Shown in pieces: positions 1 through 64,000 of a stretch of DNA of 64,000 nucleotides (position 1 is its first letter; each line of letters starts with the position of its first letter). The stretch comes from Pleurocapsa sp. PCC 7319. GTDB lineage: Bacteria > Cyanobacteriota > Cyanobacteriia > Cyanobacteriales > Xenococcaceae. The DNA lies in assembly GCF_000332195.1 (NCBI RefSeq), contig NZ_KB235922.1, positions 1,423,902 to 1,487,901 of the forward strand, given 5' to 3'. Below the pieces are notes generated by a model. It did no database searches. It had not been told where the DNA came from and saw only the letters and a program-made list of their open reading frames with translations. The position numbers and the translations under genes are program-made.

Positions 1-17
1 TAGTAGATATTAATAAA

Positions 18-845
18 ATGACGGATAAATCACCGATTCCAGTAGTAGTTAATGGTGCTTTGGGTCAAATGGGCAGGGAGGTGATTAAAGCAGTATCTCA
101 AGCAGAAGATATGCTGTTGATCGGCGCAGTGGATAAGAACCCTGAATATTTGGGTCAAGATATCGGCGAAATTATCGGTGTGGGTGCATTAGAAGTTCCT
201 GTATTAAACGATTTACAGAGTGTCTTGGTTTTAGCTACTCAAGAAAAAGTTCAAGGGGTAATGGTCGATTTTACCCATCCTGATAGCGTGTATGAAAATA
301 CTCGTAGCGCGATCGCCTATGGAGTTCGTCCAGTCATTGGCACTACCGGTCTAACCAATGAACAGCTCAAAGACTTAAGTGAGTTTGCTGATAAGGCTAG
401 TACAGGAGCGTTAGTTATTCCTAATTTTTCGATTGGGATGGTGTTACTTCAACAAGCAGCGATCAATGCCTCCAAATATTTTGACCATGTAGAGATTATC
501 GAGCTACATCACGATCGCAAGGCAGATGCTCCCAGCGGTACTGCAATTAAAACAGCGCAGATGCTCGCAGAAATGGGTAAATCTTTTAATCCTCCTAAAG
601 TAAAATCGAAAGAAACTATGGCTGGAGCAAGAGGAGGTACAGCAGAAAGCAATATTCCGATTCATAGCGTTCGACTACCTGGCTTAATTGCTCACCAGGA
701 GGTGTTATTTGGTGCCCCTGGTCAACTTTACACCCTACGTCATGATACTAGCGATCGCTCTTGCTATATGCCGGGAGTGTTACTCTCAATACGCAAGGTG
801 ACAGAACTAACTTCTTTGATATACGGTTTGGAAAAAATATTGTAG
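18..845 (+). CDS. dapB: 4-hydroxy-tetrahydrodipicolinate reductase
   Basis: Cytosolic enzyme of the diaminopimelate/lysine pathway. It reduces the DapA product with NAD(P)H and so feeds lysine and peptidoglycan synthesis. The 275 residues match the usual family length. The N-terminal nucleotide-binding motif [10 protein letters not shown] is at about residues 14-23. The family signature [15 protein letters not shown] sits mid-protein, with the catalytic His pair and Lys. The ATG at 18 gives a normal DapB N-terminus; little upstream sequence is visible. The next gene starts 30 bp downstream on the same strand, so the two are probably co-transcribed. The identification is secure. Confidence 0.96.
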
Positions 846-875
846 TTTTGATTTAAGTCTAGTTAAAAATTTCTC

Positions 876-1580
876 ATGCTCAAACCGATAACCAGAGAAA
901 AATTGGAGCAATTAATTCCTCTAATTGCTACAGGACAACAATATGCCTATTACTGGGGTAAATGGTCAGATTTATTAAATCGATTGCTGATCTCAGTAGT
1001 AGGAGTTGTGGTGGTGTTAATTCTGAGTTTATTGTTTGGCGATCAGGGTGATGCTTTAATTTTAATCTTAGGGGCGATCGCTTCTCTTTACTGGTTATGG
1101 TGTCCTGTATATCAGGCAAGTTTGCGCAATGCTGCTATTCGTCGTTTTAAATATGCAGGTTTTTGGCGGGGCAAAGTTTTAGATGTATTTCTGACGGAAG
1201 AATTAATCGGCGAAGAGGAAACCGTTAATCAGCGCGGAGAATTAGTCATTATTGAAAATCGCGAGCGTTGGATTAATTTATTATTAGGGGATGAGTCTGG
1301 TTTTGAGGTGGAAGTGCAAGCTCCTCTACAGCGAATTTATAAGGGAATTGTACCTGGACAAACTGCTGAGTTACTAGTTCTATCTAATCAATCTGATTTG
1401 GGTAGAATCAACAAAATCTCTGATGCCTATATACCTAAACAAAATCTTTGGGTAGGACTATATCCTTATCTCCAGAGGGATGTATTTACAGAAGTTAGTC
1501 GCCAATTAGGTGGTGTGTCCCCTTCCAGGGTCCGTAGGACAACCCGCAACAGAAGGATTAAGCGTCGCGATCAATACTAA
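876..1580 (+). CDS. conserved cyanobacterial membrane protein with two TM helices
   Basis: A 234-residue protein. A hydrophobic stretch at about residues 37-80, probably two adjacent transmembrane helices, is followed by a soluble domain of about 150 residues. The soluble part contains conserved-looking segments such as FWRGKVLDVFLTEE and RGELVIIENRERW, and the tail is very basic (RRTTRNRRIKRRDQY). I recognise it as a cyanobacterium-specific family that databases sometimes label a phosphate ABC transporter permease. It has no permease-like array of helices, so that label looks unsupported. It follows dapB by 30 bp and probably shares its transcript. Function unknown. Confidence 0.75.
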   Translation: MLKPITREKLEQLIPLIATGQQYAYYWGKWSDLLNRLLISVVGVVVVLILSLLFGDQGDALILILGAIASLYWLWCPVYQASLRNAAIRRFKYAGFWRGKVLDVFLTEELIGEEETVNQRGELVIIENRERWINLLLGDESGFEVEVQAPLQRIYKGIVPGQTAELLVLSNQSDLGRINKISDAYIPKQNLWVGLYPYLQRDVFTEVSRQLGGVSPSRVRRTTRNRRIKRRDQY

Positions 1581-1760
1581 ATCCTGTTCCATCTGGAATC
1601 TTGAAAAGAGAGAATAACGAGCGAAAAATTTCTGATACAAGCAGCTTGTCCGATCAAGAATAGGAAATAATTAAATTTCTGGTAGCAAGTTTGTATCGAG
1701 ATTGTACCGTTTGGATTGATATTTTATTTGTATCTCGAATATATCTTTTTATTGGTGGGC

Positions 1761-1793
1761 AAGCGATCGCGGAACAACAGGCGATCGCTTTTT
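1761..1793 (+). terminator. HIP1-based hairpin, likely terminator after dapB unit
   Basis: A perfect 10-bp stem AAGCGATCGC / GCGATCGCTT with a 10-nt loop is followed by a T-run. Both arms are HIP1 octamers, so the hairpin may be a by-product of HIP1 density, but it sits where a terminator of the upstream two-gene unit would be expected. Confidence 0.5.
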
Positions 1794-2147
1794 GTTGAAC
1801 AAGAAGTATTCCACAATATTATAGAAGACGTAAGTATTCTAGACTACCTTGATTAGCTAATGAGCCTGATATTATTGACTAGTGCATTTTCTAAAACTGA
1901 GATTGTGTACAAAGAGATTAAAGTGTGGCGATCGCTTTTTGAAAGATAGGCGATCGCTTCTCTATGTAACTACGAGAAAAAAGGAAATCTTCAAGCCCGC
2001 ACTACTGATCTAACAAGTTTAAAGTGAGAGGTAAATCTTCTGACTCTGAATTAACCTATAACCCATAACCCATAACCTATAACCTATAACCTATAACAAG
2101 TACGGATAATTAATTGAAATAAACAGGCTTATTGCAGACCTAAAAAA
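1794..2147. repeat. intergenic stretch with heptameric STRR
   Basis: No gene is seen. At about 2053-2098 there are tandem copies of a 7-bp unit (CCTATAA / CCCATAA), a short tandemly repeated repetitive sequence of the kind known from many cyanobacteria. A second pair of HIP1 sites at about 1929-1960 could also pair. The IS110 element begins directly after. Confidence 0.6.
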
Positions 2148-2178
2148 CTTATTACTTGTTACTCTCCAGAAACTAAAA

Positions 2179-3552
2179 TCAAGTAGAAGATGCCTCAACT
2201 ACTTCTAAACCAAGGGATTTTGCTCTTTGCTTGAGATTTTTGATGAGTCTTTCTTGATATTTTTGTTCATAGTAATCAGCTCCACGATCGAGATAAGATT
2301 CTTTTTTTGTCCAGAGAGTATAGAATAGACGAGCAATTTTGTGTGCTGTAGCAGTAATGGCCTTGGGTGCGCCAGCACGGGAGCGAATGCGTCGATAAAA
2401 TGCGCCCAAAGCTGAATGAGAACGACTAACAGCTTGAGCTGCCAATCGAAAAGCTGTTGCAGCTCGATTGTTAACTCGACGAGTCTGAGAACTTTTAACT
2501 TTGCCCCCTGTAATCCGACAACCAGGACATAATCCGAGCCAAGAGCTGAAATGTTTAGCACTCTTAAATTTAGTCGGGTCTAATCCTACTTCACTGAGGA
2601 TGGTTTGCACTGTGACTACACTTAAACCATCAATGCTGGTAAAATCTACTCCCGCAATACGATAGAGATGAGAATGTAAGTCGAACCCTGATTTGATTGA
2701 GCGACGACACTTTTTCTGGCTATTTAGGGGCGGAGTCTCTTTTGTTTGGGAGGGCAATTTACTGAGACATTGTTCGATTTGTTCCTCTAATAATCCGATT
2801 TGTTGTTGATAAAATTGATAACAAGATAATTCTTGATGCAAAATAAAAACCATTTCTGGACGATAATTACCCGTTAGGGCATCTCTAATTTGTTGTGGAC
2901 TACTTTTAATTCTTCGGTGTGCTAATTTGGCTAAGGTTTGTGGATTTCTTTCCCCAGCAATAATGGCCCTCAGAATATTTAATCCTGTCACCCCTGTAAG
3001 ATCGCTAATGACTTTATGCAACTGCAAATTCATCTGTGTTAAAGCTTTTTGCATTCTTTGCACATGAGTCGAACTAGCTTGAATCAAATTTTCTCGTTGT
3101 CTTAAATAGCTTCTCAGTACAGTTATTTCTCCTTCGGGGATAAAGGAAGGTGCAAGTAAGCCATAACTATGCAGTTGTTGTAACCATTGACAATCTTGGA
3201 CATCGCTTTTTCTTCCTGGTACTGTTTTTACATTGTGAGCATTGACTAAACAGACTTGGAAGTTATGCTGACTTAAGATGTTAAATAAAGGTATCCATTC
3301 TACTCCCGTCGATTCGAGGGCAATACTCGTCACACCGCATTCACTTAACCAATTTGCCAGAGCTAGTAAATCTGGTGTACTACACCCAAAACAACGAACA
3401 TTAGATTCTGTTGCTGCTATAGGTACACAAACCCAATGCTCTCTTGAGCCAATATCAATTCCCGCCGAGTGCGGATTGATGACTTTTATTTCTGGCTCCT
3501 GTCTTTTGCTACTTTTTTTCTGGGATTTTTGGCTTCGACCAATTGGCTTCAT
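2179..3552 (-). CDS. IS110-family transposase (DEDD recombinase)
   Basis: A 457-residue transposase. The N-terminal RuvC-like DEDD domain shows GIDIGSREHWV (Asp33), ALESTGVEW (Glu) and KSDVQDCQWL (the last two acidic residues). The C-terminal Transposase_20 region has GLCPGCRITGGKVKSSQTRR, containing the serine typical of the family, then KAITATAHKIARLFY. A basic, Lys/Ser/Gln-rich N-terminal tail precedes the catalytic domain. Reading frame and motifs are intact, so the protein may be active. It is transcribed on the minus strand, with about 270 bp of non-coding element sequence upstream of its start. Confidence 0.93.
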   Translation of the reverse strand: MKPIGRSQKSQKKSSKRQEPEIKVINPHSAGIDIGSREHWVCVPIAATESNVRCFGCSTPDLLALANWLSECGVTSIALESTGVEWIPLFNILSQHNFQVCLVNAHNVKTVPGRKSDVQDCQWLQQLHSYGLLAPSFIPEGEITVLRSYLRQRENLIQASSTHVQRMQKALTQMNLQLHKVISDLTGVTGLNILRAIIAGERNPQTLAKLAHRRIKSSPQQIRDALTGNYRPEMVFILHQELSCYQFYQQQIGLLEEQIEQCLSKLPSQTKETPPLNSQKKCRRSIKSGFDLHSHLYRIAGVDFTSIDGLSVVTVQTILSEVGLDPTKFKSAKHFSSWLGLCPGCRITGGKVKSSQTRRVNNRAATAFRLAAQAVSRSHSALGAFYRRIRSRAGAPKAITATAHKIARLFYTLWTKKESYLDRGADYYEQKYQERLIKNLKQRAKSLGLEVVEASST

Positions 3553-3819
3553 TTTTTGCCCTCACTCTTGATAGGGAAATGTTTTCGATGAGGAATGGTT
3601 TTCTCTTGTCATTCTCTCCAACGGGATAAGGTTTTTTCTCCTTTCACCAATTTATTTGTCCACTTTCCTCTAACCAAGCTTATTCTCGGGCGTTCGTTGC
3701 ACCATTGTAACTTCGGCTTTTTTGTGATGAAAACATTTCCACGTATCATGATACTTGGTCTACCAATTTGGTTTCTCATCTTTATTTTGGGGCGCAAAGC
3801 GTCCTTCAGGAGCTTATTA
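3553..3819 (-). other. IS110 non-coding end, candidate bridge RNA region
   Basis: About 270 bp between the transposase start and the presumed element end, with no convincing gene. In IS110 elements this region is transcribed into a structured guide (bridge) RNA that pairs with target and donor DNA. I assign the role from position only; I have not folded the sequence or located guide loops. Confidence 0.4.
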
Positions 3820-3851
3820 CTTATTACTTGACTCATTCTTAATTTAAGTAT

Positions 3852-4475
3852 TCAACCGGACTTGATATTATAAGCTATCCAAGCGAGATTAATCAAACTG
3901 TTCATAATGGCTGTGGCTACCGTTGAGTTACCTTTGGAGCTATCGATATAAATACTGGGAATAGAAGAATGTCTCAAATCAAGTTTGGCACTTTGCTCAC
4001 CAAACAGAGGGGAAGTTGCAATTATTAAACTGGGTTTAATCATGCTACTCTCATTCAATTCTATGAAAGTTGCTAAAGCAGTTTGATCCTGACCAATAAT
4101 AAAAATACTATCTGGATAATTATGACCAAGAGTCTCTAGCCCACTAGCTGCAATAGTTTTGGTTTTGTCTGATTGACCTCTAATTGTGGTACAGCAATAA
4201 ACAGGATTTAAAAAAGTTTGTTGTAAACGTGGAACTATACTTACTTGAATAGCGGAAACGTCAACCACAATAGATGTCCGAGCTGATAATGCTGCTGCCC
4301 CCTTAATTAGAGCATCTTCAGAAAATCTGAGAAGAGAACCGTATTCAAAGTCTGCGGTTTGATAGATAACTCGGCGAATTATTTCGTATTGGGCTGGAGA
4401 GACTTTTCGGTTACTATCTTCGAGCTGACGATCAATAATTGCCAGAGAAGAAGCCTCTGTAATGTGTAAATCCAT
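3852..4475 (-). CDS. cbiC: precorrin-8X / cobalt-precorrin-8 methylmutase-like protein
   Basis: A 207-residue CobH/CbiC family protein, which moves a methyl group from C-11 to C-12 in the corrin pathway to give hydrogenobyrinic acid or cobyrinate. Visible family features are EIIRRVIYQTADFEYGSLL near the N-terminus (the His common at this site in some members is not evident), then a Val/Asp-rich strand (SIVVDVSAIQ) and the C-terminal SKGNSTVATAIMNSL, matching the GNS/T-containing loop of the family. The length is normal for the family. It stands alone, with its 3' end directly beside the IS110 element. The gene upstream, on the other strand, opens the lanthipeptide locus. Confidence 0.82.
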   Translation of the reverse strand: MDLHITEASSLAIIDRQLEDSNRKVSPAQYEIIRRVIYQTADFEYGSLLRFSEDALIKGAAALSARTSIVVDVSAIQVSIVPRLQQTFLNPVYCCTTIRGQSDKTKTIAASGLETLGHNYPDSIFIIGQDQTALATFIELNESSMIKPSLIIATSPLFGEQSAKLDLRHSSIPSIYIDSSKGNSTVATAIMNSLINLAWIAYNIKSG

Positions 4476-4890
4476 CTGTTTATATTTAATTATCAGTCAA
4501 TACTTTAATCTAAAAAGTATTGACTGAAGGTTAGCTTAATTAAGTAGCAAATAACTATGAAGGAGTAGATAAACTGGTTTATTTGTAATTACTTTTAGTT
4601 TTTTTATACTTATAAGTTGTATTTTAGACTTTTCGTAGATCCTGTGACAGCTTTTAAAGTGATTGCACTAACGCAGCTCCTTAGGATTGCTTTGTGTTTG
4701 ATGTAGTTGCCATCAATTGACAAGAAACCTAATCAAAAACCTAATCAAGTGCTAATGGAGATTAGGTGAATTCTCTTGGAATTGCTCAGTATTGTTAATG
4801 TAGCTACTTGGCAAAAACCCTTGTGTACCTGAGTCAATCTTTTTCTAGATTTCAGAATCTTTGTTATGAATACCGGTTGAATTATATCTT
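4476..4890. other. divergent intergenic region, promoters expected
   Basis: 415 bp between the cbiC start (minus) and the first lanthipeptide-locus gene (plus). It must carry both promoters. It is AT-rich, and I see no repeat, RNA gene or clear operator. A near-duplicated phrase (aacctaatcaa) occurs at about 4727-4748. Confidence 0.4.
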
Positions 4891-6069
4891 ATGTTATTGA
4901 ATTCCCATAACGTTTTCGATTATTTAAGCAATCTTGCAGATCAAGACAGCAAAGCTAATCTCAATTTTTGTAATTCTTTAGATAAAAATCACAGTAAAGT
5001 CGAACCTCTTGCTGCTAAAAACTTTAATTTATTAGTAACTTTTCCTGATAACTGTAAACTGTTAGTTAAACAAGAAAGACATAATCTTGAAGGTAAAGCA
5101 GCTGGTGAATTTAAGAGCGAATATCGAATTCAAAAGTGGTTACGACAGTTTCCTGAACAACAAAGTCTCAGTCCTTTTTTACCAGAATTAATCCACTTTG
5201 ATGCTGAAAATTCGATTATTATTTTCCGCTACTTGGATAATTATCGCGATTTAATGGATTTCTACACCAAAGAGAATAGCTTTCCCAATAAAATTTCCCG
5301 TGCCATCGGCACTCTCTTAGCAACTATTCATGGCGATACCTACGAACAAGAAAAGCATCGACAGTTTTTTGAAATACAAGAACATACTCAGGTTGCAGAT
5401 CAAGTACCTAAATTAATTCGAGGTTTAAAACGAATTACCCCAGAAATATTTGGTTCTGTTCCCGCAGATGGTTTAAAATTCTTTGCTCTCTATCAAAAAT
5501 ACGATAGTTTGGGTCAGGCGATCGCCGAATTAGGAAAATCTTTTACTCCTTCTTGTCTGACTCACAATGACTTGAAGCTTAATAATATTCTCTTGCATAC
5601 AGATTGGCTGCAAACTAACGACAGTATTATCAGACTGATTGATTGGGAACGTAACAGTTGGGGAGATCCTGCTTTTGATTTGGGAACTCTGGTTGGTAGC
5701 TATATCCAAATTTGGCTGGTTAGTTTAATTATCAGTAAGTCTTTGAGTATTGAAGAATCTCTGAGTTTAGCAGTAACTCCGATAGAAAAGCTTCAGCCTT
5801 CGATTGCTGCTTTGACTAAAGCCTATCTAGAGACTTTTCCAGAAATCCTAGAACATCGACCCGACTTCTTAATAAGAGTAGTGCAATTTGCTGGTTTTGC
5901 TTTGATTCAAAGGATTCAAGCGATGATTCAATATCAAAAATCCTTTGATAATACAGGAATAGCCATGCTTCAGGTAGCTAAAGCTTTATTATGTCGTCCA
6001 GAGCGATCGATGCCCACAGTATTTGGCAAGGATATTGTCGAAATAGTACAAATTTGCACTGCTACTTAA
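4891..6069 (+). CDS. APH-fold phosphotransferase, putative LanK-like kinase of the lanthipeptide locus
   Basis: A 392-residue protein with the aminoglycoside-phosphotransferase / choline-kinase fold. Its catalytic loop LTHNDLKLNN (H225, N226, D227, N232) and metal-binding LIDWERNSWGDPAFDLG (D251) look intact. The HopA1-family gene starts 23 bp after its stop, and lanM follows, so it most likely belongs to the peptide-modifying machinery rather than to antibiotic resistance. In class V lanthipeptide loci (lexapeptide, cacaoidin), a kinase-like protein of this kind phosphorylates Ser/Thr of the precursor in partnership with a HopA1-domain lyase. Assigning that role here rests on gene context plus fold. 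The substrate could also be a small molecule. Confidence 0.8.
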   Translation: MLLNSHNVFDYLSNLADQDSKANLNFCNSLDKNHSKVEPLAAKNFNLLVTFPDNCKLLVKQERHNLEGKAAGEFKSEYRIQKWLRQFPEQQSLSPFLPELIHFDAENSIIIFRYLDNYRDLMDFYTKENSFPNKISRAIGTLLATIHGDTYEQEKHRQFFEIQEHTQVADQVPKLIRGLKRITPEIFGSVPADGLKFFALYQKYDSLGQAIAELGKSFTPSCLTHNDLKLNNILLHTDWLQTNDSIIRLIDWERNSWGDPAFDLGTLVGSYIQIWLVSLIISKSLSIEESLSLAVTPIEKLQPSIAALTKAYLETFPEILEHRPDFLIRVVQFAGFALIQRIQAMIQYQKSFDNTGIAMLQVAKALLCRPERSMPTVFGKDIVEIVQICTAT

Positions 6070-6092
6070 GAAATTAATTTAAAAACAAAATT

Positions 6093-7199
6093 ATGACACG
6101 ATTACTCGATTCTCCTCCATCTCAGATCGACAATTGCTCTAATCGACTACAAACTGTTCTGGAAGATATTGTCAACCAGGTTGAAATTAGAGAGGATTTT
6201 TCAGTTCGACATCCCGACTACAAACCCCTAGAACTACCTGAAGAAGCTGTAACGCGGTTTCAGAAAATGCCAGAACAGATGCAGCAAAAATATCTTAGTC
6301 TGCAACTGAGGAGTTTCCTTTATGGTATCTACTATAGTGGCTGGATGCGAGAAGCCTTAGCGTTAGACACAGAAGAGAATAATTTACCTTTAGATTTAGA
6401 AAATAATACTCTCTTGGGAGTAGATTTAGAATTTTATAATCGCATACATCAAAGTAATAATGGTCAAGGTTATTTCGCTCCCGGTTGGTCGATTCTTAAG
6501 GAAGAGGAAGATGGTAGCTTAGTAGTAAAAAAGGGCGGTTTAAAACTACATATAGAGCGTGATAAACATCTACAACCTACCGCACAAAATGCTGTAACTG
6601 GTGATTCGGTAGCGATCAAGATGCCCAAAAATTGTGTGCAGAATGGCTATTATATTTCTGTTGGCAATGCTAGAGCAAATCTGCATCAAGATGCTAATGA
6701 GGATGTTTTAGTACGGATTTACTTTAACTTGACCCCTGAAGGTGCAGTAGGAGTAATGCATGGTCTTACCCACCAACTAAATGAACAAAATATCCCTTTT
6801 GATTTTAAGGTTTTATACAATCCCCAAGATTATCGACGCCATGACTCAGGAGTTTTATATTTTAATAAGAGTAATTATGAGCTAGTTCATCAGATATTAC
6901 AGAAGGTATATCAAGAGAATAAGTCTCAGTTTAAAGCTGAAGTTCCTTTATTTACTTTGCAGCTAGCACCGGGGTTAGCATTAGCAGAAGAACCAGATCA
7001 AAAGTTTGCCCAAAAAGAAAGTTTTGGCATGAATCGCTGTCAAATTATAGCTAATGGTTTACTAGAGGCTTGGTATCAAGATAAAAACTTAGTAAACGAT
7101 AAAATGCAATACATCTTTGAGCAATTTTCAATTTTAGGTATTGACTTAAACCATACTTACATTAATGCCAACGGAAAGGATATTTATCAAATCTTTTAA
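6093..7199 (+). CDS. HopA1-family protein, putative LanY-like phospho-Ser/Thr lyase
   Basis: A 368-residue protein recognised as the type III effector HopA1 family, found in cyanobacterial RiPP loci. Typical segments are LRSFLYGIYYSGW (about residue 71), SNNGQGYFAPGW, VRIYFNLTPEGAVGVM and FDFKVLYNPQDYRRHDSGVLY, then the C-terminal FGMNRCQIIANGLLEAW. In class V lanthipeptides the HopA1-domain protein (LxmY, Cao9) is thought to eliminate phosphate from phosphorylated Ser/Thr. It lies 23 bp behind the APH-type kinase and 186 bp ahead of lanM, with a hairpin in the latter gap. Family assignment is good; the enzymatic role is inferred. Confidence 0.8.
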   Translation: MTRLLDSPPSQIDNCSNRLQTVLEDIVNQVEIREDFSVRHPDYKPLELPEEAVTRFQKMPEQMQQKYLSLQLRSFLYGIYYSGWMREALALDTEENNLPLDLENNTLLGVDLEFYNRIHQSNNGQGYFAPGWSILKEEEDGSLVVKKGGLKLHIERDKHLQPTAQNAVTGDSVAIKMPKNCVQNGYYISVGNARANLHQDANEDVLVRIYFNLTPEGAVGVMHGLTHQLNEQNIPFDFKVLYNPQDYRRHDSGVLYFNKSNYELVHQILQKVYQENKSQFKAEVPLFTLQLAPGLALAEEPDQKFAQKESFGMNRCQIIANGLLEAWYQDKNLVNDKMQYIFEQFSILGIDLNHTYINANGKDIYQIF

Positions 7200-7220
7200 T
7201 AATAACAAAATCTTTAAAAG

Positions 7221-7258
7221 AATATCAGCATTTTTATCAATCAAATGCTGATATTTAT
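7221..7258 (+). terminator. hairpin between the HopA1-like gene and lanM
   Basis: The 13-bp inverted repeat AATATCAGCATTT / AAATGCTGATATT encloses a 9-nt loop and is followed by an AT-rich tail. It could end or attenuate the kinase-HopA1 transcript, so lanM may have its own promoter in the remaining 125 bp. Confidence 0.55.
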
Positions 7259-7385
7259 TATTGATAGATCGCCAAACAATATTAATAGTTTAATTACATA
7301 AATTGTCTTAGTTGTTTTTGATAGATTGAAAAATATCAATTGTCAAAATAAAAGTAATTCACGTTCTTAAATAATACTTTCTATT

Positions 7386-10300
7386 ATGATGAAATTAGCG
7401 ACAGATCCCTTGGTACAATTAGCGAATAATGCCTCATCTTTATCAGAGCGCATTAATAACAATCTTAGTTCTCAAAATAATATCCTTACCAAGTCCGATC
7501 AATATTTAGTAGAACAACAAATTATCAACTGGTGTAAATTAGTTGGTGGAAAAGAAAAACTAGAAAAGTCCCTGTATTGGTATGGATTAGATTTAGATTC
7601 TGTTTGTCCTCTCCTAAAAACATCTTATTTAACAAAATCTTCCTTGCCATCTTGGATCAAAACTTTTCAAGCATTAGTTCAAAGTAGTAAAAATCTATCA
7701 ATAGAGCTACTAGAAAAAAAAGATTTACCAATTGATTCGGAACATCCTTTCCCTTTTGAGGATTTTTATTTCCCATTCATTCTAGTTGCTAGAAACAAGC
7801 TAAATACTCAATTAGCCTCAAATTACATCTTACAAGTATTTAGTCACAAAGCTTATCAAGCATTGGAAAGAAGCTTATTGAAACAATTAGTTGATTTAGG
7901 CACAGAAACTTTGCTATTAGAATTTAACAAAGTAAAGGAAACATATTACTCTCAAGAGCAAGAAAATCTTCAGACAGATGAAAGTCGAGCTTGTTATACT
8001 TCTTTTATTCAAAATATTCAACAAGATGGAGGAGTAAAATTTTTTGATAATTATCCTGTCTTAGCTCGTTTAATAACTACAACTATTGATTTCTGGGTAG
8101 AATCTACCGCAGAATTCATTCAAAGACTGCAAAATGATTTATTGGCAATTAAAAATACTTTTTCTGATAACAAAAGTTTAGGAAAAGTTGAATTCATTGA
8201 TACTTCTCTATCTAATCCTCATCATGGTAAACGGTTCGTTTTAGCTCTGACTTTTTCTTCTGGGGTAAAAGTTGTCTACAAGCCTAAAGATTTAAGTTTA
8301 TCTGTTGCCTTCAATCAATTATTCGATTGGTGCAATCATCAAAAAATATCTTTACCTTTCAAATTAACTAAGATTTTAGAGTGTCAAGGATATGGTTGGG
8401 TTGAATATATTTTTCAAGAGCCTTGTTTGGCACAAGTAGAAGTCAACAACTTTTATAAAAGAGCAGGAATGTTGTTATCACTGCTCTATGTATTAGGAGC
8501 AAAAAACTGTCATGCAGAAAATGTTATCGCTAATGGACAATATCCTGTTCTTATTGACGCTGATATTCTAATGCAACCTTCCACTAAAAACAGCGATAAA
8601 CCAGGTGAATGGTTTAGAGATTCAGTTGTTGGGATTGGATTTTTGCCGGCTTGGGATGGTGATATTGATATAAAAAGTTCTCAAGACTCCAGTGTTTTAG
8701 GCAATATACATCCTCATCAAGTAAATTCTTCGAGAGAGTGGAAATTTATTAACACAGATAAAATGCACTTAGCTCCAAAGAGTAAAATTATTCCTGCTGG
8801 AACTAATGTAGTAATTCTAGATAGTAAAACTATTGCTCCTTATGACTATCAAGAAGATATTGTTACTGGTTTTGAGGAGATATACAGGCTGTTAATCGAA
8901 CACAAAGACACTCTGATAGAAACAGAAACGCCTCTAGCAAAATTTAAGTTTTCTAAATCTCGATTTATTGTCCGTCCAACATTAACTTACGCCATCACTG
9001 CTAAGAAAAGCATTAGTCCTCAATATTTAAATAATGGCTTTGACTATAGCTTGCTGATTGATATCCTTAACTTCAATTATTCAACTACAAAAAACAAGTC
9101 AGATACTAAGGAAATTTTAACTGCGGAAGCAAAATCTTTACAACGGCGAGATATACCTTATTTTTCAGTAGCTTGTGACAGCAATGCTCTAGAAGTTGAA
9201 CCAAATAAACTTATCCAGCAGTTTTTCAAAATATCTAGCTATCAACAGTTAATTTCTCGGTTAAAGAATCTTGATCGCCAAGACTTAGCCTTGCAACTAA
9301 AAATGATTCGGTTGAGTCTTTATGCCAAGATGGCGCATCGAAACAAAACAAATACTACCGCTACCCAACAAGATGACTATACCCAATATGCCCCACTGAG
9401 CTCAGAACAATTAATCCAAGAGGCTCTAAAAATAGGCGATAGTCTGGTGAATAGTGTTATTCGTCATGACGATGATTGTAACTGGCTTTCCTTAGAATAT
9501 ATGTTTAAGGCAAACCGGTATCAACTTCAGACTCTAGATAATTCTTTATTTACTGGGCGTATTGGAGTTTGCTTGTTCTTGGCAGCTTTAGCAAAAGTAA
9601 CAGGTCAAAGCGAATATAAAGATGTCGCCTTGGCAGCTTTATCTCCTTTACTGCGCTCTATTACAAAAGTAGAAGCTCAGAAAAGATTTGTTGAGCCAGG
9701 ATTAGGCATTATCGGCATAGGCGGTATTATTTATAGCTTAGTTAAAATTAGCCATTTTCTGGCAGAACCAGAACTTCTCAGGAATGCTCAAGAATTAGTT
9801 AAGTCGATCACCCCAGAAGTTATTGCCACAGATCAAAAGCTAGATCTTGTATTTGGCATAACAGGAGCAATCCCAGGTTTATTATCTCTATATCAAGAGA
9901 CTGAAGATAGAACTGTTTTAGATAGAGCTATTTTATGCGGAAATCATTTATTATCTAAGCAAACCGGTACTTTTCCCAGAGCTTGGAAAACTTCAGAAAA
10001 AGCAGGAAGTAAACCGATGACTGGTTTATCTCATGGTGCATCGGGTATTGCTTTATCATTACTACGCCTATATGCTGCCACATCAAATTCAACTTACTTA
10101 GAAGCCGCTAAGGAAGGGGTTGAATATGAACGTAATGTCTTCAATAAGTCATTAAAAAGATGGCCCGATTTCCGTTTATCAGCACAAGCAAATCAACTTG
10201 ATATTATGTATGCTTGGTGTAATGGAAGTCCTGGTATTGGATTAGCTCGCTTAGGTAGTCTCCCGATTATCAAAACGAAAGAAACCTATGCCGATATAGA

Positions 10301-10625
10301 GATAGCTCTAGACATGACTCAGAAATATGAACTATTTAATGGCACTAGTAGTATAGATTATTTATGCTGTGGAAGTTTGGGAAGAACCGAATTATTTGTT
10401 TTGGCAGCTCAAAGACTTAATAACCAAGATTGGCTGACATTCGCCCGAAAAAATGCAGCATTCGTAGTTGCCAGAGCCACAAAAAATAAAAACTATGGTC
10501 TTTTACCTCATTTAGCTGATTCTGTTTTAAGTCCTAGTTTTTTTAAAGGAAGTGCAGGATTAGGCTATCAGTTTTTACGTCTAGCAAATCCAAAGTCCTT
10601 ACCTTCAGTACTTATTTGGGAATAA
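7386..10625 (+). CDS. lanM: class II lanthipeptide synthetase LanM, three-Cys zinc type
   Basis: A 1079-residue bifunctional synthetase. The N-terminal dehydratase (DUF4135, about residues 130-640) has the kinase-like Lys in VVYKPKD and the metal-site LIDAD (D391). The elimination motif RFIVRPT is also present. The LanC-like cyclase (about 730-1079) has GLSHGASG and zinc ligands C945 (WCNG), C994 and C995 (CCGSLG). Three Cys ligands mark the ProcM-like group, known for relaxed substrate choice. Odd point: the catalytic-loop DxHxxN of LanM enzymes reads N374-C-H376-A-E-N379, losing the Asp that acts as base. A separate kinase and a HopA1-like gene lie upstream, and four precursor genes lie downstream. 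No ribosome-binding site is obvious before the ATG. Confidence 0.95.
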   Translation: MMKLATDPLVQLANNASSLSERINNNLSSQNNILTKSDQYLVEQQIINWCKLVGGKEKLEKSLYWYGLDLDSVCPLLKTSYLTKSSLPSWIKTFQALVQSSKNLSIELLEKKDLPIDSEHPFPFEDFYFPFILVARNKLNTQLASNYILQVFSHKAYQALERSLLKQLVDLGTETLLLEFNKVKETYYSQEQENLQTDESRACYTSFIQNIQQDGGVKFFDNYPVLARLITTTIDFWVESTAEFIQRLQNDLLAIKNTFSDNKSLGKVEFIDTSLSNPHHGKRFVLALTFSSGVKVVYKPKDLSLSVAFNQLFDWCNHQKISLPFKLTKILECQGYGWVEYIFQEPCLAQVEVNNFYKRAGMLLSLLYVLGAKNCHAENVIANGQYPVLIDADILMQPSTKNSDKPGEWFRDSVVGIGFLPAWDGDIDIKSSQDSSVLGNIHPHQVNSSREWKFINTDKMHLAPKSKIIPAGTNVVILDSKTIAPYDYQEDIVTGFEEIYRLLIEHKDTLIETETPLAKFKFSKSRFIVRPTLTYAITAKKSISPQYLNNGFDYSLLIDILNFNYSTTKNKSDTKEILTAEAKSLQRRDIPYFSVACDSNALEVEPNKLIQQFFKISSYQQLISRLKNLDRQDLALQLKMIRLSLYAKMAHRNKTNTTATQQDDYTQYAPLSSEQLIQEALKIGDSLVNSVIRHDDDCNWLSLEYMFKANRYQLQTLDNSLFTGRIGVCLFLAALAKVTGQSEYKDVALAALSPLLRSITKVEAQKRFVEPGLGIIGIGGIIYSLVKISHFLAEPELLRNAQELVKSITPEVIATDQKLDLVFGITGAIPGLLSLYQETEDRTVLDRAILCGNHLLSKQTGTFPRAWKTSEKAGSKPMTGLSHGASGIALSLLRLYAATSNSTYLEAAKEGVEYERNVFNKSLKRWPDFRLSAQANQLDIMYAWCNGSPGIGLARLGSLPIIKTKETYADIEIALDMTQKYELFNGTSSIDYLCCGSLGRTELFVLAAQRLNNQDWLTFARKNAAFVVARATKNKNYGLLPHLADSVLSPSFFKGSAGLGYQFLRLANPKSLPSVLIWE

Positions 10626-10691
10626 AAACAGAGCATTAATCATAATCTGAATCAAAGACATATTAGTATTAGTTACTAATTTAATTTAAAA

Positions 10692-10727
10692 AAAACAGCT
10701 TACTAAAACTAGCAGGCTGTTTTTTTT
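10692..10727 (+). terminator. rho-independent terminator after lanM
   Basis: Stem AAAACAGC / GCTGTTTT plus inner pairs, followed by a run of T. It separates lanM from lanA1, so the precursor genes are probably transcribed independently. A closely related copy lies at 13743-13778. Confidence 0.8.
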
Positions 10728-11008
10728 ACTTGTTTTGGATTAAACATGAGAAGACAACTCAATTATTTATATTCTTTAATCACTAAAATAAGCACCATTT
10801 TAAACAAAATTAAATCACTATTTAATTCAAACCGAGTTAATGGGTAAAATTATAATTTTAATGAATAAAAAAATTGCATATTTTGGATTCAAAACTGTTA
10901 TTTATTTTGTGGTCTTTTTGGCTTTAAGTTGTTTATTATTAGATCAGAAATTAAAAATAACTAATTTCTCTTAATCAACAAACTCAAAATTAATTGGAGA
11001 AAAAAACA
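10728..11008 (+). promoter_or_regulatory. lanA1 leader region with conserved stem-loop
   Basis: 281 bp of AT-rich non-coding DNA ahead of lanA1. Its last ~150 bp recur nearly unchanged before lanA3 and lanA4. They contain an 8-bp inverted repeat AGAAATTA / TAATTTCT (10946-10953 and 10962-10969), followed 27 bp later by the ribosome-binding site GGAGA. It probably holds the lanA1 promoter and an operator or 5' UTR structure. Confidence 0.55.
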
Positions 11009-11200
11009 ATGGCTAATATCAATATCGAAAACATCTCTGACTTGGCTTTAAATGGTAATGATTTGTTTGAAGATTCAGAAAGCTTTATTACTGAGCTTGA
11101 TGATAATGAACAAGCTATCATGGGTGGTTGCGCTGTTACTAACATTGGTGATTGCGGTAATACTGTAGGTGATTGTAGAGTGACTATCAATATCACATAA
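11009..11200 (+). CDS. lanA1: lanthipeptide precursor LanA1
   Basis: A 63-residue precursor. The ATG at 11009 is chosen because GGAGA lies at 10996-11000 with ideal spacing; an upstream in-frame TTG (10994) overlaps that site. The leader of about 40 residues is acidic and ends ...NEQAIMGG, a double-glycine cleavage site. The 23-residue core breaks into three modules each starting C-x-x-T: CAVTNIGD, CGNTVGD and CRVTINIT. The Cys and Thr residues are the expected ring formers. It is almost identical to lanA4. No transporter-protease gene that would cut at GG is seen nearby. Confidence 0.9.
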   Translation: MANINIENISDLALNGNDLFEDSESFITELDDNEQAIMGGCAVTNIGDCGNTVGDCRVTINIT

Positions 11201-11235
11201 GGTCGGAGTACTCTTTACTGTGAGAAGTTAGCTAG

Positions 11236-11370
11236 TTGACTTCTCACTGTCCTAAAGAGTCGGTGATTCTGGTCTTAAGTTTTTAGTTTTTAGTTTTTAG
11301 TTCAAATTGACTACTAATTACTAAAAGAAGTATTCCTAGAAGGAAGAGGCTGTAAACCCAGAACGATGCC
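11236..11370. repeat. dispersed non-autonomous element, copy 1 (family IV)
   Basis: This segment is absent from the otherwise matching sequence downstream of lanA4 (14369-14460), so it is an insertion. An inverted copy lies at 22340-22540. Shared landmarks are CCTAAAGAGTCGGTGATTCT at one end, TTTTTAG repeats and CAAATTGACTACTAATTACT in the middle, and AAACCCAGAACGATG at the other end. No coding capacity. Confidence 0.75.
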
Positions 11371-11436
11371 AACTCGGAGCTCTGAGTGGCTCCTAGAGAT
11401 GTAAAAAAGCTAGCAAGTATTTGGCTTTTGAGAGTA

Positions 11437-11464
11437 ATTGGTACAAAGATTTTTTTGTACCAAT
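11437..11464 (+). terminator. hairpin downstream of lanA1
   Basis: Inverted repeat ATTGGTACAAA / TTTGTACCAAT followed by a T-rich tail. The same hairpin is conserved after lanA4 (14473-14500). Likely terminator of the precursor transcript. Confidence 0.6.
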
Positions 11465-11527
11465 CTCTTTATTTAATATAAATAAAATAATTTTGTGATC
11501 CTTTAGTTTTACTCAAAACCAATTATT

Positions 11528-12535
11528 ATGATTATAAAAATGTATAAGCAAATAAACAATATATTTCAAAGCTATTTACTTGGACGTTTCAAACCATTAC
11601 CTAAAAGCGAAAATATTGATATTGCCTTGAATAAGCGAAAAGAAGTGACTCTGATGGCTCATTTGCCCTTGGAAGATCTTATCTGTATCAAGAAGATTAG
11701 TAATGCTAGTCAAGCTGGATTAGCAGCATTATTTAAAGGTAAACTAATTGATGCACAACAAGCATATACAGCCGCAAATAAAATAATCAAATCTAGTCAA
11801 TTTAACGATGAAAGTTTTCTAGTTGTCAAAGACCTTTTTAATGCTTCTCAAGGTTATTTTGATTATCGTCAAGGGAACTATGAAAATGCTAGAGTAAATT
11901 TACATATAGCTCTAGAAGCATGTATGGCTTTAGTCAACCAATATGGTTATGATTTCTTACGAGGAAGACCAATTCATCTCGCTAATAACTTAGTCAAAGT
12001 TGAAGCCTGCTCTGGGAATTATGAAAAAGCGATCAAAATTGCTTGCTACCTAATCAATAATATGAAAGGTAACTATAATAGCTCACTTGATAGAGATATC
12101 AATTTACTTGAACCTGTTCAACATTTATTATTAAAAGATGAACGCTTTGAAAGCTTCTTATTTACTCAAGTTTTTGAAGAAATTGCCAAACTACTTGCTA
12201 GTTGCGATGATAATAAATCAAATAAATTAGTTGATTTAGCTACTGATCTTATTGGAGAATGTAGCCCATCATCAAATAAACAATTTGATCGAGAATATAC
12301 TTGGTTTAAGAATAAACAAACTTTACAAAAAGGTAAAACTGTTGAATTTCTTGAAAAATCTAGTAAGTTTTTAGAAGAGGGAAGAGGTTATGCTAAGCAT
12401 TTATGGCATGCTACAGTTTTAGACCTACTAAAAATCTGCAACAACATAGACTCTGAAATATCACAAAGGCTACAACAACAGATCAGAGAAGATTTTTCTA
12501 ATTATAAGTATTTACCTAGTGTTTTAAAAGCGTAA
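11528..12535 (+). CDS. helical-repeat (TPR-like) protein of unknown function in the lanthipeptide locus
   Basis: A 335-residue, helix-rich protein without signal peptide or membrane segments. Stretches such as AGLAALFKGKLIDAQQAYTAANKI, SQGYFDYRQGNYENARVNL and SGNYEKAIKIACYLI have tetratricopeptide-like spacing of Gly/Ala/Tyr, in roughly three or four units between residues 55 and 190. I do not recognise a named family. An internal ATG at 11540 is an alternative start. It lies between lanA1 and lanA2 on the same strand, so it may bind precursors or regulate the locus, but nothing in the sequence proves this. Confidence 0.65.
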   Translation: MIIKMYKQINNIFQSYLLGRFKPLPKSENIDIALNKRKEVTLMAHLPLEDLICIKKISNASQAGLAALFKGKLIDAQQAYTAANKIIKSSQFNDESFLVVKDLFNASQGYFDYRQGNYENARVNLHIALEACMALVNQYGYDFLRGRPIHLANNLVKVEACSGNYEKAIKIACYLINNMKGNYNSSLDRDINLLEPVQHLLLKDERFESFLFTQVFEEIAKLLASCDDNKSNKLVDLATDLIGECSPSSNKQFDREYTWFKNKQTLQKGKTVEFLEKSSKFLEEGRGYAKHLWHATVLDLLKICNNIDSEISQRLQQQIREDFSNYKYLPSVLKA

Positions 12536-12700
12536 AATTCAAATAAATTATGTCTTTTGAAATATTTACTAACTATGGCGTCGCCATGGCAAACCACAGC
12601 CTATTTAAAGGTTTTTCTCTCATAGTGAGATCGCCATAACTAAAAATAAATAATTTCTATCAAGCAATAAACACAAAATTAATAAAAAAAAATAACAACA

Positions 12701-12940
12701 ATGCCTAATATCAACATCGACAATATCTCTGACTTAGACCTAAATGGTAATGATTTATTTGAAGATTCAGAAAGCTTTATTACTGAGCTAAGTGATGATA
12801 ACGAACAAGCTATTATTGGTGGTTGCCTGTTTACCGGTGGTTGTTTGTTTACTGATGGCTGCGGTTTAACTCGAATTGGTGGTTGCGGTAACACTATAGG
12901 ACAATGCGGTAACACTATAGTTATAAATATAAGTATCTAA
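12701..12940 (+). CDS. lanA2: lanthipeptide precursor LanA2
   Basis: A 79-residue precursor. Its leader is nearly the same as that of LanA1/3/4 and ends ...NEQAIIGG. The core is the longest of the set, with five C-x-x-T modules: CLFTGG, CLFTDG, CGLTRIGG, CGNTIGQ and CGNTIVINISI. Unlike its paralogues, it has no Shine-Dalgarno sequence (AATAACAACA precedes the ATG) and lacks their conserved 5' stem-loop region, so it may be expressed differently. The upstream 165 bp carry no repeat I recognise. Confidence 0.88.
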   Translation: MPNINIDNISDLDLNGNDLFEDSESFITELSDDNEQAIIGGCLFTGGCLFTDGCGLTRIGGCGNTIGQCGNTIVINISI

Positions 12941-13020
12941 TGGCTTCATAAATTTCGATAACTTTAGCTCACGATGTTTTTAACTTGGCTTTTTCCTATT
13001 GCTTTTGCATCAGAGGTTTG

Positions 13021-13130
13021 GTTGAGCCCTAAATCTTTACCTTCAGTGCTTATTTGGCAATAGAAACTGAGCATTAATCATAATCTAAATCAAAGACATA
13101 TTAGTATTAGTTACTAATTTAATTTATATC
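13021..13130 (+). pseudogene. duplicated 3' end of lanM with its downstream flank
   Basis: Sequence at about 13027-13064 encodes the last residues of LanM (PKSLPSVLIW followed by Gln and stop, against Glu-stop in lanM). It continues into the same downstream flank (GAGCATTAATCATAATCT...) for about 60 more bases. This is a remnant of a segmental duplication covering the lanM end plus the lanA leader region, and explains the origin of lanA3. Confidence 0.8.
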
Positions 13131-13332
13131 ACGTGAAAAGCTCAGTAATTAAAATAAAATAAATTGGTCAACTTACGACTTTAATAAATACAAAAAAATG
13201 TATATTTTAGATTCAATACTATTGCTTATTTTGTGATTTTTTTGATTCTAAGTTGTTTATTATTAGATCAGAAATTAAAAATAACTAATTTCTCTTAATT
13301 AACAAACTCAAAATTAATTGGAGAAAAAAATA
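13131..13332 (+). promoter_or_regulatory. lanA3 leader region with conserved stem-loop
   Basis: Copy of the lanA1 leader region. The 8-bp inverted repeat AGAAATTA / TAATTTCT is at 13270-13277 and 13286-13293, and the GGAGA ribosome-binding site begins at 13320. Likely promoter/5' UTR of lanA3. Confidence 0.55.
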
Positions 13333-13545
13333 ATGACTAATATTAATATCGACAATATCTCTGACTTAGACCTAAATGGTAATGATTTGTTTGAAGATTC
13401 AGAAAGCTTTATTACTGAGCTAAGTGATGGTAATGAACAAGCTATTATTGGTGGTTGTGTTCTTACTCCGATTGGTGATTGCGTTCATACTCAAGGATGC
13501 GGTAATACTATGATTTGCCCAGCAATTTCATGGGCTTTGAGTTGA
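13333..13545 (+). CDS. lanA3: lanthipeptide precursor LanA3 with transposon-derived C-terminus
   Basis: A 70-residue precursor; the ATG at 13333 lies behind GGAGA. The leader matches LanA2 and ends ...NEQAIIGG. The core has three C-x-x-T modules (CVLTPIGD, CVHTQG, CGNTMI), then CPAISWALS and stop. From about 13512 the DNA is the antisense of an IS630 transposase fragment, so the last nine or ten residues are encoded by the remnant and replace the ancestral tail. The result is a fourth Cys in a new context and a bulky Trp-containing end, unlike its paralogues. Whether it is still processed cannot be told from sequence. Confidence 0.85.
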   Translation: MTNINIDNISDLDLNGNDLFEDSESFITELSDGNEQAIIGGCVLTPIGDCVHTQGCGNTMICPAISWALS

Positions 13546-13660
13546 TGCCATTGTGTTTCAGCCCCATTCATATCAGAACAATAAGGTGGCAAGAAAAATA
13601 ATAGTAATTCTTGTATTGCGCTAGAGTCTCTTCTTATTGTCGATTAAGTTCGATGCGTAG
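13512..13660 (-). pseudogene. IS630-family transposase fragment
   Basis: On the minus strand, 13512-13610 reads as an unbroken piece of a cyanobacterial IS630 DDE transposase near its C-terminus: FFLPPYCSDMN then GAETQWHQLKAHEIAGQI, including the catalytic Glu region. Weaker similarity may extend to about 13660. The rest of the element is missing. It overlaps the 3' end of lanA3 in antisense. Confidence 0.8.
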
Positions 13661-13742
13661 TGGTGCAAGCATTTTTTCTTCATTATTTCACTTAATCATC
13701 TTATATTTAATTACAACCATCTACTTACTAATTTAATTTATA

Positions 13743-13778
13743 AAAAACAGCCTACTGGTTTTAGTAAGCTGTTTTTTT
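13743..13778 (+). terminator. rho-independent terminator, copy of the lanM terminator
   Basis: AAAACAGC / GCTGTTTT stem with T-run, paralogous to 10692-10727. The sequence after it (GAGAAGACAACTCAATTATT) also matches the lanM downstream region, showing that it came with the duplication. Confidence 0.75.
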
Positions 13779-14176
13779 TACTTATTTCGGATTAAATCCG
13801 AGAAGACAACTCAATTATTTATATTCTTTTATTACTAAAACAAACACCGTTTTAAATAAAATTAAAATTGCTATTTATAGACGTTTTCAATGGGATAGAC
13901 CCTACTAAAATTAATTATTGCGTACCCATTAACCATCAGCCATCAGTTTTTTTGAATTTTTAGTGTGATCTAATCACGTGAAAAGCGCAGCAATTAAAAT
14001 AAAATTAATTGGTCAATTTACGACTTTGATAAATACAAAAAATTGCATATTTTGCGTTCAAAACTATTATTTATTTTGTGGTCTTTTTGAGCTTAAATTG
14101 TTTACTATTAGATCAGAAATTAAAAATAACTAATTTCTCTTAATCAACAAATTCAAAATTAATTGGAGAAAAAACA
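13779..14176 (+). promoter_or_regulatory. lanA4 leader region with conserved stem-loop
   Basis: A copy of the lanA1 leader region interrupted by unrelated AT-rich sequence at about 13880-13980. The inverted repeat AGAAATTA / TAATTTCT is at 14115-14122 and 14131-14138. The GGAGA ribosome-binding site is at about 14164-14168. Confidence 0.55.
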
Positions 14177-14368
14177 ATGGCTAATATCAATATTGAAAAC
14201 ATCTCTGACTTAGCTCTAAATGGTAATGATTTGTTTGAAGATTCAGAAAGCTTTATTACTGAGCTTGATGATAATGAACAAGCTATTATGGGTGGTTGCG
14301 CTGTTACTAACATTGGTAATTGCGATAATACTGTAGGTGATTGTAGGGTGACTATCAATATCACATAA
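14177..14368 (+). CDS. lanA4: lanthipeptide precursor LanA4
   Basis: A 63-residue precursor, nearly identical to LanA1. The leader ends ...NEQAIMGG, and the core has three C-x-x-T modules (CAVTNIGN, CDNTVGD, CRVTINIT) that differ from LanA1 at two positions (both Asp/Asn or Gly/Asp changes). The start is supported by GGAGA eight bases upstream. The downstream flank is collinear with that of lanA1 but lacks the 11236-11370 insertion. It is a recent duplicate, and both copies remain open. Confidence 0.9.
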   Translation: MANINIENISDLALNGNDLFEDSESFITELDDNEQAIMGGCAVTNIGNCDNTVGDCRVTINIT

Positions 14369-14472
14369 GTTCGGAGTACTCGTTAACGCGAGAAGCTAGC
14401 TACGTAACTCGGAGCTCCAAGTTGGATCCTTAAGATGTAAAAAAGCTAGCAAGTATTTGGCTTTTGAGAGTG

Positions 14473-14500
14473 ATTGGTACAAAAAAGTCTTTGTACCAAT
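14473..14500 (+). terminator. hairpin downstream of lanA4
   Basis: Inverted repeat ATTGGTACAAA / TTTGTACCAAT, followed by CTTCTTATTT. Paralogous to 11437-11464. Confidence 0.6.
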
Positions 14501-14562
14501 CTTCTTATTTAGTATAAACAAAATAACTTGTTTTAACCGATATGCCCCTTAAAGGTAGTCTC

Positions 14563-15249
14563 ATGAAAAGTAAAACCATACTGTCTCTTATAGGATTCCC
14601 TCTAGCTTCATTAGTTATATTTTTTGTACTAACAAATAGTAGACCAATTATTAATTTGAGTGCAGCTAACATGGAACAAAAAGTTATGTTAAACAAAGAG
14701 ACTAGACAAGTTGAAAACTTTGATTCAATTAACATTCAGGGAGACTATAGTATCGAAATTGTTTGCCAAGAAGAGCCAAGTATTGAACTCCAAAGCTTTA
14801 AAGATATTTTGACATTAGTTCAAACAGAAGTAAGGGATAATACTTTATTTATTTTTCCCAAAAGTAAAATTCCTAATGATGAAGATATTAAAATTAAAAT
14901 CTCAGCTATTAACTTAAACAACATTTATGCTTTAGGCGCCAATAATATCCGAGTAAATAACCTCAAAAATGAGCAGACAAATATTAATTTAAATGGTAGT
15001 TCTAACTCTAAGATATTTGGAAAAACCGGAGAACTAAATGTAACGATATCCGGTCAAGCAAACTTTGATGCCCAGAAATTTGCATCACAGAAAGTTAAGC
15101 TTGATTTGTCTGGGTCTGTAATGATACAAGTTCAAGCAAATGAGAAACTCGATATAGCGATGAATGGTGCGGGAGCTATTTATTATCATGGCAATCCTAA
15201 GATAGCAACTAGGAATATAAAGGGACCAGTCATTATCAAACAAAAATGA
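14563..15249 (+). CDS. head-GIN (DUF2807) exported protein
   Basis: A 228-residue protein with an N-terminal hydrophobic helix (about residues 8-24), probably a signal peptide or anchor. It is followed by a DUF2807 domain starting ETRQVENFDSINIQGDYSIEI and continuing in beta-strand repeats of Asn/Gly/Ser (LNGSSNSKIFGK, LNVTISGQANFDA, IAMNGAGAIYYHG). Such domains form right-handed beta structures on exported proteins of unknown function. I prefer the ATG at 14563 because AAAGG lies 8 bases upstream and the signal starts there; an in-frame ATG at 14542 would add seven residues. It is the last gene of the lanthipeptide region, but a functional link is not shown. Confidence 0.72.
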   Translation: MKSKTILSLIGFPLASLVIFFVLTNSRPIINLSAANMEQKVMLNKETRQVENFDSINIQGDYSIEIVCQEEPSIELQSFKDILTLVQTEVRDNTLFIFPKSKIPNDEDIKIKISAINLNNIYALGANNIRVNNLKNEQTNINLNGSSNSKIFGKTGELNVTISGQANFDAQKFASQKVKLDLSGSVMIQVQANEKLDIAMNGAGAIYYHGNPKIATRNIKGPVIIKQK

Positions 15250-15323
15250 ATGCCATTAACAACTAGCTATTAAAATCAAATAATCTCATTATAATTTGAT
15301 ATTTAGAGCAATTTCTGCATTTC

Positions 15324-15354
15324 AGTCCAAGAAAAATCTTGGGCTATTTTTTTT
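15324..15354 (+). terminator. rho-independent terminator
   Basis: Stem AGTCCAAGA / TCTTGGGCT with a 4-nt loop and a following T-run. It ends the DUF2807 gene and the lanthipeptide region. Confidence 0.8.
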
Positions 15355-15396
15355 ATTTCAAAGCCTATTGACAAAAGGATTGTAGAACATTCATCA

Positions 15397-15488
15397 TATA
15401 GCATTATGCTTTAAGCTTAGGACAGAAGATATTGGTTCAAAGGGAACAGGGAATAGAAAATGTCCTAATATTTTCTCGTGGTGCTATA
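15397..15488. repeat. MITE-like element family I, copy a
   Basis: 92 bp running from TATAGC...TTAGGACA to TGTCCTAAT...GCTATA. The ends are imperfect inverted repeats of about 27 bp. The interior contains GGGAACAGGGAATAG instead of the usual GTAAC repeats. Related copies are at 17938, 25196, 29894 and 30376, with a half copy at 54174. Confidence 0.65.
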
Positions 15489-15586
15489 TAATCATTATTC
15501 AAAGATGCTCGTTTGCTTTTTGGTCGCAGCGATCGCACGCACTCGCCGTACCAGCACAGGCGATCGCTTTTTAGCGAATTGTTGGA

Positions 15587-17737
15587 TTACACAAAGAAGG
15601 CGAGAATTTTAGGTAGAACTTTGGCACAAGCTTTAGCTAATTTTGAAGCTGGTTCTACTCCTTTGGCTATTACTTCTAAAAAACCTACTGCCCGTTCAGC
15701 TTTTTTCTGCATAGTTTCAGCTTGCGGATTTTGTCCTGCTTCCGCCAGTATTTGTAACTGTTCTAGAACTTGCTTTTGATCATCTTCAGACAATTGAGGA
15801 TCGTCAATTGCTGCTTGAATTTCAGTCAATAAATCTTTGATACCTGGTTCCTCTGGATTAGATGAAGATGGTAGCTGGTTAATGGCATTAGCAACAGTAC
15901 CGTTAATATCCCCTAAACTGAATGCTCCTGCACCACTAGCATTAACAGTTCCACCTGAAATATTTAGGTTTCGGCTTTGGTCAGTTTTCTGGTCTTCAAC
16001 ATAATCCCCTTTAATATTTTCAATATTGCGATCGCCTGCCATATTATTATCTCCTTGTTGATGATAGTTTGAAGCATAGAAGCCAGGGCGTTTTAGTGCC
16101 GTATCGACCATATTTTCTAAACTGGCAATACGGTCGTCCTTTTCTTCCATTAGTTGGGCAACTTCTACTGCTGCTAAAGCTTTAAGTTCATTGTAAGTCT
16201 CAAAATAATCAGCACTCAGTTGGGACTTATCAGCTTTTGCAGATGTTTTAGCTCTAAGCAGCAATTTATCTGCACCCTTTCTTTCCATTGCTACTATTTC
16301 CAGTTCCGCATCGGGATTGTTCTCCGCCAATTCCTTAAAAGATATTGCGATCGCCCTTGGGTCTACTCCTTGATTGTGATAGAGATCGAGGGTATCAAAA
16401 ACAGGCTGGATAAAATCGCCAAAGTCACCGTCTGCAAACACTTCTAACCGATTGTCAGGTTTGCGATATGGATCGGGGTCTTTGTCAGTCGGCAGACGCA
16501 TAAAGACATATTCGCATCTCACCCCATTCAATACAGTATTTGAGGTGATGCCCCAATCTTCAATAAAAGCTCCTGTGAGAGTAGCTCCTGTAAAGTCCGT
16601 TTTATCTAACTGCGTCTGTACCAGTTTGGCTCTGGATAAATCTGCATCCTGTAGATTAGCCTCACTTAAATTGGCATCAATAAAGCTAGCATCTGTCAGC
16701 TCTGCTCCTTGAAGATTAATACCCTGTAACTTTTGACCATCAAAATTCTTGTCAATTCCTTTACCAATCAGCCATTGCCTTACTTGAGTGCTTTTTAGAT
16801 AAGTATCTCCAGGGCGCACCCGATCTAGCATTTTCGCCCCATACCAACGAACACGAGTTAGGGTAGCTTTTCTGAGATCTGTGCTTTTTAATCTAGCTCC
16901 TGTGAAATTAGCATCAGTTAAATCGGCACCTCGAAAACTCGTACCCCGCGTAGCAGCAAAAGCAATGGCAAAAGAACGCACCCAAGCATCTCTGGCATCA
17001 CCTTTCAAAGCACGCCAACCAATAAATACTCCTGCTCCTGCTACTGCTACTGCTCCTGCTCCTGCTCCTGCTACTGCTACTGCTCCTGCTCCTGCTCCTG
17101 CTCCTGCTACTGCTCCTGCTCCTGCTCCTGCTCCTGCTACTGCTCCTGCTACTGCTACTGCTACTGCTCCTGCTCCTGCTCCTGCTCCTGCTACTGCTAC
17201 TGCTACTGCTCCTGCTACTGCTCCTGCTCCTGCTCCTGCTACTGCTACTGCTACTGCTACTGCTACTGCTACTGCTACTGCTCCTGCGAATGCGAATGCG
17301 AATGCTCCTGCTACTGCTACTGCTACTGCTACTGCTACTGCTACTGCTACTGCTCTTATTCCTTGGGGTATAATTGCAATCAGAAATATAACTAGTACTA
17401 GTAAACTAACACAACCTGCAATTTGATTAGTTAAGTCGGAGTCAAAAATTAGTGAAATAAAAGCACCAGCAAATATTGAGAACAATCCTGATATGACTGC
17501 TAGTAGCCAGGAAAGAATAGTTAAGAGTGCTGCCCAACGTTTTTGTAGTCCACACTTCGCACCAGTAAATTTAGCCCCTCTGAGATTTGCACCTGTAAAG
17601 TTAGTACTGCGAAGATCCGCCTCACTAAAATCTGCTCCTGAAAGGTCTTTTCTCTTAAAAGATTGTCCTTTTAGATTTAGACGCTGAAAATTCCTTTCCC
17701 CTGCTGCATATTTCTTCAAAAGTTCATTGGCTTTCAT
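15587..17737 (-). CDS. pentapeptide-repeat membrane protein with Ala-Val/Ala-Gly microsatellite domain
   Basis: A 716-residue protein. Pentapeptide repeats (A[DN]LxX type) occur at about residues 10-60, 265-300 and 335-395. Two clear TM segments (about 68-90 and 100-125) lead into about 108 residues that alternate Ala with Val or Gly (with one Ala-Phe run), encoded by a hexamer microsatellite. After the last pentapeptides there is a mixed soluble region, a short Gln/Asn-rich segment (about 560-580), a Gly/Ala/Asn segment (NISGGTVNASGAGAFSLGDI) and a helical C-terminus. The latter parts resemble cyanobacterial proteins with effector-like tails. Role unknown. The start MKANELLKKYAAGER is a common beginning for such proteins. 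Confidence 0.8.
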   Translation of the reverse strand: MKANELLKKYAAGERNFQRLNLKGQSFKRKDLSGADFSEADLRSTNFTGANLRGAKFTGAKCGLQKRWAALLTILSWLLAVISGLFSIFAGAFISLIFDSDLTNQIAGCVSLLVLVIFLIAIIPQGIRAVAVAVAVAVAVAVAGAFAFAFAGAVAVAVAVAVAVAVAGAGAGAVAGAVAVAVAGAGAGAGAVAVAVAGAVAGAGAGAGAVAGAGAGAGAVAVAGAGAGAVAVAGAGVFIGWRALKGDARDAWVRSFAIAFAATRGTSFRGADLTDANFTGARLKSTDLRKATLTRVRWYGAKMLDRVRPGDTYLKSTQVRQWLIGKGIDKNFDGQKLQGINLQGAELTDASFIDANLSEANLQDADLSRAKLVQTQLDKTDFTGATLTGAFIEDWGITSNTVLNGVRCEYVFMRLPTDKDPDPYRKPDNRLEVFADGDFGDFIQPVFDTLDLYHNQGVDPRAIAISFKELAENNPDAELEIVAMERKGADKLLLRAKTSAKADKSQLSADYFETYNELKALAAVEVAQLMEEKDDRIASLENMVDTALKRPGFYASNYHQQGDNNMAGDRNIENIKGDYVEDQKTDQSRNLNISGGTVNASGAGAFSLGDINGTVANAINQLPSSSNPEEPGIKDLLTEIQAAIDDPQLSEDDQKQVLEQLQILAEAGQNPQAETMQKKAERAVGFLEVIAKGVEPASKLAKACAKVLPKILAFFV
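17028..17355. repeat. coding hexamer microsatellite (GCTACT / GCTCCT)
   Basis: About 328 bp of perfect trinucleotide-phase repeat in which every second codon is GCA (Ala, minus strand) and the alternate codon is GTA (Val) or GGA (Gly), with one short GCATTC (Ala-Phe) run at about 17287-17305. It lies inside the pentapeptide-repeat gene, and any change of a 6-bp unit keeps the frame. Confidence 0.9.
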
Positions 17738-17937
17738 TCCCTTTGTTTGTGGGCTAGCTTTTATTTGATTTACTGGAATTAGACCAGATCGAAGTTTATC
17801 TCTGCAAGATCAGAGAGGAGGAGCTTAAAGCCTAGAGCTTGGAGCTTAGAGCTTTTATGAAAATATACCGTTATTTTAAGCGATATATATATTTTAGAAG
17901 GTCAATATTTCGGGAAAGTTCGATAAACTTATCATTT
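17738..17937. repeat. gene-free stretch with AGAGCTT heptamers
   Basis: 200 bp upstream of the pentapeptide-repeat gene. At about 17823-17857 there are four near-copies of a heptamer (AGAGCTT / AAGCCT variants), a motif seen again at 47873, 50749 and 56480. The promoter of the minus-strand gene should lie here, but I cannot place it. Confidence 0.5.
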
Positions 17938-18183
17938 GTAGCAATACGGACTTGTATTAGGATACTTATTGCTCATTACTTACGAGCAGTTAACTAAACT
18001 TGTCCTAAGAGGTTGTCTGAAAAGTCTCATTTGTTAAATCAAAGCCCCCTAAATCCCCCAAATTTGGGGGACTTGTAATTCTGCTCTCCCCCCCCAGAAT
18101 TGGGTTTGGGGGGCAAAACCAAGAACTCAAATGTAAAAAAATAACTTTTCAGATGTCCTCTAACCAATTAACGTACTGCGATA
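17938..18183. repeat. MITE-like element family I, copy b, interrupted
   Basis: The left end GTAGCAATACGG...TTAGGATA and a GCTCATTACTTACGAGCA interior match the copy at 30376. The element is split after TGTCCTA (18007) by a second element (18008-18161), and resumes as ACCAATTAACGTACTGCGATA. Confidence 0.7.
18008..18161. repeat. MITE-like element family III, inserted in family I copy
   Basis: 154 bp with terminal inverted repeats AGAGGTTGTCTGAAAAGT (18008-18025) and ACTTTTCAGATGTCCTCT (18144-18161). Inside is a second palindrome built from AAAGCCCCCTAAATCCCCC and its complement. TA occurs directly on both sides, compatible with IS630-type (TA-target) mobilisation. Confidence 0.7.
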
Positions 18184-18212
18184 ATTAACAACCAAATCAC
18201 TAAGGCATAATA

Positions 18213-19235
18213 ATGCTACTTAATAAGATACCTGGACGTGGCTATTTACTAATAGCTGTTTTAATTTTTGCTGCTTCCAATTCAGTAACTCGCAGATTAA
18301 CAGAATTAGGGGCAGATAATTTAATCGATGGCAGAAATCCCATTTCCTTTTGTAATGTTCTGTTTGTTGGGAATATCTGCGCCTTATTGGCTCTAATTGC
18401 TATTTATGGCAAAGAATGGAGTCCCAGAGCCTTAAATAGGCTTTCTGCTGCGGATTGGATTAGTTTAATTGTAGTCGCTATTTTAGCGGGGGCATTAGCA
18501 CCAGCCTTTATTTTTTTCGCTTTGGAACAGACGGCAGTAAACAATGTGGTGCTGATTAGCAGGATTGAACCTCCCCTCACTTTAGCTCTATCAGTCTTGA
18601 TTTTGCGGGAGAGAGTAAATAGCTGGATTGTAATTGGGGCAATTTTAGCCTTTGTGGGAGTCATTCTAACCATTGTGCTGCAACCAACAGATAGCAGTGC
18701 CATTAATATGGGCGGAGGTTTTAGCATTGGTAAAGGAGAATTAATGACTGCCATTGGCGCGATCGCTTTGGCTATATCAACTGTTATTAGTAAAAATAGA
18801 TTAGATCAAATTCCCTTAGGCATATTTACTATCTTTCGTACTGCGTTCGGAACTGTAATCTTTTTTGTCTTAGCAATAAAGTTATATGGCATTGGACATT
18901 TTATGGATGTAACTACACCTATAGTCTGGCAATGGATGATACTTTATGGAGCAGTGATTGTTGTTGGTGGTCAAGTAGCTTGGTTGAAAGGTTTAAAAAC
19001 TACTAATGCTGCGGATGTAGCTTTAGCAAATTCTATCAGTCCTATTGCTGGTATCATAGCTGCATTTCTTATCTTGGGAGAGGTTCCTACAGTAGCACAC
19101 TACATCGGAGGCACAGTTATCATTATCGGGATTATTTTTAACCAAGTCGGAATAGCGCGTCAAAATAAATTACTGGATAAGAGTAAGATTTGCATGGGGC
19201 AAATGGACGACCAAGTTGGGTTTAAGGGTATTTAA
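18213..19235 (+). CDS. EamA/DMT-superfamily transporter
   Basis: A 340-residue integral membrane protein with about ten hydrophobic helices in two EamA halves (about residues 8-155 and 180-312). The repeat-end features LEQTAVNNVVLISRIEPPLTLALSVLILRE and LKTTNAADVALANSISPIAGIIAAFLILGE are typical of this drug/metabolite exporter family. Substrate unknown. An unusual soluble-looking insertion (ELGADNLIDGRNPISFCN) follows the first helix. The promoter must lie in or right next to the family I element that ends 30 bp upstream. Confidence 0.88.
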   Translation: MLLNKIPGRGYLLIAVLIFAASNSVTRRLTELGADNLIDGRNPISFCNVLFVGNICALLALIAIYGKEWSPRALNRLSAADWISLIVVAILAGALAPAFIFFALEQTAVNNVVLISRIEPPLTLALSVLILRERVNSWIVIGAILAFVGVILTIVLQPTDSSAINMGGGFSIGKGELMTAIGAIALAISTVISKNRLDQIPLGIFTIFRTAFGTVIFFVLAIKLYGIGHFMDVTTPIVWQWMILYGAVIVVGGQVAWLKGLKTTNAADVALANSISPIAGIIAAFLILGEVPTVAHYIGGTVIIIGIIFNQVGIARQNKLLDKSKICMGQMDDQVGFKGI

Positions 19236-19459
19236 ACCGCATCTAGTTTGAGCGTGGGGGATGCTGAATTTAGTTCAGCATATCCAACCACGCTGTTGAA
19301 ACCTGTAGTTTTTAATGTAACTGTTCGAGAAAGTAACAAGTAACAAGTAGCAAGTAAAAAGTTGTTCTTGATTCTTCTAACTCAAACTTTATTTAACCAG
19401 CAAAACTCCAGTTTTCAATGTGGACGGGGTTTAGGTAAGAAGTAAAAAGTAAAAACTAG
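19236..19459. repeat. intergenic with GTAACAA heptamers
   Basis: No gene is seen. At about 19330-19362 there are tandem AAGTAAC/AAGTAGC heptamers. A short inverted repeat around 19250-19280 (GCTGAATTTAGTTCAGC) may act as terminator for the transporter gene. Confidence 0.5.
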
Positions 19460-19657
19460 CTAAACTAAGTTTATTTTGGGAAATATAAGTAAAATAGCTA
19501 GTATAGCTAACTTGAGTAACAGAGGAGCCAAAAATACGCTTACGAATATACCAAGACAAGCTACTAAACCTGCAGACATAGATTCGATCTCTTCAGTAAG
19601 TTTGATTGTCAAGTACCTGGCAATACCAGTTACTATTAATGCAATTAACCAGCTCAT
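19460..19657 (-). CDS. small hydrophobic membrane protein (65 aa)
   Basis: 65 residues with two hydrophobic helices (about 1-18 and 27-60) joined by RYLTIKLTEEIESMSAG. GGAG lies 8-9 bases before the ATG on the minus strand, supporting translation. The opposite-strand reading frame in the same place is polar, lacks this logic and is rejected. I believe similar short proteins occur in other cyanobacteria. Function unknown. Confidence 0.6.
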   Translation of the reverse strand: MSWLIALIVTGIARYLTIKLTEEIESMSAGLVACLGIFVSVFLAPLLLKLAILAILLIFPKINLV

Positions 19658-19922
19658 TGACTCAACTCCATCAATAAATAGTTATCTGAACTAAAATATG
19701 TCTGAGGCTAGAGTTTATGCAGTGTTTAAAGACTTGTATTAAACCAGAGAAGTTTTGATTGATTAGACAAGATGTGGGGAGTTAGGGAAATAGGAATTTA
19801 GGTAATGCTTCTCGGTTAAAAATTTCTCACTTACGGCAAGCTTAAGTTAGTAGGTAATTATTTATTACTCATTACTTCTGACTCATTACTCAATTAAGAA
19901 TTATATGGCTGGTAATCAATAA

Positions 19923-22259
19923 ATGAATACTCCCCAAGCTAAGTGGCAAATTGTATCTGCATCAGACGTACCCTTGGAATTTATTGAAGGAGTTGCCAGT
20001 ATTATTGGCTGCGATGCAAAATATTGCGCTCAATTACTCTGGCAAAGGGGAATTCAAGATTTAAAAGAATTACCAGGATTTCTAAACCCAAACTTATATC
20101 AGCCTGCTAGTGCGATCGCCTTTGGTTTGGAAATGGAATGGGCAGTGTCGCGTTTACAACAGGCTCGCGATCGCACTGAAAAAGTTACAATTTGGGGCGA
20201 TTTTGATGCGGATGGGATTACTTCTACGAGTGTATTGTGGGATGGATTGGGGCAGTTTTTTTCGCAGCATTTACAGCTAGATTATTATATTCCCAATCGC
20301 TTAACGGAATCCCATGGACTAAATAATCCTGGCATAGCTAGGTTAGCTGAAAAGGGAACTAAGTTAATTGTTACTTGTGACACGGGCAGCACCAACTTGG
20401 AGGAAATTAAATATGCTCAGGAGTTGGGTATCGATATTATTGTTACTGATCATCACACTCTACCTGAATCTCGTCCTGAAGTAACCGCAATTATTAATCC
20501 TCGTTATTTGGAACCAGAACATCCTCTCTATAATCTCTCCGGGGTAGCAGTAGCTTATAAATTAGTTGAAGCACTTTACGAAACTTTACCCGATGTTCCG
20601 CAACAGCCAATCGAGAATTTATTGGACTTAGTTGCTATCGGTTTAATTGCTGATTTGGTGGAATTAAAAGGCGACTGTCGTTATTTGGCGCAGGTTGGTA
20701 TTAAGCAATTGCAAAAACAGGTTAAGCCTACTACTATGACCCGTCCCGGAGTAGCCAAATTACTGGATTTATGTCGTCGCAATGGCGATCGCCCTACTGA
20801 TATTTCCTTTGGTTTAGGACCAAGAATCAATGCTGTCAGCCGCATCCATGGTGATGCTAGTTTCTGTGTCGAGTTACTTACTAGTCGAGATGTACAACAT
20901 TGCAGCCAGTTGGCAGAAGAGGCTGAATTAGCTAATACCCGTCGTAAGTCTTTACAGAAAGACACCATCAAACAAGTCCAGAAAAAATTACAGCAGCTAG
21001 ATTTATCTACTACCTCGGTTATTGTCCTGGAAGATCCTCAGTGGCAAGGAGGTGTTTTAGGTTTGGCTGCGGGACAAATTGCCCAAGAGTATGGTCGTCC
21101 TACGGTGTTATTAAGTACTGGTGGGGGTGATAATTCCGAAAAAGTAATGGCTAGGGGATCGGCAAGATCTGTTAATGGCATTGATCTCTATCGATTGGTT
21201 AAGTCACAAGCAGATTTACTTCACCGCTTTGGTGGACATCCTTTTGCTGCGGGGCTGAGTTTACCTTTGGCTAATCTAAATTTGTTTAGAGAAGGGATTA
21301 ATCAGCAACTCAGACAAAAGGTTGCTTTTGCTGAAATGGTACCCCAGATTGATGCTGATTTGGTAGTGACGGTAGCAGAGTTGGGTCATGATTTATTTGA
21401 AGAATTGAGGCTACTTGAACCCTATGGAATGGGCAATCCAATTCCCAAATTACTGATTCAAAACTGCTGGTTTAAGAACGTTTGGAACAAAAATATTCAA
21501 GATAGACAAGGAAAAAAAGTTCAATATATCAGGACTACTTTTAATATTTGGGATGATTCAAGTAATGAAGGATTTCCTGGTCTTTGGTGGGGACACTATA
21601 AAGATGAAATTCCCATAACCGGAAAATGTGAGGCGATCGCCGAATTGGATTTTAATACTTTTCATAAAAGGTACGAACTGAGATTAATAGCAGTACGGTT
21701 AATGTCTGAAAGTTCTTGGTTAAACTCCAATATAGAACAGACAAATTTATTAATAGATCGACGTTCTACGCCACAAAACCTAGACAATTTAGAAATTCCT
21801 TTATCACAAGTCAATATCTTGCAACAATGCCCTGCTGATTGGGGCGACATCCGCCAAAAATATCTTCAGGCGACAAACTGCGATCGCTCTCTAGTTCTGG
21901 CTTACACCCCTGAGCTCATAGATGAAGTAATAGCAATTTGGCGACAATTAATTGGTATTGCTAAATACTTAAGTCGCACTCAACAAAAAGTTACTAAATC
22001 ACGAATACAAGAAAAATTAAATCTAAGCGATCATACATTTATGCTGGGATTACAAGCTTTGGAAAAAGCGGGATTCAAATATAAATTTCAAGATGATTTA
22101 TATCAGTTTTCTTGGCAAGAAAATAATATTAGTGTAGGTTTGCAGTCTCAGATTAATTATTTTCTTTTGGCAATCAAAGAAGAACATTTTCAACAACAAT
22201 ACTTTTACAAGGTTCCTCTATCTACAATCAATCGACAACTTTTGATTACTGATTACTGA
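19923..22259 (+). CDS. recJ: single-stranded-DNA-specific exonuclease RecJ
   Basis: A 778-residue 5'-3' ssDNA exonuclease for RecF-pathway recombination and mismatch repair. The DHH phosphoesterase motifs are visible: GDFDADGITS (about residues 93-102), DTGS, DHHTLPE, and DHHA1-type RFGGHPFAAGLSL. An OB-like domain follows, and the C-terminus carries a winged-helix-like extension (KSRIQEKLNLSDHTFMLGLQALEKAGF) common in cyanobacterial RecJ. The last residues (LLITDY) and the stop codon are read from the first unit of a GATTACT heptamer array, so the present C-terminus was shaped by repeat DNA. Confidence 0.93.
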   Translation: MNTPQAKWQIVSASDVPLEFIEGVASIIGCDAKYCAQLLWQRGIQDLKELPGFLNPNLYQPASAIAFGLEMEWAVSRLQQARDRTEKVTIWGDFDADGITSTSVLWDGLGQFFSQHLQLDYYIPNRLTESHGLNNPGIARLAEKGTKLIVTCDTGSTNLEEIKYAQELGIDIIVTDHHTLPESRPEVTAIINPRYLEPEHPLYNLSGVAVAYKLVEALYETLPDVPQQPIENLLDLVAIGLIADLVELKGDCRYLAQVGIKQLQKQVKPTTMTRPGVAKLLDLCRRNGDRPTDISFGLGPRINAVSRIHGDASFCVELLTSRDVQHCSQLAEEAELANTRRKSLQKDTIKQVQKKLQQLDLSTTSVIVLEDPQWQGGVLGLAAGQIAQEYGRPTVLLSTGGGDNSEKVMARGSARSVNGIDLYRLVKSQADLLHRFGGHPFAAGLSLPLANLNLFREGINQQLRQKVAFAEMVPQIDADLVVTVAELGHDLFEELRLLEPYGMGNPIPKLLIQNCWFKNVWNKNIQDRQGKKVQYIRTTFNIWDDSSNEGFPGLWWGHYKDEIPITGKCEAIAELDFNTFHKRYELRLIAVRLMSESSWLNSNIEQTNLLIDRRSTPQNLDNLEIPLSQVNILQQCPADWGDIRQKYLQATNCDRSLVLAYTPELIDEVIAIWRQLIGIAKYLSRTQQKVTKSRIQEKLNLSDHTFMLGLQALEKAGFKYKFQDDLYQFSWQENNISVGLQSQINYFLLAIKEEHFQQQYFYKVPLSTINRQLLITDY

Positions 22260-22288
22260 TTACTGATTACTGATTACTGGTTACTGAT

Positions 22289-22598
22289 GGGTGAGCGAAA
22301 TTTACGGTAGCAAAAATTTTAATTGCCGTTACTCGTTACCATCGTTCTGGGTTTAAAGCCTCTTTCTTCTAGGAAGACTTCTTTTAGTAATTAGTAATTA
22401 GTAATTAGTAGTCAATTTGAACTAAAAACTAGCGCGAAGTTGCGGTGGCGGGGTTCCCCCGCTTGAGCAAACTTCGTAAGACAAAACTAAAAACTAAAAA
22501 CCAGAATCACCGACTCTTTAGGGCGGTGAGGAGTCAATTTTTACTCGTTACTTAAAGCGTCTCTATTATTTAACTCTCACACCTTTTTTCGTTCACCC
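22289..22598. repeat. MITE-like element family II, copy a, interrupted
   Basis: The outer ends GGGTGAGCGAAATTTACGG and TTTTTTCGTTCACCC form an imperfect inverted repeat of about 14 bp. The second copy (36070-36239) is 170 bp. This one is 310 bp because of the element at 22340-22540. Confidence 0.7.
22340..22540. repeat. dispersed element family IV, copy 2 (inverted relative to copy 1)
   Basis: Inverted relative of 11236-11370: CATCGTTCTGGGTTT...AAAACCAGAATCACCGACTC TTTAGG. It is flanked by TTACTCGTTAC on both sides (22329-22339 and 22541-22551), which could be an 11-bp target duplication. The extra length comes from a GC-rich palindrome (GGCGGGGTTCCCCCGC). Confidence 0.7.
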
Positions 22599-22620
22599 GT
22601 TACTGGTTACTGGTTACTGA

Positions 22621-23082
22621 TTACTGATCGGTATCACGGTAAGTTTGCTCTGCTACCTTTTTTAGTCGTCGTAATTGAGCTTGCATATCTCTTTTAGTTA
22701 AACCAGCAGCAAAAGTATTGAACCCCCAGCTCACAACTGGATTGGGAATCTTAAATTCAAAACGATTGAGCAAAAAAGTCCCCTCAGCCATAGGTTGACA
22801 TTCCCAGCGATCGCGTCCTTGGAAGAAACCATCAAATTCCCAGACAATAAGACCAGGCTCTCTTTCAACGACAACACTTCTAAGACTTGGTTGCAGTACA
22901 GGAATCTTAATTGTAAAACGGCTGAGACCTCCTAAATTGGTATTCCACTTCCCAATTGGCTCACATTTCAACATCGGATTTAGCCAAAGATGCATTAATT
23001 TTAAATTAGTCAAACATTCTTCGACGATCACAGAACTAGCTTTGATACTAATGGATTGTTCAAAAACTTGAGACGATGGCAT
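22621..23082 (-). CDS. SRPBCC-family (START/Bet v1-like) protein
   Basis: A 153-residue protein beginning VFEQSISIKASSVIVEECLTNLKLMHLWLNPMLKCEP, the usual first strand and helix of polyketide-cyclase/SRPBCC proteins, which bind hydrophobic ligands in a deep cavity. Later strands (RFTIKIPVLQPSLRSVVVEREPGLIVWEFDGFFQGRDRWE) fit the antiparallel sheet, and the long C-terminal helix (NTFAAGLTKRDMQAQLRRLKKVAEQ) is present. It appears to be a stand-alone gene. Ligand unknown. Confidence 0.8.
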   Translation of the reverse strand: MPSSQVFEQSISIKASSVIVEECLTNLKLMHLWLNPMLKCEPIGKWNTNLGGLSRFTIKIPVLQPSLRSVVVEREPGLIVWEFDGFFQGRDRWECQPMAEGTFLLNRFEFKIPNPVVSWGFNTFAAGLTKRDMQAQLRRLKKVAEQTYRDTDQ

Positions 23083-23427
23083 AAAATTTATCGCAAATTA
23101 AAAGTAAATGAAAAAATGAACTACAAAGTTAATAATCCCTAACAACACGAAATTAATATTTTTTTAACGTTAAATTAAAAGTGAAACATTCAGCCATTTC
23201 TAGAAGGTAATCAATGATTGTGTTTTAACAAACAAGAAATTGTTAAGTTTTAACTAGGCAAATAGGCGTAAAAAGAGCTAAGAAGATTAACTTTTTAAGC
23301 AATCTGGATTTAATTTGGCATAATTATCGCAGAAAAATATATTTGCTTGTGAAAATAACAAGACATCTATATGATTTGCCGCTAGTATTTATGGCGGAAA
23401 TAACTAGATGAATTAAGACTAAAGAAC
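23083..23427. other. divergent intergenic region, nothing recognised
   Basis: 345 bp of AT-rich DNA between the SRPBCC gene and the channel-like gene. It must hold two divergent promoters. No repeat family, RNA gene or strong hairpin is evident. Confidence 0.4.
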
Positions 23428-25077
23428 ATGACACAGATACTTAGTAATATTTCGTCACTTGATCCTTTACTCTTAGCACAAGCTGGAGGTGGTAATCAGA
23501 TATCTAATCTGATTAATGGTAATTTGGGTTCTTCAGCATTAGGTGTACTCAAGGCAATTGTCATCCTGATTTTGGGTGTAATTGTGGCATCGATAGTCAA
23601 AGGAATCATTAAAAAGTTACTTAGCAGTACTGATATTGATAACCGTATAGCAGCTGCCGTCTCTGGACAAAGAGGAGGAGACTCCATTCCAATTGAAAAT
23701 TGGATTGCTACTTTGTTTTATTGGCTGATCATTTTGTTTGCAGTAGTAGCGTTTTTAGAGGCTCTTCAACTTGATGCTGTCTCAGATCCTATCAGAACAC
23801 TACTATCACAGATAACAGGGTCTTTGCCACTAATTCTTAAAGCAGCAGCTTTATTAGGTATTGCTTGGGTAGTAGCTACAATAGTCAAGACTATAGTTAC
23901 CAGAGGTTTAGGGGCTTTAAATATTGAGCAGCGTTTGGGTCTGGATACCGCAAGTTCTGCTGATTTTTCCTTAACTGATACTCTAGGTAATGCGCTATAT
24001 TGGTTTATTTTTCTGCTATTTTTACCAGCAGTTCTCAGCGCACTACAACTCAACGGAACTCTTCAGCCAATCCAAAATATGCTGGATGAAGTTCTGGCAA
24101 TGTTACCCAATATTTTAGGTGCAATAATTATAGGAGCTGTATTCTGGTTTATTGCCAATATTGTGAGACGCATTGTAAGCAACCTACTAGCTGCTACTGG
24201 AGTAGACAATATTGGTCGCAAAATTGGATTTTCTGGTGGAGCAGGGAAACAGTCTTTATCTTCAATTATTGGCACAGTAGTATTTGTACTAATTCTAATT
24301 CCAGGTATAATTTCTGCTTTAGAACAGCTGCAAATCAGTGCAATTTCTGAACCGGCGACAGATATGCTGAATCAGGTCCTAGACTTGATGCCTAAAATTT
24401 TTGCTGCGGGGGTTGTTTTAGCATTCTTCTATGTTGCGGGGCAATTTGTATCTGAATTTATCACTAATATTCTGACTAATATTGGCTTTAACAACTTGTT
24501 GCAATGGCTAGGAATCTCAACTGCAACTGATACTGGAGTTACACCTCCAAGCACGCCACCTTTAGGTGAGCCAATTGAATTGGGTATGGGTACAGAACAG
24601 CCTACAATGATCCAAACTCAACCTACAGTTGGTTCTAAAACCCCCTCGGAGTTAGTTGGATTGCTCGCTTTAGTGGGCATTATGTTAGTTGCTACTCTGA
24701 CGGCTGTAGATATCTTGGGTATTCCTGCCTTAGAAGATGTCTTTAGAATTATCTTAGCGATCGCGGGTCAAGTTTTAATCGGGATCATAGTGTTTGCTAT
24801 TGGTCTATACCTAGCAAATTTAGCTTTCAACCTAATTTTATCTTCTGGTACCTCTCAGTCCCGTTTATTAGCTCAATCTGCCCGCATTGCGATTATTACC
24901 TTAGTGGGAGCGATGGCGCTTAATCGTATGGGTATTGCACCGAACATCGTTAACCTAGCTTTTGGCTTGATTCTCGGTGGAATTGCCGTGGCGATCGCTC
25001 TGGCTTTTGGATTAGGTGGTCGAGAAGTTGCCAAAGAAGAGTTAAGGTCTTGGGTCAATTCATTCAAAGGAAAATAA
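23428..25077 (+). CDS. mechanosensitive ion channel-like protein with TM_helix repeats
   Basis: A 549-residue membrane protein. Four or five repeats each pair a hydrophobic helix with a small amphipathic segment (for example VLKAIVILILGVIVASIVKGIIKKLL, LKAAALLGIAWVVATIVKTIVTRGL, LGAIIIGAVFWFIANIVRRIVSNLL and AGVVLAFFYVAGQFVSEFITNIL). This is the conserved TM_helix domain of CmpX/YnaI-related proteins. The end, ALAFGLGGREVAKEELRSW, resembles the start of an MscS beta-domain that is otherwise missing. It probably responds to membrane tension or acts in osmotic adaptation. It is monocistronic with a good terminator after it. Confidence 0.82.
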   Translation: MTQILSNISSLDPLLLAQAGGGNQISNLINGNLGSSALGVLKAIVILILGVIVASIVKGIIKKLLSSTDIDNRIAAAVSGQRGGDSIPIENWIATLFYWLIILFAVVAFLEALQLDAVSDPIRTLLSQITGSLPLILKAAALLGIAWVVATIVKTIVTRGLGALNIEQRLGLDTASSADFSLTDTLGNALYWFIFLLFLPAVLSALQLNGTLQPIQNMLDEVLAMLPNILGAIIIGAVFWFIANIVRRIVSNLLAATGVDNIGRKIGFSGGAGKQSLSSIIGTVVFVLILIPGIISALEQLQISAISEPATDMLNQVLDLMPKIFAAGVVLAFFYVAGQFVSEFITNILTNIGFNNLLQWLGISTATDTGVTPPSTPPLGEPIELGMGTEQPTMIQTQPTVGSKTPSELVGLLALVGIMLVATLTAVDILGIPALEDVFRIILAIAGQVLIGIIVFAIGLYLANLAFNLILSSGTSQSRLLAQSARIAIITLVGAMALNRMGIAPNIVNLAFGLILGGIAVAIALAFGLGGREVAKEELRSWVNSFKGK

Positions 25078-25135
25078 GTCTCAAGGAAATTAGACCAGAG
25101 AAACAAACTCTCTTAAACAACTGAACATACTAAAG

Positions 25136-25172
25136 CTTCCAGTCAACTAATCAGTACTGGAAGTTTTTTATT
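25136..25172 (+). terminator. rho-independent terminator
   Basis: Stem CTTCCAGT / ACTGGAAG with a 12-nt loop and a T-rich tail, 59 bp after the channel-like gene. Confidence 0.85.
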
Positions 25173-25195
25173 TTTTAGTGCTGATAGCTGATAGC

Positions 25196-25466
25196 TATAG
25201 CTGTACAAAGTTATGTTAGGACAAGCAAATTTGCAGGCTTGTAAGTAGCAAGTAGAGGTGCGACCCCCTAAAGGATTCAGCAGTTGCTCATGGGGGAAAC
25301 CCCCAAGACCGCACTGCTTCACCGCGTCGACCTACGGCGTTTACCCAGGAGCGTTATCTGGGCAAGGGAATGCGCGACCGAAGGAAGTCCTTTAGGGCAC
25401 CTCCCGAAGGGCAAGTAGCAAGTATCAGTTTCAAAAAGTGTCCTAACCTAAATACGTAATGCTATA
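25196..25466. repeat. MITE-like element family I, copy c, split by a GC-rich palindromic repeat
   Basis: The left end TATAGCTGTACAAAG...TTAGGACAAG and right end TGTCCTAACC...TACGTAATGCTATA match family I. The centre (about 25256-25411) is a GC-rich mosaic containing CTCATGGGGGAAACCCCCAAG, also found near 56306. The insert is bordered on both sides by CAAGTAG (25249-25255 and 25412-25418). Confidence 0.7.
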
Positions 25467-25493
25467 GGAGCAAAGCTCCTTAAATTAAGAACA

Positions 25494-26273
25494 TTAAGAT
25501 GCTGGAAATTTCTGTTCTTGTACTTCTTCTCTAAAGTCATCTACAGCTTGAGTGATAACTTCTCTTAAGTTGACGTAAGATTTAGCAAAAGGAGGTTTTC
25601 TCCTAGATAACCCCAAGAAATCTGCTGTTACCAATACCTGACCATCACATTGATTTCCAGCACCAATACCTATGGTAGGGATGGGAATTTTAGTCGTAAT
25701 CGTGGCAGCTAGCTCACTAGGAATATGTTCTAAAACAATGGCAAATGCTCCTGCTTGAGCCAGGGCGATCGCCTGGTCGAGAATTAAATTAGCTTCATTG
25801 ACAGTTTTGCCCTGTTGCTTGTAGCCCAAAATCCGAAATGATTGAGGAGTTAAACCTACATGAGCCATTACTGGAATACCAATAGCGGTTAATTCGGCAA
25901 CAGTTTCCAGTACACGGGGATGTCCTCCTTCTAACTTAACGGCAGCAGCATTGGTTTCTTTGAGAACCCTTCCCGCTGCATTCATTGCTTGAGTTACGCT
26001 AGCCTGATAGCTCATAAAGGGTAAGTCACAGACAACTAGGGCGTGTTTGACGCCCTTACAGACAGCTTTGGCATGATGAATCATTTCATCCAAGGTAACG
26101 GGCAAGGTACTTGAGTAACCTAAACCTACCATTGCTAAGGAATCTCCCACCAAGATTATGTCTACTCCTGCTGCATCTAGTACTTGCGCCAGACTATAAT
26201 CCCAGGCAGTCAGAGAAATAATAGTTTTTTTTGACTGTTTAAATTGAGCTAACTGCTGTATTGTGATTGCCAT
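25494..26273 (-). CDS. panB: 3-methyl-2-oxobutanoate hydroxymethyltransferase
   Basis: 259 residues, the usual PanB length. It transfers a hydroxymethyl group from 5,10-methylene-THF to 2-oxoisovalerate, giving ketopantoate for pantothenate and CoA synthesis. Signature elements are [32 protein letters not shown] (metal-binding Asp), [26 protein letters not shown] and the catalytic Glu in FAIVLEHIP, then [17 protein letters not shown]. It is a single gene, divergent from the ABC ATPase with about 90 bp between starts. Confidence 0.96.
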
Positions 26274-26365
26274 TAGGATCTGAGCTGAATATAAACTAAA
26301 CTCTTATTGTTTATATTCCTATTGTAAAAGCTAAAAAAAAGAGTTATTGAGTGATCTATTAGAAC

Positions 26366-27430
26366 ATGGCACAACTAAAATTACAAAATCTGCAAAAGAA
26401 ATATCGTCCAGATGTAATTCCTGTCAAAGATATCTCTTTAGAAGTTAATGATGGTGAATTTCTAACTTTATTGGGTCCTTCGGGATGTGGAAAATCTACC
26501 TTACTACGCCTAATTGCAGGTTTAGAGCCTCCTACTAAAGGGCAGGTGTTTATTGGTGATGAAAATCTCAATAATGCTGCTCCAGGCGATCGCAATATGG
26601 CAATGGTATTTCAAAGCTATGCTCTCTATCCTCACATGACTGCCGGAGAAAATATTGCCACGGCTCTTAAACTACGCAAAATGCCTCAGGACGAGATTAA
26701 ACGCCGAGTTAATGATGCAGCTCACAAACTAGAGTTGACTAGTTTACTTAATCGCAAGCCAGGTCAGATGTCTGGGGGGCAAAGACAGAGAGTAGCTCTG
26801 GCTAGGGCGTTAGTGCGTGATCCAGAAGTATTTTTATTAGATGAGCCCTTAAGTAATTTGGATGCTCTGTTGCGGGAACAAGTAAGAGCTCAGTTAAAAC
26901 AGCTATTTAAAGACCAAAATAAACCCGTAGTCTATGTGACTCACGATCAAACTGAGGCTATGACTCTTTCAACCAAGGTGGCGGTCTTAAATCAGGGGTT
27001 AATCCAGCAATTAGATCCTCCCAGCCGCATCTATTCTCATCCGGCTAATGAGTTTGTTGCCAGCTTTGTTGGAAGCCCCCAAATGAATTTATTAACTCTA
27101 CAATGCGAAGATAATCAGGCAATTTTAGGCAGACATAAGCTTGATATCTCTAATTTGGGAAAACAACTTACTCAGGTTGTCTTTGGTATTCGACCTGAAG
27201 ATGTCCATCTTGCTCATTCAGAAGAAGAGCCAAGTATTATGGGTCAAGTATATTTGGTTGAGCAGTTGGGTAAAGACAACTTGGTCAGTGTTAAACTTCA
27301 AAACTCTGAGATAACCATTAGAGCATTGTTACCAGGCGATAAGCAGTGGGAAAATAAAACAATTCCCTTGGCAATAAAGCCCGATAAAATTCATTGGTTT
27401 GATATTGATTCAGGCGATCGCCTTAACTGA
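26366..27430 (+). CDS. sugar/polyol-type ABC transporter ATPase (MalK/UgpC family)
   Basis: A 354-residue ATPase of the CUT1 class. It shows Walker A GPSGCGKST, Q-loop FQSYALYPHMT, signature SGGQRQRVALARAL, Walker B VFLLDEPLSNLDA and switch His YVTHDQTEAM. The C-terminal half (about residues 240-354) is the regulatory TOBE/MalK domain (FGIRPEDVHL). No permease or binding-protein genes are adjacent, so it is likely a stand-alone ATPase shared by several importers, as is common in cyanobacteria. Its 3' end overlaps the convergent radical SAM gene by 8 bp. Confidence 0.9.
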   Translation: MAQLKLQNLQKKYRPDVIPVKDISLEVNDGEFLTLLGPSGCGKSTLLRLIAGLEPPTKGQVFIGDENLNNAAPGDRNMAMVFQSYALYPHMTAGENIATALKLRKMPQDEIKRRVNDAAHKLELTSLLNRKPGQMSGGQRQRVALARALVRDPEVFLLDEPLSNLDALLREQVRAQLKQLFKDQNKPVVYVTHDQTEAMTLSTKVAVLNQGLIQQLDPPSRIYSHPANEFVASFVGSPQMNLLTLQCEDNQAILGRHKLDISNLGKQLTQVVFGIRPEDVHLAHSEEEPSIMGQVYLVEQLGKDNLVSVKLQNSEITIRALLPGDKQWENKTIPLAIKPDKIHWFDIDSGDRLN

Positions 27431-28976
27431 TCATACTCTTCTCTTTAGGTCGAGAAGCCATATAATTGGCAAGCTGAGTAGTAATTTGCTCTCTGACGAT
27501 CTGACGATATTCAGTAAAGTGTTCTAAATAAGCACAAAGAGTTAGATAAATTTCAATTTGACGTGGTTTTTTTAGTATTACTCGAATCAGATTACGCCAA
27601 AATAGCCCACGAGTCTCAGCAAGAATACCTTGTTTGGTCAAGATTAAGCATAATGCCCTAATTGTCTTCCAACTTGGTCTGAGGGATTTAGCATTCTTGG
27701 CATCACCTAACTTCATGTAATAGCGAAAAATTCGATCTAGATAATTTGCTGGATCGTACAGTTTCCAAAAGGCATTGACATATTCAGTCGCAATGTCTTC
27801 AATTGCTCTGGTAGGAACAAAGTTCATCAAGGTCGTCTGATTAATATTTGCTCCTGAGTTGAGCAATCTACCTTCTTTTTCTAACCGATGCCAAAGAGCC
27901 GTACTGGGTAATGCTTGGAGCATACTAAACATTGCCAGGGGAATTTCGGTTTGTTCCACAAACTGCACTATGCGATCGCCAGCTTGGGGTTTCTCTCCAT
28001 CAAAGCCGATGATAAACCCAGCCATAACCTGCATACCAGCCTTGGTAATTTTATCAATGGACTCAGTCAGAGGATCGCGAGTGTTCTGGAATTTACTAGT
28101 CAGAGTTAAGCTATCTTGGTCTGGAGTCTCGATTCCTAAAAAGACTTTTTTGAAGTTACATTCCACCATCAGTTTAAGTAACTCATCATCTTGGGCTAAA
28201 TCTACCGACGCTTCTGTGGTTATACCAAAAGGATATTTTTTTTCTGCCATCCAAACCTTTAATTCTTTAAGCAATAATTTAACGTTGCGCTTATTGCCAA
28301 TAAAATTATCATCCACCATAAATACTGCACCACGCCAACCTAAATCGTAGATACAGTCTAATTCTGCTAATAGTTGTTGCGGAGTTTTAGTCCGAGGTTT
28401 ACGTCCATAAAGGACAATGATGTCACAAAATTCACATTGGAATGGACAGCCACGAGAAAACTGCACCGACATATTATCATAGGCATCAAGCTCCAAAAGA
28501 TCGTAACGGGGAATAGGCGTTTCTGTGACGGCTGGTTTTTCTGTTGCTCGAAAAAGGCCTTGGCGATCGCCACGCTCAAGAGCAGCTACAAACATTGGTA
28601 AGGTTATTTCTCCCTCGTCTAAAACTAAGAAATCAGCATTAGCTGCTTGTACCTCTTGAGGAGAAGTAGTGGCATAAGGACCACCAACAGCTACTAATTT
28701 CCCCTTGCGTTTAGCCGTTGCTACTTGCGCTAAGAGATCATCTTTCTGGACAATCATACCGGAAATAATTACTAACTCAGCCCAATCCCAATCCGAATCA
28801 GTAATTTCTCTAATATTATGATCAACTAGTCTGAATTCCCACTCTTGAGGCAAGATGGCCGCTACAGTAATTAAACCCAAGGGTGGCATCAGAGCTTTAC
28901 AGTTCAACAACGCTAGAGTTTTCTCAAATGACCAGAAACTTTGGGGAAATATAGGATATAACAATAAAGCCCGCAT
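27423..28976 (-). CDS. B12-binding radical SAM protein (DUF4070 type)
   Basis: 517 residues. The N-terminal B12-binding-like Rossmann domain (about 1-140, with MPPLGLITVAAILP and VAVGGPYATTSP) is followed by the radical SAM core with SRGCPFQCEFCDI (the CxxxCxxC cluster site), then the DUF4070 region (YVNAFWKLYDPANYLDRIFRYY). It resembles the HpnP/HpnH-neighbour and bacteriochlorophyll-type class that alkylates or rearranges hydrophobic substrates, but I cannot assign the substrate. The N-terminal B12 domain lacks a clear DxHxxG, so cobalamin binding may be base-on/His-off or lost. Confidence 0.85.
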   Translation of the reverse strand: MRALLLYPIFPQSFWSFEKTLALLNCKALMPPLGLITVAAILPQEWEFRLVDHNIREITDSDWDWAELVIISGMIVQKDDLLAQVATAKRKGKLVAVGGPYATTSPQEVQAANADFLVLDEGEITLPMFVAALERGDRQGLFRATEKPAVTETPIPRYDLLELDAYDNMSVQFSRGCPFQCEFCDIIVLYGRKPRTKTPQQLLAELDCIYDLGWRGAVFMVDDNFIGNKRNVKLLLKELKVWMAEKKYPFGITTEASVDLAQDDELLKLMVECNFKKVFLGIETPDQDSLTLTSKFQNTRDPLTESIDKITKAGMQVMAGFIIGFDGEKPQAGDRIVQFVEQTEIPLAMFSMLQALPSTALWHRLEKEGRLLNSGANINQTTLMNFVPTRAIEDIATEYVNAFWKLYDPANYLDRIFRYYMKLGDAKNAKSLRPSWKTIRALCLILTKQGILAETRGLFWRNLIRVILKKPRQIEIYLTLCAYLEHFTEYRQIVREQITTQLANYMASRPKEKSMIS

Positions 28977-29211
28977 ATATGTGTTGCCTCAAATAACAAA
29001 TTAAAGCTATCTAAGCTTATCCTGTTCACTAAGGCAAATATTGTTAAACGTTTATGTAGTTCTCTCTAAACTGTTTTTTTGGCTAGTTGATTGACGTTAC
29101 TGATTTTTTTTGGTAATACATTATTTGAAAATGGTAGTTCATAATACATAGATTAATTACAAGGCAATTTAATATCTTCAAACAAAACTATGATTATTCA
29201 TTGAGGCTTAT

Positions 29212-29898
29212 ATGATATTTAGGCAGCTATTTGATCGTGAATCTAGTACATATAGTTATTTGATTGCCGATCCTGACACTAAAACAGCTATTTTGGTTGA
29301 CTCAGTTTTAGAACAAGTAGAACATGAGCTTAAGTTGCTAGAAGAACTAAATCTCACTCTCAAATTCTGTTTAGAAACCCATATTCATGCCGATCATATT
29401 ACTGGTACGGATAAATTACGCCAATTAACAGGCTGTGAGGGAATTGTCCCTACAAATGCTGCTGTTAACTGCGCTGATAGTTTTATTCAAGATCGAGAAA
29501 TAATTAAACTGGGTAATATTGAAATCCAAGCTATTGAAACTAAAGGACATACGGATAGCCATATGGCTTATCTAGTTAATCAAGACAGAGTCTTGACTGG
29601 TGATGCCCTTCTAATTCGTGGCTGTGGGCGTACCGATTTCCAAAATGGAGATGCTGGTCAGCTCTATGATTCGGTAACGAACAGATTATTTACTTTAGCC
29701 GATCATATTCTGGTCTATCCTGCTCATGATTATCATGGTCGAACTGTATCTACTATCGGTGAAGAAAAACATTTGAATCCTCGCTTTAAAGCACGCGATC
29801 GCCAAAGTTTTATTGAGTTAATGAGTAACTTAGATCTCTCCTATCCCCGAAAAATGATGGAAGCCGTACCTGCTAATCAAGGCTGTGGCAAAGTATAG
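29212..29898 (+). CDS. persulfide dioxygenase-like MBL-fold hydrolase
   Basis: A 228-residue metallo-beta-lactamase-fold protein close to ETHE1, which oxidises glutathione persulfide to sulfite. Metal ligands are ETHIHADH (about residues 56-63), KGHTDSH and the later TGDALLIRGCGRTDFQ and YPAHDYHGR. LNPRFKARDRQSFIELMSNL and the C-terminal YPRKMMEAVPANQ are the ETHE1-type tail. The stop codon TAG lies inside the terminal repeat of the family I element that begins at 29894, so the last residues (CGKV) abut the insertion. Confidence 0.88.
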   Translation: MIFRQLFDRESSTYSYLIADPDTKTAILVDSVLEQVEHELKLLEELNLTLKFCLETHIHADHITGTDKLRQLTGCEGIVPTNAAVNCADSFIQDREIIKLGNIEIQAIETKGHTDSHMAYLVNQDRVLTGDALLIRGCGRTDFQNGDAGQLYDSVTNRLFTLADHILVYPAHDYHGRTVSTIGEEKHLNPRFKARDRQSFIELMSNLDLSYPRKMMEAVPANQGCGKV

Positions 29899-30006
29899 CC
29901 GTACAAAGTTGTATTAGGACAAGTTTATTTGATTGCTCGTAAGTAACAAGTAACGAGTAACGAGTAACGAGTAATGAGTGTCCTAATGTAAGTCCGTATT
30001 GCTATA
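29894..30006. repeat. MITE-like element family I, copy d
   Basis: 113 bp: TATAGCCGTACAAAG...TTAGGACAAG, then GCTCGTAAGTAAC plus GTAACGA heptamers, then TGTCCTAATG...GTATTGCTATA. Its reverse complement matches 30376-30481 closely. Confidence 0.85.
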
Positions 30007-30375
30007 TCTACGCCAAGTGTAGAATACGAATTAAGTCAATCTCAGCACATAACGCCAATAACTAATTTCTAAACTCCTTATATCTGTACTTGTTATACCT
30101 CTTACGTGAATTAAACTCGTCATTTCAAGTACGAATTAGCTAGCAAAGTAGATATTTTGACTAAACTTTAGTTACGAAGGGGTTTGGGGAAGCCGTCACT
30201 TCCCCAACTGGGGGTCTGGGGGAAAGTTCCCCCAGAGATAAATATAGTTTTGAAAGATAAATTAACAACAAGATAGTTCAGAATTAAGCATTATTAATTC
30301 AAATCAAGCGTGTTATAGATATTTAAGCTTAGCTAATTTACTCTGCAAAACCAGACAAAATAGGTTATCAAGATA
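30007..30375. other. gene-free spacer between two inverted MITE copies
   Basis: 369 bp without a gene. It contains GC-rich inverted repeats at about 30178-30235 (GGGGAAG...CTTCCCC and GGGGGAAAGTTCCCCC). The two flanking family I copies could pair to form a large stem with this spacer as loop. Confidence 0.6.
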
Positions 30376-30481
30376 TATAGCAATACGAAGTTTTATTAGG
30401 ACACTCATTACTCGTTACTCGTTACTCATTACTTACGAGCAATCAAATAAACTTGTCCTAACGTAACTTTGTACGGCTATA
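30376..30481. repeat. MITE-like element family I, copy e (inverted to copy d)
   Basis: 106 bp with the same landmarks in opposite orientation. It ends 21 bp before the murT ATG, so it probably carries or displaces the murT promoter region. Confidence 0.85.
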
Positions 30482-30502
30482 TGTTCTGCTCAACAATATA
30501 CG

Positions 30503-31849
30503 ATGCAACTATTAGATAAAATTCGTTTAGGTTTGGCTGTAGGAGTGGCAAAAACTGTTACGGGGATAGTTAGGTCACTGCGTTTGGGCGCAGCTTCAGT
30601 ATTACCAGGAGAAATATCTCGTCGTCTTCACCCTAAATTGCTACCACTCTTATTTGAACAAGTAAGTAATGGTGTGATTTTGGTAGTGGGGACAAATGGT
30701 AAAACCACAACTTCTTTGTTGTTAAAACAAATTTTAGCTGATTCTGGTTTTCAAGTGGTGCATAACTCCAGTGGTGCTAATCTTATCAATGGCTTGATTA
30801 CAGCCCTCTTAAATAGTACAGACATCACAGGTAAACTCTCTGCCGACTTTGCCATCCTGGAAGTAGATGAGAATATCTTACCGTTGCTATTAAAAGACTG
30901 TCAGCCGAAGTATATTCTAGCTCTCAATTTATTTCGCGATCAATTAGATAGATACGGAGAAGTCGATACGATTGCTCAACGTTGGGCTAAGGCGATCGCA
31001 CCATTACCAAAAGACACAACGATTATTTTGAATGCTGACGATCCCACTCTTTCTAGCCTCGGACAACAGCTTCCTCAAAAAGTTCTCTATTTTGGACTAA
31101 ATGAACCAGAATTGTATCTTGAGGAAATACCCCATGCCGTCGATTCAATTTATTGTCCTCGTTGTGGACACCTTTTAGATTATCAGGGAGTTTATTTATC
31201 TCATTTAGGGGATTATCAATGTCCGAGCTGTGGTTTTACTAAAAGTAAAACATCATTAGATAGCCAAGAATATCCTCAAATTCTCATCGGTGTTTACAAC
31301 AAATACAATACGTTATCGGCAAGCTTGTTGGCTCAAGAAATTGGCATTGAAACTAATGATATTTTTAGTACCATCAAAAACTTTAAAGCCGCATTTGGTC
31401 GTGCCGAAGAATTAGAAATTGACAATAAACAAGTGCGGATTTTATTGTCCAAAAACCCTGTAGGTATGAATGAAACTATTAGAGCAGTAAATAATATTAA
31501 GAAGACAGGAAAATCAAATGTAACTCTATTAGTATTAAATGATCGTATTCCTGATGGTACTGATGTTTCTTGGATTTGGGATGTGGATACAGAAGAATTA
31601 GTTAAGCTAGGAGGAACTTTAGTTGTCAGTGGCGATCGCACTTACGATATGGCATTACGATTAACCTATAGTTCTGAAGAAATTGCAACTGAGAGAACTA
31701 ATTTCAAACTGGTAGTTAAAGAGGATCTGCAACAGGCGATTAATGCTGCTTTAGAATTCACTCCAGAAACAGAAACTTTGCATATTATTCCTACTTATTC
31801 GGCGATGTTAGAAGTTAGAGAAATTCTTGTCGGACGCAAAATTCTCTAA
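30503..31849 (+). CDS. murT: lipid II isoglutaminyl synthase subunit MurT-like Mur ligase
   Basis: 448 residues: Mur ligase central domain with P-loop VVGTNGKTTTS, then a MurT-type zinc ribbon (CPRCGHLLDYQGVYLSHLGDYQCPSCG) and a C-terminal DUF1727 domain (NPVGMNETIRAV...IPDGTDVSWIWDVD). With GatD, MurT amidates D-Glu of lipid II. No gatD follows: the next gene is a convergent superoxide dismutase, and none occurs elsewhere in the window. It starts 21 bp after the family I element copy e, with no clear Shine-Dalgarno sequence. Confidence 0.9.
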   Translation: MQLLDKIRLGLAVGVAKTVTGIVRSLRLGAASVLPGEISRRLHPKLLPLLFEQVSNGVILVVGTNGKTTTSLLLKQILADSGFQVVHNSSGANLINGLITALLNSTDITGKLSADFAILEVDENILPLLLKDCQPKYILALNLFRDQLDRYGEVDTIAQRWAKAIAPLPKDTTIILNADDPTLSSLGQQLPQKVLYFGLNEPELYLEEIPHAVDSIYCPRCGHLLDYQGVYLSHLGDYQCPSCGFTKSKTSLDSQEYPQILIGVYNKYNTLSASLLAQEIGIETNDIFSTIKNFKAAFGRAEELEIDNKQVRILLSKNPVGMNETIRAVNNIKKTGKSNVTLLVLNDRIPDGTDVSWIWDVDTEELVKLGGTLVVSGDRTYDMALRLTYSSEEIATERTNFKLVVKEDLQQAINAALEFTPETETLHIIPTYSAMLEVREILVGRKIL

Positions 31850-31874
31850 TTAAACTCTTTAATTGAAATCTTAT

Positions 31875-32594
31875 CTAAGCGATCGCCTGTTGATAACGTC
31901 TATTTACCTCATCCCAGTTAACAACATTCCACCAATTCTCGATATATTTACCCCGTTCGTTACGATAGTTCAAATAGTAGGCGTGTTCCCAAACATCAAG
32001 TCCCATGACAGGGTACATGCCCTCCATCAGAGGACTGTCTTGATTAGGAGTCATGATTACCTTTAGCTGCTGGTCTGGATCTAAAACCAGCCAAGCCCAA
32101 CCGCTACCAAACTGTTTACTACCAGCCTCGCTGAATTGTTCTTTAAATGCTGCAAAACTACCAAAAGAAGCTGCAATTGCTTCGGCGATCGCTCCCGTAG
32201 GTTCTCCACCACCATCAGGACTCATAATTTCCCAGAACATTTTATGGTTGACATAACCACCACCATTATTACGAACCGTAGTGGCAACATCTTGGGGTAC
32301 ACTCTCAATTGTTCGTAATATATCTTCAGGAGATTTACTGGCTAATTCTGGATATTGGCTAACTGCTTTATTAAAATTCTTGGTATAACCGGCATGATGC
32401 TTATCATGATGAAATTTCATTGTTTCAGCATCAATGTAGGGTTCAAGAGCATCATAATCGTAAGGTAAAGGTGGTAATTCGAAAGGACCTTGAAGGTCAT
32501 CTTCTGCCAAAGCGATATCACCGAATTTTCCGAAAAGAGCGACGATACTTCCAGACCCTAAAAGAAATAGGAATTTACGACGATTAGAGTTCAT
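31875..32594 (-). CDS. sodA: Tat-exported Fe/Mn superoxide dismutase
   Basis: 239 residues. A twin-arginine signal, [22 protein letters not shown], precedes a normal Fe/Mn SOD. Metal ligands are the His in the [11 protein letters not shown] region, His in NHKMFWE, and Asp and His in [25 protein letters not shown] and TPNQDSPL favour the Mn-type. It detoxifies superoxide in the periplasm or thylakoid lumen. It is convergent with murT. The metal preference is inferred from motifs only. Confidence 0.9.
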
Positions 32595-32756
32595 ATAGAA
32601 TCAAACTACTTTAAAATTACATTTTATAGATACTTATAACGAGCGTAATGTAGCTTTAAACAAGAATTTATGAAGCTTTGAACAAGAAAATGTTTCTAAA
32701 ATCTAAACTTCAACTATCTATAGCTAATAATCTAGAAAGTCAAGATACTTGTAGAC

Positions 32757-33212
32757 CTAGAAATAGCGTAGTTGTACTTGTAAATTAGTTTCTGCACCCG
32801 TAACTAATACTGCGGAATCTCCAAAACTGGGAGAACTTGTTTTAATTTCTGGGTTTTGAGAAAAACCAAATCCTTCCTTGGGAATGCCCAAAAAATTACG
32901 ATTTAGTTCGCCATCTCCATTAAGATCGTGGAATACAGCTAGGGCATAAGTACCAAGATGTAAATCTTCAATTATTAATGTTGGCGATCGCTCTTGAACA
33001 GAAATACATTTTGCTTGTAAGGTATTGTCGCTACTATCGGGAAATCCTTTGTTACTGGCAAAAAGGCTAAAGCAAATCTGTCCTTTTGTTTCTTTCAAGC
33101 CTTCAATTTGCACTTTCATAATACTATTGGCAATACTACTGTGAACTTGTGGCGGAAAGCATAAATATCCTCCTATAGTTAGCAGCAGTAGACTAGCCGA
33201 CCATCGTTTCAT
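32757..33212 (-). CDS. DUF2141 exported protein
   Basis: 151 residues with an N-terminal signal peptide (about 1-25) and a DUF2141 domain containing GQICFSLFASNKGFP, LGTYALAVFHDLNGDGELNRNFLGIPKEGFGFSQNP, an Asp/Asn-rich calcium-like loop and a conserved turn. Exported beta-sandwich proteins of this family have no firm function. Its neighbour downstream on the same strand is the Tat-exported superoxide dismutase, and the 258-aa gene lies upstream on that strand, but the 92-bp and 162-bp gaps leave co-transcription uncertain. Confidence 0.75.
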   Translation of the reverse strand: MKRWSASLLLLTIGGYLCFPPQVHSSIANSIMKVQIEGLKETKGQICFSLFASNKGFPDSSDNTLQAKCISVQERSPTLIIEDLHLGTYALAVFHDLNGDGELNRNFLGIPKEGFGFSQNPEIKTSSPSFGDSAVLVTGAETNLQVQLRYF

Positions 33213-33267
33213 AATTAATTATTCCTTATTAATTATTCCTTTGTTAATGAAGTAGTTAAATTAAATA

Positions 33268-33302
33268 GGTGATTGTTTTATTTAAAAATAAAATAATCAC
33301 CC
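33268..33302 (-). terminator. hairpin after the 258-aa gene
   Basis: Long AT-rich inverted repeat AGGTGATTGTTTTATTT / AAATAAAATAATCACC, directly behind the stop of the minus-strand gene at 33305. Likely terminator, though the T-run is short. Confidence 0.5.
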
Positions 33303-33304
33303 TG

Positions 33305-34081
33305 CTAATTACTGAAACTAGATTTTGTTCTCTGTTGTTGCACCCAAGCATCGGGATCGGGAGTAGAAATAGTAACAGTAGTTACAGTTTCTTTTTCTAC
33401 ATCGGTAGGTACTCGTAAAGTAACTGCTCGTCCTAATTCTCCTTCTTGATAATTGACTGTTAACAGTCCAGCATAAAGATCTGTTCCTTCTGGCAAAATT
33501 AACGTATCAATTCCTGTAACTGTGCAAATATCTGATTGACAGCCATCAGGTTGGAAGGTAACTGAAGTTACTTGATGATCTTTCCAATTATAGTTGTTTA
33601 ATTCGATAAATGGTAAAGGAACAGGAACAAAACCTAAAGCACCATCCAAAATTCCTGAAGTCAAATCATTTTTAACACGTGTTGTATGTAAAATTTTGAT
33701 AGTATTGTCCTGTTTTTCCATCCGAATCCATTCGTCATTTTCACCCGAGCGATTGAGTTGAACCTTGAGAACCTGGAGTGGCTCTTCTAAACAGTTAGAA
33801 TTTTGGGGGAATTTGGTACAGAGACTTTCTCTCTCAATTTCTAATATCTTCTGTTCTGGTTCGGCTAGAGAATAATCATAATCTTCTTCTAATTTTGTCT
33901 GTTCTAGTTCGGTCAGAGAATAATCGTAATCTTCACAGCGGGAATTAAGGGGAAACTTGTTACATAGACTATCTAAATTGGATTTTTTGGTAGCAGCTTG
34001 AGTAGTTAGGATTTCATTGACTATCAAAATTGCAGCTATAACAAATGTCAGTTGAGAAATATTTTTGATTATGGGATTCAT
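33305..34081 (-). CDS. exported protein of unknown function (258 aa)
   Basis: An N-terminal signal peptide (about 1-29, ending ILTTQA) is followed by two imperfect copies of a short motif with the form LC-(N/T)-KFP-x-NS-x-C (about 38-49 and 88-98). Between them lie two copies of DYDYSL-x-E-x-EQ. A beta-rich domain covers residues 105-240. The four Cys in the repeats could form disulfides. Not recognised as a named family. No obvious operon partner. Confidence 0.65.
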   Translation of the reverse strand: MNPIIKNISQLTFVIAAILIVNEILTTQAATKKSNLDSLCNKFPLNSRCEDYDYSLTELEQTKLEEDYDYSLAEPEQKILEIERESLCTKFPQNSNCLEEPLQVLKVQLNRSGENDEWIRMEKQDNTIKILHTTRVKNDLTSGILDGALGFVPVPLPFIELNNYNWKDHQVTSVTFQPDGCQSDICTVTGIDTLILPEGTDLYAGLLTVNYQEGELGRAVTLRVPTDVEKETVTTVTISTPDPDAWVQQQRTKSSFSN

Positions 34082-34224
34082 TGCTAATAATCTCGAACAC
34101 GATTAATCTCTATACCTCAGAGAGTATCTTTATGATTTTTGTTTTCCAATTCCCTTCAGTCACAAAAAAACATGACCAGAGTCATGCTCTCCAAACCCTT
34201 TATCTGTCTTAAGGTATTGGTAGA

Positions 34225-35418
34225 TTGTATGATCCAAACCCATCAATGTTTACTAATGCAGTGGCGAATTCACTATCCTCAATCTTCGGGAAATTACGTT
34301 ACGTAGAATGGCTGTTTCTTGCAGTTCATATGGTGATGGGAATCAGTAGTGGCAAGAATAATTTGGGGTTATGCTTGGCTTTTTACGGAATTTTTCTAGT
34401 TTTAAGCTGGATATTGCCTCTAGATCGACCTTTAATAGTGAGGCAAATCTATGTATTATCAGCAATCCTATTAATGGTCTGTGCTAATTTCGTAGGTGTC
34501 AGTTTAGATTTAGTACTCTATCTCTATATTGCCAAAAGCTTTTTTTTAATTGGTGAAATAAGAACTTATCTGATTACTGCGATCGCGGGAATTGTTTGGA
34601 TTATTAGTGATTGTGTCTCTGAAATTCAAGAATTACAAGAATTAAATCAAGCTGTAGATTTTCAACCGCCTTTTGGTTTTAATTCTCATAATTTAAGTAC
34701 AATTTTTATACACTCTTTGGGTATTTATCTTGCAGTCAGTGTTTTTGTAATTTCATTTAGCTCGGTAGTTTGTGCCGAATACAAAAGCCGTAAAAGAGCA
34801 GAAGCATTAGCCGAACAGGTAGAAACTTTGGCAGCAGATTTAGAACGCACTCGTATTGCTCGCGATATACATGATTCTTTAGGGCATACTTTGACTAATT
34901 TAGATATTCAATTAGCTGTAGCTCAAAAATTACGCGATCGCAATCTTCAAAAAGCTTTTCAAGCTATAGATACGGCTAAAATGCTTTCTAGCCAGTGTAT
35001 CGAGGATGTCAGTCATGCAGTAAAAACCATGCGAGATTCTAATTTTGATCTTGATCGTGCCTTAAAGAATCTCATGGAGAAAATTAGGAGCGATCAATCT
35101 GTACAAATTCATTGGGAGATTAACTTACCTCAGTTACCAATTGCCATTAGTCATCAAATTTACTGCGTGGTTAAAGAAGGATTGATTAACATTCAGAAAC
35201 ACGCCCGCGCTTCTTGCATTGACTTTCAAAGCAAATTCACCGCCAAAGAGATTATTTTACAATTAGAAGATAATGGCACTGGTTTTGATTTGACTGCATC
35301 TACTTTTGGTTCGGGTTTAAAGGGAATGACAGAACGAGTGCAAGGTTTGGGTGGCAAATTAAGCATTAGCAGCTTACCAAATCGAGGAACGAAAATTTTA
35401 GTGATAATTCCACGATGA
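34225..35418 (+). CDS. membrane sensor histidine kinase, NarL-type (HisKA_3)
   Basis: 397 residues. An N-terminal part of about six hydrophobic segments (residues 25-190) probably senses a membrane or redox signal. It is followed by a coiled linker, a HisKA_3 dimerisation domain with phospho-acceptor H216 in RTRIARDIHDSLGHTL, and a HATPase_c domain (QIYCVVKEGLINIQKHA, EDNGTGFD, GSGLKGMTERV). The start used here is TTG, with AAGG 10 bases upstream; an in-frame ATG at 34246 would drop seven residues. Its stop overlaps the response-regulator start (ATGA), so the two form one translationally coupled unit. Confidence 0.92.
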   Translation: MYDPNPSMFTNAVANSLSSIFGKLRYVEWLFLAVHMVMGISSGKNNLGLCLAFYGIFLVLSWILPLDRPLIVRQIYVLSAILLMVCANFVGVSLDLVLYLYIAKSFFLIGEIRTYLITAIAGIVWIISDCVSEIQELQELNQAVDFQPPFGFNSHNLSTIFIHSLGIYLAVSVFVISFSSVVCAEYKSRKRAEALAEQVETLAADLERTRIARDIHDSLGHTLTNLDIQLAVAQKLRDRNLQKAFQAIDTAKMLSSQCIEDVSHAVKTMRDSNFDLDRALKNLMEKIRSDQSVQIHWEINLPQLPIAISHQIYCVVKEGLINIQKHARASCIDFQSKFTAKEIILQLEDNGTGFDLTASTFGSGLKGMTERVQGLGGKLSISSLPNRGTKILVIIPR

Positions 35419-36050
35419 TTAGTTTATTACTGGTAGATGACCAAGATATTTTCCGTCAGGGTTTAGCTACTTTATTAGCCACAGAAGAGGATTTAGAAGT
35501 AGTGGGACAAGCTAGGAATGGTCGAGAAGCGATCGCTTTAAGCGAACAGCTACAGCCTGATGTAATTTTAATGGATGTGCGTATGCCTATCTGTGATGGC
35601 GTAAGTGCTACTCGCGAGATTCATCAACGTTATCCATGGATGCGAATTCTCATTTTGACTACCTTTGAAGATGACGAATATGTCTGGCAATCTTTACAGG
35701 CTGGAGCAATGGGCTATATTCTTAAGCGCAAGTCTTCTGAACAGATGGCGATCGCGATCCGTGCTGTCGCTCAAGGATATTCTCAATTGAGTTCGGCGAT
35801 CGCTCCTAGAATTTTTGCCAATCTTAAACCAGCCGATCCCAAATCAACCGATGTCCTCAACCAACTCAGTCCACGAGAATTAGAAATCTTAAGGCTAGTA
35901 GGACAAGGAAAAAACAATCAAGAAATCGCCCAAACCTTGCATCTCAGTATCGGTACGATTAAAAACTACATTACCCAAATTTTAAGCAAATTGTCACTGC
36001 GAGATCGCGTTGCTGCTGCTCTCTTGGCACAGCGATATTTACTGGTTTAA
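35415..36050 (+). CDS. NarL/FixJ-type response regulator
   Basis: 211 residues: receiver domain (1-120) with phospho-acceptor D54 in VILMDVRMP and Lys in ILKRKSS, then a LuxR-type helix-turn-helix (about 145-205: LSPRELEILRLVGQGKNNQEIAQTLHLSIGTIKNYI). It is the DNA-binding partner of the kinase whose stop overlaps its start. Target genes unknown; neighbours such as the lytic transglycosylase lie on the other strand. Confidence 0.95.
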   Translation: MISLLLVDDQDIFRQGLATLLATEEDLEVVGQARNGREAIALSEQLQPDVILMDVRMPICDGVSATREIHQRYPWMRILILTTFEDDEYVWQSLQAGAMGYILKRKSSEQMAIAIRAVAQGYSQLSSAIAPRIFANLKPADPKSTDVLNQLSPRELEILRLVGQGKNNQEIAQTLHLSIGTIKNYITQILSKLSLRDRVAAALLAQRYLLV

Positions 36051-36069
36051 GCTGGCTGCCGTCTACTGA

Positions 36070-36239
36070 GGGTAAGCGAAATTTACGGTGGCAAAACTTT
36101 ATTTTCGCGTTGTTTAAGTAACAAGTAACAAGTAACAAGTAACAAGTAACAAGTAACGAATAGCTTTGTGCCGTTACTCATTACTCTTTACTCAAAGTGA
36201 TTAAGATTGTTTAATTCCCACGCCTTTTTTCGTTCACCC
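36070..36239. repeat. MITE-like element family II, copy b
   Basis: 170 bp from GGGTAAGCGAAATTTACGG to TTTTTTCGTTCACCC, uninterrupted, with GTAACAA heptamers inside. Its right end touches the stop codon region of the lytic transglycosylase gene. Confidence 0.75.
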
Positions 36240-36241
36240 GT

Positions 36242-38371
36242 TTACTGAGTACTCATCTGCTTAAATAATTTTCCTACTTCTGGATTATAAACCAGCATAT
36301 AGTTCCAATAATTTTCAAATACTGATTCTACATATCCTTTAGTTTCACGATAAGGGATTTTTTCTACAAATTCATCAGCATCTTGTAAGCCATAACGAGA
36401 TACCCATTTGGCTACAGCATTAGGACCTGCATTATAACTAGCAACCGCCAGCATGGAGTTGTTGCCATATTTTTTATGGGTAAAGTCGAGATAATAAGTG
36501 CCAATATTAACGTTATCTTCTGGATTGGTCAGAGAATAGCTGGATAGACCGATATTTTTGGCTGAGGTTTTTGCCGTAGGGGGAATAACCTGCATTAAAC
36601 CTAATGCCCCCGCAGAAGATTCAATTTCTGGTTCAAAACGGGATTCTTGCCGAATCAGAGAAGTAACTAACAAGGGGTTAAGCTGACGCTGTTTAGACCA
36701 CTTAAGAATAGTTTGTTCAAATGGAAAAGGATAAAGAGCTTGCCAATATTCAGGGGTTTGTCTTAACTGTTGCCATTGCAGTTTATCCTCTGGTTGATTT
36801 CGATCTTCAAGATACCAAATTTGATTGATTCCTCGGAGATTTTTTCCTTGATAGAGCTTTAATAAACCATAAGTAAATTCGTCAGCAATGCTCAACTCAG
36901 TGCGATTGGCTCTGCCACCGCCCAGAGGGCGATCGCTTATTTCTGTCTGAAATTGTGCCCAGGCTTCTTGCTCGAATCCCAGTTGATAAAGCTCTTGAAA
37001 CGTTTCTGAACCTCCAGGAGGATTAATTCGAGTGCTTTTAACGACTTGTGGTATCTGGTAACGAACGGTAGTAAAATCTCCTACATCCCAACCTAAAGCT
37101 ACCGCCGATCGCCAAGCATAATATGATCTAGGGAAACGAGCCAGTACTGACTTATAGGCAGTACTTGCATCTTCGGGTCGATTTAGTTTTTCTGCCCATT
37201 TAGCAATCCAAAAACCTGCTTTTGGGGCAATTTTACTTTCGTGATTATCAACTACAATCGGTTGTGCCCATTGCCAAGCTGCAATCAGATCTCCTGATTT
37301 GGCTTTTTTACTAGCAACACTCCAGCGATATTCAGCAGCAGCATCAGAATTTTTGTAGTTAGTGAGAACTGTTTGACGAGCTTGAGTAGCCGAAACAGGG
37401 CTTTTGAGAGCATCTAATATTTTTGCCTTTTCTAATAAAGCCTGAGGTGCTTGTTGAGGAAATTTTTGGATTGCTAAGTCAAGATATTTCACTCCCTCTT
37501 TTTTGTTGACTATGGATGCCAAACGACGTAAACCTAATCCAGTGTCTTCGGCATCAGGAAATTGTTGTAGTAATTGAAGATAATATTGTTTGGCTTTAGT
37601 TTTGCTGTTACCAAGATGATGACCTCGACCAGCCCGATAGAGATTACGAGCTGTGAGAGGGGATTTGGCATAGGCTTTTCCTGCTTTGCCATAGTCCCAC
37701 TTTAACCAATAGCCATCGGCGATCGCCTCCCAATCACCTGGAGTTAACTGGCTGGCGTATTCATTAACCAGACGGTCTCTCATCTGAGCTACGCCTTCGT
37801 CATCTGGAGTGTATTTGGTCAAAATTTTCATCAGTTGAGGTTGATCGGCATTTTGACTTAGTTCCTGGCGAATTATCTGATGAGTCAGTGGATGAGCAGG
37901 AAACTTAGCGATCGCTTTTTGCCAGTAATCAGGATTAGATTGACCCAATAAATATAAAGCTTCAGCAGCAGCAGGGGAATCAGAATATTGAGTTACTATT
38001 TTTTGCCAAGCTGTTTCGGCCTCACTATTATTTTGTTCTAATTGATATGCTTTTCCTTTGGCTAACAAAACATATGCAGCTAATAAAGGATATTCTCCTT
38101 CTAAACCTTGCAATTTAGCTAAAGCTTCTTGTCCTTGTTGACGATCAATTAAATCTGCTGCCAAGAGAAAACTATTGCGGTTACTATCTGAAGATTGATT
38201 CAGGTCTACTACTGGCTGAGCAGAAAAAAGATGTTCTTGATGTGGGAGGGGAGACTGAATTTTGGCTATTCTTTTTTGTTTAATTATTAAAGATAAGGAA
38301 CCTAAAATAACTGTTGATACTAATCCTAGACTAATTAATAGAAAAGTTTTGTAATTTGATGATTTCCACAT
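36242..38371 (-). CDS. soluble lytic transglycosylase (Slt70-like, GH23)
   Basis: 709 residues. An N-terminal membrane anchor or signal (about 10-28) precedes a helical superhelix made of TPR-like repeats (about 70-480). The C-terminal SLT domain has the catalytic Glu in TSLIRQESRFEPEIESSAGALGLMQVIPPTAKTSA and the GxYYLDFTHKKYGNNSMLAVASYNAGPNAVAKW block. It cleaves peptidoglycan between MurNAc and GlcNAc to give 1,6-anhydro ends, for wall turnover or insertion of envelope machines. It is downstream of the CHAT gene on the same strand, separated by 335 bp. Confidence 0.93.
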   Translation of the reverse strand: MWKSSNYKTFLLISLGLVSTVILGSLSLIIKQKRIAKIQSPLPHQEHLFSAQPVVDLNQSSDSNRNSFLLAADLIDRQQGQEALAKLQGLEGEYPLLAAYVLLAKGKAYQLEQNNSEAETAWQKIVTQYSDSPAAAEALYLLGQSNPDYWQKAIAKFPAHPLTHQIIRQELSQNADQPQLMKILTKYTPDDEGVAQMRDRLVNEYASQLTPGDWEAIADGYWLKWDYGKAGKAYAKSPLTARNLYRAGRGHHLGNSKTKAKQYYLQLLQQFPDAEDTGLGLRRLASIVNKKEGVKYLDLAIQKFPQQAPQALLEKAKILDALKSPVSATQARQTVLTNYKNSDAAAEYRWSVASKKAKSGDLIAAWQWAQPIVVDNHESKIAPKAGFWIAKWAEKLNRPEDASTAYKSVLARFPRSYYAWRSAVALGWDVGDFTTVRYQIPQVVKSTRINPPGGSETFQELYQLGFEQEAWAQFQTEISDRPLGGGRANRTELSIADEFTYGLLKLYQGKNLRGINQIWYLEDRNQPEDKLQWQQLRQTPEYWQALYPFPFEQTILKWSKQRQLNPLLVTSLIRQESRFEPEIESSAGALGLMQVIPPTAKTSAKNIGLSSYSLTNPEDNVNIGTYYLDFTHKKYGNNSMLAVASYNAGPNAVAKWVSRYGLQDADEFVEKIPYRETKGYVESVFENYWNYMLVYNPEVGKLFKQMSTQ

Positions 38372-38706
38372 ATTAATATTAGTTGATCAACGGTAAAGGT
38401 GAAGGAAAAGACTAACCATTATTATTCCCAAAATCAAATCTTTTACTGACATCAAAAAATCGAATAATAATAACTAAAAAATTATTATTAATTTACGATT
38501 GATTGGCATATATACTTACAACGGCAATTTAAATACTCAAATTAAGGAGTAAATATCATAATAGCCATTGTATTATTTTTATTGTGTTTTTTTTCGATCA
38601 CACTATGATTATTATCAATAAAAAAGCAATCGCTATCTAGGATGAAAATCTCAAAATTGCGATCGCCTAATACTAAATAATGTTGAGTGTAATTAAATTA
38701 ATTACA
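38372..38706. other. intergenic, nothing recognised beyond AT-rich DNA
   Basis: 335 bp between two minus-strand genes. One HIP1 site at about 38659 and several poly-A/T tracts. Contains the transglycosylase promoter by position; no repeat or RNA seen. Confidence 0.35.
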
Positions 38707-41700
38707 TTAATTCCAATTACCAATCAAAGTAAATGAAGACCAGAAGTAAGGGTGAGAAAGCCCCAAAGTTCCGCCGGGGAAATTATCAGGCAGGGCTAAA
38801 TTTTCTCCATTGGATAAATTAACTTGACCATCATTAACTTTTACGTTGCCTTGCAACATTGCTAATTGAGTCTGGCGTAATGCTTCAGCTTTAACCAAAG
38901 TACTGCCCAGTTGGTCATAAAATTCACCCATTAAGGCCAATGTTCCTAGGTCGCTAACATACCACAAGCTTGCTAGTGCAGACTTTACACCTGCTTGTAC
39001 CGCTAATCCTGCAAAACCCAGTTCTGCTTTTTCATCACCCAGAGCAGTTTCACAAGCACTCAATACTAATAATTCTACTGGAGTATCATCACTACTCCAT
39101 CCTAGCTGACTGGATAACTCCTGCAATTGAGGTATTTTCAATTTGTCATCATAAAACTGAATATAAGAATCACTTAAATCACCGGCTTTAAACTGTGCAT
39201 GAGTACCCAAGTGGATGATTGGGAAAGGAGTACTACGACTATTCTGTGCAATAAAGTTAGAAATAGTAAACTGCTCATTAATAAATGCCTCTCCTTGACG
39301 AGGATTACGCACAATTGTTTCCAATTCAACGGGCATAGCAGGTAAAGCTGGTTGTTCTTGAAACTCCGAAGCCCCCATGGCTAAAATAGGACTTTGATCG
39401 AGACTTACATAACGAGTGTCGGTTAAACCAAAACTCGGTACTAAAGCTACTGCATATTTCTCGATTAAGAATTGTTCCCCATCGTGGAGTGCGGCTACGG
39501 GTAATAAACGTAATCCCGAATCCATTGAAAAAACCAAAATATCAATATCTTGGGCTTGTAATTCTGCTTCAATTGGTTTGATCAATAGCTGATAAAGTTC
39601 CTGAGCCGAATTCATATAGCTAGCTTGATCTAACTTGCCCGGATTACTCACTTCTTGGCGAAACTTAGTTGACGTAGCAACCAAATCTTTACGAGATGTT
39701 TCTTTGATTGTTTTACGCAGTGTTAGAGCCTGAGGTTTAGGGGAATCTATACCATTAAGATTGGCCGAGGCAACGGTAGGAGTCTCAGCAGTGGCAGTAG
39801 TTTCATCAGGTAGAACAACGAATGATTCCAGTTGATTCTCTTGTAGAGAAATATTAATAAATGCTGGCTTTTTGCCGGTTTGTTCCGATAATTCAGCTAG
39901 CCTTTGAGAAATTTCTTTGACGGAAGGCACGTCTCCATACAATTGTAGTCCAGAAGAATTCATTAATTGAGTTAGTTGATATTCCTCTTGCATTAGTATT
40001 GCCGTATCAGCTGGAGATTCTTGAAATACGGTTTCATAAGTAATACGATCTACTTGTCCAAAATCTGGCTGTGTATTTTCTTCAGCAGTTTCTTCTTCAG
40101 CAGTTTCTTCTTCAGCAGTTTCTTCTTCAGCAGTTTCTTCTTCAGCAGTCTCCTCTTCAGTTGCCTCTTTTTTAGTCACTGCTTCTTCTTCAGCTACTAC
40201 CTCTTCTTCAGTTACTGTTTCTTCTTCAGTTACTGTTTCTTCTTCAGTTACTGTTTCTTCTTCAGTTACTGTTTCTTCTTTGGCGACTGCTTCTTCAGCT
40301 ACCTCTTCTTCGGCTGTATTAGTTACTTCCTCTCGTGTTACTTCTTCTTCCGTTTCTTGGGAAGTACTTGTATTTGTTGGTTCTGATTCTTCAGCAATTT
40401 CATCTTGAGTTCTTGATGTTTCAGTTTCCTGAGTATCTTGTGTATCCGCTATATCATCTCCTTCTCCATCATCCGCATTGGTTTGTTGACCTACTGAATT
40501 TTCAGTTTCTCCATCCACAATTTCCGATTCTGCTTGTACTTGTTGTGAATCTACTCCATCCGAAACTTCTACATTCTGTTCTGTAGAATCATCCGTAACC
40601 GAAGAATTTCCAGTTTCGTTATCAAAATTGTCGCCTGTCTCGACTACAGATTCAGGTTCTGAATCTATATTAGGATTGGAAGTTTCACCTACCTCATCAG
40701 CGATCGCATTACCTTCTGAGGTTATTCCTGGATCACCTGCCGTATTTTCTTGCAAAGTAACTCCTGAAGTGCTTTGCCCTTCAGTTGTCGTATCGCCCTC
40801 GGTAGTAGTGACGTCAGTTTCGGGAGCTGTCTCGCCTTCGGTGGCAGTGACGTCAGTTTCGGGAGCTGTCTCGCCTTCGGTGGCAGTGACGTCAGTTTCG
40901 GGAGTGGTGTCCCCTTCGGTAGCAGTGACGTCAGTTTCGGGAGCTGTCTCGCCCTCGGTGGCAGTGACGTCGGTTTCGGGAGCTGTCTCGCCCTCGGTGG
41001 CAGTGACGTCAGTTTCGGGAGCTGTCTCGCCCTCGGTGGCAGTGACGTCAGTTTCGGGAGCTGTCTCGCCCTCGGTGGCAGTGACGTCAGTTTCGGGAGC
41101 TGTCTCGCCTTCGGTAGCAGTGACGTCAGTTTCGGGAGCTGTCTCGCCTTCGGTGGCAGTGACGTCAGTTTCGGGAGCTGTCTCGCCCTCGGTAGCAGTG
41201 ACGTCAGTTTCGGGAGCTGTCTCGCTCTCGGTAGCAGTGACGTCAGTTTCGGGAGCTGTCTCGCCCTCGGTAGCAGTGACGTCAGTTTCGGGAGCTGTCT
41301 CGCCCTCGGTAGCAGTGACGTCAGTTTCGGGAGCTGTCTCGCCCTCGGTGGCAGTGACGTCAGTTTCGGGAGCTGTCTCGCCTTCGGTAGCAGTGACGTC
41401 GGTTTCGGGAGTGGTCTCGCCCTCGGTGGCAGTGACGTCAGTTTCGGGAGCTGTCTCGCCTTCGGTAGCAGTGACGTCAGTTTCGGGAGTGGTTTCGCCC
41501 TCGGTAGCAGTGATGTCAGTTTCGGGAGCTGTCTCGCCCTCGGTAGCAGTGATGTCAGTTTCGGGAGCTGTCTCGCCCTCGGTAGCAGTGACGTCGGTTT
41601 CGGGAGTGGTATCTCCGTCGGTAGCGGTGGTGTCCCCGTCAGTAGCGGTGGTATCTCCGTCGGTAGCGGTGGTGTCCCCGTCAGTAGCGGTGGTATCCCC

Positions 41701-42603
41701 GTCAGTAGCGGTGGTATCCCCGTCAGTAGCGGTGGTATCCCCGTCGGTAGCGGTGGTATCCCCGTCAGTAGCGGTGGTATCTCCGTCGGTAGCGGTGGTA
41801 TCCCCGTCGGTAGCGGTGGTATCTCCGTCAGTAGCGGTGGTGTCCCCGTCGGTAGCGGTGGTATCTCCGTCAGTAGTTATATCACCAGAATCGGTAGCAT
41901 CAGTATTGTCGTTATCAGTAGTTACATCACCAGCATCAGTACCATCGCCTGATATTACCTCTTCTACAATAGTTTCGCTCGGATCCCCACCATTATCGAC
42001 AGTGGCATCCCCACCATTATCGACAGTGGCATCCCCACCATTATCGGCAGTGGCATCCCCACCATTATCGACAGTGGCATCCCCACCATTATCGACAGTG
42101 GCATCTCCACCATTGTCGGCAGTGGCATCCCCACCATTATCGACAGTGGCATCTCCACCATTATCGGCAGTGGTATCCCCACCATCATCGGCAGTGGTAT
42201 CCCCACCATTATCGGCAGTGGTATCCCCACCATTATCGGCAGTGGCATCCCCACCATCATCGGCAGTGGCATCTCCACCATTATCGACAGTGGCATCCCC
42301 ACCATTATCGGCAGTGGTATCCCCACCATTATCGGCAGTGGCATCTCCACCATCATCGGCAGTGGTATCCCCACCATCATCGGCAGTGGCATCCCCACCA
42401 TCATCGGCAGTGGCATCCCCACCATCATCGGCAGTGGCATCTCCACCATTATCGGTAGTTGTCTCCTCATTAGGAGGCATTTCTCCAGGATTGGGTCCTG
42501 TGATATCGGACATATTTCCTGATTGAGAACGGACTGGATTAGTAGCTATTAATAACCAGGTAAGTACTAAAGCTATTTTGATTGGTAATTGAAATAATTT
42601 CAT
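38707..42603 (-). CDS. exported CHAT-domain protease-like protein with four-register acidic repeat stalk
   Basis: 1298 residues. After a signal peptide (about 1-26) there are four low-complexity arrays in series: GGDATADD-type 8-mers, TATDGDT 7-mers, TEGETAPETDV-TA 13-mers, and EEETVT/EEETA repeats, roughly residues 45-845. A mixed region follows, then the C-terminal CHAT caspase-like domain (about 1000-1298) with catalytic H1135 in HLGTHAQ and C1184 in LSACETALGDEKAELGFAGLA, so the active site looks intact. The stalk is extremely acidic and Thr-rich, consistent with an extended extracellular linker. The partner gene at 42631 is 27 bp upstream in the same direction. Confidence 0.9.
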   Translation of the reverse strand: MKLFQLPIKIALVLTWLLIATNPVRSQSGNMSDITGPNPGEMPPNEETTTDNGGDATADDGGDATADDGGDATADDGGDTTADDGGDATADNGGDTTADNGGDATVDNGGDATADDGGDATADNGGDTTADNGGDTTADDGGDTTADNGGDATVDNGGDATADNGGDATVDNGGDATVDNGGDATADNGGDATVDNGGDATVDNGGDPSETIVEEVISGDGTDAGDVTTDNDNTDATDSGDITTDGDTTATDGDTTATDGDTTATDGDTTATDGDTTATDGDTTATDGDTTATDGDTTATDGDTTATDGDTTATDGDTTATDGDTTATDGDTTPETDVTATEGETAPETDITATEGETAPETDITATEGETTPETDVTATEGETAPETDVTATEGETTPETDVTATEGETAPETDVTATEGETAPETDVTATEGETAPETDVTATEGETAPETDVTATESETAPETDVTATEGETAPETDVTATEGETAPETDVTATEGETAPETDVTATEGETAPETDVTATEGETAPETDVTATEGETAPETDVTATEGETAPETDVTATEGDTTPETDVTATEGETAPETDVTATEGETAPETDVTTTEGDTTTEGQSTSGVTLQENTAGDPGITSEGNAIADEVGETSNPNIDSEPESVVETGDNFDNETGNSSVTDDSTEQNVEVSDGVDSQQVQAESEIVDGETENSVGQQTNADDGEGDDIADTQDTQETETSRTQDEIAEESEPTNTSTSQETEEEVTREEVTNTAEEEVAEEAVAKEETVTEEETVTEEETVTEEETVTEEEVVAEEEAVTKKEATEEETAEEETAEEETAEEETAEEETAEENTQPDFGQVDRITYETVFQESPADTAILMQEEYQLTQLMNSSGLQLYGDVPSVKEISQRLAELSEQTGKKPAFINISLQENQLESFVVLPDETTATAETPTVASANLNGIDSPKPQALTLRKTIKETSRKDLVATSTKFRQEVSNPGKLDQASYMNSAQELYQLLIKPIEAELQAQDIDILVFSMDSGLRLLPVAALHDGEQFLIEKYAVALVPSFGLTDTRYVSLDQSPILAMGASEFQEQPALPAMPVELETIVRNPRQGEAFINEQFTISNFIAQNSRSTPFPIIHLGTHAQFKAGDLSDSYIQFYDDKLKIPQLQELSSQLGWSSDDTPVELLVLSACETALGDEKAELGFAGLAVQAGVKSALASLWYVSDLGTLALMGEFYDQLGSTLVKAEALRQTQLAMLQGNVKVNDGQVNLSNGENLALPDNFPGGTLGLSHPYFWSSFTLIGNWN
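40070..40310. repeat. EEETVT / EEETA coding repeats
   Basis: 15-bp and 18-bp units (Glu-Glu-Thr with Val, Ala) near the CHAT end of the stalk, in frame. Confidence 0.85.
40790..41612. repeat. 39-bp coding minisatellite (TEGETAPETDVTA)
   Basis: About 21 near-identical 39-bp units encoding a 13-residue repeat. Substitutions are mostly silent or conservative. Every unit keeps the frame. Confidence 0.92.
41612..41880. repeat. 21-bp coding minisatellite (TATDGDT)
   Basis: About 13 units of 21 bp, differing mainly at synonymous positions (GTA/GTG, CCG/TCG in the plus-strand reading). Confidence 0.92.
41976..42460. repeat. 24-bp coding minisatellite (GGDATADD / GGDATVDN)
   Basis: About 20 units of 24 bp, N-terminal part of the stalk. 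Units alternate Asp/Asn and Ala/Val/Thr at fixed positions. Confidence 0.92.
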
Positions 42604-42630
42604 ATTTATATCTTGCTCGAACTTAACTAT

Positions 42631-43650
42631 TTAAAAGGAAAAAGTATAACCAGCACCAAGAATAAATCTTGCCCCATCCCCGGCTGACCCAGTGATATCT
42701 GTGACAGCAGGTACTATGACGATAGGTAACTTTCTAAACAAAACTATCGGAGTACCGATTGTTAAATCTTGACCACTCCATTCAGCAACCAAACCAACAG
42801 GCTCTATTATTTTGACAGCAAAACTGGTAAATACACCTAATGTTTCATTGCCATTGTTAATATCAGACTCCGAACGAAATTGTCCTCCGCCTACTCCTAA
42901 TGAGGTATATATTTCACTAAAGGGTTTAGTTCTATCTTGACGAAGTTTAAATCTTTTAGTGACAACCCCGTAAACTGAAGAACCGCCATCTGTATTTCCA
43001 AATGTTGCCAGACCCTGAACTCCTAGAGCAACTGCAAAATCTTTAGGTAAACGCCGATGCAATTTTAGATTAACTGCCCCATCTCGAAATGGAGCGCTGA
43101 CATCAACTAAACTAATCCCGACTTGCGCACCAACGTTTTTTTGAGGATTACCCAGACCAAAACCCAAACCAATTACTCCATCAGATTGATCGTCAAAGCG
43201 TACACGCTCTTGAAACCCGAAACCAATACCAGCACTTCTCCATGATGCACCGTAGGCAGATGGATTAACTATAGTAATACTTGGTGAAGCTCGATATGGT
43301 TCCTTGGGAAGAGGAATACGCAAGGGTATTCTTTTTGGTTCAAATCTTTCTCCTCCTGATGGTTGACGACGTAAGGAAGGGGTTCCACTTTCTAAAGGGG
43401 ATGTTGATTCTTGAGAATCAACAGCAACAGTCTGAATAATATTTAAATTACTAAATCGGACAAAATCAAATTCTAATTCTGATTTTGTAGATGTATTTTG
43501 ATTTTGAGTAGATCTGATCGCTGAGAAACTAGAATACTTATTTTTATTATTAGGTGTTTTAGCTGCAACTCTATTAGCTGTGGATAAAAATAAACTATTT
43601 ATTGAGATAAAGCTAATAAATCCTAAGATTGATTTTTTTTTAAATGGCAT
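42631..43650 (-). CDS. exported protein, probable outer-membrane beta-barrel
   Basis: 339 residues. A signal peptide (about 1-32) is followed by a disordered segment and then alternating amphipathic strands rich in Gly and aromatics (WRSAGIGFGFQERVRF, IGLGFGLGN, YTSLGVGGGQF, FTSFAVKIIEPVGLVAEWSG). It ends GARFILGAGYTFSF, the aromatic C-terminus typical of outer-membrane barrels. It directly precedes the CHAT gene (27 bp), so the two are likely co-expressed; it could anchor, export or receive that protein. No named family recognised. Confidence 0.68.
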   Translation of the reverse strand: MPFKKKSILGFISFISINSLFLSTANRVAAKTPNNKNKYSSFSAIRSTQNQNTSTKSELEFDFVRFSNLNIIQTVAVDSQESTSPLESGTPSLRRQPSGGERFEPKRIPLRIPLPKEPYRASPSITIVNPSAYGASWRSAGIGFGFQERVRFDDQSDGVIGLGFGLGNPQKNVGAQVGISLVDVSAPFRDGAVNLKLHRRLPKDFAVALGVQGLATFGNTDGGSSVYGVVTKRFKLRQDRTKPFSEIYTSLGVGGGQFRSESDINNGNETLGVFTSFAVKIIEPVGLVAEWSGQDLTIGTPIVLFRKLPIVIVPAVTDITGSAGDGARFILGAGYTFSF

Positions 43651-44120
43651 TTATGAGCTATATTTTCGGTTGTTTTTATATTTAATTTCTAGCTAAAGGA
43701 TACTTGCACTAATTATTAAGATTGCATTGATTGTCTCAGTTTGATTAATAAAGCCATAAAAATAACTATTGGATCAACTAACAATTAATCATTGTAATTA
43801 GCAATTTTAAGAGATTAAAATATAGAGCTGGAGATGTGCTTTACTCATAGATCGATATAATCGACGATATTTGAGGTGAGTGAGTAAGTGAGTAAAACTA
43901 GAGGCAAGTTAGGGCAATCGATTCTAGCACAACAATAATTCGTTAGTTTAATTTAGATATTCGATTGTGCTTATTTTTTAAGTTTACTCTTTTTCTTCTG
44001 TCGATATTGTATTTATAGGTGTTTATTTAATATGTCCAAGAGCACTTAAAATTCACTTTGTTAGACAAGAATCCAAGAAAATAAATATCCAAAAGTAAGA
44101 TTATTGCACTACTTGTTAGC
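43651..44120. other. intergenic, nothing recognised
   Basis: 470 bp of AT-rich DNA upstream of the barrel/CHAT unit, presumably with its promoter. A short direct repeat GTGAGTGAGTAAGTGAGTAA lies at about 43877-43896. No gene or known repeat family. Confidence 0.4.
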
Positions 44121-44636
44121 TTACCAAGGCCACCATAGGGGTTGATAGGGCTTATCTTCAAAGCTATAAACACCTCTAGCATTAAGCGCCATGCACTCTA
44201 TAGGTTTTTTGTTGTCTAAAACGCAGCCTGCGTCATAGTTAGGATTAACACTAAAAAGCTTTTCACTATCTTCGGTGTTACAATTTTGATTTTCTTCAGA
44301 AACAAGGCATACTAAATTTTCTGCTTCTGCTTCTTCTGCTTTAATATATTTTTCTTGTCCTTGTTGATATGAAGCTTGTAATTTGGTGGCAGTTTGCTGA
44401 CACACCCCTTTTCCCGACTGTTCCGGAAGTAGATATTCTGGGTGCCAACTAATTAGTGGAGTTAAATTTACCTTCCCTGGAGTGTAAGCGAACATTGTTG
44501 GTGTATCTTGTGCCGAAGCACAGACAAAAATGGTGTCGCCAGATTTACGGCTTGAATCGCTCTTAGCTTGAATAGGTGCTACATTTAGGGCGATCGCAGT
44601 TCCTATTAATGCCGTAATAAGATATTTTTTATTCAT
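44121..44636 (-). CDS. exported Cys-rich protein of unknown function (171 aa)
   Basis: 171 residues with a signal peptide ending at about APIQA (residue 24). The mature part has seven Cys, spaced as if for disulfides, and begins with DTIFVCASAQDTPTMFAYTPGKV. Many cyanobacterial exported proteins with a COP23-like domain start in just this way (TxFxC...G..PTT...). I see that resemblance but cannot confirm it. It ends with an aromatic PYQPLWWPW tail. Single gene, minus strand. Confidence 0.68.
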   Translation of the reverse strand: MNKKYLITALIGTAIALNVAPIQAKSDSSRKSGDTIFVCASAQDTPTMFAYTPGKVNLTPLISWHPEYLLPEQSGKGVCQQTATKLQASYQQGQEKYIKAEEAEAENLVCLVSEENQNCNTEDSEKLFSVNPNYDAGCVLDNKKPIECMALNARGVYSFEDKPYQPLWWPW

Positions 44637-44754
44637 GGGAACTCGTTGGTATTTTATATAGAGCTATATTAAGTATATTTGACGAAATAAACAAATTTAT
44701 TGTTCATTATTTCACTAATTTACGCTTTTTGAGCGCATGTTCTTAATATTTTAA

Positions 44755-44788
44755 TAAAAAAAAAGCTAGTGTCTGATTACACTGGCTT
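44755..44788 (-). terminator. rho-independent terminator for the 84-aa gene
   Basis: Read on the minus strand: AAGCCAGTGT / ACACTAGCTT stem with 6-nt loop, followed by eight T. It lies 170 bp beyond the stop of the 84-residue gene. Confidence 0.75.
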
Positions 44789-44960
44789 CGTATGGAGGTA
44801 TTTATTAGCGAATCGGAACCCAAATCGAATCTGTAAGATTTTATAGGCTAAGTCTTATTGCTGATATCAATAGATGATGAGTTGGGTTTTTCAAAAAAAT
44901 CAAGGCTTCTAGCATTTCCTGCGAACTTCTGATAATGCATTTCTGGTAGCATTCCAATTG

Positions 44961-45215
44961 CTAAATTTTTGAGACTAAATAAACATCTTCAGTATTTTTG
45001 ACCAGTGTCGCTGTGTTGGATTTTGGTGGATGCTGAGATTTTATGTCACAAATATCTTCTAAATTTACTATTTCCCCAAAGTTATTTACCATATAGCAAG
45101 ATGGTTTGGGCTTAGCCTTAGTTAGTCCAATTGCTAGACTGCTCATTATAACTGTAGAAGAAATTAGGATTAAACCGTTACGAGAAAGTGAAAGTGCGTG
45201 GGCTAGTGAATTCAT
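44961..45215 (-). CDS. small exported or anchored protein (84 aa)
   Basis: 84 residues. A hydrophobic helix at about 13-32 (LILISSTVIMSSLAIGL) is probably a signal peptide. The rest is polar, with two Cys (CYMVNNFGEIVNLEDIC) of the kind seen in short cyanobacterial exported proteins that bear a single disulfide. The terminator at 44755 fits an expressed transcript. Function unknown. Confidence 0.55.
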   Translation of the reverse strand: MNSLAHALSLSRNGLILISSTVIMSSLAIGLTKAKPKPSCYMVNNFGEIVNLEDICDIKSQHPPKSNTATLVKNTEDVYLVSKI

Positions 45216-45505
45216 AAATTTTGCTCTCTAAAAAACAATTTTGGATACGCAGCGATTTGAGCTACTTGGTCTTACACTGTGTTTAAGCAAATTATCCATA
45301 GCCGGGATTGTAGTAAAGCTTGTTCTATACCCTACAAAATTACTAGTATTTTTTAATTGATATGTAGAAAGTTTGTCGAACTAAATTTTCTGCTCACAAA
45401 TAAGTAGATGGACAAAATTAAATTCATAGTCAGAGATAGGGAACAGGCAATAGGGAACAGGGAACAGAAAAATAATTTGTGTAATTAATTCTGTCTATAT
45501 ACTTA
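45216..45505. other. intergenic, short GGGAACAGG repeats
   Basis: 290 bp. At about 45439-45470 a purine-rich repeat (GGGAACAGGCAATAGGGAACAG) resembles the interior of the family I element copy a. Otherwise nothing recognised. Confidence 0.4.
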
Positions 45506-46657
45506 TTAGGATTGATTTAGCCTTTTCCAGGTTAAATCTTTCGTTTGCTCATCCCAATGCCAACGCACTAAGTTAGCAGGCTGTCCGATGCTAATACCTG
45601 GTAATTTCATTGCTTTTCTGGGAGATTCCGTTGCCATAGCGATCGCTTTTTCTAGATTGCAACCCCACTTAACTAAGTTTTGTACTCCGACCAATAAGGG
45701 TAAAGTTGTCCCAGATAATGTACCGTCTCGTAATCTGGCAGTCCCATTAGTTACTATAATCTCACGTTCATCCCAAGGATAAACTCCGTCAGGTAATCCA
45801 ATCGGAGCTAAGGCATCACTGACCAAAAAAATACCGCGCTCGTAATTGCTTGCTTTTAAAATAATTTCCAGCATGGTAGGAGAAACATGATTGCCATCAG
45901 CGATTAAGCCACAATAAACGTCTGGGTTAACGATAGCTGCCCCCAATAATCCTGGTTGACGATGGTGCAAACTAGGCATGGCATTAAAAGCATGAGTAAC
46001 CATCGATGCGCCTTGAGCAAATGCCTGTTGGGCTTGGCTAGCTGTGGCTAAAGAATGTCCTAAGCTGACAATAATATTCTTGTCTAGTAAATAAGTAATC
46101 GTCTCACCACTACTATCCAATTCTGGGGCTAGGGTCATAATTTTGACAATATGACTATAGTCTCCCAGAACCTGTTTAATATTCTCGATAGTTAAAGACA
46201 ATAAATATTTTGCTGGATGTGCGCCTCGCTTTTGGTAGTTTAAAAATGGTCCTTCTAAATGAACTCCCAATACTTTAGCTGTATCTTCTTTCTCCTCTTG
46301 ATTAGCCATAAATTGAGTGATCGTTGCCAGCGATCGCTGTATTTTGTTTATTGAGGTTGTTACTATCGTCGGTAAAAAGCCATCCACACCTTGTTGCCAC
46401 AGGAACTCGCAGATCTGTTCCAATTTAGGCAAGTCCTCTAATTCTAGGTCGGGAAAAGCTAAACCCAATCCACCATTGATTTGTAAATCTATACCCCCAA
46501 GAGATAACCAATCTCGTTCTAGGTTAATAGTTGGTGTAATTGGTGGATGATCTAATGTGGGGGCGATCGCTACTATTTTTCTTTCTTGGATAGCAACTTG
46601 CTGTAGATCTTGATATCCAACTACCCGCGCATTAATAATTAGTTGATTTACCCTCAT
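45506..46657 (-). CDS. nagA: N-acetylglucosamine-6-phosphate deacetylase
   Basis: 383 residues of the amidohydrolase superfamily. It removes the acetyl group from GlcNAc-6-P in amino-sugar recycling. Motifs: GGIDLQINGG (QxN replaces the usual HxH, normal for NagA), metal-binding Glu in VHLEGPFLN, GHSLATASQ, VTHAFNAMPSLHHRQPG and the catalytic Asp in LVSDALAPIG. Length and motif order are standard. The gene is monocistronic, with the tRNA-Pro gene beyond its 5' end. Confidence 0.94.
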   Translation of the reverse strand: MRVNQLIINARVVGYQDLQQVAIQERKIVAIAPTLDHPPITPTINLERDWLSLGGIDLQINGGLGLAFPDLELEDLPKLEQICEFLWQQGVDGFLPTIVTTSINKIQRSLATITQFMANQEEKEDTAKVLGVHLEGPFLNYQKRGAHPAKYLLSLTIENIKQVLGDYSHIVKIMTLAPELDSSGETITYLLDKNIIVSLGHSLATASQAQQAFAQGASMVTHAFNAMPSLHHRQPGLLGAAIVNPDVYCGLIADGNHVSPTMLEIILKASNYERGIFLVSDALAPIGLPDGVYPWDEREIIVTNGTARLRDGTLSGTTLPLLVGVQNLVKWGCNLEKAIAMATESPRKAMKLPGISIGQPANLVRWHWDEQTKDLTWKRLNQS

Positions 46658-46785
46658 TAAAAAGCTATTTCCTCTATTTACTTAATCCAAACTTAAATAA
46701 TGGGTTAACAAGATCAGCCTTGTAATTTAGCTTAATTAATTCTTATCTGTCAGTCACACCCACAGTAGAGGTTTACAAAAATAAA

Positions 46786-46859
46786 TCGGGATGACAGGAT
46801 TTGAACCTGCGACCCCTGCTTCCCGAAAGCAGTGCGCTACCAAGCTGCGCTACATCCCG
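46786..46859 (-). tRNA. tRNA-Pro (anticodon CGG)
   Basis: 74 nt on the minus strand. Acceptor CGGGATG pairs with CATCCCG with discriminator A. The D arm (GCGCAGCTTGGTAGCGC) and T arm (CAGGTTCAAATCCTG) are regular, and the anticodon stem CTGCT/AGCAG holds the loop TTCGGGA, anticodon CGG at 46823-46825. CCA is not encoded. Confidence 0.97.
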
Positions 46860-46954
46860 TGATTGTTAAGTCCTTTAATTATACGAATCCTCGTTGTTCT
46901 AGGCAAGCGGGGATTTTGTTTATCAGTTTTTATCCTGATTGACTGACAAAACTT

Positions 46955-47290
46955 TTAAGAGACATTGTAGGAATAAGTCAGAACTTTGAATTCTAATTGA
47001 TATGTTCGTCGCTCGTGTTGTTTAAGTGATGCCATTGCTGGCTCAGGGTCTTGATTGCTAGAGAAAGTTACAATCTGGAGCAACTTCCAACCATTTAAAA
47101 GTGCAGCCTTGACCCAATCCCAGCCAATCCGATTCGGGCCGGTCAACATTCTGGGGAGACCCCACAATTACGCCCTCAGAAAATAGCTGTTTCCTCGAAA
47201 CCAATGGGTATCAACCCATCTTCGTTTTCCAGTACGAACTACCTCGACACCTTGGGCGCTGATGTAAAGAGTAGCGACAGCTAAAATAAA
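46955..47290 (-). pseudogene. IS4-like transposase C-terminal remnant, frameshifted
   Basis: Minus-strand reading shows LYISAQGVEVVRTGKR then DTHWFRGNSYF, a frame break and about 45 bp of extra sequence, then RIGWDWVKAALLNGWKLL and DPEPAMASLKQHERRTYQLE. These are recognisable pieces of the C-terminus of a cyanobacterial IS4-type DDE transposase. The N-terminus is replaced by GC-rich repeat DNA (47299 onward). Not functional. Confidence 0.7.
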
Positions 47291-47298
47291 CCATATGC

Positions 47299-47464
47299 GG
47301 AGCGGTGAAGCAGTTCGTTGGCGGGGTACGATGCGGCCATACGCTTGGCCTTTGTCCCGCTCAAAACAAAGGCGATTCGGTTCGCCGCATGTACTGCTGA
47401 ACCCTTTAGGGTATCCTTTAGGACAAGCGAGACAAAGGGCTTGCACGCATGTAGGCGCAAACAT
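47299..47464. repeat. GC-rich mosaic palindromic repeat
   Basis: Contains GGTACGATGCGGCCATACGC and CCTTTGTCCCGCT, shared in reverse with 56341-56385. CTGAACCCTTTAGGG is also present. It joins the transposase remnant to neutral DNA. Confidence 0.7.
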
Positions 47465-48134
47465 CGCGAATCATTACCAAAATTTATAGGGCAGTTATTT
47501 CAATTGTCAAAGATAGTGAAATTGGACATCGATAGCGATGTAAATGAATACTTAAACTCATAATTTATAATCTATAACTTGTGTATTGCGATCGCCAGAC
47601 AGCATAGCTAGAGAAACAGTGCAAGAGAATGGGAATATAACCAAACCTTTTGAATTCTTTCTGGCTGATTTCACTGAAAGATAAGCGATGCCCATTGCTG
47701 ACAAGTTAAGACAAAATAGTTTTAGTCAACTACTACAGGCAGTGTTTTTTATATTAGATAGCACTAAATAACCTGAGTTCGGGATAAGCTCAAAGCCTTA
47801 ATACATAAGGATTTGAAAAACTGCTTTTTTCAATAAAATTTAACAACTATAGAATCTACAGACTCTTCAAAGGCTTAAAGCTTAAAGCTTAGGGCTTAAA
47901 GCTACCTCAACAGATTAATTTTCTTAGCCCGAACTGACGTTAAATATGGATTAAAGCTAATGTTCGTGGCGATCGCCATATCCAAGGTTAAAGTTTATGA
48001 AAGTATCTCAAAAGCTAAGCTGAGAGCTAATAGCTAACAATCAGTTGACAAACAACACATACCTTTAAGTTGTCACAAATAGGCGATGCCTTTCTAGAAT
48101 GACTCTATATCAAAAATTTTGATGACTTTAAATT
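47465..48134. other. gene-free region with heptamer repeats
   Basis: 670 bp. At about 47872-47905 there are AGCTTAA/AGGCTTA heptamers. Around 47936-48060 is AT-rich sequence, presumably containing the promoter of the kinase at 48135. No gene seen. Confidence 0.45.
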
Positions 48135-50684
48135 ATGGTTGGCGATCGCCCAAACGAAACAGAAAACAATTTATCTGCTTTTAAAGAATCACGAACCGTA
48201 ATGCTGGTCGAAGATTGTGACACAGACTGTACCTTAGATCGACGCTATTTGACAGCAGATAAGAGATATGATTATCGCTTTATCGAAATGGAAACGGGGG
48301 AATCTGCTTTAGCAATCTATGCCGAAGAACGACCAGATCTAATCTTACTAGATTATTTACTGCCCGATCTCGATGGGTTGGAGTGGTTGAGGCTGTGGCA
48401 AGAAACATATCGTGGAAATCTCTGTCCTGTGATTGTTTTAACGGGGCATGGAGATGAAACTATCGCGATACGTTGTATTCAATTGGGTGCCGCCGATTAT
48501 TTAAACAAAAATGAGATTACTCAAGCCAGACTGCAACTTTCGGTGACTAAAGCTTTTGCCTTTGACAAACTACAGCGTCAAAATCAGCAGTTAATCGCTC
48601 AACTTATTGCCCGCAACCAAGAATTAGCCTATAGCAATCAGGTTTGCAATCGCGAAATAGCCAATCGCGAAAAATTAGAACTAATTGTCGATAATATCCC
48701 ACTGGTTGTTTATGCCAAAAAAGTTGAAAACTTTCGTTCGGGTAAAATGTGGCTGATCAATCGAGAGTTTTGTCGCGTCTTTCAGGTGACAGAAGCAGAA
48801 ATCATCGGCAAAAGCGATCGCGAAATCTTTCCCCCCGCTACAGTCGATCACTTTAAAGTTAACGACCTCAAAGTAATTAATAACAAACAAATTATAGTTA
48901 CCGAAGAACGGGTTCATCACGGAGATGGTCAACTACAAACTTATTTATCGCTTAAAATTCCTTTACTTAATGACGAAGGAGAAGTTGATTCCATTATCGG
49001 CATCGCCACCAACATTACCCAAGAAAAACAAGCCCAAGCGCAACTGACTCGTCTAGAAACCAGATTTAGTAGCACTTTTGAACAGGTTGCGGTAGGTATG
49101 GCTCTTGTTGGACTCCAGGGAGAATGGTTAATGGTCAACCAAAAGCTCTGTGAAATTGTCGGTTACACCAAAGCCGAATTATTACAGACTACTTTTCAAG
49201 AGATTACTCATCCCGAAGATTTAGCAGCAGATTTAAACTACGTCCGTCAGTTGTTAGCAGAGGAGATTGCTAACTACTCGATAGAAAAACGCTACATCCG
49301 CAAAGATAACTCCCTGGTGTGGATTAATCTAACGGTTTCTTTGGTTAAAAATAAAGTTGGCGAACCAGAATATTTTATCTCTGTCATCGAAGATATTAGC
49401 GATCGCAGAAACTTAGAAGTTTCTCGACAAAAAGCTCTACAACGCCTCTCTAATCTACATCAAATCGATCGGGCGATCGTGGAAGCAAGACAACCTAAAG
49501 AAATTGCTGTGATCGCTATTGACAGCATTCAACAATTGCTAACTTGTCAACGGACATCTATTGTTACTTTCAATTTAGAAAAAGATACCGCTACAATTTT
49601 GCTGACTCAAGGAGAAGGCAAACAAGTTGGTACGGGATTACAAACCCCTCTCCATCTTTGGCAAGAGTTAATCAATAGGTTAAAAGCACCAGAAACAGAT
49701 TATATAGTTGCTTACCTAGAGCAGTTACCCCAGTTATCCGCAGCTATTCCCTCTCTGGCTAATGTGGGATTGAATTGCCTGATTTGTTTCCCCCTCAGAA
49801 CCAAAGACGGTTTATTGGGTATCCTCAAATTATGGATTAAAGATCTTAATGCCGTTGATTCAGAAAAACTAACTATAGTTAAAGAAGTAAGTACTCAAGT
49901 AGCGATCGCTCTCAAACAAGCTTATTTAAGTCAAACCATCCAAGATTATACTTTAGAATTAGAAGACAAAGTGCGAGAACGTACCGCACAGTTAGAAGAA
50001 ATCAATCAAGAACTTAAAGCTTTTAGCTACAGTATTTCCCACGATCTTAAAGCACCCTTAAGGGCAATTCAGGGCTTTGCGATCGCCCTACAGGAAGATT
50101 ATGCAGCAAGTTTAGACGAATTAGGACGAGAATATACCCAAAGGCTAGCTAGTTCCGCACAGCAGATGGAACAATTGATTCAAGACCTACTCACCTACAG
50201 TCGTCTTTCCCGTACTAATATCGAGAGACAGTCGGTAGATCTAAATTTGGTTATGCATAAAGCCTTAGAAGAATTAGAATCTCCCATAACTAAAATGCAG
50301 GCAGAAATTACTGTCGAGCCTTTACTCAGGGTATGGGGTAATCGAATTATCTTGCAGCAAATAATTATCAATCTACTATCCAATGCCATTAAATTCGTTC
50401 CCGATAATGCTCGACCCCAGATAAGGATCTGGACGGAGGCAAGAGAAGGTTTTGTGCGCTTGTGGATAGAAGATAACGGAATTGGCATAGAATCCCAACA
50501 TCAAGGACGTATCTTCCAAGTTTTTGAACGTTTACACGGCAATGAGTCTTATCCTGGTACTGGTATCGGCTTGGCGATCGTCAAAAAAGGTGTAGAGCGT
50601 TTGGGCGGTAAATACGGCGTAGAATCAATGGTAAATCGCGGTAGTCGTTTTTGGATTGAATTACCTGGGAACAATGAACAGTAA
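48135..50684 (+). CDS. REC-PAS-PAS-GAF sensor histidine kinase
   Basis: 849 residues: N-terminal receiver (about 20-140; acceptor in LILLDYLLPD), PAS (about 178-300), PAS with PAC (about 305-430, ending ISVIEDIS), GAF (about 450-600), a coiled linker, then HisKA with FSYSISHDLKAPLRAIQGF and HATPase_c with NLLSNAIKFVPDNA, EDNGIGIESQHQ and GTGIGLAIVKKGVERLGG. This is the layout of bacteriophytochrome-like kinases whose receiver and GAF modules integrate several signals. The short receiver gene at 51521, in the same direction, is a likely phosphotransfer partner. No Cys typical of bilin attachment is clear in the GAF domain, so light sensing is not proven. Confidence 0.92.
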   Translation: MVGDRPNETENNLSAFKESRTVMLVEDCDTDCTLDRRYLTADKRYDYRFIEMETGESALAIYAEERPDLILLDYLLPDLDGLEWLRLWQETYRGNLCPVIVLTGHGDETIAIRCIQLGAADYLNKNEITQARLQLSVTKAFAFDKLQRQNQQLIAQLIARNQELAYSNQVCNREIANREKLELIVDNIPLVVYAKKVENFRSGKMWLINREFCRVFQVTEAEIIGKSDREIFPPATVDHFKVNDLKVINNKQIIVTEERVHHGDGQLQTYLSLKIPLLNDEGEVDSIIGIATNITQEKQAQAQLTRLETRFSSTFEQVAVGMALVGLQGEWLMVNQKLCEIVGYTKAELLQTTFQEITHPEDLAADLNYVRQLLAEEIANYSIEKRYIRKDNSLVWINLTVSLVKNKVGEPEYFISVIEDISDRRNLEVSRQKALQRLSNLHQIDRAIVEARQPKEIAVIAIDSIQQLLTCQRTSIVTFNLEKDTATILLTQGEGKQVGTGLQTPLHLWQELINRLKAPETDYIVAYLEQLPQLSAAIPSLANVGLNCLICFPLRTKDGLLGILKLWIKDLNAVDSEKLTIVKEVSTQVAIALKQAYLSQTIQDYTLELEDKVRERTAQLEEINQELKAFSYSISHDLKAPLRAIQGFAIALQEDYAASLDELGREYTQRLASSAQQMEQLIQDLLTYSRLSRTNIERQSVDLNLVMHKALEELESPITKMQAEITVEPLLRVWGNRIILQQIIINLLSNAIKFVPDNARPQIRIWTEAREGFVRLWIEDNGIGIESQHQGRIFQVFERLHGNESYPGTGIGLAIVKKGVERLGGKYGVESMVNRGSRFWIELPGNNEQ

Positions 50685-50934
50685 CCAGTCAACAGTCAAC
50701 AGTCAACAGTAAGCAATTATCAGCGATCGCTTCAGCGGCTTCTTAAAAAGCCTAAAGCCTAAAGCTTAGAGCTAACCTAGCAAAACAACATTGTTAACCC
50801 TAACTCAAGTTAAATAATAACCGCAGTAGATTTTAGCTTTTTCTAATATTTAGAGAATAGTTTTAAGTGTAAGGTTAAAAAATATTATTTAAAATTTAGA
50901 TAATTTTAACAATCAATATTTATCATTCTGTGAG
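50685..50934. repeat. intergenic with CAGTCAA and AGCCTAA heptamers
   Basis: AACAGTC heptamers at about 50688-50712 and AAGCCTA/AAGCTTA heptamers at about 50748-50772. No gene seen. Confidence 0.5.
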
Positions 50935-51482
50935 AGAAGACCCTCCCTTTCAGTGAGGGATGAATCGAAACGGGGCTTATAAAGAAGGCAGCGCGTTGGC
51001 GGGGCACCTGCGGCTAATCCCTTGGTCCCGCTTGAAGCGACTGCCGCAGCGCAATGCGATTACGCCCACAGCCCCTTCAGGGGCAACGAAGAGCTGAGGT
51101 TTACCCAGAATACGAAGCTGGGCAAGCACTTTTGATACACAAAGGCATTCTTTTGCCGCATGTATCTTCATGTAGTAAGAGTTTGAACTGATGTACTATA
51201 GTTTTGTCGACGAAAACCAAGTCTATAATCAGTACCTCGAAAAGTGAATATATAAGGTTCTGCTCACGAGTGTTTGAGCAGGTAAAATATTCAAACCACG
51301 AAGTTAAATCAGATTTTCTGATGCCGTACTGGGGGGCAACCAGGAACGGGCTAGCTGTAACGCTAGCGAAAAGCTTGATCCTCAAGCTCTGACGGGGATG
51401 TGTCTGCAACATTGTTGTTCTCATCTAGTTAACTTGGGGTGATACAAGAATCCCTCGCTAGAGAGCGATGGGAGTGTCAAGC
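50935..51482 (+). mobile_element. remnant of an IS200/IS605-type element with palindromic insertion
   Basis: The right part ends with a hairpin GAATCCCTCGCTAG / AGCGATGGGA followed by GTGTCAAG (51450-51481), closely resembling the right end of cyanobacterial IS605/TnpB elements. Upstream sequence (about 51180-51445) looks like the omega-RNA-like tail, but no TnpB reading frame survives. The left part (50940-50975) has a CCCTCCCTTTCAGTGAGGG hairpin. Between them lies a GC-rich palindromic repeat (about 50985-51165). Inference from end structure only. Confidence 0.5.
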
Positions 51483-51520
51483 TGTAGATTGCATAACACT
51501 TACCTCTGTTGAGAAATTTA

Positions 51521-51958
51521 ATGTCTATATTATTAGTAGAAGATAATTACAACGATATTTTGTTAATTAGGAGGGCATTTCGCAAGGCTGAGATACAAAC
51601 CCCAATGATAGAGGTAAAAGATGGGGATGAAGCGATCGCTTATTTAAGCCAAACGGGGAAATATGCCGACATAGAAACTTATCCCGTTCCTGTATTGATT
51701 TTGCTAGATTTAAAACTACCCCGACGTTCGGGACTAGAAGTTTTAGAATGGATTAAACAACAACCACTCTTAAAACGCCTTTTGGTAGTGGTATTAACCT
51801 CTTCTCAAGAAAACTCCGACCTCGATCGTGCCTACGATTTGGGAGCTAATTCTTATTTGGTCAAACCCATTGACTTCCAAGATTTTGTCAAACTGGTAGG
51901 AACGATTGATGATTACTGGTTTAAGTTTAATCAGTTTCCTAAAATTTGCGCTAGCTAG
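51521..51958 (+). CDS. single-domain response regulator (Rcp1-like)
   Basis: 145 residues, receiver only: acidic pocket ED in LLVEDNYND, acceptor D63 in VLILLDLKLPRR, Thr in VLTSS, Lys in YLVKPIDFQ. This LxLPRRSG style is that of phytochrome response regulators (Rcp1) that relay phosphate from large sensor kinases. I use the ATG at 51521; an in-frame TTG at 51509 would add four residues. It lies 39 bp after the IS605-type end, so its promoter may sit within that remnant. Confidence 0.92.
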   Translation: MSILLVEDNYNDILLIRRAFRKAEIQTPMIEVKDGDEAIAYLSQTGKYADIETYPVPVLILLDLKLPRRSGLEVLEWIKQQPLLKRLLVVVLTSSQENSDLDRAYDLGANSYLVKPIDFQDFVKLVGTIDDYWFKFNQFPKICAS

Positions 51959-52040
51959 AATTTACATCGAAATTTTTATACAGGATCGATAATTAAGTAT
52001 ACAAAAAAAATTGCTATCAAATTCTAATGTCCAATGATAA

Positions 52041-54005
52041 ATGCCCAATATCATGACTTGTCTCAAAGCCTTAATCATCGATGACAACGAGAATGATCGC
52101 GCTTTGGCTTTACGGGAGGTCAAAAAATTGTTTCCCCAGTTTAAATATTGGGAAATCATTGACGAAGCAGATTTTAGCAAAGCATTACAGCAGCAAAAGT
52201 TTAATTTGGTGATTACCGACTATCGCTTACGCTGGACGACGGGATTGGACATTTTATATCGCCTCAAAGAGCAAATTCCAGACTGTCCTGTCATTATGTT
52301 TACGGGAACGGGGAGTGAAGAAATTGCTGTCGAAGCTATGAAAGCGGGGTTAGATGATTATGTAATTAAATCCCCCAAACACTATATTCGTCTGGCAGCA
52401 GCAGTCAGATCTGCTTGGCAAAGAGCGCAGCAAAAGCAAGCTCTCGATGCGATTCAACAATCATATGACCGTTTTTTCGAGCGCGTTCCTTTGGGGCTAT
52501 ATCGTCTCGATCCTTCAGGAACAATTTTAGAAGCCAATTCTACTTTAATTAAAACCCTTGGTGGCAGTCGAATCAAAGACTTGTTGGGGCAAAATTTAAC
52601 AGATTATCATCTCGATCGCGCCGCATATCTTCAGTGGCAACAGCAGCTAACTCAAGCAGATGCCGTAGAAAATTGGGAGGGGCAAATTCGTACTCTCGAT
52701 AACCGTTCGATCTGGGTCAGTCACAAGGCGATCGCCGTTAAAGACCGAGATGGTGAGATAATTTATTATGAAGGAGCTGTTGCAGATATTACTGCCAGCA
52801 AACAAGCACAATTAGAACGCATCGAATTGTTAGCCAGGGAACGTCGGGCAAAAGAAGAAGCGGAGCGATTGAACCGCATTAAAGATGAATTTCTGGCTAC
52901 TCTCTCCCACGAATTGCGAACCCCCCTCAATGCAGTCATAGGTTGGTCGCAATTGATACGCGCTGGCAAATTGAGCAAATCTCAATCTGCCAAAGCCATA
53001 GAGACGATCTATCGCAATGCCCGAGCGCAAAACCAACTAATCGAAGACTTACTAGATGTTTCTCGTATTATTCGCGGGACGATGAATTTAAACCTGCAAT
53101 CGGGCAATCTTATTGAAGTGCTAAGATCTTCGCTCGATACGGTACGTCCCACCGCAGCAGCCAAACAGATTGAGATCGAGACTCAATTTTTAGATCCAAT
53201 AAAAGTCAATCTCGATCCAGAACGACTGCAACAGGTGTTTTGGAATCTCCTAATCAATGCTGTTAAATTCACTCCCGTTGGCGGTTTGGTGACGGTAGAA
53301 ACAATAACCAGTCAAGACACGGTGGCAATTAGAATTACCGATACGGGACAAGGTATTGCTGCCGATACCCTCCCCTATGTCTTCGATCGCTTTAGTCAAG
53401 CAGAGACCAAATCTTCAACTCGCACTCAAGGGGGTTTGGGCTTGGGACTGGCAATCGTTCGCCATCTTGTAGAAATTCACGGCGGTCGGGTAATGGCAGA
53501 TAGTGACGGTTTGGGTCAAGGTGCTACCTTTACAGTCGAGTTACCCTTGTTAAGCGAACCACCGAATAATCTTCAAAATCTTGCTCCGACCCCTACAACT
53601 AATGCTCTTCCTTCTCTGGCGGGTTTAACTCTGTTAGTGGTAGAGGATGAAGCCGATGCCCGCGAAATGATAATTTTAATCTTAGAACAGTGTGGTGCTA
53701 AAGTTATTGCTGCTGATTCGGTTAAGCAAGCTTGGAGTAAATATCAACAACATCAATTAGATGCTGTTATTAGCGACATTTCCATGCCTTTAGAAGACGG
53801 TTACGAACTGATTCGCCAAATTCGCAACAGTGAAACAACCAGACAGATTTCGGCGATCGCTCTTACTGCCTATGCTAGAGAAGAAGACAAACAAAAGGCA
53901 CTAAAAGCTGGTTTCGATCTTCATTTACCCAAGCCCATCGAACCTTTTGAGTTAGTAAAGTCTTTAGCGCAACTAATTTCGGTCGAGCCAATAGCCGACA
54001 ACTAA
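52041..54005 (+). CDS. hybrid sensor kinase REC-PAS-HisKA-HATPase-REC
   Basis: 654 residues: an N-terminal receiver-like domain (1-125; LVITDYRLRWTTG), PAS/PAC (about 145-265; YEGAVADITASKQ), HisKA with LATLSHELRTPLNAVIGWSQL (about 290), HATPase_c with NLLINAVKFTPVGG, ITDTGQGI and GGLGLGLAIVRHLVEIHGG, and a C-terminal receiver (about 530-650; acceptor in LDAVISDISMPLEDG). Internal phosphorelay is likely. With the kinase at 48135 and regulator at 51521 it forms one signalling block. A receiver pseudogene follows on the other strand, overlapping its stop by 3 bp. No ribosome-binding site is clear. Confidence 0.92.
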   Translation: MPNIMTCLKALIIDDNENDRALALREVKKLFPQFKYWEIIDEADFSKALQQQKFNLVITDYRLRWTTGLDILYRLKEQIPDCPVIMFTGTGSEEIAVEAMKAGLDDYVIKSPKHYIRLAAAVRSAWQRAQQKQALDAIQQSYDRFFERVPLGLYRLDPSGTILEANSTLIKTLGGSRIKDLLGQNLTDYHLDRAAYLQWQQQLTQADAVENWEGQIRTLDNRSIWVSHKAIAVKDRDGEIIYYEGAVADITASKQAQLERIELLARERRAKEEAERLNRIKDEFLATLSHELRTPLNAVIGWSQLIRAGKLSKSQSAKAIETIYRNARAQNQLIEDLLDVSRIIRGTMNLNLQSGNLIEVLRSSLDTVRPTAAAKQIEIETQFLDPIKVNLDPERLQQVFWNLLINAVKFTPVGGLVTVETITSQDTVAIRITDTGQGIAADTLPYVFDRFSQAETKSSTRTQGGLGLGLAIVRHLVEIHGGRVMADSDGLGQGATFTVELPLLSEPPNNLQNLAPTPTTNALPSLAGLTLLVVEDEADAREMIILILEQCGAKVIAADSVKQAWSKYQQHQLDAVISDISMPLEDGYELIRQIRNSETTRQISAIALTAYAREEDKQKALKAGFDLHLPKPIEPFELVKSLAQLISVEPIADN

Positions 54006-54172
54006 TCGAAACTTCGCTCGATACCTAGCATTACTTCGTCAATCAAAACAGTTAAATCTTCAAACAGAAAGGGTTTTGCTAGATAACCATCGTAGCCTGC
54101 TGCTATTAGCTTCTCGCGGTCTTCTGGTCTGGCTGCTGCGGTTAAAGCGATCGCTGGTAAATATTTATAAAA
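54002..54172 (-). pseudogene. receiver-domain C-terminal fragment
   Basis: The minus strand encodes PAIALTAAARPEDREKLIAA, then GYDGYLAKPFLFEDLTV and a stop: the last 55 residues of a response-regulator receiver (Thr/Ala switch and conserved Lys). The N-terminal half, with the acceptor Asp, is absent. The fragment is cut off at a family I repeat half (54174-54201). Its stop overlaps that of the hybrid kinase. Confidence 0.82.
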
Positions 54173-54342
54173 ATGTCCTAACCATAATGCGTAAGGCTAT
54201 AACTGCTTGAGATGGATAGTTGTGTTAAATCTGTTGAAGAGGTGATGATGGGAAAATTGAGTGCTGAATCGATTATTGCGCTTAATCAAATATTGCGAAA
54301 TCGACTTCCCGCTCGATGTTTGACTGGAGCTCGATTCAGGAC
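54173..54342. repeat. half copy of MITE family I and spacer
   Basis: TGTCCTAACCATAATGCGTAAGGCTATA at 54174-54201 is the right end of family I (the long TIR only). The rest of the 170 bp has a 44-codon open stretch starting at 54212 (MDSCVKSVEEVMMGKLS...) that I do not recognise and regard as doubtful. Confidence 0.55.
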
Positions 54343-56097
54343 TTAGGAAGCCTCAAAGACTTGTTCGCCCAGATGGAGTTTTTCCGCCATCTCATAAGTT
54401 TGTCCTTGAGAGCGTCTAGTGGGAGCGTGAGCGGCTAAATAGCGTGTAGCAGCAACCAACACGTGAACTCCGGTTTTGGTTTCTCGCAGCCGAGCGTACT
54501 GACGAAAAGCGGCTTCTATTTCCTGAATGGTGTGAAAATCTCGGTCTTCACGCAACAGTAATTTTCCCAGCATTGCCAGCAATCGGTCGGGATTCCCTCC
54601 ACTGTATAGATAGCGAGCGACTAGCTTACCCGCTGCGTCAACTTGTTGCTGACGGTCTAGTAGTTCTGGCAATTGCTTGAGTAACTCTTCTGGCTTAGCG
54701 ATCGCCGCTCCTGGTTCTGGAAGGCGAGCAGGAGGAACATTTAAAAAGCGATTGAGATAAACGGTCATCGCAGCATCAAAAACTCCCCGTAACAGTAATG
54801 GAGAGGGGACTCGCCGCAATCCTGACTCGACGGCATTGGCAAAGGTAAAAGAATGATGCGCCGTATTCCAATCCCTAAAATCATTATTGGTAGAAAATTG
54901 GGCAATTCGTAAGGCAGCAGCATAGGTAACAGTAGCAGCTAATTCCTCAAAAGTCGCACCATTTCCTAATGCTTCTAACAAAGAATCGGCGATCGCTTGA
55001 GGGTCTTCTCCCAATAATACTTCTACTAGTAGTTCTCGATCGGTCCAACTGCCTTGTTTTTCTCTGCCACTAGCAATCGCTGCGTCTAATCTTGCAAAAG
55101 CTTTCTCGACAATGGCAACTAAATCTATGGGATAACGCCAAGCGTTAGACTCTTCTTTCCTTTCGGCACTTGCATAGCCTCGAACCAAACTAGTCAATAC
55201 CGAAGCGGCATTTTGCCATCCCACAGCATCGAGAGCTTCGAGTGCCTTATTCGTAAAGTCAAGGGTATGTCCGCCATCGAGATAGCGATGATCTGTAACA
55301 GCGGCAAACAGCATTTGAGCAATTTGCTGACGCTCGACCCCGAGTTCAATTGCCGAAACCAAACAGCGTTCTGCACCTCTCGAATCGCGGACTTCGATAA
55401 ACTGACGAAACCAGTTTTCTAATAAAGGTAATTTATCTGCAGTCTGTTCGGATAAAGGTAAAGGCTGCTGTTCGAATCGAGGTGGTTTACCAGCACATTC
55501 AGCAGCTACCGCTGCCAAACCATGATACAAGGCGCGGGGTCGGTCTCGTTCATCGAGATAGGGCAGGAGATTTATCATACAGGTATGCATGGTTAAACCA
55601 GCACCCCAACCTCGATCACGATAGCGTACGCCAAAATCTAGACCCACTTGAAAAGCTTCTTTAGGTTCTATTCCTTCAGCCAGCAAAGCGAGGACGGACT
55701 TACCAATTATCAGAGAAATACTTTGTTGTAAACCGTCGATTAACCTTTGCCTTGCGTGGGTCTTGGCATTGAGATGGTCGGTAAGATCGAGCCACACTTC
55801 TCCAGAACGAATTTGGACGGGAAACGAGCGGACATCATCTGCCCAGGGGTCAAAGGTGCCCCCGCTTTCAAGGTCAAAACGAGCATGATGCCAATGACAG
55901 GTCAGAATGCAGTTAGAAACTGAGCCTTGGTGTAAGGGAAAGCCCATGTGCGGACAGCGATTATCGATAGCGTAAATTCGATCGTTGTGATTGAATAAAG
56001 CAATGGTTCGCCCTTCGACCCGAACTACAAGATGACCTTTTGCTTCAAGATCGCTGGTTTGAGCAACGGGGACATAGTTATGAGTAAGAGCATCCAT
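54343..56097 (-). CDS. Rieske [2Fe-2S] protein with long unrecognised C-terminal region
   Basis: 584 residues from the chosen ATG at 56097 (MDALTHNYVPVAQ). An in-frame ATG at 56166 would add 23 residues that are read from palindromic repeat DNA, so I reject it. The Rieske domain (about 8-105) has C48-P-H50 in NRCPHMGFPLHQG and C67-H-W-H70 in ILTCHWHHARFD. The remaining ~480 residues are helical, with His-rich segments (GAGLTMHTCMINLL, YHGLAAVAA, DHRYLDGGHTLDFTNKALEALD), and lack the non-haem iron motif of ring-hydroxylating oxygenases. The Rieske part may feed electrons to a new catalytic domain. Not recognised further. Confidence 0.8.
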   Translation of the reverse strand: MDALTHNYVPVAQTSDLEAKGHLVVRVEGRTIALFNHNDRIYAIDNRCPHMGFPLHQGSVSNCILTCHWHHARFDLESGGTFDPWADDVRSFPVQIRSGEVWLDLTDHLNAKTHARQRLIDGLQQSISLIIGKSVLALLAEGIEPKEAFQVGLDFGVRYRDRGWGAGLTMHTCMINLLPYLDERDRPRALYHGLAAVAAECAGKPPRFEQQPLPLSEQTADKLPLLENWFRQFIEVRDSRGAERCLVSAIELGVERQQIAQMLFAAVTDHRYLDGGHTLDFTNKALEALDAVGWQNAASVLTSLVRGYASAERKEESNAWRYPIDLVAIVEKAFARLDAAIASGREKQGSWTDRELLVEVLLGEDPQAIADSLLEALGNGATFEELAATVTYAAALRIAQFSTNNDFRDWNTAHHSFTFANAVESGLRRVPSPLLLRGVFDAAMTVYLNRFLNVPPARLPEPGAAIAKPEELLKQLPELLDRQQQVDAAGKLVARYLYSGGNPDRLLAMLGKLLLREDRDFHTIQEIEAAFRQYARLRETKTGVHVLVAATRYLAAHAPTRRSQGQTYEMAEKLHLGEQVFEAS

Positions 56098-56969
56098 AAT
56101 TTTAATCCAATCAATGTATAGGTAAAGCGGCAGAGCCGCAGCTATAAGCTGTAAGCTTATAGCCAATTAGAAGAGGCTTTAACCTCTCCTAATTGTAGAC
56201 CACCAAACTTCGTTTGCTGGGGGCATTAAACCCGATAGCTATAAGCCCTTCGGGTACTCTTCGAGAAGGCTCCGCCAACGACAGTTTCTTCTTGATGAAG
56301 TTGTTCATGGGGGAAACCCCCAAGACCACACTTCATCGCTTTAAGCGGGACAAAGGCCAGGCGTATGGCCGCATCGTACCCCCTAAAGGGTTCAGCAGTG
56401 GCTTCAAGCGGGGGAACCCCGCCAACGCCCTGCTTCACCGCCAACGAACTGTCTCACTGTTAGCCGTTTACCAAGCGTAAACTTTAGAGCTTAAAGCTTA
56501 AGGCTTAGAGCTTAAAGCTTTTTAAGGTAAAAACATCGCTCGGCTAGCCTGTACGGTTTTTTCTCAATGTCTTTGATTGAAAGCGCGGACAATAGAATCT
56601 AAATATCTGTTGGTTTTCGACCGTCAAGATTGCTTCCTCTACTGGTTATTCTGAAAAACCTGGAAAATGCACTCGCATAACCTAGCTTCATGCTATCCGT
56701 CTCTCGATCACCGAAGATGCTAGCTACTCTAATAATAACGAACAATATTTCTGTCGGCTCGCTCCTTGTTTTGGCTGAATTTTACTTATCGGGACCCAGA
56801 CATTATTCAGTCAAAAAGCACTTTGAACCCATACACAACTGACGCGATGAATGGAAGCTCATGTCTCAGTTAATCCTAAATAAACTTGTCCGAAAATGGT
56901 ATTGTCAAGCTAACTGATACGCTATTAGATAAACTTAATTTGAGATTAGCTAAATCAGGAGAAGTTTCT
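56098..56969. repeat. gene-free region with palindromic repeats and heptamers
   Basis: About 870 bp. GC-rich mosaic repeats at about 56226-56470 include CTCATGGGGGAAACCCCCAAG-type palindromes (as in 25285) and the GGTACGATGCGGCCATACGC module (as in 47330). AGAGCTTAAAGCTTA heptamers lie at about 56480-56525. 56110-56165 is a further inverted repeat (TATAAGCTTACAGCTTATA). Beyond 56530 I see no structure until the gene at 56970. Confidence 0.6.
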
Positions 56970-57416
56970 ATGTCTCTTATCAAAGAAGAAATGCCCGTAC
57001 TTGTCCGCCATGAAGGAGAATGGGTTGGTACTTATACAACCATTGACAATGATGGCAAAATCATCGATAAGAATGAGTCTCATATAACCTGTCGGTTTCC
57101 AGAAAATGCAGACTATCCCTACTTCCAAATCAATCGATATAAATGGGCTGATGGTAAGTACCAAGAGTATCAGTTCCCAGGAATATACCAAGACAAAAAA
57201 CTCTGGTTTGACACAGAACGCATTGATGGGCATGCTTGGGAAGCTAACGATTCCCTGATTATTCTTTACTTTAATTACAAAGACATCGCCAATGCTTATA
57301 TATATGAAATGATTCATATTAGCCCCTGTAATAATCATCGAGCCCGTACCTGGCATTGGTTCAAGAACGATGAAATTTATCAAAGAACTCTAATTAAGGA
57401 AGAAAGGAAGCAATAG
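56970..57416 (+). CDS. DUF3598-family (calycin-like) protein
   Basis: 148 residues: MSLIKEEMPVLVRHEGEWVGTYTTIDNDG...SHITCRFPENADYPYFQINRY and WFDTERIDGHAWEANDSLIILYF...ISPCNNHRARTWHWFKNDE. This matches a cyanobacterial DUF3598 family with a lipocalin-like barrel, a fold also used by bilin lyases. The ATG at 56970 is chosen because AGGAGAAG lies 8-9 bases before it; an upstream TTG in frame has no such site. It is the first gene of a five-gene direction-shared cluster (next start 40 bp later). Ligand unknown. Confidence 0.8.
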   Translation: MSLIKEEMPVLVRHEGEWVGTYTTIDNDGKIIDKNESHITCRFPENADYPYFQINRYKWADGKYQEYQFPGIYQDKKLWFDTERIDGHAWEANDSLIILYFNYKDIANAYIYEMIHISPCNNHRARTWHWFKNDEIYQRTLIKEERKQ

Positions 57417-57456
57417 AAGTTTTAAAATTTTTTTAGGGAGAGTTGGGAGATAAATA

Positions 57457-58296
57457 GTGAACCAACTTATTAAAAGAGCATTTTTAGATACGGAAGATGG
57501 TCAGATTCTTTACCGTATAGGCGGAGAGGGACAGCCTTTGCTGTTGCTACATATGACTCCTCGCAGTAGTGATGAATTTCGTGAGGTCATGCCTATCCTG
57601 GCTCAAAACAGACAGGTCATTGCTATGGATTTAATGGGGCTAGGTGATTCTGACAAGCCTCCCAGAATATATTCAGTTGCAGACTATGCTAAAAATGCGA
57701 TCGCACTTTTGAATGAATTAGGTATTAAACAAAGCAGTATTCTTGGTAGTCTCACTGGCGGTTATATTGCAGGCGAAGTAGCAGCAGCCTACCCAGAACG
57801 AGTCAACAAATTAATTCTCTGCAATGTGCATGGATTTGACCGGGAAGAAACTGACAAGATTGCCCAGAGATATTCTGAAGGATTTCAAATTCAAGCAGAT
57901 GGCTCCCATCTAATGTCAAGATGGTTAGCCCGTGCTAATTACATTGGCACAGGGGAGTTAAATCATCGTTGTGTTTTGGAAGATTTAAAGTGTTTTAGCT
58001 CGCCAATATACACTGGTTTAGCTGTAGCCGACTATTGTCTTGATGCTCCAGAGCGATTTCAATCGATTAAATGTCCTACTCTGAATTTATCTGGAGAAAA
58101 GAGTTTAGAACCACTAGAACAAGCTGGTTTAGCTAAAGCAAAGAATCAACTTTGGCTCTCAAAAGCAATTCCTCATAGTCGAAGAGTTGAACTCCAAGGA
58201 GGAACTCTCTGGATGATGAATCAGATGCCAAAAGAAATATCAAAACTAATAATCGATTTTTTGGATAATCCTCAGGAGGAAGACGATGGAAAGTGA
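57457..58296 (+). CDS. alpha/beta-hydrolase-fold protein lacking catalytic Ser and His (copy 1)
   Basis: 279 residues, GTG start with GGGAGA nearby. The fold is clear: LLLLHMTPRSSDEF, the oxyanion region VIAMDLMGLGDSDKPP and the nucleophile elbow ILGSLTGGYIAGEVAAAYPERV. The residue at the nucleophile position (G-x-Nuc-x-G) is L99, not Ser. In the C-terminal block the usual GHF/GHW is GGTLWMMNQMP (Thr in place of His). It therefore cannot be a normal serine hydrolase. It overlaps the BKACE gene by 11 bp. A close paralogue lies on the other side of that gene. Confidence 0.85.
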   Translation: MNQLIKRAFLDTEDGQILYRIGGEGQPLLLLHMTPRSSDEFREVMPILAQNRQVIAMDLMGLGDSDKPPRIYSVADYAKNAIALLNELGIKQSSILGSLTGGYIAGEVAAAYPERVNKLILCNVHGFDREETDKIAQRYSEGFQIQADGSHLMSRWLARANYIGTGELNHRCVLEDLKCFSSPIYTGLAVADYCLDAPERFQSIKCPTLNLSGEKSLEPLEQAGLAKAKNQLWLSKAIPHSRRVELQGGTLWMMNQMPKEISKLIIDFLDNPQEEDDGK

Positions 58297-59200
58297 ATTA
58301 CCACTCATTATCGAATGTCGCTGCAACGAAATAACCTCTCGAGGGGATAATCCGGCGCTTCCTTATAGCCCAAAAGAGATCGTCCGTGAAGCAGTACGTG
58401 CATGGGAAGCGGGAGCGTCGATTTTTCATTGGCATGGGCGAGATCCTGAGACTGGTAAGCCTTGCAATGATGTTGAATTATATCTTGAAGTTATACAGGG
58501 AATTCGCGAACAGACAGATCTTCTGCTCCATCCAACCCTTGGCTACATAACACAAAATCAGATAGAGGATCGTGTTCGGCATATTTTGGCAGTTAACGAT
58601 GATCCAGTATTGCGGGTGGATATAGCACCAGTAGATTTTGGCTCCCTTAACGTAGACTTCTGGAATCCACAAGAAAAACAGTTTACTACTTACGACCAAG
58701 TTTACATTAATACCCGTGAGAACCTGAAGGAGGTGTTAGAAGTATTTCAAAAGCACAGTGTCCCCGTAAGTTCAGTTTGTTGGGATGTAGGACAGATGCG
58801 AACAGCCCGTTGTTTCCAGGAAATGGGACTCTTGCCACAGGATACTCTGTGGGAGTTTGTTTTTACAGGAGAAGTGATGCCAGCAGGTGCTGCTCCAACT
58901 ATTTCTGGGTTACAGGCATTCATCGCGGAAGTTCCCAGAGATAATCAATGGCTAGTACTCTGTTGGAATGGTGATGTGATGCGGGTAGCATCCTGGGCGA
59001 TCACCCTCGGTGGACATGTGGCAATTGGGCTAGGCGATTATCATTATTCTCGATTTGGAAAGCCCCATCACGGTGAATTAGTAGAAAAGGTTGTCAAGAT
59101 GGCACATACTTTAGATCGCGAAGTGGCAACTCCAGCCCAAGCACGGGAACTTTTAAAATTACCCCAGCGATCGCAACTACCGACTAAGGTAGCAGCCTAG
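58286..59200 (+). CDS. beta-keto acid cleavage enzyme (BKACE, DUF849)
   Basis: 304 residues of the 3-keto-5-aminohexanoate cleavage enzyme family. It condenses a beta-keto acid with acetyl-CoA (or another CoA donor) to give acetoacetate and a new acyl-CoA. Zn-binding HWHGRDPETG, DIAPVDFGSLN, SVCWDVGQM and FVFTGEVMPAGAAP are family features, and the C-terminal GGHVAIGLGDYHYSRFGKPHHG is typical. Substrate specificity cannot be read from the sequence. Gene position between two hydrolase-fold paralogues and near a Rid protein and an HpcH-type aldolase suggests a small carbon-skeleton pathway. Confidence 0.9.
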   Translation: MESELPLIIECRCNEITSRGDNPALPYSPKEIVREAVRAWEAGASIFHWHGRDPETGKPCNDVELYLEVIQGIREQTDLLLHPTLGYITQNQIEDRVRHILAVNDDPVLRVDIAPVDFGSLNVDFWNPQEKQFTTYDQVYINTRENLKEVLEVFQKHSVPVSSVCWDVGQMRTARCFQEMGLLPQDTLWEFVFTGEVMPAGAAPTISGLQAFIAEVPRDNQWLVLCWNGDVMRVASWAITLGGHVAIGLGDYHYSRFGKPHHGELVEKVVKMAHTLDREVATPAQARELLKLPQRSQLPTKVAA

Positions 59201-59236
59201 GAAAATGATGATTAATTAATTAATAATTGCGCTCGC

Positions 59237-60064
59237 ATGATGAAAAAACAGATTAAAAGAGCCTTTTTAGATACTGAAGATGGACAGATTCTTTATCGAA
59301 TCGGTGGGGATGGTGAACCTTTGCTGTTACTGCATATGAATCCTCGTAGTAGTGATGAATATCGTGAGTTAATGCCCATTCTGGCTCAACAAAGACGAGT
59401 AATCGCAATGGATCTGATTGGTTTTGGTGATTCAGACAAGCCGCCCAGAATGTATACAATTGCCGACTATGCCAAAACTGTTATTGCTCTGTTAAAGGAA
59501 TTAGATATTGACAAAATAAGTATTTTAGGAAATCATACAGGTGCTTTTGTAGCGACAGAAGTAGCAGCTGCCTACCCTGATCGCGTCGAAAAACTTATCT
59601 TAGGTAACGTAGCTGGCTTTGGTGAGGAGGGAAAAGCAAAACTATTAGAGTTATTTGATATAGGATTCAAAATCAAAGAAGACGGTTCCCATTTAATGCA
59701 AAGATGGTTGGCACGTTCTCGTTATGTTGGTTCGGCGAAATTAAATCATCGTTGGGTTTTAGACGATCTAAAATGTTTTGATCATCCTTTGTATGCAGTT
59801 TGGGCAGTGGGAAACTATTGCCTGGAAGCTGAAGCACGCTTGGGCATGATTAAATGTCCCACACTCATATTATGGGGGTTAGATGACGTGCAAGAATTTG
59901 AAAGATTGGGCTTGGCAAAAGCAGAAAACCGTCATTTTGTGGCAAAAGCTATTGCTAATAGCCAGGAGGTTGAATTTGCAGAGGGCACAATCTGTATGAT
60001 GAACCAAATACCTGAAGAAGTATCAAAAGTAGTAATTGAATTTTTGAACAATCCATCGAAATAA
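59237..60064 (+). CDS. alpha/beta-hydrolase-fold protein lacking catalytic Ser and His (copy 2)
   Basis: 275 residues and plainly a paralogue of 57457-58296 (similar along its whole length, roughly 60% by eye). The nucleophile elbow reads ILGNHTGAFVATEVAAAYPDRV with H100 at the nucleophile position, and the C-terminal block EGTICMMNQIP again has Thr for His. LWGLDDVQEFE keeps an acid. ATG pairs at 59237/59240 leave the start ambiguous by one residue. It ends one base before the convergent Rid gene. Confidence 0.85.
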   Translation: MMKKQIKRAFLDTEDGQILYRIGGDGEPLLLLHMNPRSSDEYRELMPILAQQRRVIAMDLIGFGDSDKPPRMYTIADYAKTVIALLKELDIDKISILGNHTGAFVATEVAAAYPDRVEKLILGNVAGFGEEGKAKLLELFDIGFKIKEDGSHLMQRWLARSRYVGSAKLNHRWVLDDLKCFDHPLYAVWAVGNYCLEAEARLGMIKCPTLILWGLDDVQEFERLGLAKAENRHFVAKAIANSQEVEFAEGTICMMNQIPEEVSKVVIEFLNNPSK

Positions 60065-60065
60065 T

Positions 60066-60518
60066 TCAATTCTCCAGGATCGCTGTACATTTAATTTCGA
60101 CAATTAGTCCTGGAGTAGATAAACCCGTCACCCCTACACCAGTCCAAGTAGGAAATTTATTAGTAAAATAGCGGTCTTTTACTTTGATAAATAGTGGTAA
60201 GTGAGGAATAGTCAAGTGTTGTGGTTCGGAAACAGAAGACTCTGGGGAGGCAACAATATTTGCTCCTGTGACATGGTAAGTAATCATCTCTACCACATCA
60301 TCAAAACTGGCTCCTGCTGCTAAAAGAACTTTTTTCACATTCTCAAAAGCCTGAACAAATTGAGCTTCTGTTTCCTCTACTACCTGTAAATTTTCATCCC
60401 GTCCCACCTGTCCTGAGATGTATAATGTACTTCCCACCTTAATACCAGGACAGTAGTGGTACTTTTCATATAGGATTTCCATCCCTTGGGGGATAATTAC
60501 TTCACGAGTATTGCTCAT
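60066..60518 (-). CDS. RidA/YjgF-family protein without the catalytic Arg
   Basis: 150 residues with the YjgF/YER057c/UK114 fold: PQGMEILYEKYHYCPGIKVGSTLYISGQVG, then EAQFVQAFENVKKVLLAAGASFDDVVEMITYHV and a C-terminal TWTGVGVTGLSTPGLIVEIKCTAI. RidA enamine/imine deaminases have Arg in PAR at this C-terminal strand; here it is FPTW. So it is more likely a Rid variant (Rid4-7 group) with another function. Convergent with the copy 2 hydrolase-fold gene, and in the same orientation as the aldolase further upstream. Confidence 0.82.
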   Translation of the reverse strand: MSNTREVIIPQGMEILYEKYHYCPGIKVGSTLYISGQVGRDENLQVVEETEAQFVQAFENVKKVLLAAGASFDDVVEMITYHVTGANIVASPESSVSEPQHLTIPHLPLFIKVKDRYFTNKFPTWTGVGVTGLSTPGLIVEIKCTAILEN

Positions 60519-60778
60519 CGCTAATATCCTTATAAATCCTCTAATTGATAGCTAATCTTCAAGTGCTGTGAAAGCTGATAGAAATTATTTCAGATAAGAC
60601 CAACAGATAAATGTATTCATTGTGCAGGTGAATTAAGGAAAACGAATAATAAATTTGAGAGAAATGATAAATCTAACTGGTGTTTCAGAAACTCTATTGC
60701 TTACCTTCTATGCTAGAGCATAAATTATAAGTATTTAACAGATAAAATCGATTTGAGCATATACTGCGTTTTTTGTTC
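60519..60778. other. intergenic, nothing recognised
   Basis: 260 bp of AT-rich DNA between two minus-strand genes. Contains the Rid gene promoter by position. Confidence 0.3.
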
Positions 60779-61573
60779 TCAGCCTCTGATTTCAGTGACA
60801 ATTGATCGCGCAGCATCGGACAGTAACCAAGCATCAGCAGTAGGTGTCACGAAATCATAGCCCTTAGCGAACAGTTCACGACCTCCTAAGGCATTGCGAC
60901 TGATGCCCCCAAGCCAACAATCGGGACTAGAGCGGACTATTGCTTCAGCCTCCGTCATCAGTCGGTCAAGTTCAGAATTATCGTAAGCTCCAAACTTTGT
61001 TAGTGCCGCAAAATCGTCCGCAATGTCTGCTGTCAGATCACCTGGTCCCAAAAATACCATATCGATACCTTCAACTGCGGCAATTTGCTCAACATTCTCA
61101 AACCCCAGTCGTGTTTCGACGATCACGGCTATGAGCAGATTTTCTCGATAATTAGCTGGATACTCTAGCTCTGCTAAGCCCCAGTTAGCAGCTCTGCACT
61201 CCGGATAACCAACACCTCGATGTCCGCCGTGAGGTCGATAGCGGGTCGCGGCGACAATTGCTCGCGCTTCATCTGCTGATTCTACGGTTGGAACCAGGAG
61301 ACCCTCCACGCCAATGTCCAAAACTCGCTTAATATAAACTGGATCGTGAGAGGGAACGCGCAAAATACAGGTAACATCCGTTGCCTGAGCGGCGCGGAGT
61401 TGACCCACCAGGACACGCATATCCGAAGCGATATGTTCATGGTCGATAATAAAAGCATCAAACCCGCACAGGGATAAAAGTTCGCTCGAATCACCATCTG
61501 AGAAAAAAATCCAACAACCGATTGGTTGGGAAGTGGCTTGAAGCATTTTCTTCAGTCGATTAGGTCTAAACAT
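60779..61573 (-). CDS. HpcH/HpaI-family aldolase/citrate lyase
   Basis: 264 residues of the class II metal-dependent pyruvate aldolase family (HpcH/GarL-type): GCWIFFSDGDSSELLSLCGFDAFIIDHEH (catalytic His), ILRVPSHDPVYIKRVLDIGVEGLLVPTVES, metal Glu in VIVETRLGFEN and Asp in MVFLGPGDLTADI. It makes or breaks a bond between pyruvate and an aldehyde. More GC-rich than its neighbours, so possibly transferred. With the BKACE gene, the hydrolase-fold pair and the Rid protein it may form one pathway. Confidence 0.87.
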   Translation of the reverse strand: MFRPNRLKKMLQATSQPIGCWIFFSDGDSSELLSLCGFDAFIIDHEHIASDMRVLVGQLRAAQATDVTCILRVPSHDPVYIKRVLDIGVEGLLVPTVESADEARAIVAATRYRPHGGHRGVGYPECRAANWGLAELEYPANYRENLLIAVIVETRLGFENVEQIAAVEGIDMVFLGPGDLTADIADDFAALTKFGAYDNSELDRLMTEAEAIVRSSPDCWLGGISRNALGGRELFAKGYDFVTPTADAWLLSDAARSIVTEIRG

Positions 61574-61681
61574 AATTCGTTTTGCTATCTTTAACTTCTA
61601 CGTTTTAGAGATTGCATAATTATCCACCCAATCCCTTTCATGATAATCAAGATGGTATTAGAAGCTGATAGCTAAAAAACC

Positions 61682-64000
61682 ATGAATCTGAACAAAAGTA
61701 ATTCACATCAAGAGTTTTGTAAAAATATTACTCTATCTAAATTTCAACTATTATCCCTTACTGTTTTGGTAAAGTCCAAAAAAAGCGAAAGGAAAGATAA
61801 TCATCTTGCTTGGTTAATGACTCAAAGCGATCGCCAAAACAAAAATAAAAAGCTCGGGTTCTTTAGTTGGGTTGTTTCGACAACGGTGCTAATTAGTTTT
61901 TTCGGTGATATGTCTTTCGGTATTGGTTTACTACCCGCTTTAGCTCAAAGCCAAATTGTTCCTGATAATAGCCTAGGTAACGAAAATTCAACTGTTGTCC
62001 CTAATGGTCAGATTGAAGGATTACCAGCAGAATTAATCGAGGGAGGCGCGCAGCGAGGAGCTAACCTATTCCATAGCTTTCAAGAGTTCAATATTGGAGA
62101 AGGACAAAGAGTAGACTTTGCTGATCCCGCCGGCATTGATAACATTCTGACTCGAATTACTGGCAGTAATATTTCTAATATCATGGGTACTTTGGGAGTT
62201 GATGGTAGTGCCGACTTATTCTTGCTCAATCCCAATGGAATTATTTTCGGTGAGAATGCCAGTCTAGATATCAATGGTTCTTTTGTGGGAACTACAGCCG
62301 ATGCGATTCAATTTGGCGATCAAGGATTATTTACTGCCACTGAACCAAATACACCACCTTTACTCACGGTTAAACCCTCTGCTTTATTTTTCAATCAAAT
62401 GAATTCGGGCAGAATTGAGAACAGATCGATCGCTCCTGCTGGATTTGATATTTTAGACACGCCTTTATCTGGTTTGAGAGTTCCTAATGGTGAAAGCTTA
62501 CTATTAGTTGGTGGAGAAGTAATAATAGATGGGGGTAGCTTGCACGCTCTAAATGGTCGTGTGGAATTATTGGGAATAGAAGGAGAAGAAAGTATAGAAT
62601 TCAACACCGATGAAAATAGACCAGCCTTAAATTTACCCTCACAACCTCAACTAGCGGATATATCGATTGTTAATGGAGCTTTTATCAATACAAGCGATCG
62701 CGGTGGGGGAGCAATTCATTTACGAGGTAAAAATATAAATATAACTGATGAGAGTTTTGTTTTTGCCGACACTTTGGGAGATCTCGATGGTCAAGGCATT
62801 TCAATTACAGCCGAAAATTTACTCCTCAATAATGGTTCTCGCGTAACTACAGACATATTAGGTTCTGGAGCGGGAGGGAATATAAGCATTGACACTAGAA
62901 CGTTGAATATTGAAAATGGCTCTGCTGTATCTAGTAGCTCCTTTGAACAGGGTGATCGAGGCAATAATGGGAACATTGATATCAATGCCATCGAAACTAT
63001 CTCTCTAAATACTGGTAGTAGTATTATTAACGAAATACGTAGCAATGTAGTAGGTAATGGTGGAAATATTAATCTTGCTACCAAGTCATTATCTCTCAAT
63101 AATGGCAGTTTAATTTCTACTACCATCTTCGGAAAAGGAAATGGCGGAAATATTAATATTGATGCTACCGAAAAAGTATCCGTGATTGAAGGAGCCTCTT
63201 TCAACTCTGATGTAGGTGGTAGTGGTATGGGACAATCTGGTAATATAACCATCACGGGTAATAATATAGTCTTTGATGGCGGTTTTGCCAGAAGCAGATT
63301 GGGAACAGGCGGAGAAGGCAGTGCTGGAGATATTCAGATTACTACTGGCTCGCTTTTAGTTACAGGAATCCCTCCTGAATTAACAGGTAATACTGGTCAA
63401 TTAGTTACTGCCACTTTTGGACAGGGTGATGCTGGTAACTTAACGATAGATGCTACTGAAGACGTTACTTTTGATGGACGTGGAAGTGATGTTTTCAGCC
63501 TTATTGGAGGAAATCTAGAAATTCCCAATATTGGCCCAGCAGAAGGAAATGCCGGTGACATTGAAATTAACAGCAAATCTCTATCTATCAACAATCAAGC
63601 TCGATTGGTCAGTAGTGTTGAAGGTATTGGAGATGCTGGTAAAATCGACATCAATACCAATACGTTATCTATTACCAATGGTGGAAGTTTATCGACTACA
63701 GTTAGTGATACTGGCATAGGTAATGCAGGTAATATTGAAATCGTAACAGGAACACTTGATGTCATTAATGGAGGACTGATAAATTCTGGTACTTCGAGAA
63801 GTGGAAATGCTGGCAACATATCAATTACAGCGACCGATTCAGTCATCTTAACCGAAACAGAAGACAATAATCTTGATAATGAATTGCCAAGCACAATAAC
63901 TACAAGCTTTGGACCTGCCGCTACAGGCAAAGAAGGTAACTTGATAATTACTACTCCAAATTTAGAAATTAGCGATAGGTCAGCAATAATAGCTACTGCT
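61682..64000 (+). CDS. two-partner-secretion filamentous haemagglutinin-like adhesin, 5' part
   Basis: 773 codons open to the window end. A long N-terminus precedes a signal peptide ending LPALAQ (about residue 89). The TPS domain follows: SQIVPDNSLGNENSTVVP, FQEFNIGEGQRVDFADPAG, ILTRITGSNISNIMGTLG, LFLLNPNGIIFGENA. Then come many imperfect beta-helix turns rich in Gly/Asn/Ser (GNINIDATEKVSV, NAGNIEIVTGTLDVINGG). Export would be through a TpsB/ShlB-type outer-membrane channel, not seen here. The ATG at 61682 is the first after an in-frame stop; an alternative ATG at 61817 would also leave a signal peptide. Confidence 0.9.
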   Translation, partial: MNLNKSNSHQEFCKNITLSKFQLLSLTVLVKSKKSERKDNHLAWLMTQSDRQNKNKKLGFFSWVVSTTVLISFFGDMSFGIGLLPALAQSQIVPDNSLGNENSTVVPNGQIEGLPAELIEGGAQRGANLFHSFQEFNIGEGQRVDFADPAGIDNILTRITGSNISNIMGTLGVDGSADLFLLNPNGIIFGENASLDINGSFVGTTADAIQFGDQGLFTATEPNTPPLLTVKPSALFFNQMNSGRIENRSIAPAGFDILDTPLSGLRVPNGESLLLVGGEVIIDGGSLHALNGRVELLGIEGEESIEFNTDENRPALNLPSQPQLADISIVNGAFINTSDRGGGAIHLRGKNINITDESFVFADTLGDLDGQGISITAENLLLNNGSRVTTDILGSGAGGNISIDTRTLNIENGSAVSSSSFEQGDRGNNGNIDINAIETISLNTGSSIINEIRSNVVGNGGNINLATKSLSLNNGSLISTTIFGKGNGGNINIDATEKVSVIEGASFNSDVGGSGMGQSGNITITGNNIVFDGGFARSRLGTGGEGSAGDIQITTGSLLVTGIPPELTGNTGQLVTATFGQGDAGNLTIDATEDVTFDGRGSDVFSLIGGNLEIPNIGPAEGNAGDIEINSKSLSINNQARLVSSVEGIGDAGKIDINTNTLSITNGGSLSTTVSDTGIGNAGNIEIVTGTLDVINGGLINSGTSRSGNAGNISITATDSVILTETEDNNLDNELPSTITTSFGPAATGKEGNLIITTPNLEISDRSAIIATA

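Follow-up and report, generated by a model that had tools for sequence, protein, structure and literature searches.

A probable three-protein lanthipeptide synthetase in cyanobacteria: a LanK/LanY pair beside a LanM with a degenerate dehydratase domain

Lanthipeptides are divided into classes according to the synthetases that make them. Class V (cacaoidin CaoK/CaoY, lexapeptide LxmK/LxmY) uses a separate APH-fold kinase and HopA1-family lyase; in the cacaoidin pathway CaoK phosphorylates and CaoY eliminates the phosphate, and the class is described without synthases of classes I-IV (PMC9486802). Cyanobacterial HopA1/phosphotransferase pairs with double-glycine precursors have been grouped as Family 1A (570 peptides, 183 clusters), whose clusters typically contain several precursors that combine conserved double-glycine leaders with variable cores, and 20% of HopA1 proteins have a LanC-like cyclase nearby or fused to them (PMC8153245); the type-B precursors found beside LanK/LanY are all cyanobacterial (PMC9486802), and class V systems in which LanC is a separate cyclase are also known (Pei et al. 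2022, via the review PMC12328550). In these sources, cyanobacterial LanK/LanY clusters with such precursors and LanC cyclases in class V are already published.

For class II, the dehydratase residues can be compared with those of CylM: the D347A substrate stayed unmodified even with long incubation; Asp252 belongs to a set of four residues that matter for eliminating phosphate, and in D252A phosphorylated intermediates pile up and dehydration is partial; H349A and H254A retain slow activity (PMC4550811). In the ProcM clade, a zinc site with three Cys ligands is linked to rings in which Cys precedes Dha/Dhb (preprint PMC13060382). A LanM homologue without dehydratase residues, CA_C0082 of Clostridium acetobutylicum, has been described; unlike the protein analysed here, its zinc site is also absent, it is shorter and it acts with Agr quorum sensing (PMC10301443). 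The literature search, which covered listings and passages of open papers, found no report of a LanM with a degenerate dehydratase working together with LanK/LanY.

The window (the whole 64,000-nucleotide stretch of Pleurocapsa sp. PCC 7319 DNA that was analysed) carries three consecutive ORFs on the + strand: a predicted LanK-like APH-fold Ser/Thr peptide kinase (4891..6069, 392 aa), a predicted LanY-like HopA1-family phospho-Ser/Thr lyase (6093..7199, 368 aa) and a LanM (7386..10625, 1079 aa), followed by four double-glycine precursor genes. The gap between kinase and lyase is 23 bp (6070-6092) and that between lyase and LanM is 186 bp, in agreement with the original prediction, which had placed the first two genes 23 bp apart and upstream of LanM; its term "fused" holds for the genomic context, but the genes are separate. 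The genome contains one HopA1 gene and two LanMs. The prediction had also called for a search of other cyanobacterial genomes, in which the kinase/HopA1/LanM group was found again; its recurrence indicates that this is not a chance neighbourhood. G+C content is 0.32-0.34 over the cluster (4001-16000) versus 0.37-0.46 in the remaining window (4-kb steps), and this low G+C is possibly a sign of transfer. An IS110-family transposase is encoded upstream of the cluster (2179-3552, minus strand).

The kinase matches the APH family (PF01636, E 1.8e-11) and, over residues 36-376 of 392, the NCBIfam LxmK model NF038156 (E 1.6e-32). It retains the residues of the HxD...N, DxE and Lys motifs; the APH-fold kinase with intact catalytic residues that had been predicted is recovered here. 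The lyase matches PF17914 (E 1.2e-58, 198 bits) and PDB chain 9dk1_B (named only 'Lyase', E 5.8e-9), and retains the residues matched, by spacing rather than by alignment, to CaoY Arg187, Lys219, Arg229 and Tyr236 (positions from PMC9486802). Judged by these residues, both enzymes look active. The locus resembles class V in its separate kinase and lyase with the lyase residues kept, and to that extent the earlier label "class V-type" stands; it does not extend to the kinase score, 112.9 bits, far under the LxmK equivalog cut-off of 315, and the presence of a LanM also sets the cluster apart from class V as described in PMC9486802.

The LanM scores about 911 bits against TIGR03897 (E 8.8e-274; cut-off 304), with a DUF4135 domain at residues 223-595 and a LANC_like domain at residues 717-1076. 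In the alignment to CylM (5dzt_A), codon 277 (AAT, 8214..8216, + strand) encodes Asn at the position of Asp252 (phosphate elimination), and codon 374 (AAC, 8505..8507, + strand) encodes Asn at the position of Asp347 (phosphorylation); the other seven of the nine dehydratase residues compared are retained, as are the three Cys zinc ligands of the cyclase together with its active-site His (domain at 9534..10622, + strand). The protein thus matches class II in its family model, zinc ligands and His, and departs from it at the two catalytic Asp residues. It is like the ProcM clade in LanM architecture, three-Cys zinc set and cores with Cys N-terminal to Thr, but its dehydratase residues are lost and the precursor leaders belong to a family tied to LanK/LanY. 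The second LanM of the same genome (L002/L113; L numbers designate loci) retains all nine dehydratase residues. With so mild a replacement as Asp-to-Asn, and with the seven remaining positions unchanged, residual dehydratase activity is possible. On balance, the sequence comparisons make it probable that the three proteins form one synthetase, in which dehydration falls to LanK/LanY and cyclisation to LanM.

The distribution of such LanMs was analysed in 129 LanM ORFs longer than 500 aa. They come from the window, from named loci and from an order-wide draw of 388 genomes, itself taken from a larger order, in which 117 genomes carry LanM and 93 of these (all but 24) entered the residue comparison. 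Ten named loci were added, two of them being left out as duplicates (L118 and L120, of L098 and L108); L114-L123 were retrieved with degenerate LanMs as the query and are a biased sample, and the order sample was counted separately. Defining the degenerate group by a change at Asp252 and/or Asp347, we found 16 members among the 129, and no such change in the 111 other LanMs covering both positions (two of the 113 others do not reach them). Asp252 is replaced by N, S or E in 14 members (retained in L122 and L206) and Asp347 by N, S or K in 11 (retained in L096, L097, L114, L117 and L121). Residues outside the definition were also altered: His349 became D, G, Q or Y in 13/16 members vs 5/111 others, Asn352 changed in 3/16 vs 0/112, Arg506 in 2/16 vs 0/112, and a Glu two positions past Asp364 is Asp in all 16; Thr512, changed in 8/16 and also in 10/112 others, mostly to Ser, is poor evidence.

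These residue states bear on the alternative that LanM keeps an altered dehydratase activity (for example phosphorylation only, or elimination only) and shares dehydration with LanK/LanY. The alternative draws on the retention of Lys274 (16/16), Asp364 (15/16) and Arg506 (14/16), and on the slow activity of CylM H349A and H254A and the partial dehydration by D252A (PMC4550811); however, every member has two to six of the nine dehydratase residues changed, in sets that vary among members, and we consider shared dehydration unlikely. The reading in which LanM acts as the cyclase of the LanK/LanY pair agrees with the state of the cyclase ligands, retained in all 15 readable degenerate LanMs and in the second piece of the L119 LanM, which fell below the length threshold (ORFs of 500 aa or less were excluded) and is not among the 129.

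The 16 degenerate LanMs form a single branch with local support 100 among 123 LanMs (FastTree, no bootstrap; rows under 1000 aa among the other LanMs left out), within the region of the tree that three-Cys LanMs occupy. Near-invariant columns are broken in the 16 at 9/18 positions of the dehydratase domain, 4/26 of the cyclase, 0/2 of the N-terminal part and 0/2 of the linker, a count that is partly circular because the 79 comparison LanMs were chosen for both Asp residues and intact cyclase ligands; without the two Asp columns, 7/16 dehydratase columns are broken, in 25 cells, 16 of which belong to the one Glu-to-Asp column. Carriers include Nostoc linckia, Nostoc carneum, Calothrix membranacea, a Symploca MAG, two Moorena, a Nostocaceae MAG, a Nostocales isolate and a Hyellaceae MAG, the last being closest to the window (75% identity). 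No relative of the degenerate LanMs was found in viral contigs.

A LanK or LanY match lies within 6 kb of 12/16 degenerate LanMs vs 1/113 others; in the order sample alone the figures are 5/8 vs 1/113 (p 1.7e-6, kinship ignored). The four without such a neighbour are L095, whose contig carries a LanK/LanY pair (L094) about 14 kb further upstream; L116, in whose assembly a pair (L115) sits on a different contig; and L108 and L206, each with a HopA1 gene elsewhere in the genome. The sole intact LanM near a pair is that of L099, 3.3 kb from LanY. In the order sample, HopA1 occurs in 7/7 degenerate-LanM genomes vs 49/86 other examined LanM genomes (p 0.039, a weak test that is not relied on); among the 388 genomes, 146 contain HopA1, 117 contain LanM and 65 contain both, vs 44 expected. 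Where a degenerate LanM has LanK/LanY next to it, the residues of the main pair are intact in 12/12 LanKs and in the 11/11 readable LanYs (the L119 LanY piece stops short of the scored residues and is outside the 11); over all loci tested the full set is present in 19/22 kinase rows and 19/21 lyase rows, and the incomplete rows come from the L119 lyase and the L107 kinase, which are partial pieces, from the second LanK of L123 and from L105, whose second pair is degenerate. The proposal that dehydration and cyclisation are split between enzymes is supported by these comparisons: the LanM dehydratase residues are lost, the cyclase ligands are retained, and the loss tracks LanK/LanY adjacency.

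The association is not obligatory on the LanK/LanY side. LanY without LanM is a common context: among 28 HopA1 loci inspected, none had a LanM match and 27 had both LanK and LanY. The original prediction had named kinase and HopA1 genes standing without lanM or lanA as contrary to it; lanM was absent from 28/28 of these loci, but leader-bearing precursors were present in 22/28. Their occurrence without LanM means that the pair does not need LanM. The LanYs that neighbour a LanM do not group into a single clade (7 label changes on the tree, of which at least 5 are forced), so partners have been gained, lost or swapped; inheritance of LanK, LanY and LanM as a single unit was rejected, since the LanMs form one clade and the adjacent LanYs do not.

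The four precursors of the window, all on the + strand, are precursor 1 (11009..11200, 63 aa, core CAVTNIGDCGNTVGDCRVTINIT); precursor 2 (12701..12940, 79 aa), whose core contains five CxxT units; precursor 3 (13333..13545, 70 aa), with three CxxT units and one extra Cys; and precursor 4 (14177..14368, 63 aa), a near copy of precursor 1. All four have a single leader type with a double-glycine site, and the locus thereby shows the Family 1A/type-B combination of cyanobacterial HopA1, phosphotransferase and multiple double-glycine precursors; it differs from that group in its cyclase, since the passages on the group mention LanC-like cyclases and no LanM whose dehydratase residues are lost. Other ORFs in this region are a 335-aa ORF between precursors 1 and 2 (11528-12535, weak TPR matches), a DUF2807 protein directly downstream of precursor 4 (14542-15249) and a pentapeptide-repeat protein with a long Ala/Val/Gly simple-repeat stretch (15587-17737, minus strand).

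A leader model trained on 23 precursors from LanK/LanY/degenerate-LanM loci found relatives in 13/14 degenerate-LanM loci (the 12 with an adjacent pair plus L095 and L116; L098 gave no match), and also in L108, L206 and the locus of the intact LanM near a pair. Relatives were present in 22/28 LanK/LanY-only loci vs 1/103 loci of other LanMs, from which we infer that the leader goes with LanK/LanY. This distribution is relevant to the possibility of two independent pathways side by side, LanK/LanY acting on one precursor set and a full class II LanM on another. LanK/LanY pairs do frequently stand without LanM, and the intact L099 LanM is found near a LanY, as such a possibility would have it, but all four window precursors carry the one leader family tied to LanK/LanY and the dehydratase residues of the LanM are lost, so that independent pathways are quite improbable.

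For a LanM acting as cyclase on peptides dehydrated by LanK/LanY, the Cys content of the cores is informative. At least two Cys are present in 38/43 cores at degenerate-LanM loci vs 6/47 at LanK/LanY-only loci, where 24/47 are Cys-free; counting distinct cores, the figures are 36/41 vs 6/43. The locus means differ (p 1.6e-6; 15 vs 22 loci, L108 and L206 included, kinship ignored), and 3/22 LanK/LanY-only loci also average at least two Cys per core. Cys-rich cores, being frequent at degenerate-LanM loci and few at LanK/LanY-only loci, go with LanM. In the window cores, 14/15 Cys have Thr at +3 vs 2.3 expected (reached in 0/2000 shuffles; the four cores are paralogous), which makes small Cys-first methyllanthionine rings likely. 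In the 35 other distinct cores with at least two Cys, Ser/Thr is found at +4 for 54/115 Cys (17.1 expected) and at +3 for 35/115 (18.1 expected), with a weak enrichment at -3 (26/115, 18.1 expected). The spacing from Cys to Ser/Thr fits predicted rings in which Cys comes first.

In the proposed mechanism, LanK would phosphorylate Ser/Thr in the precursor cores, LanY would eliminate the phosphate to give Dha/Dhb, and LanM, no longer dehydrating, would add Cys to Dhb through its zinc-dependent LanC-like domain. The products would have three to five small methyllanthionine rings with Cys N-terminal to its partner. LanK/LanY dehydration and a separate cyclase would be shared with class V systems using LanC, but the cyclase in the window is a full-length LanM that still bears a degenerate dehydratase domain, perhaps serving leader or partner binding. 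The double-glycine leader would be cut by an exporter not adjacent in the window genome: no gene of the C39/ABC exporter family was grouped from the first 24 kb of the window, and the Pleurocapsa sp. PCC 7319 genome has 11 C39 matches elsewhere. That neighbour family is found near 9/16 degenerate LanMs, its two scanned members combining a C39 peptidase with an ABC exporter; a rotamase-type family is present in 9 degenerate-LanM loci, and HlyD-type neighbours at the two scanned.

The dN/dS of close degenerate LanM pairs was 0.20-0.41 for the dehydratase domain and 0.22-0.55 for the cyclase, and that of intact LanM pairs 0.11-0.23 and 0.07-0.23 (the pairs overlap, and L119 is represented by its first ORF alone). 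Relaxed selection specific to the dehydratase domain was not seen, dN/dS being raised in both LanM domains. By these values, purifying selection still acts on the degenerate dehydratase domain, and its being kept with dN/dS below 1 hints at a role beyond catalysis. A LanM that is a functionless, decaying remnant, leaving LanK/LanY alone to yield a linear dehydrated peptide, would agree with dN/dS above that of intact LanMs and with the nearest relative L119, in which LanM is split over two ORFs (record coverage near 4.5); but dN/dS well below 1, the cyclase ligands conserved in every readable member and in the second L119 piece, and the Cys-rich cores with ordered Cys-Thr spacing make a remnant very unlikely.

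A fuller form of the three-protein reading, which we advance tentatively as a possibility somewhat short of an even chance, is that LanM was reduced once to a cyclase, its kinase-fold domain now being a leader-reading or docking scaffold for LanK/LanY, with strings of Cys-first methyllanthionine rings as products of a distinct, conserved architecture. A natural system with its dehydratase from one class and its cyclase from another would show that the lanthipeptide classes are modular; the LanM would be a ready-made cyclase for peptides dehydrated by another enzyme, and its degenerate domain would offer a natural test of the roles of the LanM dehydratase domain besides catalysis.

Other LanMs of the sample have damaged cyclase ligands. 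A clade of 13 (L167, L172, L188, L190, L195, L200, L202, L203, L204, L207, L208, L209 and L218) retains Asp252 and Asp347 and has broken cyclase zinc ligands (mostly S, C, N); the neighbours include, in 13/13 loci, a family in which the single member scanned is a C39 ABC exporter, and families with a TfuA-like and a YcaO scanned member in 7 loci each. This clade may be the mirror case, with dehydration and without the usual zinc cyclase. A second group with broken cyclase ligands comprises ten LanMs (L185, L187, L192, L193, L201, L211, L213, L214, L215 and L216), six of which have A, C, W, Q as ligands. A small-ORF family is present in 10/10 of these loci (the scanned member has a Nif11 domain) and a 414-aa ORF family in 8 (scanned member without a Pfam match). 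L109 and L110 encode two and three LanM ORFs, respectively, all with damaged cyclase ligands and with dehydratase residues intact where covered.
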